From assembly GCA_030645675.1 (NCBI GenBank), contig JAUSLQ010000037.1, positions 1-38,418 of the forward strand: 38,418 nucleotides of DNA. Reading direction: 5' to 3'. Source of the stretch: Actinomycetota bacterium (GTDB lineage: Bacteria; Actinomycetota; Acidimicrobiia; Acidimicrobiales; Ilumatobacteraceae). Below the pieces are notes generated by a model that saw only the letters and a list, made by a program, of their open reading frames with translations, was not told where the DNA came from and did no database searches. Of the stretch, positions 1 through 38,418 are shown one piece after another (the first letter of the stretch is position 1; the number at the start of each line of letters is the position of its first letter). The position numbers and the translations under genes were made by a program.

Positions 1-781
1 GGCCGAGCGACAGCAGCCAACCGGCGCCGCACTCCAGGAACATGATCTTCACACCCGGGTGGCGGTCCAGCACGCCGCCGGCCACCAGGGCGGCAGTGGC
101 CTCGATGGCGTCGCTCATCTGACGGGTGTAGTTGAACACGGCGCCACCAGGGCCGCGCATCGCACGGATGTTGACCTTGCCGACGGCCGTGTGGAACAGC
201 AGCGGGATCTCGTTCGCTTCGGCCACCGAGAAGAACGTGTCCCACTCGGGATCGTTGTACTGCGGGCACGAATCGAGCACCGCACACGGCATCATCACCG
301 CACGGAAGCCGATTTCGATCACACGCTTCAACTCGGTGACGGCATCGGGAATGTTCACGTTCGGCACGATCGCCACAGGGATGAGCGTGTTGCGCAACCC
401 GTCGAGGCGCTGCCACAACCAGTCGTTGTAGACCTGACACGCGACGCGGGAGGCCTCGGCGTCCTCGATGCGCGAGACCATCAACCCGAGGCTGGGGAAG
501 ATCGCCTCCGCATCGACGCCGTCGCGGTCCATGTCCTGCAGGCGCATCATCACGTCGCGGGCGCCGCGCCGGCCGGTGTCGACGTCGTCGGGCGTCACCT
601 TGTGGGCGAAGAAGTCGGCCTGGATCTTCATCAGCACCCGCTCGCCGAGGCGGGTGATGCGGACGTTGCCATCGACGACGGCGTTCGGCGCGTACTGCGC
701 CAGATCGCCGGTCATGTTGGCGGTGAACAGGTCGTTGGGCTCCGCGATGTGTGCATCGCAGCTGAGGATGAACGGGCGCAT
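1..781 (-). CDS. Amidohydrolase family 2 protein, C-terminus beyond window
   Basis: About 260 codons are visible from an ATG at 781; the C-terminal part lies beyond position 1. A good ribosome site (AAGGAG) precedes the ATG. The N-terminus carries CDAHIAEP, the D-x-H form of the first metal motif used by many actinobacterial members of the amidohydrolase_2 (COG2159) family, and the middle carries the RGPGGAVFNY and LDRHPGVKIMFLECGAGW segments typical of that family. Family members hydrolyse or decarboxylate cyclic and aromatic acids through a TIM-barrel metal site; the substrate here is unknown. It resembles the protein at 10322-11446 more than the one at 8334-9536. The leader contains four 16-bp repeats (791-854). 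The final metal-binding Asp cannot be checked because that part is missing. Confidence 0.9.
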   Translation of the reverse strand, partial: MRPFILSCDAHIAEPNDLFTANMTGDLAQYAPNAVVDGNVRITRLGERVLMKIQADFFAHKVTPDDVDTGRRGARDVMMRLQDMDRDGVDAEAIFPSLGLMVSRIEDAEASRVACQVYNDWLWQRLDGLRNTLIPVAIVPNVNIPDAVTELKRVIEIGFRAVMMPCAVLDSCPQYNDPEWDTFFSVAEANEIPLLFHTAVGKVNIRAMRGPGGAVFNYTRQMSDAIEATAALVAGGVLDRHPGVKIMFLECGAGWLLSLG

Positions 782-790
782 GGTGGCTCC

Positions 791-854
791 TTGTGAGGTG
801 AACGACTTGTGAGGTGAACGACTTGTGAGGTGAACGACTTGTGAGGTGAACGAC
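791..854. repeat. Four perfect tandem copies of a 16-bp unit
   Basis: The unit TTGTGAGGTGAACGAC occurs four times without mismatch at 791-806, 807-822, 823-838 and 839-854. The array starts 9 bases upstream of the amidohydrolase ATG on the minus strand, so it lies in the leader or promoter of that gene. Sixteen is not a multiple of three, so copy-number change would not keep a reading frame. The ribosome site sits between the array and the start codon. Confidence 0.97.
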
Positions 855-953
855 AAACCTTGTGGAGGGACCAAATCAGGGCACCCATACCTCGCTCTAG
901 GGCACTAAGTCCCTGGGGTCGTCGCTCCGTCCCGGAAGCTCGTTCCGTGCAGT

Positions 954-972
954 GGCGGAACACGGTTCCGCC
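954..972. terminator. Hairpin after the SDR stop codon, possible terminator
   Basis: GGCGGAAC (954-961) and GTTCCGCC (965-972) form a perfect 8-bp stem with a 3-base loop, 6 bases beyond the stop of the minus-strand SDR. There is no T-run on either strand, so this is not a classical intrinsic terminator. It could stabilise the mRNA end or be an operator for the amidohydrolase downstream. Confidence 0.45.
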
Positions 973-978
973 CTGACG

Positions 979-1803
979 TCAGCCGCCGACCGGCAAGTCG
1001 AGCAGCCGCGCCACCAACGGCGTGTCGGCAGATCGCGACACCCGGTACTCGCGGATCGCTCCGCCGGCGGCGTGCACGACGGCACCGTTGATGTCGCCGG
1101 CGTCGTCGGCCACCAGCCGGGCGACCAACCTCGCGATGTGTTCGGGCCCGAGGGCGGCAGAGGTACCGGCTGCCTCCAGCATCGCCTCGTTCATCCGGGT
1201 GCGGGCCCCGGGAGAGACGGCGTTCACGGTCACGCCAGTGCCGGCCACCTCCGCCGCCATCGCGATCGTCGCTGCCCACACCGCACCCTTCGCGCCGCCG
1301 TATGCCACCCCCGCAGTGAACCGCGTGTCCAGCGCCGCCTCCGAGACCGTGTTGACGATGCGACCGTGGGCCTGCGCCAGCATGAACGGCAGCGCTGCGC
1401 GAGCGGTGGCCACCGACCCGATGCAGTGCACGGCGAACAGCTTCAGCATGTCGGCCTCGGTGACCGTGGCCAGCGAGCCCGCAGCAACGATGCCGGCGTT
1501 GTTGACCACGATGTCGATCCTGCCGAACGCCTCGATCGCCGCCCGCACGATCCGCTCGCCGCCGGCGAAGGAGCCGACGTCGTCGCCGTTCGCGACCGCC
1601 GTTCCCCCATTTGCCATGACCTCCGCGACCACCTCGCCAGCCGGGGTCTCGTCCGTTCCCTCACCGGCCATGGAAGAACCGACGTCGTTCACCAACACCG
1701 CCGCGCCCAGCGACGCCAGGTGCAGCGCGTGGGCGCGGCCGATGCCCCGCCCGGCGCCGGTGACGATCGCGACGCGGCCGGCAAGCGCCCGCAATTCCGT
1801 CAT
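979..1803 (-). CDS. SDR-family oxidoreductase, hydroxyacyl-CoA dehydrogenase-like
   Basis: A 274-residue short-chain dehydrogenase. The nucleotide-binding motif VTGAGRGIG is near residue 13, followed by an acidic NDVG segment that favours NAD. NNAG is near residue 100 and the catalytic YGGAK follows an upstream Ser. The N-terminus resembles the SDR domain of peroxisomal multifunctional enzyme type 2, which oxidises 3-hydroxyacyl-CoA, so a beta-oxidation step is likely but unproven. The ATG at 1803 is the only Met near the family N-terminus; the frame stays open far upstream, but that part antiparallels the GntR gene and has no SDR character. It is divergent from the GntR gene at 1909, which may control it. 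An 8-bp-stem hairpin follows the stop. Confidence 0.9.
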   Translation of the reverse strand: MTELRALAGRVAIVTGAGRGIGRAHALHLASLGAAVLVNDVGSSMAGEGTDETPAGEVVAEVMANGGTAVANGDDVGSFAGGERIVRAAIEAFGRIDIVVNNAGIVAAGSLATVTEADMLKLFAVHCIGSVATARAALPFMLAQAHGRIVNTVSEAALDTRFTAGVAYGGAKGAVWAATIAMAAEVAGTGVTVNAVSPGARTRMNEAMLEAAGTSAALGPEHIARLVARLVADDAGDINGAVVHAAGGAIREYRVSRSADTPLVARLLDLPVGG

Positions 1804-1908
1804 GACGCCCACCCCGAAGTCCACCCCTTGGAGCGCGAAGTTCCCCTCATGGCTGTGCTCACCTCTAGCCTTCCGATAGATGATTGAACTGTACGGCAGG
1901 AGAGCAAG

Positions 1909-2691
1909 ATGACGACGAGCGGCGAGTACGCGTCCAACGGTGTTGATGCGCCTTCGTTCCGCGTGCCGAAGACCGGCGAGCTGGTCGCCCAGCGGCTTCG
2001 CGCGCGCATCATCAGCGGCGAGCTCGCCGAAGGCGACTCGTTGCCGGCGGAAGGCGCATTGATCGAGGAGTTCGGAGTGTCGCGCCCGACGCTGCGCGAG
2101 GCGTACAGGGTGCTGGAAGCGGAGCAGCTGATCAGCGTCCGGCGCGGCGCACGGGGCGGCGCACGCGTGCACGCCCCCAGCGCGGCGGCAGCAGCTCGCT
2201 ATGCAGGGCTGGTGCTGGAGTACGAAGGCGCCACCCTGGCCGACGTCTACGAGGCACGCACGCTGGTGGAGACACCGTGTGCCGCGCTGCTGGCGCGCCG
2301 CAGGACGAAGGCCGACCTCCAGGCGTTGTGGGCCAGCGTCGAGTTCGGCGAGAGCCTCGCCGACGACCGCCCGCGCCTGATCCGCCATCACACCGAGTTC
2401 CACGCGCTCGTCGTGCGCCTGTCGGGCAACCACACCATGAACCTGCTGAACGGCATCCTGCGGCAGATCATCGACACCGCCAACTACCAACGCGTCGACA
2501 CCGACCCTGAGGGGGCCGCCCACGACGCCGCGTTCCACCACGGCGTTCGGGCGCACCGTCGCCTCGTCGAGCTGATCGAGGCAAAGGACGCCGACGGCGC
2601 CCACGCGCTGTGGATGAAGCACCTCGTCGAGGCCAACCGCTACCTGCTCGAGCTGCCCGGTGCCACCACGGTGCTCGACCTGATGGACTGA
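1909..2691 (+). CDS. GntR regulator, FadR/FCD subfamily
   Basis: 260 residues. A winged helix-turn-helix spans about residues 24-90, with the typical LPAEGALIEEFGVSRPTLREA recognition region split across the helix pair. A C-terminal FCD ligand domain follows, with YEARTLVE at its start and the histidines of RHHTEFHALV and AHRRLVELI that build the family's metal/ligand site. Such proteins usually repress neighbouring catabolic genes until an acid or acyl-CoA binds. The ATG at 1909 follows an AGGAGAG ribosome site. It diverges from the SDR at 1803 across a 105-bp gap in which I could not identify a convincing operator. It converges on the TetR gene that ends at 2705. Confidence 0.94.
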   Translation: MTTSGEYASNGVDAPSFRVPKTGELVAQRLRARIISGELAEGDSLPAEGALIEEFGVSRPTLREAYRVLEAEQLISVRRGARGGARVHAPSAAAAARYAGLVLEYEGATLADVYEARTLVETPCAALLARRRTKADLQALWASVEFGESLADDRPRLIRHHTEFHALVVRLSGNHTMNLLNGILRQIIDTANYQRVDTDPEGAAHDAAFHHGVRAHRRLVELIEAKDADGAHALWMKHLVEANRYLLELPGATTVLDLMD

Positions 2692-2704
2692 CCGTCCGCA
2701 GCTG

Positions 2705-3298
2705 TCACTGCCGCGCTGCGGGCGCTCCGTAGAGTGCGTGCAAGCCGGCGATGACGACCTTCAGGCCGTGCGCGGTGTAGTCGGCTGCCCCGAGCCCGTG
2801 GGACCGCCACGACGGCTCGTGCGGGCGGGCGATCTCGTCGGGGAACGCATCCACCGCCAACCGGCCCAACAGGTAGGTGTGGAACGTCGCCGCCGCCAGC
2901 AACGCATCGCGCTCCGTGAAACCGCTGGCGACCAACATGTCCACGGTCGTGTTCCGGATGGCCGCCCCGGCGGGCGTCGACGGGTGCTCCAGCAGGTGGC
3001 GTGCCATGCCGCGGTGTGCCTGCAGGCGGTTCCACAGGCCGTCGTGGTACGCAATCAGCCACTGGTCCCACGCCAGGCCGGTGGCCGGCGTGGCCACGCC
3101 CGCGACCACGGCGTCGAGCACCAGGCCCACCAACGCGTCCTTGCTGCCGATGTGGTGGTACAACGCCGTCGCGGTGACGTCGAGCGCAGTCGCCACGGCC
3201 CTCATCGTCAGGGCCTCGATGCCAACATCGGCGGTGAGGGCCAAGGTCGTGCTGATGATCTCGTCCACCGTCAGCGGCGGGTCGCGATGGCTCGGCAC
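2705..3298 (-). CDS. TetR-family transcriptional regulator
   Basis: 197 residues from a GTG at 3298, chosen because it lies 2 bases after the upstream SDR stop codon and gives a normal TetR N-terminus. The helix-turn-helix (about residues 10-55) includes LTMRAVATALDVTATALYHHIGSKDALV, here split as a standard TetR HTH; the C-terminal half is the variable ligand domain and is rich in Ala, His and Leu. It is the last gene of the minus operon that begins at 6612, so it is probably an autoregulated local repressor. The ligand is unknown; an acyl-CoA is a reasonable guess from context. Confidence 0.9.
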   Translation of the reverse strand: MPSHRDPPLTVDEIISTTLALTADVGIEALTMRAVATALDVTATALYHHIGSKDALVGLVLDAVVAGVATPATGLAWDQWLIAYHDGLWNRLQAHRGMARHLLEHPSTPAGAAIRNTTVDMLVASGFTERDALLAAATFHTYLLGRLAVDAFPDEIARPHEPSWRSHGLGAADYTAHGLKVVIAGLHALYGAPAARQ

Positions 3299-3300
3299 GG

Positions 3301-4032
3301 CTACATGCTCAGTCCGCCGTCGACCACGATGGCCGTGCCGGTCGTGAACGCGGACAGGTCGTCGAGCAGGAAGCGTACGGCGTGGGCGATCTCCTCGGGC
3401 CGGCCGAGCCGGTGCAAGGGGATCTTGCGGGCGATGGCCGCAACGAACGCCGGATCGGTGGCGGCGGTGATGCCGGTGTCGGCGGTCGGCCCGGGAATCA
3501 CCAGATTGACGGTGGTCCCCGTACGTGCCAGCTCGCGCGCCAGCGTCTTGGTCAGGCCGACCAGGCCGGCCTTGCTCGCGGCGTACGCCCCCTGCTGGGC
3601 ATTGCCCATCAGGGCGGCAACCGACGAGATCACGACGATGCGGCCACGAGGGCTGGCCGTGATCCATGGCATGGCGGCGCGCGCCAGCCGGAACGGGCCG
3701 GACAGGTTCGTGGCCAGCACGGCATCCCAATCCGCGTCGTTCAGCTCGCCCAGCGCCACGTCGCGGGTGATGCCCGCCACGGACACCACATGGTCGAGCT
3801 GCCCGAACTGGCGGCCGCACTCCTCCACGGCTGTCAGACAGTCGCTGGCCGACGACGAGTCGGAGCGCAGGACACACAGCCCGGGGTGCTGCGCCTGCAG
3901 AGCTGCAGCGCTGTCGGTGTCGTGAACGAAGGTGGCGAGCACCGACCACCCGTCGGCGAGCAGTCGTTCAGTGATGGCCCTGCCGATGCCGCGAGTTCCT
4001 CCACTCACCAGCGCAACGCGGACATCACCCAT
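3301..4032 (-). CDS. FabG-like SDR oxidoreductase
   Basis: 243 residues, the usual length of classical 3-oxoacyl reductase/3-hydroxyacyl dehydrogenase SDRs. VSGGTRGIG is the cofactor loop near residue 9. ISSVAALMG supplies the catalytic Ser and YAASKAG the Tyr and Lys. The C-terminus ends in VVDGGLSM, as in FabG. The usual NNAG is replaced by SVAGIT, which is a tolerated variant. The ATG at 4032 overlaps the end of the HpaB-family gene by 8 bases, so the two are translationally coupled. It likely interconverts a hydroxy and a keto group on an intermediate handled by the acyl-CoA dehydrogenase of the same operon; the substrate is not deducible. Confidence 0.92.
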   Translation of the reverse strand: MGDVRVALVSGGTRGIGRAITERLLADGWSVLATFVHDTDSAAALQAQHPGLCVLRSDSSSASDCLTAVEECGRQFGQLDHVVSVAGITRDVALGELNDADWDAVLATNLSGPFRLARAAMPWITASPRGRIVVISSVAALMGNAQQGAYAASKAGLVGLTKTLARELARTGTTVNLVIPGPTADTGITAATDPAFVAAIARKIPLHRLGRPEEIAHAVRFLLDDLSAFTTGTAIVVDGGLSM

Positions 4033-5401
4033 CGGTGGCCTCCATCAGCGCAAGTGCGGTGCTCTTGGCCGCGTTCATGTCGTAATGGTTGCGCGTCACG
4101 GTGCGCTGGGCGAACAACCCGCCGCCAGACTGCAGCCAGGAGACGGCCTCGCGCCCGCCCCACTCGTCCGCAGTCATGTTGCGGATGGTATGGAACAGGG
4201 CGAGGCGATGATCGGCCGTGATGCCTCGAGCGCCGCGCAGGTACTTCTCGATGAACCCCGCCGTCTCCGGGTTGTCGACATCGGCGAAACTCGGTGCGGT
4301 GACGACCGTGCCGCCTGCGATGTCGTGCAGGTGGCGCACCATGACCGCATAGCCGGTGGCCGCATGCAGCTTCCCGGCGTTGGTGTACAGCTCGCTGGGC
4401 AGCAGCATCCCGTCCTCGTTGACGTCGACGTTGCCGAGGGCAGCTTCCAGGCACGCACGGGTCATGGTCGCGTAGATCACGATCTCGGCGATCTTCTCCT
4501 TGATGTGGGGGATGCCGGCCGTCCCGTTGGCCTCTGCCGCCAGTTGGGCCATACCGGCGAGCTGATCACCCAGGTGCGCCATGTGGGCGACGCCGCTGAG
4601 CCGTTCCCACAGCCCCAGCGAGTGGGCGATGACCGCCGATCGGGCGACGTCGCCGTCGAGGAACACCCGCTCGTACGGCACGTGCACGTCGTCGAAGACC
4701 ACCATCGAGTCGGGGATGGCCAGCTGCGCCGATACCGGCCTGTCGCGCGGATGACCATGACGGGCGTGGTGGCTGCTCGTGATCTGGATGACGCCAGGAG
4801 CATTGGCAGGCACCGCACACGCGATCGCGTACTGCTCCTCACCCGCCTTCATCCGCTTCGTGGGCAGCACCACCAGCTCGTGGACGATGGGGCCGGCGGT
4901 GGTGTGGAACTTGGCCCCACGGATCACCACCCCGTCCCGGTCGCGGTCGACGACGCGCACGTACAGGTCGGGGTCGTCCTGCTGCGACGGGGCGAGTGTG
5001 CGATCGCCCTTGGCGTCGGTGATCAGCTCTGCGAACCGCACGTCGCGGGCGGCACACTCGTCGAACCAGTGCCGAATCCGCTCGCCGGCTGCAGGGTCGG
5101 CAGCCGTCAGCGCGGGCGACGACGTCAGCAACGCCATGGCCACTGCAGACAGGCTGAGCGTGACGTCGTGGTGGACCAGCAGTTCGCAGCGCGCCCGCAG
5201 CTCGTCTGCCGTGCGGGGGATGGTGAAGGCCGGGTTGCGTGCGTCGTCGCCCGGGCGATGGAGCGCGTCGTACCCGCGGGCGACGATGCGCACCGCCTGG
5301 CCGAGACCGGCATCGGTGGTCACGTCGTCGATGCGCTCTCCGTCGAGGTACACGCGTCGGCCGTCCTGCAGCGACGCGACGTACTGCGTTCCGGTCATCA
5401 T
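4025..5401 (-). CDS. HpaB-family flavin-dependent monooxygenase-like protein
   Basis: 458 residues, matching the length of the 4-hydroxyphenylacetate 3-hydroxylase (oxygenase component) family, which has an acyl-CoA dehydrogenase fold and uses FADH2 delivered by a separate reductase. Family-like segments are RNPAFTIPRTADEL near the N-terminus, ITSSHHARHGHP mid-protein, VFDDVHVPYERVFLDGD, and the C-terminal NMTADEWGGREAV region. The ATG at 5401 forms a TGATG overlap with the upstream acyl-CoA dehydrogenase stop; a second ATG follows at once, so the protein may start MM or M. The related 4-hydroxybutyryl-CoA dehydratase (AbfD) is less likely because I see no C-x3-C pair for its Fe-S cluster. 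No HpaC-type reductase gene is in the window. Confidence 0.85.
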   Translation of the reverse strand: MMTGTQYVASLQDGRRVYLDGERIDDVTTDAGLGQAVRIVARGYDALHRPGDDARNPAFTIPRTADELRARCELLVHHDVTLSLSAVAMALLTSSPALTAADPAAGERIRHWFDECAARDVRFAELITDAKGDRTLAPSQQDDPDLYVRVVDRDRDGVVIRGAKFHTTAGPIVHELVVLPTKRMKAGEEQYAIACAVPANAPGVIQITSSHHARHGHPRDRPVSAQLAIPDSMVVFDDVHVPYERVFLDGDVARSAVIAHSLGLWERLSGVAHMAHLGDQLAGMAQLAAEANGTAGIPHIKEKIAEIVIYATMTRACLEAALGNVDVNEDGMLLPSELYTNAGKLHAATGYAVMVRHLHDIAGGTVVTAPSFADVDNPETAGFIEKYLRGARGITADHRLALFHTIRNMTADEWGGREAVSWLQSGGGLFAQRTVTRNHYDMNAAKSTALALMEATDG

Positions 5402-6612
5402 CAGCTGGGCTCCCTCGGTAGGCCGAGCAGCCGCTCGGCGAGTGTGTTGCGCTGGATCTCGTCGGTACCGCCGGCAATGCGCATCATCGGCGAACCGGTG
5501 ATCCAGCGACCCCACGCATACGTGCCCCACTCGCCTGAGTCGGCGAGCACGGAGGGCCCGAGCAGTTCGGACGCCAGCGCCGCGCAGCGGACGGCCTGAT
5601 CTCCGAACAGCAGCTTCAGGATGGACCCCTCCGCGCCAGGGGCCTTGCCCGCCTGCATCGCCGCTTCGTGGCGCCCGATCAGGAACCGGCGCAACTCGGC
5701 GTTGGTGTGCAGCGCAGCGAGTCGCTGGCGCACGATCGGATCGTTCGCGCGGTCGAGGTGCTCGGCCATGTCGCGCAGACGGGCGACCGGATCGATCGCC
5801 GAGTTGTTCGCGCCCGAACCCACCGAGGCCCGCTCGCTCATCAGCGTGGCCATGACGGCCCGCCAGCCCGACCCCAGCTCGCCCACTCGGTTGGCGTCGG
5901 GGATGCGGACCTCGTCGAGGAAGACCTCGTTGAAGTGCGTCTCACCCGTCATCTGGCGCAGCGGGCGCACGGTCACGCCCGGGGTGTCCATGTCGAGGAC
6001 GAACATCGTGATGCCCTGGTGCTTGGGCGCATCGGGGTCAGTGCGCACCAGCAGTTGGCCGACCTGCGAGAGGTGAGCCTGCGACGACCACACCTTCTGC
6101 CCGGTGACCACCCAGTGGTCGCCGTCACGCACGGCCCGCGTGCGCAGCGCAGCCAGATCTGACCCCGCCTCCGGCTCGCTGAGGAGCTGGCACACGACCA
6201 GTTCGCCGCGGAAGATGCCGGGCAGGTACTTCGCCTGCAGTTCGGGGCTGCCGTGGGCCAGCAGCGCTGGCGCGACCAGGTGGGTGCCGGTGGCGAACGG
6301 CTGCTGGTCGGGCACGTCGAACTCAACCTCCAGCCGCCGGTACTCCTCGTCCAGCAAGGGGTTCCGGCCACCGCCGCCCAGCGCGACCGGGCCGCCCGCC
6401 CAGCCGAAGCCGTGGTCGAACACCAGCCGGCGCCACTCGCGAGACCGTGCCAGTGCGGCGGCCTCCGCCGCCCGGTCGGCGTGCGCGTCGAGCAGCCCGA
6501 TGCTGTCGGAGCCGATGCCCCACCCTGCCTGGGTGGCCACCACCCGATGGCGCGCGTTCGTCTCCAGGAAGTGCAACGCCGCTGCCCGGAACTCGCTCAG
6601 TTCGTCCCCCAT
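5401..6612 (-). CDS. Acyl-CoA dehydrogenase (FadE type)
   Basis: 403 residues with the full acyl-CoA dehydrogenase layout: an N-terminal helical domain, a middle beta domain with QLLSEPEAGSDLA and VVTGQKVWSS, and a C-terminal helical domain ending GGTDEIQRN then LLGLPREPS. It oxidises an acyl-CoA to the enoyl-CoA using FAD. In medium-chain enzymes the catalytic Glu precedes Gly-Thr in YEGT; here that position is Gly381 (AGGT), so the base must lie elsewhere or in a partner subunit. It is the first gene of the operon that continues with the HpaB-like gene, SDR and TetR. The ATG at 6612 lies 6 bases after a TAGTAT -10 box, which predicts a leaderless message. Confidence 0.95.
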   Translation of the reverse strand: MGDELSEFRAAALHFLETNARHRVVATQAGWGIGSDSIGLLDAHADRAAEAAALARSREWRRLVFDHGFGWAGGPVALGGGGRNPLLDEEYRRLEVEFDVPDQQPFATGTHLVAPALLAHGSPELQAKYLPGIFRGELVVCQLLSEPEAGSDLAALRTRAVRDGDHWVVTGQKVWSSQAHLSQVGQLLVRTDPDAPKHQGITMFVLDMDTPGVTVRPLRQMTGETHFNEVFLDEVRIPDANRVGELGSGWRAVMATLMSERASVGSGANNSAIDPVARLRDMAEHLDRANDPIVRQRLAALHTNAELRRFLIGRHEAAMQAGKAPGAEGSILKLLFGDQAVRCAALASELLGPSVLADSGEWGTYAWGRWITGSPMMRIAGGTDEIQRNTLAERLLGLPREPS

Positions 6613-6618
6613 ACTCCG

Positions 6619-6647
6619 ATACTACCGCTCTCTTTAACGCTGTTCAA
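6619..6647 (-). promoter_or_regulatory. Predicted leaderless promoter of the acyl-CoA dehydrogenase operon
   Basis: On the minus strand, TTGAAC (6647-6642) is followed after 17 bases by TAGTAT (6624-6619), then by 6 bases and the ATG at 6612. Spacing is ideal for a vegetative sigma factor and leaves essentially no 5' leader. The -35 and most of the spacer lie inside the 25-bp dyad at 6628-6652. Confidence 0.6.
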
Positions 6648-6652
6648 GAGAG
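6628..6652. promoter_or_regulatory. 25-bp near-perfect dyad, probable TetR operator
   Basis: CTCTCTTTAAC (6628-6638) and GTTCAAGAGAG (6642-6652) are inverted copies with one mismatch in 11 positions and a 3-base centre. The element sits between the divergent acyl-CoA dehydrogenase and Rieske genes and covers the -35 box of the former. Size and placement fit a TetR-family operator; the products of 7733-8320 or 2705-3298 are the candidate binders. Confidence 0.65.
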
Positions 6653-6678
6653 ATTCTCCCCTCGGTCGCTGCAGTATT

Positions 6679-6694
6679 TATCCCAACTGGGATA
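6679..6694. promoter_or_regulatory. 16-bp perfect palindrome upstream of the Rieske gene
   Basis: TATCCCA (6679-6685) and TGGGATA (6688-6694) are perfect inverted repeats with a 2-base centre. A possible -10 box TATATT (6693-6698) overlaps its right edge, so a bound protein would block the Rieske-TetR promoter. Its sequence is unlike the 25-bp dyad nearby, which suggests a second regulator, possibly GntR type. Confidence 0.55.
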
Positions 6695-6734
6695 TATTAG
6701 CGATCGTCTCACATCGTTGAAGGACAGGTCGCCG

Positions 6735-7727
6735 ATGAGCTCCGTGCCAGCACACATGATGAAGCCGACCGGCTGGTTCCAGGTCGGCTGGTCCACCGAC
6801 TTCCCTTCCGGCTCGGTCGCAGCAAGGAAGTTCTTCGGCGAGGAGCTCGTCATCTTCCGCACCGAGAGCGGTGCACTGACGGCGCTCGAGGCGTACTGCC
6901 CGCACATGGGCGCGCACCTCGGCCACGGCGGCACGGTGTGCGGCGAGTTGATCCGCTGCCCGTTCCACTTGTGGGATTGGGACGCCGACGGCCACAACGC
7001 CTCCATCCCGTATCAAGATCGCCCCAACCGGGCAGTGCGGATGCGGTCGTGGCAGTTGCTCGAGCGCAACGACATCGTCTACCTCTGGCATGACAAGAGC
7101 GGGGCGCCGCCTGCATGGGAGCCGCCCGACGCCTTCGAAGCGCTGGGCGCCGACGTCGCTGCTGCCGAGTACCACTCCGCGCACCCCGACGGTCAGATCC
7201 GGTTCGGTGCGCTGCGCCTCAATCCGTTCGTGGTGCTCGACAACGGCGCCGATCCGGCCCACTTCGTCGCTGTCCACGGCAGTCGGACCATCCCGATCGT
7301 CGTGTCCAGCGAAGCCGACGGGCACCTGTTCCGCGTCAAGCTCGGCTTCGGCAGGCGCTGGCTCACCCACCCCGACAGCGCCAACCTCGATGCACTCGAC
7401 ATCCTCCAGGTCGGCGTGGGGCTGTCGTACACCGCCCTCGGCAGCCTGGCGAACCCCTTCGTCGTGATCGTGTTGGCCACCACCCCGATCGACGACGACA
7501 CCTCCGAGATGTTCCAGACCGTGTGGCTGCAGCGCGCCGAAGGCGACGTTCTGCCAGGGCGCCTGGCAGAACGCCTCGATCGAGCGACCAACCAACTCCC
7601 CGGCGACATCAAGATCTGGGAGAACCAGCGCTACATCGAGCGCGCCGCCTGGGCGGCGAACGAGGTGAAGGGGTTCAATGCGCTCCGTCGTTGGGCCGCC
7701 ACGTTCTACGAGGCGGCGGCAGACTGA
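6735..7727 (+). CDS. Rieske non-haem iron oxygenase, KshA-like
   Basis: 330 residues. The Rieske [2Fe-2S] ligands are C55-x-H57 (CPHMGAH) and C75-x2-H78 (CPFH). The catalytic iron site is indicated by D173-x2-H176-x4-H181 in DPAHFVAVHG, which resembles the motif of 3-ketosteroid 9-alpha-hydroxylase oxygenase KshA; the third ligand (an Asp) should lie in the C-terminal half. Such enzymes hydroxylate alicyclic or steroid substrates with electrons from a separate reductase, not found in this window. The ATG at 6735 was chosen over upstream in-frame starts because AAGGACAGG precedes it and the palindromic regulatory region lies upstream. A TetR gene follows after 5 bases. Substrate assignment is inference. 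Confidence 0.92.
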   Translation: MSSVPAHMMKPTGWFQVGWSTDFPSGSVAARKFFGEELVIFRTESGALTALEAYCPHMGAHLGHGGTVCGELIRCPFHLWDWDADGHNASIPYQDRPNRAVRMRSWQLLERNDIVYLWHDKSGAPPAWEPPDAFEALGADVAAAEYHSAHPDGQIRFGALRLNPFVVLDNGADPAHFVAVHGSRTIPIVVSSEADGHLFRVKLGFGRRWLTHPDSANLDALDILQVGVGLSYTALGSLANPFVVIVLATTPIDDDTSEMFQTVWLQRAEGDVLPGRLAERLDRATNQLPGDIKIWENQRYIERAAWAANEVKGFNALRRWAATFYEAAAD

Positions 7728-7732
7728 CGACC

Positions 7733-8320
7733 ATGCCCAAGATCGTCGACCACGACGAACGCAGACGCGAGCTCGCCCGCGCCGCGCTCGATGTCATCAG
7801 CCGGTCGGGGCTGGAAGCAGCGACGATCCGCGCTGTCGCCGAGGAGTCGGGGTGGTCGACCGGCGTGCTGAAGCACTACTACGTCGACAAGGACGAACTG
7901 CTGCACGAATCACTGCGCGAGATGGAGCGAGCCAACCTCGCGCGCTTCGACGCGGCACAGCAGCAGCCGACCGGGTTGGATGCCATCACCGCGATCGTGG
8001 CCGCGATCCGCCGTGCCGAGCCGCGCGAGACGCGCCTGTGGATCGCGTTCACCTCGCGTGCCTGCGTCGATCCTGCGATCGCCTCGATGATGCGGCACGC
8101 CATCGAGGTGTGGGTCGCTCGTTGGGCGGCACTGGTCGTTCGCGGCCAGCACGACGGGTCGATCCGGCCCGACATCGACCCCGCCCGGGTGGCGCGCGAG
8201 ATCCATGCACTCGTCAACGGCTTGCGCCTGCGCGAGCAGTTCCGGCCGGCCCACCCCTCGCCCGAGTGGCCGGCGTTCCCAGGCGACCCCGTGCTGCTGG
8301 ACAGCCTGCGCGCCCGTTGA
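7733..8320 (+). CDS. TetR-family regulator
   Basis: 195 residues. The N-terminal helix-turn-helix includes TIRAVAEESGWSTGVLKHYY and DKDELLHESL; the C-terminal domain resembles the BetI-type TetR_C domain, with ERANLARFDAAQQ and PARVAREIHALVNGLRLR. It lies 5 bases after the Rieske gene, probably cotranscribed with it, and converges on the amidohydrolase ending at 8334. The 25-bp dyad upstream of the Rieske gene is the natural operator for an autoregulatory loop. Ligand unknown. Confidence 0.93.
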   Translation: MPKIVDHDERRRELARAALDVISRSGLEAATIRAVAEESGWSTGVLKHYYVDKDELLHESLREMERANLARFDAAQQQPTGLDAITAIVAAIRRAEPRETRLWIAFTSRACVDPAIASMMRHAIEVWVARWAALVVRGQHDGSIRPDIDPARVAREIHALVNGLRLREQFRPAHPSPEWPAFPGDPVLLDSLRAR

Positions 8321-8333
8321 CGAAGGCTCGCGG

Positions 8334-9536
8334 TCAGGCGAGGCCGAACATCTGAATCGCGTTGTCGCGCATGACGTAGCGCTGCTGCTCGGGAGCGAGC
8401 ATCGACAGGTGGTCGACCAGCTGGGTGGGGAACGCCAACCCCTCGGAGTGCGGGAAGTCGGAGCCGCCCACCACGACATCGGTACCGGTGGCGTCGAACA
8501 CCGGCGCCAGGTCGTCTTCCCAGTACGGCACCACGCGGAAGTGACGCTGGAAGATGGTGCTTGGCCGCTCGGTCAGCTGCCCACCGACCCAGGGGCCGTT
8601 GCGACCCATGCCGCGCATCTTGTCCATCTTGCGCATCAGGCCGGGCACCCACTCCGCGCCGTGCTCGGCGGAGAGGATGCGCAGGCCGGGGAAGCGGGCG
8701 AAGAGGTTGTCGTAGATCAGCGCGGAGAACGTCTCCATCGCCGGCTGCTCGCCGTAGGCCCAGGCCCACTGCCAGGCCGACTGGGTGTAGAAGGTGGGGA
8801 ACTGCTCCTGGCCCCACATGTGCGATCGGCTGGACTTGTAGCCGGGCATCGCCTCGTTGATGTGGTAGCACACGACGGCGCCGGCTTCTTCGATGCGCGC
8901 CCAGAACGGGTCGAAGTACGGATCGCCGGGTGAACGACCATAGGCCGGGCCGGGGCAGATCGAGATGGCCTTGCAGCCACGCTCGAACAGCCAGTCGAGC
9001 TGCTCGCAGGACTTGGTGAGATCGCGCATGGAGATGACTGGGCTGGTGAAGATGCGCCCGTCGGCGCCGAAGCCCCACACCTCGTCCATCCACCGCAGGT
9101 ACGCCCACGAGGAAGCCCAGTAGACATCGTCGTCGGTGAGGAAGTGCTCGGCGAACAGGCCCATCGACCCACAGAACATGACGGCAGCATCGACGTGTTG
9201 GCGATCCATCTGCGCGAGGCGCAGGTCGCGATCGAGGAACGCGGGATCCATCGACATCCACTGGTAACCACCGCCGTCGCCACCGGCCTTCATCGTCTGC
9301 AGCATCTCCTTCAGCGAGCCCGGCCGATAGCACTCGTCGACCTTGTTGTCGAGCTGGATCCGCCGGTCTTGCGCCATGAACAGCGACTCGCCGTCGCGCT
9401 CGACGATGCGCAGGGTGCGGTCGACGTACTTCGATTCGATCCAGCCCGTGTAGCAATCGACCGGCTCGTAGATGTGTTGGTCGCAGTCGAAGATGCCGAA
9501 GTCTGTGTAGGTCTCGAACGCGGTGTACTCGGCCAT
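8334..9536 (-). CDS. Amidohydrolase family 2 protein
   Basis: 400 residues. FDCDQHIYEP near residue 20 is the first metal motif (D-x-H form), AICYH-like VVCYHINEAM lies mid-protein, LRILSAEHGAEWV matches the conserved barrel strand, and GGSDFPHSEG supplies the last metal-binding Asp. The family hydrolyses C-N or C-C bonds or decarboxylates, with a single divalent metal. The ATG at 9536 is set by a strong GGAGGA ribosome site 3 bases upstream; the frame extends to 9575 but without a comparable site. A good promoter with TTGTCA and TATAAT lies at 9591-9620. It is one of three amidohydrolase_2 genes in the window. The substrate is not deducible. Confidence 0.93.
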   Translation of the reverse strand: MAEYTAFETYTDFGIFDCDQHIYEPVDCYTGWIESKYVDRTLRIVERDGESLFMAQDRRIQLDNKVDECYRPGSLKEMLQTMKAGGDGGGYQWMSMDPAFLDRDLRLAQMDRQHVDAAVMFCGSMGLFAEHFLTDDDVYWASSWAYLRWMDEVWGFGADGRIFTSPVISMRDLTKSCEQLDWLFERGCKAISICPGPAYGRSPGDPYFDPFWARIEEAGAVVCYHINEAMPGYKSSRSHMWGQEQFPTFYTQSAWQWAWAYGEQPAMETFSALIYDNLFARFPGLRILSAEHGAEWVPGLMRKMDKMRGMGRNGPWVGGQLTERPSTIFQRHFRVVPYWEDDLAPVFDATGTDVVVGGSDFPHSEGLAFPTQLVDHLSMLAPEQQRYVMRDNAIQMFGLA

Positions 9537-9561
9537 GGGTCCTCCAGCGACAGCGATCACC

Positions 9562-9571
9562 TCACCGGTGA
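9562..9571. promoter_or_regulatory. 10-bp perfect palindrome in the amidohydrolase leader
   Basis: TCACCGGTGA is a perfect palindrome located between the predicted transcription start and the ribosome site of the amidohydrolase gene starting at 9536. It could be a regulator half-turn site or chance in GC-rich DNA. Confidence 0.3.
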
Positions 9572-9590
9572 CCATCCATTTATATGACGG

Positions 9591-9620
9591 ATTATACCTA
9601 TTGATTGGCTAGCATGACAA
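9591..9620 (-). promoter_or_regulatory. Predicted sigma-70-type promoter of the amidohydrolase
   Basis: On the minus strand TTGTCA (9620-9615) is followed after 18 bases by a consensus TATAAT (9596-9591). Transcription would start near 9584, leaving a leader of about 48 bases that contains the GGAGGA ribosome site. The surrounding stretch is clearly AT-richer than its neighbours. Confidence 0.6.
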
Positions 9621-9702
9621 GTGATGGTTGGCCAGGCGGACACGCCGCCGTGTCCAACCTCCTCGCAGTCCCCGGTTCCGTGGGTACGAATAGGTTGTGG
9701 GC

Positions 9703-10296
9703 ATGTCGATGGATGCGGATGCACAGCAGTTGCTCGCTGCAGCGTGGCGCGTCCTCGAGCGGTCGAACTTCGAGACGTGCAAGGTGGAACGCGTGATGAA
9801 GGAGGCGGGGGTGTCGGCCCGCACGTTCTACCGCTACTTCGCCGACAAGGACGAGCTGCTGCTCGCGCTGATGCGCGACGAGATGGCCCGCTCCTCGCGC
9901 TACCTCTCCGCTGCCGTCGCCATGGGGAACACGTCCGCCGACAAGGTTCGCGCCTGGATCACTGCGGTCATCGGCGCGGCAGACGACCCGCGGCGCAGCG
10001 CACGCGCACGCTTGTTCAGCTCGCAGCAGCCGATGACGCGCAAGTACCCGATGGAGCTCGCCGAGGGTACGGCGATGCTCACCGCGCCGCTGCGGACCGC
10101 GCTGGAGGCCGGCGCGGCGACCGGAGAGTTCCCATGGGTCGACACCGAGCGCGACACCGAGCTGATCTACTCGCTCACCGGCGGCGAGATGACCGAGGCC
10201 CTGTCGCAGGTGCCGACACCCAGCGTTCCCGAACGGATCGAGGCCACGGTCGACTTCGTGCTGCGCTCACTGGGCGTTCCACCCGCCGAACGCTGA
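9703..10296 (+). CDS. TetR-family regulator
   Basis: 197 residues from the ATG at 9703; a GTG at 9697 in the same frame would add two residues. The helix-turn-helix is formed by CKVERVMKEAGVSARTFYRYFADKDELL near residues 25-52, here with the Arg-Thr-Phe-Tyr-Arg-Tyr-Phe core common in TetR proteins. The C-terminal domain is unassigned. It lies between and is divergent from the amidohydrolase at 9536 and convergent with the one ending at 10322, so it may control one or both. No strong ribosome site is visible, and TAGGTT 6 bases before the ATG could be a -10 box of a leaderless transcript. Confidence 0.9.
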   Translation: MSMDADAQQLLAAAWRVLERSNFETCKVERVMKEAGVSARTFYRYFADKDELLLALMRDEMARSSRYLSAAVAMGNTSADKVRAWITAVIGAADDPRRSARARLFSSQQPMTRKYPMELAEGTAMLTAPLRTALEAGAATGEFPWVDTERDTELIYSLTGGEMTEALSQVPTPSVPERIEATVDFVLRSLGVPPAER

Positions 10297-10321
10297 CGCG
10301 ACGAGCACACGCCGCAATGGC

Positions 10322-11446
10322 TCAGGCCTCCGGCGGCGACGACACGTGGGGGAACAGCTCTTCGAACGCGCCGCGTGTGATGCGCTGGCGGACTGCCGGG
10401 CTGACGTCGTCGAACAGTTCGTGCAGCGTCTTCTGCGTGTGCCCGTAGGTGCCCTCGAGGTGCGGATAGTCGCTTCCGAACATCACGTTCTGGTAGCCCA
10501 TCGCCGACATCGCCGCAGGAGCCGTCTCGTCGTGCTGGAAGCTGGCGTACACCTGGCTGTAGAGGTACTCCTTCGGCTGCTTCTGCAGCTGCGGCCGCAC
10601 GAACATGTAGTGCTGACGGTAGGCCTCGTTCATCCGGTCGCCGACCTGCGGCACCCAGGTGGCGCCGCCCTCGGCGATCAGCACCTTCAGGCCGGGGTGA
10701 CGCTCGAGCGCACCGCTGGTGACCATCTTCATCGCCGCGAACTGCCCGCCATAGGTGGTGTTCACGTAGTTGAGGATGGCACCGCCGGGACCGCGGAACT
10801 GTGCGGCCTGGTCGCCGCCGTCGGTGCCGATGTGGAACGCGACCACCATGCCCGTCTCCTCGGCGGCAGCCCACAGCGGCTCCCACGAGTCGTCGTTGTA
10901 GTCGCGGGTGCCGGGCGGGTTGCCGGTGGGCAGGCTGATCAACTTCAGGCCGATCTCCGCGGCGTGGATGCACTCTGCCACCGCGTCGTCGACCTGCAGC
11001 ATCGGCATCAGCGCGGCGGGGACGAGGCGATCCGGTGCGACGGGCACGATCTCCGACACCAACCACTCGTTCTCCGCGCGGGCTGCCTCGCGGATCAGCT
11101 GCGGGTCTTCGATCAGCGAGCACCACAGGCCGATCGACTGGAACATCACCTCGGCCCAGATGCCCTCCTGGTCGAGGTCCTTCATGCGCAGGTGGACGTC
11201 GCGCGAGCCGGGCGGGCGGGCGGACAGTTCGGCAATGGTCTCGCCGGTGGAGCCCTTGGCGGTGAAGATCTTCGGCACCGTGCGGGTGAAGCTCTTGCCG
11301 TCGACGGTGACCCGCTCCTCGGAGTCGGAGATCATTTCCGTGCGGGGCATGCGGTCGGCCTGCGCCTTCGGCATGATCTGGTGCCAGAGGTCGGCCGGCT
11401 CGAGGAAGTGCGAATCCGCCGAGTTCGCCCAGATTTTGTCAGTCAT
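10322..11446 (-). CDS. Amidohydrolase family 2 protein
   Basis: 374 residues from the ATG at 11446. ADSHFLEPADLW near the N-terminus is the first metal motif, VAFHIGTDGG lies in the barrel, RHPGLKVLIAEGGATWVP is the conserved strand, and MFGSDYPHLEGT carries the final metal-binding Asp. Several actinobacterial relatives sit in steroid and xenobiotic clusters without known substrate. I preferred 11446 to the in-frame ATG at 11464 because TACAGT lies 7 bases before it as a -10 box (leaderless start), and neither site has a ribosome site. It resembles the partial amidohydrolase at 1-781 in motif wording and order. It is divergent from the DUF35/thiolase genes. Confidence 0.92.
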   Translation of the reverse strand: MTDKIWANSADSHFLEPADLWHQIMPKAQADRMPRTEMISDSEERVTVDGKSFTRTVPKIFTAKGSTGETIAELSARPPGSRDVHLRMKDLDQEGIWAEVMFQSIGLWCSLIEDPQLIREAARAENEWLVSEIVPVAPDRLVPAALMPMLQVDDAVAECIHAAEIGLKLISLPTGNPPGTRDYNDDSWEPLWAAAEETGMVVAFHIGTDGGDQAAQFRGPGGAILNYVNTTYGGQFAAMKMVTSGALERHPGLKVLIAEGGATWVPQVGDRMNEAYRQHYMFVRPQLQKQPKEYLYSQVYASFQHDETAPAAMSAMGYQNVMFGSDYPHLEGTYGHTQKTLHELFDDVSPAVRQRITRGAFEELFPHVSSPPEA

Positions 11447-11453
11447 CTGGCCG

Positions 11454-11459
11454 ACTGTA
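11454..11459 (-). promoter_or_regulatory. Possible -10 box of a leaderless amidohydrolase transcript
   Basis: TACAGT on the minus strand within GAGTACAGT, 7 bases upstream of the ATG at 11446. It matches the GAGTA-type boxes found before other starts in the window. No clear -35 was found. Confidence 0.4.
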
Positions 11460-11543
11460 CTCATGGCGTACAGCCAGGTGAAGGGGCAGGAGGCGGAACG
11501 GGCTTCCGCTCACGCTCCCGCCGATCCGCACTAGAAAGTGCGC

Positions 11544-12008
11544 ATGCCCGACCTGATCACCGACCTGATCACCGACGCGGAGCTGGTGCGCCGGTTCCCC
11601 GGCCAACCGCTCAGCCACGACTCCGCTGCCCACTACCGTGGCCGCCTTGCGCGCAAGTTGTTGATCAACCGCTGCGCAGCGTGCGGCACCTGGCACCACG
11701 CCCCGCAGCCGATCTGTCCGGCCTGCTGGTCCACCGATGTCGTGCCCACCGAAGTCGCCGGCACGGGCACGATCCACCTGGCGGTGTTCCTCCACCAGGG
11801 ACCACCGGCCGAGGGTGTCGACTACTCCACTCCCTATCCCGTGGTCACCGTCGAGCTGGACGAACAGCCAGGGCTGCGCTTCACCGGCACCGTCGTCGGC
11901 TCGCCGAACGAGGCCGTCGCGATCGGCAAGCGCGTGACGCTCGACTGGATCGACCGGGCCGGCACACCCGTGCCGGCGTTCCGCCTCGTGGAGAGCAGCG
12001 CGTCATGA
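11544..12008 (+). CDS. DUF35 OB-fold zinc-ribbon protein, thiolase partner
   Basis: 154 residues. A rubredoxin-like zinc ribbon is formed by C44-x2-C47 and C58-x2-C61, followed by the OB-fold with GTGTIHLAVFLHQGP and FTGTVVGSPNEAVAIG. Proteins of this type bind acyl-CoA and pair with thiolase-like subunits, for example in the ChsH2/Ltp2 aldolase and hydratase complexes of steroid side-chain degradation. The stop codon overlaps the thiolase start (ATGA), a strong sign of a joint complex. The start could be ATG at 11544 or GTG at 11538. The N-terminus holds a perfect 12-bp duplication that encodes LITDLITD. Confidence 0.9.
   Translation: MPDLITDLITDAELVRRFPGQPLSHDSAAHYRGRLARKLLINRCAACGTWHHAPQPICPACWSTDVVPTEVAGTGTIHLAVFLHQGPPAEGVDYSTPYPVVTVELDEQPGLRFTGTVVGSPNEAVAIGKRVTLDWIDRAGTPVPAFRLVESSAS
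11550..11573. repeat. 12-bp tandem duplication inside the DUF35 gene
   Basis: GACCTGATCACC is present twice in direct succession and in frame, so the protein reads DLITDLITD at residues 3-11. It is a simple duplication that probably extends the N-terminal helix by four residues. Confidence 0.95.
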
Positions 12009-13168
12009 TCAGCTCCCGCAACCCGGCCAAGAACCTGGTCGCCATCGCCGGCGCGGCCACCACAGGCTTCTCCTCCAAGAACACCCCGCGCAGCCAGGCG
12101 TCGTATGCGGCCGAGGCGTGCACGGCAGTGATCCGTGCGTGCGGCCTGCAGGCCGGCGACATCGACGGCATCGTCGGCACCAACCCCAGCGCGGCCGAGG
12201 TGCAGGCGATGCTCGGCATCCCCGAGGTGACGTTCTTCGCAAACCCCCCGATCCCCGTCGGCAACCACATGGCCGCGGCAGTCGCCGCCGTGCACAGCGG
12301 CCAATGCGACACGGTGCTGGTGTACCACGCGTCGTACCGCCTGCCGTGGAACACCGCGTCGGCACTGAAGGATCCCTTCCGCGGCCTCGGCCCCTCGATG
12401 GCCGGCCCGGGCCCCGACACCGTGGGTGGCGTCGTCGGCTACACGGCCTGGGCAGCGCGCTACATGTACGAGTTCGGCGTACCGAAGGAGACGTTCGGTC
12501 GCATCGCGATCAACGACCGCTCCAACGCCGTGCACAACCCGGCTGCCGCGATGCGCACACCGATGACCATGGACGACTACCTCTCCGCGCGCATGATCCG
12601 CTGGCCGCTGTGCCTGCTGGACATGGACGTGCCGGTCGACGGCGCCGACGCGTTCATCATCACCACCACCGAACGGGCCCGCGACCTGGCGCTGCCGCCG
12701 GTGCTGGTCAACGCGGTCACGCTGGGCATGATCGACAAGAACGAGGAAGACCAGACGCCCAGCCTGCGCCATCACGGGCACCAAGTGGTCGTCAACAACC
12801 TGCGGGCGAAGAGCGACTTCTGGACCGACGGCTGCGATCTCTACTACGCCTACGACGGGTTCACCCCGATCACCCTCAACTGGCTGGAGAACGCCGGGTG
12901 GTGTGGCCCCGGCGAGGCCGGGGCGTTCATCGAGTCCAACTGGGACGCGGCGGGTTCGCGCATCATGATCAATGGTCGAGTGCCGCTGAACTCGCACGGC
13001 GGCGCGCTGTCGGAAGGTGGCACGCAGGGCTCCGGCTACATCCGTGAGGCCGTTCACCAGCTACAAGGTCTCGCTGGCGACCGGCAGGTGGCTGGTGCGA
13101 GGACGGCGCTGCTGACGCTCGGGGGGTTCTTCTTCAACGCCCAGGGCCTCACCCTCGTGCGCGACTGA
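12005..13168 (+). CDS. Thiolase-like protein lacking the catalytic Cys, Ltp2-type
   Basis: 387 residues of the SCP-x/lipid-transfer thiolase superfamily. The segment that normally holds the nucleophilic Cys reads PVGNHMAAAVAAVHSG (V85-G86-N87-H88), so no acyl-enzyme Cys is present. The YDGFT segment at 283-287 and NSHGG at 329-333 match the YDCFT and NTxGG regions of SCP-x/Ltp proteins. Cys-less members such as Ltp2 act with a DUF35 partner as retro-aldolases that cleave a CoA thioester side chain. The overlapping DUF35 gene upstream supports that role; it is inference, as no substrate is visible. The ORF stays open far upstream but the DUF35 overlap fixes the ATG at 12005. Confidence 0.9.
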   Translation: MISSRNPAKNLVAIAGAATTGFSSKNTPRSQASYAAEACTAVIRACGLQAGDIDGIVGTNPSAAEVQAMLGIPEVTFFANPPIPVGNHMAAAVAAVHSGQCDTVLVYHASYRLPWNTASALKDPFRGLGPSMAGPGPDTVGGVVGYTAWAARYMYEFGVPKETFGRIAINDRSNAVHNPAAAMRTPMTMDDYLSARMIRWPLCLLDMDVPVDGADAFIITTTERARDLALPPVLVNAVTLGMIDKNEEDQTPSLRHHGHQVVVNNLRAKSDFWTDGCDLYYAYDGFTPITLNWLENAGWCGPGEAGAFIESNWDAAGSRIMINGRVPLNSHGGALSEGGTQGSGYIREAVHQLQGLAGDRQVAGARTALLTLGGFFFNAQGLTLVRD

Positions 13169-13189
13169 GACCCCGGCACGGCTGGCCTA

Positions 13190-13206
13190 TGGTGACCGCG
13201 GTCACC
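13190..13206. promoter_or_regulatory. 17-bp dyad at the CoA-transferase promoter
   Basis: GGTGACC (13190-13196) and GGTCACC (13200-13206) are perfect inverted repeats with a 3-base centre. A further GTGAC at 13210-13214 repeats one half. The dyad lies 18 bases before a TATAAT box, over the expected -35 position, which suits a repressor operator. Confidence 0.55.
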
Positions 13207-13224
13207 GCAGTGACGAGGATCTAG

Positions 13225-13230
13225 TATAAT
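13225..13230 (+). promoter_or_regulatory. -10 box of the CoA-transferase gene
   Basis: A consensus TATAAT in an AT-rich patch between the thiolase stop and the CoA-transferase start. The expected -35 position is occupied by the dyad at 13190-13206. The start of transcription would be near 13237, leaving about 35 bases before the ATG at 13272. Confidence 0.55.
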
Positions 13231-13271
13231 TCGTCAGCTGATTGTGAATGGCTACCACCAGGGAGACTTCG

Positions 13272-15677
13272 ATGGAAGACATCTGTGCAGGACTCAACGT
13301 CCTCGAGCTCGGCTCGGGCAGCGTCGCTGCGTCGATGACGGGAATGGTGCTCGCCGATGGCGGCGCCCGCGTCCTGAAGATCGAGCCGCCGGAGGGCGAC
13401 CGTCTGCGTTCGGCCAACCCCAGCGGCTTCCTCGTGTGGAACCGCGGCAAGGAGAGCGTCGTCGCCGACCTGCGCACCGAGCAGGGCCGGGCGACGGTGA
13501 AAGAGCTCGCGCAACAGGCCGACGTCGTGATCGAAGCCTTCGCGCCCGGTACCACCACCGCGTGGGGCATCGACGCCGAGGCCCTGCGCGCCGCCAACCC
13601 CGCGCTGGTGCATCTGTCGATCACCGGCTTCGGAAGGACCGGGCCCCTCGCCGGCCTGAAGGGCTACGACTCGCTCGTCGCCGCCAAGGCGGGTGTATGG
13701 GCGCGCGGCGGGTTCGGCCACCGCGACGGGGCACTGCTGTACCCGGTGCCATGGGGCAGCTTCGGCGCAGCAATGCAATCGGTCGCCGGCGTCATGGGAG
13801 CGCTCCGTGTGCGCGACCTCACCGGCCGCGGGCAATCGCTCGACTCCACGTTGGTCGCCGGCCTGGACCCGCTGGACTACTTCGTCAGCACGATCGTGCA
13901 GTTGACTGCGAAGAAGGGCGGAGCGGTCAACGGCGACATGCGCGCCTCGATGAGCGCAAGTCGTTTCGGCGTGCTGCTCGTGACCAAGGACGGCCGCTTC
14001 ATCCAGACGTCCACGATGCTGCCGCACCAGGGGCGGGCTCTGTGCGCGACCGCCGGTGTCGAGGCCAAGATGGACGACCCGCGGTTTGCCCGGCTGCCGA
14101 TGTTCGACAACGCCGACGATGCCCAGGCCTTCGAAGACATCCTCCTCGAGGCAATCCGCGAACACGACCTCGCGTACTGGTTGCCGAAGTTCCTCGCCTC
14201 GCCCGACATCGCCTTCGAAGTCGCAGTCACCAGCGAGCAGGGCCTCGACCACCCGCAGTTCATCCACAACGGCGACGTGATCACGATCGACGATCCGGTG
14301 CACGGCCCGATCCGCCAGGTTGGTCCGGTGTGTCACCCGGCGAACACCCCCATGCACCCCACCCGCTCCGCCCCGGCACTCGGCGAGCACAACGGTGCGT
14401 TCGAGGCGCACCCCTTCCCGGCGGGCGGTCACACCGCGCCTGCCCACCCCTTCGCCGGGGTCACCATCGTCGAGTTCGGCTACTTCTACGCGATGCCGTA
14501 TGGCGTCGCAATGGCTGCCTCGATGGGCGCTCGGGTCATCAATCTGGAGGACGGCAACGGCGACCCGCACCGCATCTCCTTCGGCCCGGAGGTCGCGTCG
14601 AACAAGACCACCGCCGGCAAGGAGAGCGTGTCCGTCGATCTGCGCACCGCTGAAGGCCGCAAGGTCGCGCAGGAGATCATCGCCACAGCCGACGTGTTCC
14701 TCACCGGGTTCCGCAGCGGCGTGGCCGACAAGTGGGGCCTCGGCTACGAGGAGCTCAGCAAGATCAACCCACGTCTGGTCTATGTGCACGCTGGCGGCTA
14801 CGGCACCGACGGTCCGTACGCCCACCGTGCGCTGTACGCCCAGGCCGCGCAGGCGGCAGCCGGCAGCTTCGGCCGCCAGGTCGGCTACTGGTCGGCCCCA
14901 GAGCAGAACGCCGACATGAGCCTCATCGAAATGCAGGCCGTCGTCCTGCCTCGCCTCGGCCAGGTCACCGACGGCGACTCGAACGCGGCGCTCGCCGTGG
15001 TCGCCGCGCTCGGCCTCGCGATCTACCAGCAGCAGCGCACCGGCAAGGGCCAGTTCGTCCGCACGTCGATGATCGCCGGCAACGCGTGGGCGTACTCCGA
15101 CGACTTCTGCTCGTACGACGGCAAGCCCCCGATCCCGCTCTGCGACGACGAGTACTTCGGCACGAGCGCGCTCGAGCGGGTGTACCCGGCCGCCGACGGC
15201 ACATGGCTGTGCCTGGTCGTGCGCACGGATGGCGAGTTCGCCCGCCTCGCCTCGGTCGTCGACCCCGGCCTGGCCACCGACGAACGCTTCGCCTCCACCG
15301 CCACGCGGACCGCGAACGACGATGCGCTCATCTCGGCACTCAGCGCGGCCTTCACCACCCGCACCGCAAAGGACTGGGAGACGACCCTCAGCGCGGTGCG
15401 CGTCGGTTGCGTGGAGGCCGACCTGCGCGGCCAGCCGATGGTCACCAGCTTCGAGCCGGCGCTCCGCGAGGCAGGCCTCACCGTGGCCTTCGACCATCCG
15501 GTGTTCGGCACGATGGTGCGGGCCGCCCCGCCGATCGCCTTCTCCGAGACCCCAAGTCGCGTCGGACTGCCGGCCGCCCGGGGCCAGCACAACCGCGCCA
15601 TCCTCACCGAGCTCGGCTACGACGACGCTGCAATCAGCGCACTCGAGGCCAGCGGCGTCATCACACCTCCGGCCTGA
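13272..15677 (+). CDS. Double-length family III CoA-transferase (CaiB/BaiF type)
   Basis: 801 residues, twice the usual 400. Residues 1 to about 385 form one CaiB domain (LNVLELGSGSVAASMTGMVLADGGARVLKIE) and about 395 to 801 a second (VTIVEFGYFYAMPYGVAMAASMGARVINLE), here each quoted only in part by their known start. The first has the catalytic Asp133 in GYDSLVAAKAG, which forms the acyl/CoA anhydride. The aligned position in the second half is Ala523 in LYAQAAQAAAG, so only one active site is expected; normal enzymes are interlocked dimers of one domain. ATG 13272 was chosen for its GGGAG ribosome site; an in-frame ATG at 13248 is the alternative. The gene likely activates the acid processed by the thiolase pair and SDR beside it. 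Confidence 0.93.
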   Translation: MEDICAGLNVLELGSGSVAASMTGMVLADGGARVLKIEPPEGDRLRSANPSGFLVWNRGKESVVADLRTEQGRATVKELAQQADVVIEAFAPGTTTAWGIDAEALRAANPALVHLSITGFGRTGPLAGLKGYDSLVAAKAGVWARGGFGHRDGALLYPVPWGSFGAAMQSVAGVMGALRVRDLTGRGQSLDSTLVAGLDPLDYFVSTIVQLTAKKGGAVNGDMRASMSASRFGVLLVTKDGRFIQTSTMLPHQGRALCATAGVEAKMDDPRFARLPMFDNADDAQAFEDILLEAIREHDLAYWLPKFLASPDIAFEVAVTSEQGLDHPQFIHNGDVITIDDPVHGPIRQVGPVCHPANTPMHPTRSAPALGEHNGAFEAHPFPAGGHTAPAHPFAGVTIVEFGYFYAMPYGVAMAASMGARVINLEDGNGDPHRISFGPEVASNKTTAGKESVSVDLRTAEGRKVAQEIIATADVFLTGFRSGVADKWGLGYEELSKINPRLVYVHAGGYGTDGPYAHRALYAQAAQAAAGSFGRQVGYWSAPEQNADMSLIEMQAVVLPRLGQVTDGDSNAALAVVAALGLAIYQQQRTGKGQFVRTSMIAGNAWAYSDDFCSYDGKPPIPLCDDEYFGTSALERVYPAADGTWLCLVVRTDGEFARLASVVDPGLATDERFASTATRTANDDALISALSAAFTTRTAKDWETTLSAVRVGCVEADLRGQPMVTSFEPALREAGLTVAFDHPVFGTMVRAAPPIAFSETPSRVGLPAARGQHNRAILTELGYDDAAISALEASGVITPPA

Positions 15678-15712
15678 CCCTCGGTCACGTCACAACTCAT
15701 CAGGAGCACACC

Positions 15713-16522
15713 ATGGGACTTCTCGACGGCAAGGTCGCGTTCATCACCGGAGCGGCCCGCGCCCAAGGGCGTAGCCACGCAGTTCGGCTGGCCGAGGAAG
15801 GCGCCGACATCATCGCCATCGACATCTGCGCCCCGGCGGCGGCCGTCGGCTACCCGGCGGCGACGCCCGACGACCTGCAGCAGACCGTCCGCGACGTCGA
15901 GGCACTGGGCCGCCGAATCGTCGCCAGGGTCGGCGACGTGCGCGATCAGCAGGCCCTTGACGGTGCGGTCGCCGAGGGTGTCGCCGTACTCGGCAGGCTC
16001 GACATCGTCGTGGCCAATGCCGGCATCTCGTCGTGGGGCCGCTTCTGGGAGATGACGGAAGAACGCTGGCAGGACATGATCGACATCAACCTCACCGGTG
16101 TGTGGCGCACCCTGCGGGCTGCCGCGCCCATCATGATCGCCCAAGGCACCGGTGGATCGATGATCACCATCTCATCGGTGGCGGGCATCAAGTCGCTGCC
16201 CGGCCAGGGCCACTACAGCGCCGCCAAGCACGGCGTCGTCGGCCTGACCAAGACGGCCGCAATCGAGTTGGGGCCGCACGAGATCCGTGTGAACTCCGTG
16301 CACCCGTGGGGTGTCGAGAGCCCGATGACGGTCGACGCGGAGCTCGAGCCGATGCTGGCGGCACACCCCGAGTTCCTGAGCAGCTTCGGTTCGATCATGC
16401 CGCAACTCGGTGTGGCCCAACCACGCGACATCTCCGAGGTGGTGCTGTTCCTCGCGTCCGACGCGTCGAAGTTCATGACCGGCGCACAGATCCCGGTGGA
16501 CATGGGCGCCACCAAGGTCTGA
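15713..16522 (+). CDS. Mycofactocin-type NAD-dependent SDR oxidoreductase
   Basis: 269 residues. ITGAARAQGRSHAVRLAEEG followed by ADIIAIDIC is the hallmark of the mycofactocin-coupled SDR group, whose NAD stays bound and is re-oxidised by the peptide-derived cofactor mycofactocin. A long insertion after IDIC (PAAAVGYPAATPDDLQQT) is also typical. The catalytic residues are S155, Y168 and K172 (HYSAAKHG). An AGGAG ribosome site sits 7 bases before the ATG at 15713, 35 bases after the CoA-transferase stop, so the two are probably cotranscribed. It would oxidise an alcohol or hydroxyacyl group. No mycofactocin biosynthesis gene is in the window. Confidence 0.93.
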   Translation: MGLLDGKVAFITGAARAQGRSHAVRLAEEGADIIAIDICAPAAAVGYPAATPDDLQQTVRDVEALGRRIVARVGDVRDQQALDGAVAEGVAVLGRLDIVVANAGISSWGRFWEMTEERWQDMIDINLTGVWRTLRAAAPIMIAQGTGGSMITISSVAGIKSLPGQGHYSAAKHGVVGLTKTAAIELGPHEIRVNSVHPWGVESPMTVDAELEPMLAAHPEFLSSFGSIMPQLGVAQPRDISEVVLFLASDASKFMTGAQIPVDMGATKV

Positions 16523-16662
16523 CTCCGTCCGATTCGGCCGCGTTCTTCAGCCCGGCGATGGGCGGCAGCAGCACATCGTCGAGCGGAAACTGGGCATGCG
16601 AGCCGCTCTCGCCGAAGGCGCCTCACACGTTGACCGGTTTGGCGTTACACGGCTGCCTTCAT
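16523..16662 (-). pseudogene. Possible relic of an alcohol dehydrogenase gene start
   Basis: The 165 bases between the two SDR genes hold no intact gene. On the minus strand an excellent GGAGGA site (16676-16671) precedes an ATG at 16662 that reads MKAAV then TAA. Restoring two bases would continue it as CNAKPVNV, which resembles the N-terminus of zinc alcohol dehydrogenases (MKAAVCNAP...). Nothing recognisable follows, although one frame is open towards 16523. It could be a decayed third gene of the minus operon, or chance. Confidence 0.35.
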
Positions 16663-16687
16663 GGTTGTCGTCCTCCGACGTCCGAGA

Positions 16688-17479
16688 TCAAGCGAGCAGC
16701 ATCCCGCCGTCGACCACCATGTCGATGCCGGTGGTGAAGCGGGCCGCGGCCGAAGCGAGGTAGAGCGCCGCACCGGCGACATCGTCCGGTTCCCCGAGCC
16801 GACCGAGTGGGATGTTCGCCTCCATGCGGGCGACGACATCATCCCGGTCTTGCAGCACCTGCGTGGCGGGCGTCCGGATCAGCCCTGGGCTGATGGAGTT
16901 CACCCTGATGCCGAAGCGCGACCAGTCACGCGCGAGGACCCGCGTCATGTGGTGGAGCGCAGCCTTCGAGGTGTTGTAGGCGAGGATCCCCGTCGTGGTC
17001 TTGATGCGCTCGCCGCGGTGCCCTCCGATCGATGAGATGTTGATGATCGAGCCGCCACCGTGATCGCGCATGTGGCGCGCCTCGGCCCGACAGCACCAGA
17101 ACGGCGCCGAGAGGAACCCGTTGATGGACCTGTTCCACGCGTCGACGGCTCGGTCGTCGAAGATGCCGACTGCGCCAGAGGGCTGCATCGCGTTGTTCAC
17201 TCCGATGTCCAATCGTCCGAACCGCTGGACCACGTCGGCGGTCATCTGGTCGACGGCGTCGGCGTCGCGCACGTCGCACCGGAAGAACTCCGCCTCGACG
17301 CCGAGTGCCCTCAGCTCGGCGACCGTCTCGGCGCCGGCCTCGACGTTGCGTGCGCCGTTCACCGCCACGGCCGCACCAGCCGACGCGAACGCCCGCGCAA
17401 TGCCGCGACCGATCCCGCTGGTCGCGCCGGTAACGAGCGCAACGCGCCCATCGAGCCTGAAGTCGTCGATCCCAGTCAC
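16688..17479 (-). CDS. SDR-family oxidoreductase
   Basis: 263 residues from a GTG at 17479 with a textbook AGGAGG ribosome site 5 bases upstream. VTGATSGIG is the cofactor motif near residue 17, NNAM replaces the usual NNAG, the catalytic Ser is in INISSIGG, and YNTSKAA supplies Tyr and Lys. SPGLIRTPAT and VVDGGMLLA at the end are classical SDR sequences. It lies downstream of the HAD and alpha/beta hydrolase genes on the same strand, separated by 155 bases with a hairpin, so it may have its own promoter. Substrate unknown. Confidence 0.93.
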   Translation of the reverse strand: MTGIDDFRLDGRVALVTGATSGIGRGIARAFASAGAAVAVNGARNVEAGAETVAELRALGVEAEFFRCDVRDADAVDQMTADVVQRFGRLDIGVNNAMQPSGAVGIFDDRAVDAWNRSINGFLSAPFWCCRAEARHMRDHGGGSIINISSIGGHRGERIKTTTGILAYNTSKAALHHMTRVLARDWSRFGIRVNSISPGLIRTPATQVLQDRDDVVARMEANIPLGRLGEPDDVAGAALYLASAAARFTTGIDMVVDGGMLLA

Positions 17480-17520
17480 CGCTGCCTCCTAGTCCGCATC
17501 TACCCTGCCGCATGAAGCCG

Positions 17521-17543
17521 TTGGACGGGGTCCCGTCGTCCAA
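17521..17543. terminator. Hairpin between hydrolase and SDR genes
   Basis: TTGGACG (17521-17527) pairs with CGTCCAA (17537-17543); an alternative fold pairs GACGGG with CCCGTC. It lies about 90 bases after the hydrolase stop and 40 bases before the SDR start on the minus strand. There is no T-run. The rest of the 155-base gap shows nothing I can name. Confidence 0.35.
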
Positions 17544-17634
17544 GTGGGTGGGGCCAGGGCTGGGGCCGGTGCGGCGGCGATCGAGCAGCCGACGCACGCA
17601 TGCAGTGCACTGATCCGCTGAACGGCGCGACCCG

Positions 17635-18564
17635 TCAGGGAGCGAAGGAGCGGATGATCTCGGCCAGTTCGAGCGGGGTGTCGCCCTGGACGCTGTGCCC
17701 GGCCTCGGCCACCTCCACGACGGTGGCGTCGGGTAGCCGGCGGCGCAACTCGGCGACGTCGGCGTCGTCGACCACCGATTGCGGCCGCATGCCGCGCACG
17801 AGCAGCACCGGGGCGGCAACGCCCTGCAGGACGTCCCACAGCGGGCCCCAATCCGGGTACTCCGTGGAGGCGCCACCGATGACGCCGCCGCCGGTGAACC
17901 GGCGGTAGCGCCACATCCACGTCCCGTCCTCCAACTGGAACGCGTTGTGGAGGATGCCGCGGCGCAACGACTCGACCGTACGCGTCGGGTTGTGCTCGAT
18001 CGTGCGGGCCAGCAGGTCGTCGAAGCTGGCGAACGTGGCCGGCCCCCGCACGAAGTTCGAGATGGCCTGCGACTTGTCGGCGTTGACTCCGGGCGTGACG
18101 TCGACCAGCACCGCGCGCCGAACCAGATCCGGGGCATGGGCCGCGAGCGCGATGGTGGTGAGGCCGCCCAGCGACATGCCCACCACGGCTTTGGCCGCCG
18201 GGGCGACGGCGCGTATGACCGGGGCGACGTCGACCGCGTTGTCCTGCGGCGACAGGAGCCCGGGGTTCGCCACCTGATCGGAGTGCCCGTGCCCGGGAAG
18301 GTCGATGGCGACCAGGGGGCAGCCCAGAGCCAAGGCAACGGTGTCCCACGTGTGTGCGTTCTGCCCGCCGCCGTGGAGGAAGACGTACTCGGGCTCACCC
18401 TCGCCCCACACGAGGAAGCTGACGTGGCGCCCGGGCGCGACCTCCAGCGATTGGCGGCGCACCACCGGTTCCGAGTGGAAGGGGATGCCGTACTCGCCGG
18501 CGTTCTCGTGGAAGTGCGCGAACTCGTCGTACGGGTCGTGCTCAACTGTGCCTTGCTCAAACAT
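17635..18564 (-). CDS. Alpha/beta-hydrolase fold protein
   Basis: 309 residues. The oxyanion segment FLHGGGQNAHTWD is followed by the strand VAIDLPGHGHSD, the nucleophile elbow GMSLGG (Ser) and the terminal His in AGHSVQGD; the acidic residue is probably one of the aspartates in VVDDADV. Such enzymes hydrolyse esters, lactones or C-C bonds of ring-cleavage products. The ATG at 18564 overlaps the end of the HAD gene by 8 bases, so the two are translationally coupled. The N-terminal 45 residues before the core form a short extra segment rich in His and Glu. Which bond it cuts cannot be told. Confidence 0.92.
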   Translation of the reverse strand: MFEQGTVEHDPYDEFAHFHENAGEYGIPFHSEPVVRRQSLEVAPGRHVSFLVWGEGEPEYVFLHGGGQNAHTWDTVALALGCPLVAIDLPGHGHSDQVANPGLLSPQDNAVDVAPVIRAVAPAAKAVVGMSLGGLTTIALAAHAPDLVRRAVLVDVTPGVNADKSQAISNFVRGPATFASFDDLLARTIEHNPTRTVESLRRGILHNAFQLEDGTWMWRYRRFTGGGVIGGASTEYPDWGPLWDVLQGVAAPVLLVRGMRPQSVVDDADVAELRRRLPDATVVEVAEAGHSVQGDTPLELAEIIRSFAP

Positions 18565-19048
18565 GGTGTGCGCCTCCGGTCGTGGTCAGGTCGATCATGA
18601 TCTGCTCGAACGACTGCAGCAAGCTCACCAGCCCGGTGTCCGAGGGGTTGTTGCCGATGAACTGTGCGACCGCGATCGCGATCGTGCCGGCGTCGTCGCA
18701 GAGATCGATCGTCGAGTCGTCGACGAACACATGCGGGCGGTGCTCGGGCCGGAAGTGATCGACCACGTACTTGCCGTTCGGGTCGCGCACGTCCTTGTCG
18801 TAGAACGCGACGAAGTGACCTTCGAGGCCGTGCCGCATCGCCATGCGCCGCGCGTAGTCGGCGCCCCCGGCGCTCCACAGCACGCACCGGGCACCCGCGG
18901 CGGCCAGCGCAGCCAGCAACTCCGAGGCGCCAGGGCGGAGGACGTCGCTGCGGATCGACCCGATCAAGGTGCCGTCGACGTCGAACGCCCACACGACGTC
19001 GGCCTCCAGGGTCTCCCCGGTGTACGAAGCTGGACTTGTCGTCGACAT
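18557..19048 (-). CDS. HAD-superfamily hydrolase-like protein
   Basis: 163 residues, a short HAD fold with little or no cap. Motif I is FDVDGTL near residue 22, motif II is the WSAGG segment (Ser), and VFVDDSTIDLCDD supplies the acidic motif IV. The motif III Lys is probably in YDKD. It may be a small phosphatase. It starts a minus operon with the overlapping alpha/beta hydrolase and is divergent from the acyl-CoA dehydrogenase at 19146. The ATG at 19048 lies 8 bases after a TATACT box and has no ribosome site, so a leaderless message is likely. Confidence 0.88.
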   Translation of the reverse strand: MSTTSPASYTGETLEADVVWAFDVDGTLIGSIRSDVLRPGASELLAALAAAGARCVLWSAGGADYARRMAMRHGLEGHFVAFYDKDVRDPNGKYVVDHFRPEHRPHVFVDDSTIDLCDDAGTIAIAVAQFIGNNPSDTGLVSLLQSFEQIMIDLTTTGGAHHV

Positions 19049-19056
19049 TCCAATAA

Positions 19057-19064
19057 AGTATACT
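19057..19064. promoter_or_regulatory. Shared bidirectional -10 element AGTATACT
   Basis: The palindrome AGTATACT contains TATACT on both strands (minus 19062-19057 and plus 19059-19064). On the minus strand it is 8 bases from the HAD ATG; on the plus strand it leads toward the acyl-CoA dehydrogenase at 19146 with a leader of about 75 bases. Downstream, CCTGCTGGCAGG (19070-19081) and GTACGTAC (19085-19092) are additional palindromes that may be operators. Confidence 0.5.
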
Positions 19065-19145
19065 CATATCCTGCTGGCAGGCAAGTACGTACCGGGCAGG
19101 TCAGCACCAGGGTCGCGCAGCGAACCGGAGCGGGGGAACCGAGGC

Positions 19146-20393
19146 ATGGACACAGCGCAGGCAATCGCCGCATGGGTGGAGGAGAACTGGCAGGCCGACC
19201 TCACCTTGGCGGAGTGGTGGCAGCGCCTCGCCGACTCGGGCCACGCGTTCCCCACTTGGCCCACGGGGCTGGGCGGCACGAACGCGTCCCCCAGTCAGGC
19301 CCGCCAGATCAGCGCGGCGCTCACCGCCGCAGGCGTCATCGGCCCACCTGTCGGGAACGGGCCCTCGATGGGTGGCCCAACGGTGCTCGCGCACGGCACC
19401 CCCGAGCAGCAGCAGCGGTTCGTGGGGCCGCTGGTCCGCGGCCAGGAGGCATGGGCGCAGCTGTTCTCCGAACCCGGCGCCGGCTCCGATCTGGCAAGCC
19501 TGGCCACCAGCGCCGTGCGCGACGGTGACGAGTTCGTGATCAACGGGCAGAAGGTGTGGAACTCCTTCGCCGACATGGCCGATTGGGGCATGTTGTTGGC
19601 GCGCACCGACGTTGACGTGCCCAAGCACAGGGGCATCACCTACATGATGATCGACATGAACCAGGCGGGCGTGGAAGTGCGGCCGCTGGTGCAGATGAAC
19701 GGCATCGCCGAGTTCTGCGAGGTGTTCTTCACCGACGCCCGGGTGCCGGTGGCCAACGTGATCGGTGGCATCGGTGAGGGCTGGAACGTGGCCCGCACCA
19801 CCCTGGCGTTCGAACGTGCGGGCGCCGGCTCGAGCCGCGCGGCCAACGCCATCAGCGTCGGCGCCGGGCCCAAGGCAGGCAACCTGCACACGCCGGTCGG
19901 CGAGTTGCTGCAGCGTGCCAAGCGGGATGCGAACGACCCCACGCTGCGCACGGAGATGCTGCTCAGCTCGCGCACCCTGTTCAAGATGGCCCGCGAACTG
20001 GGCTGCGCCACCGATCCCGTCCTGCGCGATCGCCTGATGCACTACCACATCAACAGCCAGGTCTACTCGTGGACCGGCCAACGAGGTCGCGACAACGCGA
20101 AGACCGGTCGGCCCGGCCCCGAGGTCTCCACCCTCAAGCTGAAGATCGCGCTCCTCGCGCACGAATCACGCGACCTGTCGCTGTCGCTGCTCGGTGCCGA
20201 AGGGATGCTGATGGGAGGCGAGACGTTCGAGGGCGCACGCATCCAGCGCGCCGCTCTGGCCAGCCCGGTTCCTTCGCTGGGCGGCGGCACCAACGAGATC
20301 CAGCGCAACATCATCGGCGAGCAGGCCCTCGGGCTGCCCCGCGAACCATCGGACGACAACGTCATCCCCTTCCGCGAGCTTCGCCGCTCCTGA
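19146..20393 (+). CDS. Acyl-CoA dehydrogenase (FadE type)
   Basis: 415 residues. QLFSEPGAGSDLA and FVINGQKVWNS mark the FAD-binding middle domain, and GGGTNEIQRN the C-terminal domain, ending LGLPREPS plus a 13-residue tail. The residue equivalent to the catalytic Glu of YEGT is Gly380, as in the dehydrogenase at 5401-6612. It forms trans-2-enoyl-CoA from an acyl-CoA, possibly as part of a heteromeric enzyme. The ATG at 19146 is preceded by GGGGGAACC; the frame is open far upstream but lacks family homology there. It heads a plus-strand run with the PPOX, MaoC and NUDIX genes. Confidence 0.94.
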   Translation: MDTAQAIAAWVEENWQADLTLAEWWQRLADSGHAFPTWPTGLGGTNASPSQARQISAALTAAGVIGPPVGNGPSMGGPTVLAHGTPEQQQRFVGPLVRGQEAWAQLFSEPGAGSDLASLATSAVRDGDEFVINGQKVWNSFADMADWGMLLARTDVDVPKHRGITYMMIDMNQAGVEVRPLVQMNGIAEFCEVFFTDARVPVANVIGGIGEGWNVARTTLAFERAGAGSSRAANAISVGAGPKAGNLHTPVGELLQRAKRDANDPTLRTEMLLSSRTLFKMARELGCATDPVLRDRLMHYHINSQVYSWTGQRGRDNAKTGRPGPEVSTLKLKIALLAHESRDLSLSLLGAEGMLMGGETFEGARIQRAALASPVPSLGGGTNEIQRNIIGEQALGLPREPSDDNVIPFRELRRS

Positions 20394-20412
20394 GAGAAGA
20401 GAGCGAGATCCC

Positions 20413-20865
20413 ATGCCCAGCCCCCGAATGACCGAGGACGAGATCTGGTCTTTCGTCACCGACTCACATACCGGCATCATGACCACGCTGCGCCGCGACG
20501 GGTCGCCGGTCTCGCTCCCGCTGTGGTTCGTGTGCCTCGACCGCCAGATCTACTGCCGCACGCGCGGCAAGAAGCTCGATCGAATCCGCCACGACTCTCG
20601 CGCATCGTTCCTCGTCGAGTCCGGGTTGAAGTGGGCAGAGCTCAAAGCGGCGCACCTGTCCGGGATCGCGGAGATCGTCGATCTCGATGCCGACCTGGCG
20701 CAGCGCTTCAACGAGGAGACGGCACGCAAGTACGCCAGCTTCCGCACCACCAGCGAGGAGATGCCGTCGGAGACGGCCGAGCACTACCGTCGCAGCATCG
20801 GTGGGGTCGTGCGCTTCACGCCCACCGGCAAGATCCTGAACTGGGACAACGCGAAGCTGCAGTAG
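20413..20865 (+). CDS. PPOX-class (flavin/F420-binding split-barrel) protein
   Basis: 150 residues of the pyridoxamine 5'-phosphate oxidase-like split-barrel superfamily. TGIMTTLRRDGSPVSLPLWF is the typical first strands, KKLDRIRHDSRASFLVE the second block and FTPTGKILNWDNAKL the C-terminus. Actinobacterial members often bind F420 or FMN and reduce small substrates. It sits 19 bases after the acyl-CoA dehydrogenase and 63 before the dehydratase, so it is probably in the same transcript. It could serve a redox step or detoxify enones; no substrate evidence. Confidence 0.88.
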   Translation: MPSPRMTEDEIWSFVTDSHTGIMTTLRRDGSPVSLPLWFVCLDRQIYCRTRGKKLDRIRHDSRASFLVESGLKWAELKAAHLSGIAEIVDLDADLAQRFNEETARKYASFRTTSEEMPSETAEHYRRSIGGVVRFTPTGKILNWDNAKLQ

Positions 20866-20928
20866 CGACGCGCCCTGCCACCAACGACATCACCCTTTCA
20901 CGAAACCTCACACCAGGAGCCCAACGAG

Positions 20929-22242
20929 ATGGCCGGAGAAACCCACGACGCGTTCAAGGTCGACGAGAACTTGGAGAAGGAGTTCCAGAAGGCCCTCGAG
21001 CATCAGCTCACCGACGAGGACATCCAGAAGGCGCACCTGCTGCTGGGTCTCGACACGGCCAGCAAGCAGCGCGAACTGCACTCGGTGGCCACCCCGGATG
21101 CGTTGCGCAACTGGGCACTCGGTGTGGGCGACGACAACCCGCTGTACACCGACGAGGAGTACGGCCCGACCACTCGCTGGGCCACGCAGATCGGTCACGG
21201 CACTCAGATGGGGCACATCAAGACCCCGATGCTGGGCGACCCGATCCCCGCCGAGGTCGCCGCGCAGACCAAAGGCATGTTCCGCGGCGTGCACGTGTTC
21301 GTCTCCGGCGGCACCTGGGAGTGGTACCGCCCGCTGCGTCCGAACGATCGCATCTACAGCTTCCGCGGCGAGGAGTCGCTCGACACGAAGAAGAGCGAGT
21401 TCGCCGGCCGATCCGTCATCCAGGTCAGCCGCGACGTCGCCATCAACCAGTTCGGTGAAGTGCTGGGCGTGTACCGCATCCTGCGCGTGCTCACCGAGCG
21501 GAAGGAATCGCGCTCGAAGGGCAAGTACGCCGAGATCACCCCGGCCACGTACACCGATGCCGACTACGAGAAGATCGACGCCATCTACGCGCAGGAACGC
21601 CCCCGTGGCGCGGAGAAGCGCTACTGGGAAGACGTCAACGTCGGCGACGAGCTGGACCCGATGGTGAAGGGCCCGCTGACCGTCACCGAGATGATCGCGT
21701 TCCACGCTGGTGGTTACGGCTTCGTGCCCTACGGTTTGCGTTCGTCCCGCGTCGGCTTCAAGAACCGCAAGCGGATCGCACCCTTCTACGTCAAGAACGG
21801 CCAGGGCGTGTACGACGTCGCTCAGCGCCTGCACTGGGACAGCGAGTGGGCCAAGGCGATCGGCAACCCGATGGCGTACGACTACGGGGTGCAACGCCAG
21901 TGCTGGTTCTACCACCACGTCTCCGACTGGGCCGGCGACGACGCGTGCATCGTCGCCCTCGAAGACTCGATCCGCAAGTTCAACTACCAGGGCGACACCC
22001 AGTTCCTCTCCGGCAAGGTGGTGGGCAAGCGAGACGAAGACGGACGCCGGCTCGTCGACCTGGAGCTGCACATGGTGAATCAGCGCGACACCGAGACCGC
22101 CTATGGCACCGCCACGGTCGCGCTCCCGTCGAAAGAGATCGGGCTGCCGCTCTACCCCAACGTGCCGATCGAGCTGCAGCGCCAGGCCGCCACCTTGTTC
22201 GCCCGCCACACCGAGCTCGCTTCCGCCAAGCGCCAGAAGTGA
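20929..22242 (+). CDS. Double-hotdog MaoC/FAS1-type dehydratase
   Basis: 437 residues, about twice a single MaoC domain. The N-terminal half carries the FAS1-dehydratase-like segment WALGVGDDNPLYTDEEYG; the second half starts about residue 230 with YWEDVNVGDEL and PLTVTEMIAFHAGG and ends with the hotdog strands around QFLSGKVVGKRDEDG. Such proteins hydrate enoyl-CoAs or dehydrate 3-hydroxyacyl-CoAs. In the N-half, the usual His after NP is Tyr (NPLY), so it may be structural. AGGAG lies before the ATG. The stop overlaps the NUDIX start (GTGA). It likely follows the acyl-CoA dehydrogenase upstream in a beta-oxidation cycle. Confidence 0.9.
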   Translation: MAGETHDAFKVDENLEKEFQKALEHQLTDEDIQKAHLLLGLDTASKQRELHSVATPDALRNWALGVGDDNPLYTDEEYGPTTRWATQIGHGTQMGHIKTPMLGDPIPAEVAAQTKGMFRGVHVFVSGGTWEWYRPLRPNDRIYSFRGEESLDTKKSEFAGRSVIQVSRDVAINQFGEVLGVYRILRVLTERKESRSKGKYAEITPATYTDADYEKIDAIYAQERPRGAEKRYWEDVNVGDELDPMVKGPLTVTEMIAFHAGGYGFVPYGLRSSRVGFKNRKRIAPFYVKNGQGVYDVAQRLHWDSEWAKAIGNPMAYDYGVQRQCWFYHHVSDWAGDDACIVALEDSIRKFNYQGDTQFLSGKVVGKRDEDGRRLVDLELHMVNQRDTETAYGTATVALPSKEIGLPLYPNVPIELQRQAATLFARHTELASAKRQK

Positions 22243-22907
22243 GCCACCATGCTCCGATCGTGAACTCGTCGAACGCCGACCGGCGGTTCACGATCGAACA
22301 GGTCGTCGAGGCCTGCCGTTCTCTTCCCGAACCGGGCTTCAACCGGATCATGCGCGAGCATCCCCGACCACGCCCGGCGGCAACGTTGGTCCCTGTCGTC
22401 GAGCTCGGCGGGCAGGCCGCCGTGGTGCTGACGCGTCGCACACAGGGGATGGACCACGGTGGCGACTGGGTGTTCCCAGGTGGCCGCCTCGACGACCAGG
22501 ACACGACGCACGCCGAGGCCGCGCGACGGGAGACTGCCGAGGAGCTGGGCATCGACCCTGAACGCATCGAGGTGGTCGGGCAGCTGACCACCCACGGGCC
22601 CATCATCACCGGTTACGTGATCGAGGTGTTCGTCGGCGTGGTTCGGGGCTCCGAAGCGCTCGTCCCCGATGCGCGGGAGGTGTCGGAGATCGCGGTCATC
22701 CCCCTCGCCGATCTCGTCCAGCCGGACCGATCGTTCCGCGGCCCGATGAACCCTTCGCACCGGCATCCCTCCGAGACCGCCTCGACGCTCGACCTCTCCA
22801 ACCTGCGCCACTACTCCATCGACGCGGAGCACCACCTGTGGGGCCTGCAGGCCGACATCCTGCACGAGCTGCTCGCCCACCTCACCGACGGCGCACACGA
22901 CCTCTGA
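22239..22907 (+). CDS. NUDIX hydrolase, CoA-diphosphatase-like
   Basis: 222 residues from a GTG at 22239 that overlaps the dehydratase stop by 4 bases (GTGA). The NUDIX box is FPGGRLDDQDTTHAEAARRE followed by TAEELGI; the REtAEELGI core is intact while the first box Glu is replaced by Thr, a variation seen in NUDT19/CoA-directed members. The long N-terminal segment (RPAATLVPVVELGGQAAVVL) also fits CoA or acyl-CoA diphosphatases, which trim acyl-CoA. Convergent with the ligase that ends at 22942. The physiological substrate is uncertain. Confidence 0.85.
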   Translation: MSHHAPIVNSSNADRRFTIEQVVEACRSLPEPGFNRIMREHPRPRPAATLVPVVELGGQAAVVLTRRTQGMDHGGDWVFPGGRLDDQDTTHAEAARRETAEELGIDPERIEVVGQLTTHGPIITGYVIEVFVGVVRGSEALVPDAREVSEIAVIPLADLVQPDRSFRGPMNPSHRHPSETASTLDLSNLRHYSIDAEHHLWGLQADILHELLAHLTDGAHDL

Positions 22908-22941
22908 GCCGAGCCTGCGACGCCCTCGACGACGGCAGCTG

Positions 22942-24573
22942 TCACGCCAGCGCTCGCGGGGCGGGCAGGCCATCGGGCAGCGTCCCGGTCTCCAGCCACG
23001 CTCGCAGGGTGGGCTTCACCACCTTGCCCATCGCGTTGCGCGGGAACTGCTCGACCACGTACCACTCCACCGGCGCCTTGTACCTTGCGAGCTGCGCGCT
23101 GCACTCGGCGGCCAGTTCGGCATGCGAGATCTGCGCGCCGGCATCGCCGACGGCGGGCAGCACGAACCCGACGACCTCTTCGCCGAGCCGAGCGTGGTCG
23201 CGGCCGACGACCGCCACCTCGGCGACGGACTGCAACCCCTCGACGGCGCGCTCCACCTCGGCCGGGTACACGTTGGCGCCACCGCGGATGATCAGGTCGG
23301 ACCGGCGATCGAGCACCCACAGGTTGCCGTCGGCGTCGAAGCGCCCGACATCGCCGGTGTGCAGCACCCCACCACGAAGCGCCGACGCCGTCGCCTCCGG
23401 CCTGTCCCAGTAGCCGAGCATGGTGGAGTAGCAGCCGGCGAAATGGCCCACGGCAGTCGGGCCGACGCAGATCTCGCCATCGTCGCCGACTGGCACCTGC
23501 GCATCGTCGGCGTCGCGAATCGTGACCTCGACCTGCTCGTGCGCAGCGCCGGACGAACCGACCGGCCCGATCGAGGCTGCGGAGGCGCCACCTGTGACGC
23601 TGGTGGGCGCCTCGGTGAGGCCATAGCCGAACCCGAAGTCGGAGCCGAACCGCTCGCGATAGCGCTCCCGCAGTCCCTCCGGGCACTTCGCGCCACCGAC
23701 CCCCAGATGCGTGAGCGAGGCGATGTCGGCCGGGTCGATGTCCGGGCGCGTGAGCAGGTCGTAGACCGTGGGCGGCGTGGAGTACATCCGTTGCACGCCG
23801 AACTCGGCGATCCACCCCGCGACCCCGGCGGCGTCGATGCGGTCCATCGGGACGATGGTGCCACCGCTCAGCAGCGTCTGCACCGTGGAGAGCACCTGCA
23901 TGTTGAGAATGGTGAGCGGCAGGCAGACACCCTGCACGAGCGCCGACGGCTCGCGGCGCATCATGACGGCGCCGGGCAGCAACATGTTGTGCTGACTGTG
24001 AACCACGCCCTTGGGCGTACCGGTGGTACCGCTGGTGTACGCGATGGCCGCCGGAGCGAACGGATCGACCTCCACCGCCGGCCGATCGGCAGCATCTGCG
24101 TCGCGCCACCACGCGCCGGGATCCGCTGCATCGACCGCAATGACTGCGACGTCCGGACCCACCCAACCCGCAGCGATGGTGTCGGCAGTGGAGACGAGCA
24201 ATGACGCATCGCTGTCCTGGAGGAGGAAGCGCTTCTCCGGTGTGGCCAGGTGCGTGTTCACCCCTACCCAGATCGCGCCGAGGCGCATGCACGCAAGGAA
24301 CGCAACCACGACGTCGCCAGTGTTCGGGAGGCTGACCCCCACGCGATCGAGCGGCCGCACACCCCGGGCGTGCATCGTGGCGGCCGCACGATCGACGGCC
24401 ACCTGAAGCTCCGCGTACGTGTACGAGGCCCGGCGATCGGCCACGGCCGTGCGCGAGCCGTAGGTCGCGGCGGCGTGGTCGACGAGGTCGGCGACCGACC
24501 GTGGCACGTCGGGGATGGGACGCGGTTCGTTGCGGACCAGGCCGTGCAGACCGACGAACTCGTGGTCGATCAC
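22942..24573 (-). CDS. AMP-dependent acyl-CoA ligase (ANL family)
   Basis: 543 residues from a GTG at 24573, set by GGGGGG 5 bases upstream. The P-loop is IAYTSGTTGTPKG, the A5 motif FGYGLTEAP, A7 HTGDVGRFDADG, A8 SDLIIRGGANVYPAEVE and A10 PRNAMGKVVK with the catalytic Lys. It adenylates a carboxylic acid and transfers it to CoA, likely the activation step of the substrate handled here. An 11-codon leader ORF (24608-24573) overlaps its start. It is divergent from the double GntR regulator, the obvious candidate controller. The frame continues beyond 24573 but that stretch antiparallels the GntR gene. Confidence 0.93.
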   Translation of the reverse strand: MIDHEFVGLHGLVRNEPRPIPDVPRSVADLVDHAAATYGSRTAVADRRASYTYAELQVAVDRAAATMHARGVRPLDRVGVSLPNTGDVVVAFLACMRLGAIWVGVNTHLATPEKRFLLQDSDASLLVSTADTIAAGWVGPDVAVIAVDAADPGAWWRDADAADRPAVEVDPFAPAAIAYTSGTTGTPKGVVHSQHNMLLPGAVMMRREPSALVQGVCLPLTILNMQVLSTVQTLLSGGTIVPMDRIDAAGVAGWIAEFGVQRMYSTPPTVYDLLTRPDIDPADIASLTHLGVGGAKCPEGLRERYRERFGSDFGFGYGLTEAPTSVTGGASAASIGPVGSSGAAHEQVEVTIRDADDAQVPVGDDGEICVGPTAVGHFAGCYSTMLGYWDRPEATASALRGGVLHTGDVGRFDADGNLWVLDRRSDLIIRGGANVYPAEVERAVEGLQSVAEVAVVGRDHARLGEEVVGFVLPAVGDAGAQISHAELAAECSAQLARYKAPVEWYVVEQFPRNAMGKVVKPTLRAWLETGTLPDGLPAPRALA

Positions 24574-24608
24574 TACTGCCCCCCGACTGCACCCGAGCTG
24601 ATCAGCAT
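24573..24608 (-). CDS. Possible 11-codon leader peptide upstream of the ligase
   Basis: ATG at 24608 reads MLISSGAVGGQ and stops at a TAG whose last base is the first base of the ligase GTG (TAGTG). A GATACT box lies 7 bases before the ATG, so it would start a leaderless message. Translation of this mini-ORF would deliver ribosomes to the ligase start. It could also be a chance short frame. Confidence 0.35.
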   Translation of the reverse strand: MLISSGAVGGQ

Positions 24609-24615
24609 GGAATAG

Positions 24616-24623
24616 AGTATCCT
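24616..24623. promoter_or_regulatory. Overlapping divergent -10 boxes between ligase and GntR gene
   Basis: AGTATCCT holds GATACT on the minus strand (24621-24616) and TATCCT on the plus strand (24618-24623). Each is 7 bases from an ATG of a short ORF (24608 minus, 24631 plus). The design equals that at 19057-19064. A bound GntR protein here could switch both directions. Confidence 0.45.
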
Positions 24624-24630
24624 CGGCTTC

Positions 24631-24657
24631 ATGTCGGCAGAGCGAATCCGAGTGTAG
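24631..24657 (+). CDS. Possible 8-codon leader peptide upstream of the GntR gene
   Basis: ATG at 24631 reads MSAERIRV and stops with TAG at 24655-24657, 4 bases before the GntR ATG at 24662. A TATCCT box is 7 bases upstream. It is the mirror of the mini-ORF on the other strand. Function, if any, would be coupling; evidence is positional only. Confidence 0.3.
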   Translation: MSAERIRV

Positions 24658-24661
24658 GAAC

Positions 24662-26134
24662 ATGACGACTCGGCCCCGGAGCGGGGCGAATGCAATGCTG
24701 CAGAACGACCAGCCCAACCGCGGCACACCCGATCACGAGGCACTGCCAGATCGCAAGCTCGCATCCCGCCTGGCCAGCCGCATCATGAGCGATCTGCAGG
24801 CTTCGCAGTGGACGGTCGGTGCGGTGATCGGCTCCGAGTCCGACCTGCTCGGGCGTTACGACGTCAGCCGCGCCGTGCTTCGGGAGGCCGAGCGCCTGCT
24901 CGAACACTTCGGCGCGACCACCACCAAACGAGGGCCTGGCGGCGGGCTGATCGTTGCAGCGCCCTCGACGGGAGCAGTCGTTCAGGCCGTGATGGTCTAC
25001 CTCACCTACACCGGGGTGTCGCTCGGCGACCTGATGGCAGCGCGCACGTGCCTCGAGCGCACCATCGCCCGCGCCGCCACCCTGCACGCCACGGAGGAGC
25101 AGGTCGACGCGCTGCGTCAGCGGGTGCGCACGGACAAAGAGCGCGATGTGCTGGACGCGAGCGACCATCACGTGCTGCACACGATGATCGCCGCTGCGGC
25201 CAACAACCCCGCGGCGGAACTGTTCATCGACGTCCTCGGTCGCCTCACGGCACGCTGGTCGTACCCGAAGGTGAACGAATCGGGCCGCACCGAGGCGCTG
25301 GAGGCCTCCGCCCGCGCCCACGAGTTGCTCGTCGATGCGATCACGGCGGGCAACTCCGCACTGGCCGAACGACGCATGAACGCCCACCTCACCGCCCTCG
25401 GCGACTGGCTGGGCCTGCACCGGCAGTCCCCCCGATCGCTGGAGGGGGTGCTGGAGCCCGCCGACGATCTGAAGCTCGGCACCAAGGTGGCCCGGCTGAT
25501 CATCGTCGACATCGTCGAGCGTGGCTGGCCCATCGGCGAGATCCTCGGCTCCGAGGCCCGCCTGGTCGAGCAGTACGCTGTCAGCCGGGCTGCGTTGCGG
25601 GAGGCCGTGCGACTGCTGGAGTACCTGCGAGTGGCAACCATGAAGCCCGGCCCGCGCGGTGGGCTGATCGTCACCGAGCCCAGCGTCGAACCGATCATCG
25701 AAGCAGCGTCGGTGTTCCTGGAGTACCGCCAGATCGAGGCCCGCCATCTCATCGAGCTGCGGATCGGCCTCGAGTCCGACGCGATCGCGCTCGTCGTCGA
25801 GCGGGCCTCCGACGACGACATCCAACAGCTCAGGGTGCTCGCCGACGACGCCTCCCGGGTGCACTACCAAGGCTCTGTCGCCGACGACCTGCATCTGCGC
25901 ATCGCCGACCTCAGCGGCAACCCGGCGATCGCACTGTTCCTGCGTGTGCTGGTTCACCTGACGCGGTTGCACGCACCCGGGGTGAGCCTCTCCGAATCCC
26001 GCCGCTCCGAGATCAACGCGCAGTCCGGCCACGCCCACGACGGCATCGTCGATGCGATCGCCGCCCGCGACGTTGCACTCGCTAGGCGCCGGATGATGAA
26101 GCATCTCGAACTGATGCCGTCGGTGTTGCGCTAG
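24662..26134 (+). CDS. Double GntR/FadR regulator with two HTH-FCD units
   Basis: 490 residues, twice the usual 240. Unit one (about 20-250): HTH with LGRYDVSRAVLREAERLLEH and an FCD domain with DHHVLHTMIAAAANNPAAEL and RAHELLVDAI. Unit two (about 255-490): HTH with EQYAVSRAALREAVRLLEY and FCD with DDLHLRIADLSGNPAIALF and AHDGIVDAIAARDVALARRR. Both halves keep recognisable DNA-binding and ligand segments, so one chain could act as a built-in dimer. Its ATG at 24662 (alternative 24695) has a weak ribosome site. Divergent from the acyl-CoA ligase, which it probably regulates; ligand likely an acyl-CoA. Confidence 0.92.
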   Translation: MTTRPRSGANAMLQNDQPNRGTPDHEALPDRKLASRLASRIMSDLQASQWTVGAVIGSESDLLGRYDVSRAVLREAERLLEHFGATTTKRGPGGGLIVAAPSTGAVVQAVMVYLTYTGVSLGDLMAARTCLERTIARAATLHATEEQVDALRQRVRTDKERDVLDASDHHVLHTMIAAAANNPAAELFIDVLGRLTARWSYPKVNESGRTEALEASARAHELLVDAITAGNSALAERRMNAHLTALGDWLGLHRQSPRSLEGVLEPADDLKLGTKVARLIIVDIVERGWPIGEILGSEARLVEQYAVSRAALREAVRLLEYLRVATMKPGPRGGLIVTEPSVEPIIEAASVFLEYRQIEARHLIELRIGLESDAIALVVERASDDDIQQLRVLADDASRVHYQGSVADDLHLRIADLSGNPAIALFLRVLVHLTRLHAPGVSLSESRRSEINAQSGHAHDGIVDAIAARDVALARRRMMKHLELMPSVLR

Positions 26135-26161
26135 CCGTACCCAGCCATCACCCGGCCGGCG

Positions 26162-26959
26162 TCAGAGCTGCTCGCGCATCCTCAGCAACCTGCGCCGGGT
26201 GCCTGCGATCCACTCGTCGTAATCGGTGGCCTTGCGCAGGAACGAATCCGCCACGCGCGCGTGGGGCAGCACCAGGAACGGCTCGGTGGTCTGCATCGCC
26301 GCGATGGTGAAGGCGGCGACGTCGCTGGCCTTCAGCACCTCGCCCAACGCCGACGCCTGCGGAGGCTCGCTGGAGATGTCGCCCGGCTCGAGGCCGAACA
26401 TCCCGGTGTAGACCGCATTCGGGCACAGGCACGACACGCGGATGCCCAGGTGCCCGTAGTTCAGCGTCATCCACTCGGCGAAGCCGAGGGCGCCGTGCTT
26501 GGTGAGGGTGTAGCCCGGAGCCGACGGCCCGGTGATCAGCGACGCGGACGAGATCGTCTGCAGCAGGTAGCCGCCACCACGCTCCACCATCGACGGCACC
26601 ACGGCCTTGGCCGCCCAGACGTGCGCGAGCAGGTTGACGTCGACGATCCGTTGGTAGTCGTCGACCGAACCGCTGAGACCCGCGGTGGGCGAGTCGCTGT
26701 AGCCGGCGTTCGAGCAGAAGATGTCGACCGGGCCGTACTCCGCCACAGCGCCGGCCACCAGGGCGTTGATCGAGTCGGGGTCGCCCACGTCGGCGGTGAC
26801 ACCGAGAGCCCCGAGCCGCGACGCCACCAGCGCGACGCCGTCGGAGTTCACGTCGGACACCACCACCTTGGCGCCCAGTTCGGCGAACCGGGTGGCCAAC
26901 GCGCACCCGATCCCGCTCGCTGCTCCCGTGACCACCACGACCTTGCCGGCTACTTCCAT
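26162..26959 (-). CDS. SDR-family oxidoreductase
   Basis: 265 residues from the ATG at 26959, set by GGAGGG 8 bases upstream. VTGAASGIG is the cofactor loop, SNAGY replaces NNAG, the catalytic Ser is in TISSASLI and YTLTKHGA supplies Tyr and Lys. The C-terminal 60 residues (DISSEPPQASALGEVLKASD) resemble actinobacterial SDRs without known substrate and lack the usual VDGG ending. Divergent from the SDR at 27100 across a 140-base region with repeats. It converges on the double GntR gene. Confidence 0.92.
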   Translation of the reverse strand: MEVAGKVVVVTGAASGIGCALATRFAELGAKVVVSDVNSDGVALVASRLGALGVTADVGDPDSINALVAGAVAEYGPVDIFCSNAGYSDSPTAGLSGSVDDYQRIVDVNLLAHVWAAKAVVPSMVERGGGYLLQTISSASLITGPSAPGYTLTKHGALGFAEWMTLNYGHLGIRVSCLCPNAVYTGMFGLEPGDISSEPPQASALGEVLKASDVAAFTIAAMQTTEPFLVLPHARVADSFLRKATDYDEWIAGTRRRLLRMREQL

Positions 26960-26993
26960 CGCTGCAACCCTCCATCGGCCTTCGCCATCATCA

Positions 26994-27040
26994 TCGATCA
27001 CCATCGATCACCATCGTCGTCGATCACCAACAGCTGATCG
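26994..27040. repeat. Direct and inverted GATCA repeats between divergent SDR genes
   Basis: TCGATCACC occurs three times (26994-27002, 27004-27012 and 27020-27028). CGATCA (27021-27026) and TGATCG (27035-27040) form an inverted repeat with an 8-base spacer. The remaining gap holds the promoter at 27063-27092 and two TTCTGTCAC copies. Probably regulator-binding sites. Confidence 0.6.
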
Positions 27041-27062
27041 TTTCTGTCACATACCGCCACTC

Positions 27063-27092
27063 TTGACATATTCTGTCACCTGGTCGTATCGT
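27063..27092 (+). promoter_or_regulatory. Predicted leaderless promoter of the SDR gene
   Basis: Consensus TTGACA (27063-27068), an 18-base spacer and TATCGT (27087-27092), then 7 bases to the ATG at 27100. TGACA and TGTCA (27064-27078) form a small inverted repeat over the -35 box, a possible operator. Confidence 0.6.
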
Positions 27093-27099
27093 GCGCAAC

Positions 27100-27876
27100 A
27101 TGCCTGACACGACGGACCTCCCGACCTTCGACCTCACCGGCAAGGTCGCTGTCGTCACCGGCGGCAGCCGCGGAATCGGTCGCTCGATCGTGCTCGGCTA
27201 CGCCGCCGCGGGCGCCAGCGTGGTGATCGCGAGCCGGAAGATCGACAAGTGCGAAGAGGTCGCCGCCGAGGTGCGCGAGCGCTTCGGCGGCAGGGCCCTG
27301 GCCGTCGCTACCCACGTCGCACGGTGGGACGAGTGCGATCGCCTCGTCGACATCGTGTACGACACGTTCGGTCGCTGTGACGTGTTCGTCAACAACGCCG
27401 GCCTGTCTCCGCTGTATCCCGACCTGGCCTCGGTCACGGAGGACTACTTCGACAAGGTCGTCGGCATCAACCTGAAGGGCCCGTTCCGGCTCGGTGCCCT
27501 GGTCGGCACGCGCATGGCCGCCGGCGAGGGCGGCTGCATCATCAACGTCAGCACGATCGGGTCGCTGCGACCCGGGGCGACCGAGCTCGTATACGCGTGC
27601 GCCAAGGCCGGCCTCAACGCGTTGACGATCGGCCTGGCCGAGGCGTTCGGCCCCACGGTGCGCAGCAACGGGATCCTGCCCGGCGGCGTGCGCACCGACG
27701 TCGCTGCGGCGTGGAGCGACGAGATGGCGGCGGCCGCTGCCGACACCCCGATGGGCCGCGTCGGCGAAGCCGACGACTACGTCGGCCCGGCGCTGTGGCT
27801 CGCCACCGACGCATCAGCCTTCGTCACCGGCGTTCTGCTACGCGTCGACGGTGGCGCATACCGGCAGATGAGCTGA
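27100..27876 (+). CDS. SDR-family oxidoreductase
   Basis: 258 residues. VTGGSRGIG is the cofactor motif near residue 19, followed by SRK (a basic pair that suggests NADP preference). NNAGLS, NVSTIGS (Ser) and YACAKAG (Tyr, Lys) complete the active site, and LRVDGGAYRQ the C-terminus. The ATG at 27100 is 7 bases after a -10 box; a GTG at 27091 in frame would disrupt that. A TetR gene follows after 18 bases. Likely one keto/hydroxy step in the pathway. Confidence 0.92.
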   Translation: MPDTTDLPTFDLTGKVAVVTGGSRGIGRSIVLGYAAAGASVVIASRKIDKCEEVAAEVRERFGGRALAVATHVARWDECDRLVDIVYDTFGRCDVFVNNAGLSPLYPDLASVTEDYFDKVVGINLKGPFRLGALVGTRMAAGEGGCIINVSTIGSLRPGATELVYACAKAGLNALTIGLAEAFGPTVRSNGILPGGVRTDVAAAWSDEMAAAAADTPMGRVGEADDYVGPALWLATDASAFVTGVLLRVDGGAYRQMS

Positions 27877-27880
27877 CGGC

Positions 27881-27886
27881 GATACT
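27881..27886 (+). promoter_or_regulatory. Possible -10 box of the TetR gene
   Basis: GATACT, 8 bases upstream of the TetR ATG at 27895 and just after the SDR stop. It could give a separate leaderless TetR transcript. No ribosome site is visible, and no convincing -35 was found. Confidence 0.35.
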
Positions 27887-27894
27887 GTGGCCCG

Positions 27895-28497
27895 ATGACA
27901 AGGCTCGAGGCACGGCGAGCCTTCGCCGCAAGTGAGATCGCGCACAAGGCAATGGCGCTCTTCGCCGAGCGTGGCTTCCACGCGGTGACCGTGGAGGAGA
28001 TCGCCGAGGCAGCGGAGATCTCGCCGCGCACCTTCTTCCGGTACTTCCCGGCGAAGGAGGACGTCGTGCTGCTCGAACAGCGGTGGATCCACCAACGCCT
28101 GGTCGACGCGTTCGCTGCCCGGCCTGCCGAGGAACCGCCGATCACCGCGCTGCGCAATGCGTACCTGTCCACCTCCGACGTACCCGCCCACCGTCGCCAG
28201 TCCGTGCTCCACCTCAACCGGGTACGCCTCGAGGTGCCGTCGATCCTCGCCCGCGGTTACGGGGAAGACCTGCTCGCCAACGAGCCCATCATCAGCGGGT
28301 TGGCGGCGCGCATGGGCGTCGACCCCGCCGACGACCCGCGACCCGCCATCGCGGCAGCTGCGATGGCCGCTGCAGCGGCGACCGCGTTCGATCGCTGGGT
28401 CCGGTCGGGCGGCAGAGGCAACCCTGCCGATGCTGTGGGAGCTGCAATCGCGATGGTGGAGTCCGGCGTGCGCGAACTGGACGCGCCGTCCGACTGA
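27895..28497 (+). CDS. TetR-family regulator
   Basis: 200 residues. The helix-turn-helix comprises VTVEEIAEAAEISPRTFFRY and FPAKEDVVL near residues 30-60, the most common TetR form. The C-terminal half contains HRRQSVLHLNRVRLEVPSIL, similar to the MftR/TetR_C group of actinobacterial regulators, followed by an Ala-rich helix. It follows the SDR by 18 bases and precedes the next SDR by 79, so it probably regulates one or both. Ligand unknown. Confidence 0.92.
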   Translation: MTRLEARRAFAASEIAHKAMALFAERGFHAVTVEEIAEAAEISPRTFFRYFPAKEDVVLLEQRWIHQRLVDAFAARPAEEPPITALRNAYLSTSDVPAHRRQSVLHLNRVRLEVPSILARGYGEDLLANEPIISGLAARMGVDPADDPRPAIAAAAMAAAAATAFDRWVRSGGRGNPADAVGAAIAMVESGVRELDAPSD

Positions 28498-28576
28498 GCG
28501 TGGAGCCACCGCGCCGCCATACCGTACACTCAGTTCAACAAATGTGCCGATGGTCACACGGCGTCGAGGAGGAATC

Positions 28577-29446
28577 ATGGGTCGGTTCGAGGGCAAGGTC
28601 GTCGTCATCACAGGTGGCGGTTCAGGGCTCGGTCGCTTGTGCGCCCTGAAGTGGGCCGCCGAAGGGGCCTCGGTGGTGGTCACCGACCTCATCGAGCAAC
28701 GAGCAGAGATCGTTGCCGCGACGATCAACGACGAGGGCGGGTCGGCACTCGGGCTGAGGGCCGATGTCACCGTCGAGGCCGAGGTCGAGGCCGCCGTAGC
28801 CGCAGCAGTGGCGAAGTACGGCCGGCTCGACATCATGTTCGCCAATGCCGGCAAGGCCGTGCCGGGGTTCGGCACGATCGCCCTGGAAGACATCTCCGTC
28901 GCTGAGTGGGACGACGTCAACGACGTGGTCTACAAGGGCGTGTTCTTCGCCGGCAAGCACGCCTGCCGGCAGATGAAGACCCAGGAAGACGGTGGCAACA
29001 TCGTCGTCACGGTGTCCGCCGGCGGCCACAACTCCTACCCCGGTTTCGGGCCATATTGCGCCGGGAAGGCGGGCGCCGCCGGCCTGGTGCGCTCGATGGC
29101 CTACGACTGGGGCCGCTATGGCATCCGGGTCAACGGCCTGTCGCCCACGCACGGCATGTCGGTCAACTTCGCCCTCCCGCCGGAGACACCTGCGCTGGGC
29201 ATGTCGTACGAAGAGGCCCAGCTCGCCGAGTCGGGTGCGACGTGGGACGCCGTCACGATGTTCCCCGGGCCGCTCAAGGTGAAGCGCCCGCCGTCGCTGG
29301 AGGACAACGCCGCGGTCGCCACCTTCTTGGCCTCCGACGACTCCACCTACATGTCGGGCATCATCATCCAGTCGTGCGACGGCGGCAACTTCGCCCGCAC
29401 CTCGATCCCGATCCCCGAGAACTGGTCGCTCGAAGACCAGGCCTGA
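28577..29446 (+). CDS. SDR-family oxidoreductase
   Basis: 289 residues with a strong GAGGAGG ribosome site before the ATG at 28577. ITGGGSGLG is the cofactor motif, NAG is in FANAGKAV, the Ser is in TVSAGG and YCAGKAG supplies Tyr and Lys. A 35-residue insertion (SVNFALPPETPALGM to FPGPLKVKRPP) precedes the C-terminal SCDGGNFART, making it longer than classical members. TACACT near 28523 may be the -10 box. Its product may feed the molybdenum hydroxylase genes that follow, but only position suggests this. Confidence 0.92.
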   Translation: MGRFEGKVVVITGGGSGLGRLCALKWAAEGASVVVTDLIEQRAEIVAATINDEGGSALGLRADVTVEAEVEAAVAAAVAKYGRLDIMFANAGKAVPGFGTIALEDISVAEWDDVNDVVYKGVFFAGKHACRQMKTQEDGGNIVVTVSAGGHNSYPGFGPYCAGKAGAAGLVRSMAYDWGRYGIRVNGLSPTHGMSVNFALPPETPALGMSYEEAQLAESGATWDAVTMFPGPLKVKRPPSLEDNAAVATFLASDDSTYMSGIIIQSCDGGNFARTSIPIPENWSLEDQA

Positions 29447-29497
29447 GGTCGCGCCGACGCGATGGAGTAGCTGCACTGCGGCCCGACCAACTTACTC

Positions 29498-29525
29498 TTG
29501 AGCAAATGAGTTAGATGAGTATACT
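29498..29525 (+). promoter_or_regulatory. Predicted promoter of the molybdenum hydroxylase operon
   Basis: TTGAGC (29498-29503), a 16-base spacer and TATACT (29520-29525), then 9 bases to the ATG at 29535. CTTACTC (29491-29497) and GAGTTAG (29508-29514) are near-perfect inverted repeats flanking the -35 box and may be an operator. Confidence 0.6.
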
Positions 29526-29534
29526 CTGCACTCC

Positions 29535-31862
29535 ATGAGCTCCCCGGTTGCTTCGCGTTTCGTCGGCTCGGCGGTCCACAGGAAGGAGGACCGCAGGCTG
29601 CTGACCGGCCACGGCCAGTACGTCGCCGATGCCTCGGCACCGCGCATGGTGCACGCCGCCTTCCTCCGCAGCGACGTGGCCAAGGCGCGCCTGAACAGCG
29701 TGAACATCGAGGCTGCGAAAGCCGCCCCCGGTGTCGTCGCCGTGTTCCTGTGGTCCGACTTCCACGAGAAGTTCGGCGAGGCGTGGCACGCGATGCTCGG
29801 GCAGGAGCTCGTCGTCCCGCCCCCGCTCGCGATCACCGACGTGCGCTACGTGGGCGACCCGATCGCCTTGGTCGTGGCCACCTCCCGTGCCCTTGCCGAA
29901 GACGCCTGTGGCCTCATCGAGGTCGAGTACGAGCCCGAGCAGGCGACCGTCGACTACGCGACTGCCGCAGCGGACAGCAACGTCGTGCATGCCGCCTGGG
30001 GCCTGCCGTCGAACGTGATGGTGGCGGTGCCGTTCACCCCGATGTCGGCCGACCTCGACGAGACGTTCGGCTCGGTGGAGCACGTCGTCGAGACCACCAT
30101 CGTGCAGAACCGCTACCTGTGCGTACCGATGGAGACCCGCGGCGTACTGGCCTCCTGGACGCCCGGCCTCGAGGAGCTCGATCTCATCGTGGCCACGCAG
30201 TCGGTGCACGAGACAAGGAACTTCTTCGCCAGGTACCTCGGCCTCGACGAGGGCGCCGTGCGCGTCACCGCCCGCGACGTGGGCGGCGGCTTCGGTCAGA
30301 AGATGTTCGTGTTCCGCGAGGAGTGCGCCGTCGTGCTGGCGACGAAGCTGCTCGGTCGCCCGGTGAAGTGGATCGAAGATCGTCTCGAGAACCTCATCAG
30401 TGCCGGCCACTCACGCAACGAGCTCGGCCACGTCCGCATGGCCATCAGCGCCGACGGCGTGATCGAGGCGATCACCGTCGACCACGTCGCCGATGTCGGC
30501 GCGTACACCCCCTGCCCCGCCGTGATGGACCCCACGCTGCTGCCGGGGCCGTACCGCATCCCGCGTCTGGGCTTCTCCACCCAGATGGTGTGGACGAACA
30601 CGATGGGCAAGGCGGCATACCGCGGCCCCTGGATGTTCGAGACGACCGCCCGCGAGATGGCCATCGACGTCGCCGCCCGCCAGATCGGGATGGATCCTGC
30701 GGAACTGCGTCGTCGCAACCTCCTCTCGCTCCCCGAGCTGCCGTTCACGTCGCCCGGCGGGAAGGTCTTCCAGGAGATCACTCCGCTCGAGACGCTCGAG
30801 CAGGCGCTGGGCATGCTCGGCTACGACGAGTTCCGCAAAGAGCAGGCGGCGGCCCGCGAGCAGGGTCGCTGGCTGGGCGTCGGCATCTGCGTCTACGTCG
30901 AGCCCACCTCCATGGAGCAGTCGACGCTCGGTACCGAGGGGGCCACCATCCGCATCGAGTCCAGCGGCAAGGTCGTTGCCTTCCTCAGCACCACATCGCA
31001 CGGCCAGAGCATCGAGACGACGATGGCCCAGATCATCGCCGACGACCTCGGCGTCAGCTACGACGATGTCACTGTCGTGCAGGCCGACACCCAGTCCACG
31101 CCGTACGGCCCCGGCACCGGCGGCAGCCGAACCGCAGTGATCGCCGGTGGTGCCGCTCACGATGCGGCCGTCGCAGTTCGCGACAAGGTCCTCGGCATCG
31201 CGGCCCACATGATGGAAGCCGCCCCGGAAGACCTGGAGATCGCCGAAGGCGTCGTGGCTGTGCGTGGCACACCGGATCGATCGCTCACCATCAAGGAAGT
31301 GGCCACACAGGCGTACACCAACGCCCACACGCTGCCGGTCGAGATGGCGGGCGGCCTCGAGGCCACCATCCGCTTCAAGCCGAAGCGCTTCCCCACGTGG
31401 TCGAACGCCACTCATGTCTGCGTCGTCGAGATCGACCCCGACACGTTCATCCCGCGCATCCTCCGCTACATCGTGTCCGAGGACTGCGGCAAGATGATCA
31501 ACCCGCAGGTGGTCGAAGGCCAGATCTTCGGCGGTGTCGTCCAAGGCCTTGGCGGCGTGCTCTACGAAGACTTCCGCTACGACCAGGACGGCAACCCGCA
31601 GACCACCACGTTCCTCGACTACCTGCTGCCCACCACGGGCGAGGCGCCGAAGATCGAGATCGGCCACATCGAATCGGTGTCCACCACCAACCCAGGTGGC
31701 TTCAAGGGAATGGGTGAGGGTGGGGCGATCGGCGCACACGCAGCGGTGGCCAACGCCGTGGGCGACGCACTCGCCCACCTCGGCGTGAACGTCACCAGCA
31801 CGCCGCTCGGCCCGGAGCAGATCTTCCAACTCGTGCAAGCCACCAAGAAGGAGCGCGCGTGA
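29535..31862 (+). CDS. Molybdenum hydroxylase large subunit, CoxL-like, not CO dehydrogenase
   Basis: 775 residues of the xanthine dehydrogenase/CO dehydrogenase large-subunit family. DVGGGFGQKMF binds the molybdopterin cytosine dinucleotide and GMGEGGAIGA near the C-terminus holds the catalytic Glu. The active-site loop is A361-Y-R-G-P-W366; genuine CO dehydrogenase has AYRCSFR, whose Cys binds copper, and BMS/form II proteins have AYRGAGR. It is therefore a hydroxylase of an organic substrate, adding water-derived oxygen to a ring or acyl carbon. The GTGA overlap with the FAD subunit gene shows one operon; the order large-medium-small is typical of one actinobacterial subgroup. Confidence 0.94.
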   Translation: MSSPVASRFVGSAVHRKEDRRLLTGHGQYVADASAPRMVHAAFLRSDVAKARLNSVNIEAAKAAPGVVAVFLWSDFHEKFGEAWHAMLGQELVVPPPLAITDVRYVGDPIALVVATSRALAEDACGLIEVEYEPEQATVDYATAAADSNVVHAAWGLPSNVMVAVPFTPMSADLDETFGSVEHVVETTIVQNRYLCVPMETRGVLASWTPGLEELDLIVATQSVHETRNFFARYLGLDEGAVRVTARDVGGGFGQKMFVFREECAVVLATKLLGRPVKWIEDRLENLISAGHSRNELGHVRMAISADGVIEAITVDHVADVGAYTPCPAVMDPTLLPGPYRIPRLGFSTQMVWTNTMGKAAYRGPWMFETTAREMAIDVAARQIGMDPAELRRRNLLSLPELPFTSPGGKVFQEITPLETLEQALGMLGYDEFRKEQAAAREQGRWLGVGICVYVEPTSMEQSTLGTEGATIRIESSGKVVAFLSTTSHGQSIETTMAQIIADDLGVSYDDVTVVQADTQSTPYGPGTGGSRTAVIAGGAAHDAAVAVRDKVLGIAAHMMEAAPEDLEIAEGVVAVRGTPDRSLTIKEVATQAYTNAHTLPVEMAGGLEATIRFKPKRFPTWSNATHVCVVEIDPDTFIPRILRYIVSEDCGKMINPQVVEGQIFGGVVQGLGGVLYEDFRYDQDGNPQTTTFLDYLLPTTGEAPKIEIGHIESVSTTNPGGFKGMGEGGAIGAHAAVANAVGDALAHLGVNVTSTPLGPEQIFQLVQATKKERA

Positions 31863-32715
31863 AGCCGAGCCAGTTCCAGCACCATGCACCCGAGCAGATC
31901 GACGAAGTCGTCGGCCTGCTCGCGGAGTACGGCGACGACGCCAAGGTGCTCGCCGGTGGTCAGAGCCTGATCCCGATGATGGCGTTGCGCATGGCGGCCT
32001 ACCCGCACCTGGTCGACATCGCACGGGTCGCCTCCCTGTCGACGATCTCCGCATCGGCGGGCGCGGTGCGCGTGGGTGCGATGGTTCGCCAGTCGCGTGC
32101 CGAGCGCGACGCCTCCGTGGCGAAGGTGCCGCTGCTCGCCAAGGCCATCCCGCACATCGGCCACTTCCAGATCCGCAGCCGCGGCACGGTCGGCGGTTCC
32201 ATCGCCCACGCCGACCCCGCCAGCGAGCTGCCGGCCGTTGCGCTGGCGCTCGACGCCCGCATCGAGGCCACCGGCCCGGGCGGTGTGCGGCACATCGATG
32301 CGTCGGAGTTCTTCCTCTCCACATGGCAGACGGCGCTGGATGACGGTGAGATACTCAGTGCGGTCGAGTTCCCGCTGTGGGGCGCCAACTCCGGTTTCGC
32401 TGTCGAGGAGATCGCGCGGCGCAAGGGCGACTTCGCCCTCATCGGCGCGCTCGCCGGCGTCACGCTCGACGGTGCTCGGGTGGCTCGCGCCTGCATCACC
32501 ATGATCGGCGTCGGCTCGACGCCCATCCGCTGCCACGACGCCGAGGCCGCGCTCATCGCAGGTGGCGCTGACACCGACCTCGACGACATCGGCCGCATCG
32601 CCGCTGCCCCGCTCACCCCTGCCGACGACGTGCACGCCTCGGCCGAGTACCGCCAACACGTCAGCCCGGCCATCGTGCGCCGCGCGCTGACCGCCGCCTT
32701 GAAGGAGGCCCGCTC

Positions 32716-32719
<4 letters not shown>
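31859..32719 (+). CDS. Molybdenum hydroxylase FAD subunit (CoxM-like)
   Basis: 286 residues from a GTG overlapping the large-subunit stop (GTGA). LAGGQSLIPMMALRM and RGTVGGSIAHADPASELP are the two FAD-binding motifs of the CoxM/FAD_binding_5 family, and the C-terminal domain is the CO_deh_flav_C fold. It passes electrons from the Fe-S subunit to FAD and then to an acceptor. The stop overlaps the small-subunit start (ATGA). No assembly factors (CoxD, CoxF, CoxG) are present in the window. Confidence 0.94.
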
Positions 32720-33198
<479 letters not shown>

Positions 33199-33249
33199 CG
33201 AGCGGGCCGGCTGGCTCCCCGCCGATCACGGCCGACCGAACGGGAAGAG

Positions 33250-33255
33250 TACACT
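33250..33255 (+). promoter_or_regulatory. -10 box of the crotonase gene, leaderless start
   Basis: TACACT in GAGTACACT, 6 bases before the ATG at 33262. No ribosome site is visible. The -35 is weak. It implies separate expression from the molybdenum hydroxylase operon. Confidence 0.45.
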
Positions 33256-33261
33256 GATCCC

Positions 33262-34098
33262 ATGGATGAAGCTCCCGCCGACCGCGGCCCCACCGACGAC
33301 GAACCCGAACTGCTGGTGACCCGTTCCGGTGCTGTCACCACGATCACGCTCAACCGGCCACGACGGAAGAACGCGCTCACCAGCGGCATGGTCACCGGCA
33401 TCATCGAGGCGATCCGCGCCGCCGGCGACGACGACGAAACCCGCGTGGTGCTGATTACGGCCAACGGCGACGACTTCTGCGCCGGGATGGACCTGGTGCA
33501 GTCCAACGACACCAGCAGCGCGCCCACCAAGCCGCGCATCGGGCACCTCCAACGCCGCATGCAGGTCGGTGCCCACGACATGATCCTGGAGCTCGACGCC
33601 GTGCAGTTGCCAGTCGTCGCCGCCGTGCGCGGCTGGGCCGCAGGTGTGGGCAACATGCTGGCCCTCAGCGCCGACGTCGTCGTGGCCACACCCTCCACCA
33701 AGTTCTGGGTCCCGTTCGTCACCAAGGGGTTCAGCCCCGACAGTGGCAACACCTGGTTGCTGCCCCGCCTGGTCGGCCTGGCGCGGGCGAAGGAGATGGT
33801 GCTCCGTGGCGAGCCGATCGACGGCACCAGGGCCGCCGAGTGGGGGCTCATCGGCCGCTGCGTGGCAGAGGACGAGTTGGATGCGGCGGTGGCCGACGTG
33901 GTGAACGGGTTCGCCAAGGCGGCGACGATCTCCGTAGGCCTGGCCAAGACGCTGATGCACAACAACCTCGGCGCCGATCTGCGCACCGCATTGCACAACG
34001 AGGCGATCCACGAAGAGCTGGCGCTACGGTCCGACGACTTCAAGGAGGGCATGCGCTCGTTCGCGCAACGACGCCCGCCGGACTACACCGGGCGCTGA
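33262..34098 (+). CDS. Crotonase-fold protein, PaaG-like isomerase/hydratase
   Basis: 278 residues. FCAGMDL near residue 72 and GWAAGVGNMLALSADV (oxyanion hole) are crotonase motifs. The two catalytic Glu of classical enoyl-CoA hydratase are absent: the first position is Asn in GVGNML, and the second lies in GFSPDSGNTW, where Asp is found as in PaaG (1,2-epoxyphenylacetyl-CoA isomerase). It is therefore more likely an isomerase or unusual hydratase of an enoyl-CoA. The second crotonase follows after 14 bases. It is probably leaderless. Confidence 0.9.
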   Translation: MDEAPADRGPTDDEPELLVTRSGAVTTITLNRPRRKNALTSGMVTGIIEAIRAAGDDDETRVVLITANGDDFCAGMDLVQSNDTSSAPTKPRIGHLQRRMQVGAHDMILELDAVQLPVVAAVRGWAAGVGNMLALSADVVVATPSTKFWVPFVTKGFSPDSGNTWLLPRLVGLARAKEMVLRGEPIDGTRAAEWGLIGRCVAEDELDAAVADVVNGFAKAATISVGLAKTLMHNNLGADLRTALHNEAIHEELALRSDDFKEGMRSFAQRRPPDYTGR

Positions 34099-34112
34099 CG
34101 CGGACCACTGCC

Positions 34113-34898
34113 ATGGCCGATGCCATCACCATCACCGTCGAGGACCACATCGCGCTCGTGACACTCGACCGCCCGCCGGTCAACGCGGTCGACCGCGCCA
34201 CGCTGGCGGCCATTCGCGATGCATTCCGTTCACTGGACGACCGTCGCGACGTACGCGCTGCGGTGTTCACCGCCACGGGCACACGCGCCTTCATGGGCGG
34301 GGCCGACCTCGATTCCGTCGCCGACGGCGGTGGCCTCGACGCACGGCTGGCCACCGACGTCACCGACAGCGGGCGCGTGGCGCGCGACGCGATGTGGGCC
34401 ATCACCGACTGTGCCGTGCCCGTCGTCGGCGCGATCAACGGCCCGGCCGTGGGCGCCGGTCTCGCGTTCGCCACCTGCTGCGACATCCTGCTGGCAGCCG
34501 ATCATGCATGGTTCGGTGCGTTGGAGATCAACGTCGGGCTGCTCGGCGCCAGCGCGCACCTGCTGCAGCTGGTGGGCCGCCACAAGGCCCGGGAGATGTT
34601 CCTGCTCGGCGAGAAGGTGTCTGCGGCAGAGCTGCACGACCTCGGTGTCATCCGCCAGGTGGTGCCCTCCGTCCAACTGCTGCCGGCAGCGATGGCGGTC
34701 GCCGCTCGGCTCGCGGCGAAGAGCCCCATTGCGATGCGGCTGGCCAAGGAGTCGATCAATCGGATCGAAGGCCTCACTCTCAAGGATGGCTACCGCACCG
34801 AACAGGACTACACCAACCGCCTGCTCGGCTTCGAGGACAGCGCCGAGGCACGCGATGCGTTCAAGGACAAGCGTCAGCCGGACTGGAAGTGGAGGTGA
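34113..34898 (+). CDS. Crotonase-fold protein without the canonical Glu pair
   Basis: 261 residues. GPAVGAGLAFATCCDI is the oxyanion segment and GALEINVGLLGASAHLLQL the second catalytic region; where hydratases carry Glu, this protein has Ala and Gly. Crotonases of this form are known in acyl-CoA isomerisation, dehalogenation or hydrolase reactions and are common beside FadE genes in actinobacteria. The C-terminal part (YRTEQDYTNRLLGFEDSAEA) is standard. It shares a transcript with the upstream crotonase and the kinase-like gene, whose ribosome site lies across its stop codon. Confidence 0.88.
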   Translation: MADAITITVEDHIALVTLDRPPVNAVDRATLAAIRDAFRSLDDRRDVRAAVFTATGTRAFMGGADLDSVADGGGLDARLATDVTDSGRVARDAMWAITDCAVPVVGAINGPAVGAGLAFATCCDILLAADHAWFGALEINVGLLGASAHLLQLVGRHKAREMFLLGEKVSAAELHDLGVIRQVVPSVQLLPAAMAVAARLAAKSPIAMRLAKESINRIEGLTLKDGYRTEQDYTNRLLGFEDSAEARDAFKDKRQPDWKWR

Positions 34899-34905
34899 GC
34901 CGAAG

Positions 34906-36051
34906 GTGAGCGCAGAGCAGTCGCGAACAGCCACGACACATCTGGCCACCGGACGTGCCGGCGATGCGGTGGCGCCCCTGACGGATGTGCATGGGTTGAC
35001 CGCGTCCTGGATGACCGAGGCCTTGCGCGTGGAGCACCCCGGTGTGGAGGTGACCAGCCTGCACCTGGGGTCCATTCGCCACGGCTCCGAGTCCACGGTG
35101 CGCGTCCTGCTCGACTACAACCGCGCCGGCCACGAACACCGACTGCCGCCCACGATGTACGTCAAGGGCCAGCTGGGCTCTCGCACAACCGAAGGCATTC
35201 TCGGCCCGATGACACACACCGAGGCCCGGTTCTTCCAGGACGTCGCTCCGCTGCTGCCCGGCCTCAACACCCCCGGTTGCCACTTCGCCTCGGTCGGTGC
35301 CGACGGCCGCTCCACAATCGTCATGGAAGACCTCCTCGCCCGTAACGCCATCCTCGCCACCGCCGGTACCACGGTTGCCGCTGCGACGGCCTACCGAGTG
35401 GCCGAACAGCTCGCCCAGGTGCACGCGTTGTGGTTCGATGCATCCGAGCTGCACACCGTCGACTGGCTGGCCGGCAGTTCCGCCGGCGACTTCGACATCG
35501 ATCGCATGGCCGAGCAGGAGACCGCCATCTTCGGCTCGTTCAAAGAAGGCTGGTGGGCGCGACGCACCCAGCTGCCGCACTGCGAGTTCTTGCCTTCCGA
35601 GTTACTCGACCGGAACGTCGTCAAGCGGGCGCTGGTCAACAAGTACCGCAGCGAGGGGGCGCTGCCGCAGTGTCTGATCCACGGCGACCCGCACCTGGGC
35701 AACACGTTCTTCAGCGCCGACGGCACACCGGGCCTGTACGACTGGTCGCCGATGGCAGGCCGTTGGGGCAACGACCTCAACTATGCGATCGTGGGGTCGC
35801 TCGAGGTCGACGAACGTCGCGAGCACGAGCAGCCGATCCTTCGCCACTACCTCCACCACCTGGCGCTGCACGGTGGCCCCCAGATCCCGTGGGACGAAGC
35901 GTGGTTGTCGTGGAGGCGCCAGACGATTCACGGGTTCATGTACATGCTGTGCAGTCCTCGGCAACAGCCCGAGGACTTGATCGCGCTGCAGACGCTGCGG
36001 TTCGGATGGGACGCGATCGACAACGACATGCTGAGCGCGCTGGGCGACTGA
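34906..36051 (+). CDS. APH/ecdysteroid-kinase-like phosphotransferase
   Basis: 381 residues from a GTG at 34906 with GGAGG 10 bases upstream. The catalytic loop is H259-G-D261-P-H-L-G-N266 and the metal-binding Asp279 is in LYDWSP, matching aminoglycoside phosphotransferase/CHK-like kinases. In bacteria these genes often accompany acyl-CoA dehydrogenase clusters; relatives include the kinase domain of ACAD10 and LvaA, which phosphorylate 4-hydroxyacyl-CoA so that the hydroxyl can be removed or moved. Whether this one does so is inference. It ends 17 bases before the LivF gene, in convergent orientation, with no obvious terminator. Confidence 0.88.
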   Translation: MSAEQSRTATTHLATGRAGDAVAPLTDVHGLTASWMTEALRVEHPGVEVTSLHLGSIRHGSESTVRVLLDYNRAGHEHRLPPTMYVKGQLGSRTTEGILGPMTHTEARFFQDVAPLLPGLNTPGCHFASVGADGRSTIVMEDLLARNAILATAGTTVAAATAYRVAEQLAQVHALWFDASELHTVDWLAGSSAGDFDIDRMAEQETAIFGSFKEGWWARRTQLPHCEFLPSELLDRNVVKRALVNKYRSEGALPQCLIHGDPHLGNTFFSADGTPGLYDWSPMAGRWGNDLNYAIVGSLEVDERREHEQPILRHYLHHLALHGGPQIPWDEAWLSWRRQTIHGFMYMLCSPRQQPEDLIALQTLRFGWDAIDNDMLSALGD

Positions 36052-36068
36052 ATCGGTCGCTGCCCTGC

Positions 36069-36785
36069 TCAGTCAGAGCCGAGGTAGCGATTGAAGACGT
36101 CGTCCTTCTCCAACTCGCCCGGCGTTCCCGAGAAGACGAACTCACCTCGGTTCATCACGTACACCCGTGACGCGAGTGCGAGTGCACGCGTGATGAACTG
36201 ATCGACGATCAACAACGCGGCGCCCTCGTCCGCGACCTGACGCAGGAAGCGGAAGATCTCGTCAACCAGGATCGGGGCGAGGCCCAGCGATGCCTCGTCG
36301 ACGAGGATCAGCTTCGGATTGTGAGCGTACGCCCGCGCCATTGACAGCATCTGCTGCTGGCCACCGCTCATCGATCCGGCGCGCTGGTTGAGGCGCTGCC
36401 CGAGGATGGGGAACGCCGCCGTGCACCGCTCGATCAACTCGTCCTCGTGATGCGGCCCGGCCTGCAGCTGCAGGTTCTCCCGCACGGTGAGGTGGCGGAA
36501 TATGCCGCGACCCTCTGGGATGTGACACAACCCACGCTTCGCCCGCTCGCTGGTCGGGAGCTTGGTGATGTCGTCGCCCCCGAAGCGCACCACGCCCCGT
36601 GTCGGCCGTACCAGGCCGGACACGGTCTTCAACAGGGTCGACTTGCCGGCACCGTTCGGCCCCAGCAGCGCTGTCACGGACCCGGCAGGGACCGTGAGAT
36701 CGATGTTGCGCAAGATGGTGGTGGTGCCGTAACCGCTCGTGATACCAACGAGTTCGAGGGAGTTCGTCTCGACCGACGTGTTCAT
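36069..36785 (-). CDS. livF: LivF-type ABC transporter ATPase
   Basis: 238 residues, normal for the second ATPase of branched-chain amino-acid-type importers. Walker A is GPNGAGKST, the signature is MSGGQQQM, Walker B is LILVDEASLGLAP, and LIVDQ replaces the usual VEQ of LivF, with Gln retained. It powers uptake of amino acids, short amides, urea or, in catabolic islands, aromatic and alicyclic acids. The ATG at 36785 overlaps the LivG stop (ATGA). LivH and the periplasmic binding protein are expected upstream, beyond 38418. Confidence 0.93.
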   Translation of the reverse strand: MNTSVETNSLELVGITSGYGTTTILRNIDLTVPAGSVTALLGPNGAGKSTLLKTVSGLVRPTRGVVRFGGDDITKLPTSERAKRGLCHIPEGRGIFRHLTVRENLQLQAGPHHEDELIERCTAAFPILGQRLNQRAGSMSGGQQQMLSMARAYAHNPKLILVDEASLGLAPILVDEIFRFLRQVADEGAALLIVDQFITRALALASRVYVMNRGEFVFSGTPGELEKDDVFNRYLGSD

Positions 36786-38418
36786 GACAGGTTCTCCTCG
36801 AACTCCTCGAGCACCTCGGCCTCAGAGCCGAGGTACGCGGCGCGGACGACCTCACTGGCCGAGACTTCGGCCGGCGTACCGTCGAAGATGGGTCGGCCGA
36901 AGTCGAGCACGTAGATGTAGCTGCACACACGCATCACCAGGGACATGTCGTGCTCGACGAGCAGAATGCCGCACCCACGGCTCTCGACCACGTGCAGCAG
37001 CACCTCCCCGAAGCGCACCGTCTCCTCGCGGTCGAGGCCCGACGAAGGCTCGTCGAGGAGCAGCAGATCGAAGGGGCCCGCCAGGCACCGTGCGAGCTCG
37101 ACGAGGCGCCGCTCACCGGTGGAAAGGGTGCCGGCTTGTTGACCGGCAAGATGGCTGATGCCGCACAGGTCGAGCGATTGCGCCGTGCACTCCTTCATGG
37201 ACCTTCGCTCGTGGGGAGGAGCGATGATCTGACGAACGATGCGAGCGCCCACCTTCGGAGCCTCGTAGCCGAGCGCCACGTTCTCGCGAACGGTCAGTTC
37301 GTCACAGAGCTCCATCAGCTGGAACGTGCGGCCGAGGCCCATGCGTGCTCGGGCCGGTGCCGAACTGCGCGACACGTCTCGACCGTGGAAGCGGATGTCG
37401 CCCGCAACGTTGCGGTTGATACCGCTGATCGCGTTGAACGTCGTGGTCTTGCCCGCGCCGTTTGGTCCGATGAGTCCGGTGATCCGGCCCAGCGGGGCAC
37501 GCAGGCTGAAGTCGTCGACGGCGCGGATACCGCCGAACTGCACCCGCAGTTCGGCGACCTCGAGCCCAGGGCTGTCCGACGCCACCGATCTGATCGGACT
37601 CGTCGCCTCGGTCGACGCGTGCACCCGTTGACGGCCGAAGCGGCCGAAGAACGCAGCCAGCTTCGGAGACATCGACGGGTGACCACCCTGCAGCGCGATC
37701 AGGATCGCGAACAGACCGAACAGGGCGTTGAGCACGTTCGGGGTGCGGTCGCCCCCGATGTATCCGGGAATCACCGCGGTGATCGCGGCGAACACTGCGT
37801 ACCACGGCTCGCGGAACGGTGCGAGCGCCAGGATGGCGATCAGCACCAGCGAGTTGAACGGCTGGAAGACGGTCGTGGAACCATCGACCGTCGTCAGCGC
37901 CATGCCGTACATCACACCGGCCACGCCGGCCATGAACGCCGAGATGCAGAACACGATCACCTTCGTGACGCTGGTCGATAGGCCCAAAGTGGACACCGCC
38001 GCGGGACTGCCTGACAAGCCACGCAGCACGCGACCCAACCGCGACGACGAGATCATCGCGATGACGACTGCGCTGACCACCAGCACTGCCAGGATCACGT
38101 AGTAGCGCGTGTGCGGATCGGTCGAGCCGAACGGTGTGCGTATCTTGCGGCCTCCCGCGTACGAGAAGAACATCCAGTTCTGCGGAAAGAACAAGCGGGT
38201 GACAAGGATGGCAAACCCGTACGTGGCCAAGGCGAGGTACACACCGTGGAGGCGGATCGCAGGCAGCGCGACGAGCGCACCGACGGGTACTACCACCAAG
38301 CCGGCGAGGAACAGCGCCGGCAGCCAGGGAATCCCTGCGCCGACGGTGAACTGGGAGAACGCAGCCGCGCCGATCGCTGCGAAGGTTCCATGGCACAGCG
38401 ACACCTGGCCACTGGTCT
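36782..38418 (-). CDS. LivM-LivG fusion: permease plus ATPase, 5' end beyond window
   Basis: At least 545 codons. The LivM half (38418 to about 37640) has multiple hydrophobic segments, with TSGQVSLCHGTF near the edge corresponding to the GQLSLGH motif of LivM; Cys replaces Gly. A linker of about 25 residues leads to the LivG half (from about 37575): Walker A GPNGAGKTT, signature LSTGERRLVELA, Walker B LLLLDEPSSGLD and the switch His in VEHDMS. The GTG at 38404 is inside the permease motif and not a start; the frame is open to the edge. Permease and ATPase are usually separate; fusions are known in actinobacteria. Confidence 0.93.
   Translation of the reverse strand, partial: TSGQVSLCHGTFAAIGAAAFSQFTVGAGIPWLPALFLAGLVVVPVGALVALPAIRLHGVYLALATYGFAILVTRLFFPQNWMFFSYAGGRKIRTPFGSTDPHTRYYVILAVLVVSAVVIAMISSSRLGRVLRGLSGSPAAVSTLGLSTSVTKVIVFCISAFMAGVAGVMYGMALTTVDGSTTVFQPFNSLVLIAILALAPFREPWYAVFAAITAVIPGYIGGDRTPNVLNALFGLFAILIALQGGHPSMSPKLAAFFGRFGRQRVHASTEATSPIRSVASDSPGLEVAELRVQFGGIRAVDDFSLRAPLGRITGLIGPNGAGKTTTFNAISGINRNVAGDIRFHGRDVSRSSAPARARMGLGRTFQLMELCDELTVRENVALGYEAPKVGARIVRQIIAPPHERRSMKECTAQSLDLCGISHLAGQQAGTLSTGERRLVELARCLAGPFDLLLLDEPSSGLDREETVRFGEVLLHVVESRGCGILLVEHDMSLVMRVCSYIYVLDFGRPIFDGTPAEVSASEVVRAAYLGSEAEVLEEFEENLS

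Follow-up and report, generated by a model that had tools for sequence, protein, structure and literature searches.

A double-length FCD-type GntR regulator in one chain and its candidate operators in a putative CoA-linked oxidation locus of an actinobacterium

The window, i.e. the whole stretch of 38,418 nucleotides analysed, encodes a 490-residue regulator in which two FCD-type GntR units are joined in one chain. This architecture, its conservation and the metal-site residues of the double are seen directly in the sequences compared. It is fairly probable that the chain acts as a one-chain pseudo-dimer, namely a local, autoregulated repressor on the candidate operator (A/G)AGTATACTC that would be released by a metal-held acid. 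The fused form seems ancient and sparsely described, but its function seems conventional. The gene and its two units are located as follows.

24662..26134, + strand: double-length FCD-type GntR regulator, 490 aa (ORF, Pfam, half-versus-half alignment)
24752..25432, + strand: N-terminal unit, wHTH (R70, R74) and FCD (H173, H220, H242) (residues, model, alignment)
25466..26131, + strand: C-terminal unit, wHTH (R309, R313) and FCD (H411, H459, H481) (residues, model, alignment)

According to the ORF list and the translation, the frame runs for 490 codons plus a stop without interruption. Its start codon is uncertain, being either ATG 24662 or ATG 24695. A Pfam search with the window protein returned two stretches of FCD (PF07729, 97.7 bits, E 8.4e-28) and two stretches of GntR (PF00392, 52.5 bits, E 3.8e-14), in agreement with the earlier note, which had read the 490-residue chain as two complete HTH-FCD units; among the four Pfam families listed at E <= 0.1, no TetR domain was present. 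The N and C halves share 39% identity over 221 aligned residues, a divergence too large for a recent duplication or an assembly duplication. Full-length orthologues were found in two other assemblies, with 87% identity for L029 (= G014:C27) and 79% for L030 (= G003:C2). On the assembled sequence, an assembly duplication, a frameshift and a split gene are ruled out by the single frame, the low identity of the halves and the orthologues elsewhere. The earlier note had named an assembly duplication or a stop/start between the halves as refuting its reading: the former did not hold, with the same architecture present in other assemblies, and none of the latter occurs in the assembled sequence. On the antisense strand, a 491-codon open frame is also present (24629-26104).

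Downstream of the candidate operator and ahead of the regulator start, a short frame of 8 codons plus stop is present (24633-24661). Its counterpart in L029 (5971-6006) has 11 codons, with a TGA overlapping the regulator ATG. The frame is strongly conserved between the window and L029 and is not conserved in L030; it may be a leader peptide.

Of the features of the FadR/FCD group, the window protein has the N-terminal GntR wHTH, the C-terminal all-helical FCD and the three-His site of the metal-binding members. The norm in this group is one homodimerising unit of ~240 residues, whereas the window protein has two units in 490 residues. An AF2 model of the whole 490-aa chain, built with an alignment of 27 doubles, has a mean pLDDT of 86.6, with values below 50 for residues 1-29 and 266-268. 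Its pTM of 0.86 is one number for the whole chain, and the intramolecular pairing of the halves remains a proposal. The nearest solved chains by sequence are all single FCD regulators (6az6, NanR 6on4, 9jpj and LldR 2di3). Likewise, the best 50 of 943 structure matches of the model (Foldseek) are all single-unit chains of 201-278 residues, and the 50 PDB entries obtained by VIA-align 2 are single-unit chains of 278 residues at most.

Conserved wHTH arginines contact DNA in FadR. Both HTHs keep their S-R and L-R-E arginines (R70, R74, R309 and R313) in 27/27 doubles. DNA contact by such arginines is partly stated in the accessible text of PMC4494728. Both FCDs of the window protein retain all three His, at spacings of 47/22 (N) and 48/22 (C). 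These resemble the spacings of TM0439 (H134, H174, H196; 40/22) and Ps5454 (H148, H192, H214; 44/22) as given in the accessible part of PMC7674646. Among the doubles, the C-half histidines H411, H459 and H481 are each conserved in 27/27, and the N-half ones in 24/27 (H173), 24/27 (H220) and 25/27 (H242). The losses are confined to L007, L070 and L094: in these 3/27 doubles, the N-terminal site is minus two or three His and the C-terminal site is intact. Neither half of the window protein has an Asp or Asn at the fourth position ahead of the first His; among the doubles, an Asp there was found in 1/27 N halves and 0/27 C halves. The FCD sequences point to a metal-held small acid, rather than acyl-CoA, as the putative ligand. 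The acyl-CoA-binding FadR_C family (PF07840) scored below its cut-off with the window protein (13.6 versus 23.6 bits), as did NCBIfam fadR_gamma (30.3 versus 249.2 bits). The best NCBIfam match was NanR with 135.4 bits against a cut-off of 260, so no functional name is given to the protein.

From the gene families around the regulator, the locus is best read as serving a CoA-linked oxidation (acyl-CoA dehydrogenase, ligase, SDRs, CoxLMS-like hydroxylase, enoyl-CoA hydratase). The genes and the candidate operators beside them are listed below.

19056..19065, + strand: candidate operator AAGTATACTC, 80 nt before the acyl-CoA dehydrogenase start
19146..20393, + strand: acyl-CoA dehydrogenase, predicted target (family scan)
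22942..24573, - strand: divergent acyl-CoA ligase (AMP-binding PF00501, 218 bits)
24615..24624, + strand: candidate own operator GAGTATCCTC, a degenerate palindrome between ligase and regulator
28522..28531, + strand: weakest candidate operator CCGTACACTC, 45 nt before the SDR start at 28577
29517..29526, + strand: candidate operator GAGTATACTC, a perfect palindrome 8 nt before the CoxL-like start
29535..33198, + strand: CoxL-, CoxM- and CoxS-like genes of a molybdenum hydroxylase, predicted target operon
33247..33256, + strand: weaker candidate operator GAGTACACTG, 5 nt before the enoyl-CoA hydratase start
33262..34098, + strand: enoyl-CoA hydratase/isomerase, possible target (family scan)

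The predicted operon consists of CoxL-like (29535-31862), CoxM-like (31859-32719) and CoxS-like (32716-33198) frames, the last of which was named by eye. A GTG at 24573 could serve as the start of the ligase frame, in which case 88 bp separate ligase and regulator. As the earlier note had proposed, the regulator faces an acyl-CoA ligase, recognised by its AMP-binding domain, across a shared intergenic region, and a candidate operator lies between them. The locus also holds a TetR gene (27895-28497) with an MftR-type C-terminal domain (TetR_C_14), which stays below the cut-off of the mycofactocin regulator model MftR (99 versus 224.9 bits). A 437-aa protein (20929-22242) has a marginal FAS1_DH_region match (22.5 bits, cut-off 22), and a relative of it stands behind a candidate operator in G464 (L135).

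The candidate operator (A/G)AGTATACTC, predicted from sequence, is an ordinary FadR-type palindrome. According to the accessible text of PMC4494728, the FadR-subfamily consensus is NyGTM-N0-1-KACNy, and the GTATAC of GAGTATACTC fits it. In L029, AAGTATACTC occupies the position matching the CoxL-like promoter site of the window; in L030 and in G009, the acyl-CoA dehydrogenase orthologue is preceded by AAGTATACTC. The own operator has an identical counterpart GAGTATCCTC in L029 and CAGTATCCTG in L030, within an intergenic region where the window and L029 have AATAGAGTATCCTCGG in common and L030 has AATACAGTATCCTGG. The site before the SDR, CCGTACACTC, is kept in L029 and L030 and could be a mere promoter element.

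Next to these individual sites, a de novo EM motif was derived from 28 upstream regions, i.e. 42 locus entries minus 14 that were repeats, near copies or single. The resulting AGGATACTCT-like motif has an LLR of 64.5, compared to 37.2-47.9 for 12 shuffled sets. AGTAYCCT occurs upstream in 7/42 locus entries (4 repeats and one single included), among them the window and two orthologues; the L080 match is probably coding. By eye, no motif was evident before L019-L022, whose genes come immediately after another frame, nor before several further doubles.

Within its genus, the palindrome is nearly exclusive to the locus of the double. In the 4.1-Mb own genome (G000), AGTATACTC has 2 positions only, both of them promoters in the window (acyl-CoA dehydrogenase and CoxL-like hydroxylase). 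G003, G014 and G009 have one each, always on the contig of the double, at the acyl-CoA dehydrogenase promoter (G003, G009) or the CoxL-like promoter (G014). It is absent from 10/11 genus-mates without an orthologue; the exception is G004, whose only copy precedes an oxidoreductase-like frame by 25 nt, with a single-length homologue ~55 kb away. This genome-wide test was run post hoc, the motif being already known from the window and the orthologues. Over the 15 genus genomes, a reversed-pattern control gave 6 matches versus 6 motif positions, so the number is not raised and it is the placement that is informative. Plain motif counts were kept out of the evidence. With up to one mismatch, AGAGTAYCCTC gave 13 matches in G000 (one exact, in the promoter of the regulator) versus 10 for the reversed control, and SAGTAYNCTS gave 24 in the window versus a shuffled mean of 29.5, i.e. 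no enrichment. SAGTAYMCTS counts were 6 in L029, reached by 54/200 shuffles, and 12 in L030, reached by 0/200.

In the distant genome G464, a related motif, AGGGTATMCTYTT, has 2 exact places, both promoters near a double: that of one double itself, and a divergent one, 2.9 kb away, shared by a ligase and an enoyl-CoA hydratase. One mismatch adds 4 places (control: 2 matches), of which 3 precede frames 7-12.4 kb from a double, identified by eye as a substrate-binding lipoprotein, a relative of the 20929-22242 protein of the window and an SDR/CoA-transferase pair; the fourth is elsewhere, in or beside an ABC-ATPase frame. No AGGGTATMCTYTT match was found in G024 and G124, with 1 and 2 control matches, respectively. 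The 5 sites of ATAGTRTACTCA on the Rhodococcus plasmid pRHL2 (at most one mismatch; control 0) all lie within 37 kb of 442 kb. Four of these 5 are upstream of genes for an ABC substrate-binding protein, the double, a second double and a phosphotransferase, and the fifth (322767) is not clearly upstream of a gene. The Streptomyces record contains no ATAGTRTACTCA.

In the mechanism proposed, the two wHTH units of one chain would bind both halves of (A/G)AGTATACTC, with one chain per operator. The palindrome overlaps a -10-like sequence near the starts of nearby genes, and its occupation would block transcription, making the double a putative repressor rather than an activator. Its local targets would be the acyl-CoA dehydrogenase and the CoxLMS-like molybdenum hydroxylase, with an SDR and the enoyl-CoA hydratase as possible further ones; control of its own gene and of the ligase would run through the degenerate, presumably weaker copy GAGTATCCTC. 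A small acid, presumably a substrate or intermediate of the pathway and held by a metal in the FCD cavity, would release the repressor. Counting against this reading are the TetR-type gene sharing the locus, the looser motif forms, which are not enriched, and the doubles with no evident upstream motif.

The sites themselves could be explained otherwise. The earlier note had suggested that a covalent pair might serve to read asymmetric operators, and the own promoter does carry GAGTATCCTC; AC is missing from one half in 8 of the 10 own-promoter sites tabulated for doubles. This idea loses ground on the locus-specific candidate sites, which are the palindromes GAGTATACTC and AAGTATACTC, and on the tabulated target sites, of which 11/11 keep GTnnAC; one untabulated G464 target (C1:166923) has GTATCC instead. 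Moreover, the asymmetric form also stands before single-length L023 (with the GAGTATCCTC core) and L008, and single-length L038 has a perfect palindrome upstream. The list of own and target sites was picked by eye and carries no statistical test; its own sites omit L007 (CAGTGTACTG) and the second pRHL2 double, both with GTnnAC. Asymmetric own sites fit better as weaker autoregulation common to the clade than as a property of covalent doubles, and asymmetric operators are a very improbable reason for the joined chain. A different objection is that the double has other targets, and that the motif either is a plain -10 element or is bound by the TetR-type (MftR-like) regulator encoded at 27895-28497. 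The actinobacterial -10 element is TANNNT. Both TATACT and TATCCT match this pattern, several genes start 5-25 nt later, and a TetR gene is found not only in the window locus but also beside the RHA1 double. However, a plain -10 element would spread wider than two places in 4.1 Mb. The motif was also derived de novo upstream of doubles, fits the FadR consensus and recurs upstream of the single FCD homologues L023 and L038, which makes this objection quite unlikely to hold.

Two further readings accept the palindromes as sites of the double and concern how many chains and signals are involved. As in Mce3R, doubles might pair again, so that four HTHs bridge two operators and the DNA between sites of the locus is looped. 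Several spaced candidate sites exist in the window, in G464 and on pRHL2, and the double TetR protein Mce3R forms homodimers on two DNA duplexes according to the accessible text of PMC11667970. Separate target promoters would predict spaced sites equally, though, and no second dimer interface is apparent in the sequence; we regard re-pairing as unlikely. The three metal-site His are kept in both FCDs of the window protein, so the response to two ligands that the earlier note had suggested is possible. Going beyond this, the sensors may have diverged, with a strict C site and a freer N site, such that one chain integrates two signals, re-pairs and loops several palindromes, which we think unlikely. 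The repressor acting as a one-chain pseudo-dimer on single palindromes remains the preferred reading.

As the earlier note had advised, other double-length members were sought, and they were found in further actinobacterial genomes and plasmids. G000 itself has one double and two single homologues at 27-28% identity. An orthologue is present in 4/15 genus genomes, its own included (G000, G003, G014, G009); that of G009 is split across two contigs, the first of which ends inside the gene. At E <= 1e-60, 8/298 genomes of the order match and 6/298 have both units (G000, G003, G464 with three doubles, G658, G756 and G790). In the class of G459, another actinobacterial class, 20/394 match at the same threshold, 19/394 with both units and G894 with one. 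Doubles are also carried by a plasmid of Streptomyces sp. NBC_00080 (WP_142270206.1) and by plasmid pRHL2 of R. jostii RHA1 (WP_011600154.1). Based on these counts and plasmid cases, the double architecture is rare yet widespread in Actinomycetota. The three doubles of G464 (L095-L097) are different and lie in three places, with a candidate site of the same type at most 13 kb from each. Also on pRHL2, WP_237727121.1 (L142:26776-28194 = NC_008270.1 332775-334193, - strand) is annotated with 371 aa; its open frame of 472 codons from the ATG at 334193 holds both units and is thus a second double on this plasmid, with a TTAGTGTACTCA site 32 nt upstream. The plasmid matches L035, L039, L040 and L041 are single-length, and the Rhizobium plasmid match H26 consists of two adjacent single genes and no double.

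A tree was built from 57 units (18 N halves, 18 C halves and 21 singles). In it, N halves cluster mostly with other N halves and C halves mostly with other C halves, and the subgroups mirror each other, with several deep forks being weak. Placing the 15 core N halves in one clade was not rejected (p 0.49), nor was one clade for the 15 core C halves (p 0.60), both of which fall short of proof; the core sets exclude L007, L051 and L037. The halves of L051 (G307) are sisters with a support of 100/100, so doubling arose at least twice, independently in L051. L007 and L037 sit on long branches of unsure placement; the latter, a double on a Caulobacter sp. FWC26 plasmid (WP_127846918.1), has diverged too far to be placed. 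A single old duplication in the main lineage, together with at least one independent event, would be consistent with the tree.

Since homodimers are the working form of FadR-type regulators, it is hard to alter one subunit alone. A natural double that joins both units in one chain and has a predicted operator allows HTHs and sensors to be knocked out one by one, making it directly testable how many sensors must be occupied to release such a repressor. The motif also predicts local targets of a pathway not yet assigned. In open-licence full-text literature searched for tandem or double GntR/FadR proteins or their targets, none of the listed titles and abstract openings dealt with double-length GntR/FCD proteins.

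Compared to known systems, each half folds like the FadR-subfamily regulators S. agalactiae GntR (6az6), NanR (6on4), LldR/CGL2915 (2di3) and TM0439 (3fms), and shares with the subfamily the three-His metal site and a GTnnAC-type palindrome, the latter as a candidate only. Among the matches listed, however, FadR-subfamily structures are single-unit chains of 201-278 residues, whereas the window protein has two units per chain. WP_142270206.1 and WP_011600154.1, annotated merely as FCD domain-containing or GntR family, have the same architecture over their full length (36-39% identity, alignment A2) and acyl-CoA dehydrogenase genes nearby, as in the window; their candidate operators are somewhat unlike those of the window. 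By analogy, the nearest precedent is Mce3R of M. tuberculosis, which, according to the accessible text of PMC11667970, likewise carries two copies of a small regulator per chain, is linked to lipid metabolism and binds 25-bp non-palindromic sites. Its fold is TetR while that of the window protein is GntR, and the best candidate sites here are palindromic. Beside Mce3R, the window protein would be a second case of covalent regulator doubling in actinobacterial lipid/CoA metabolism.
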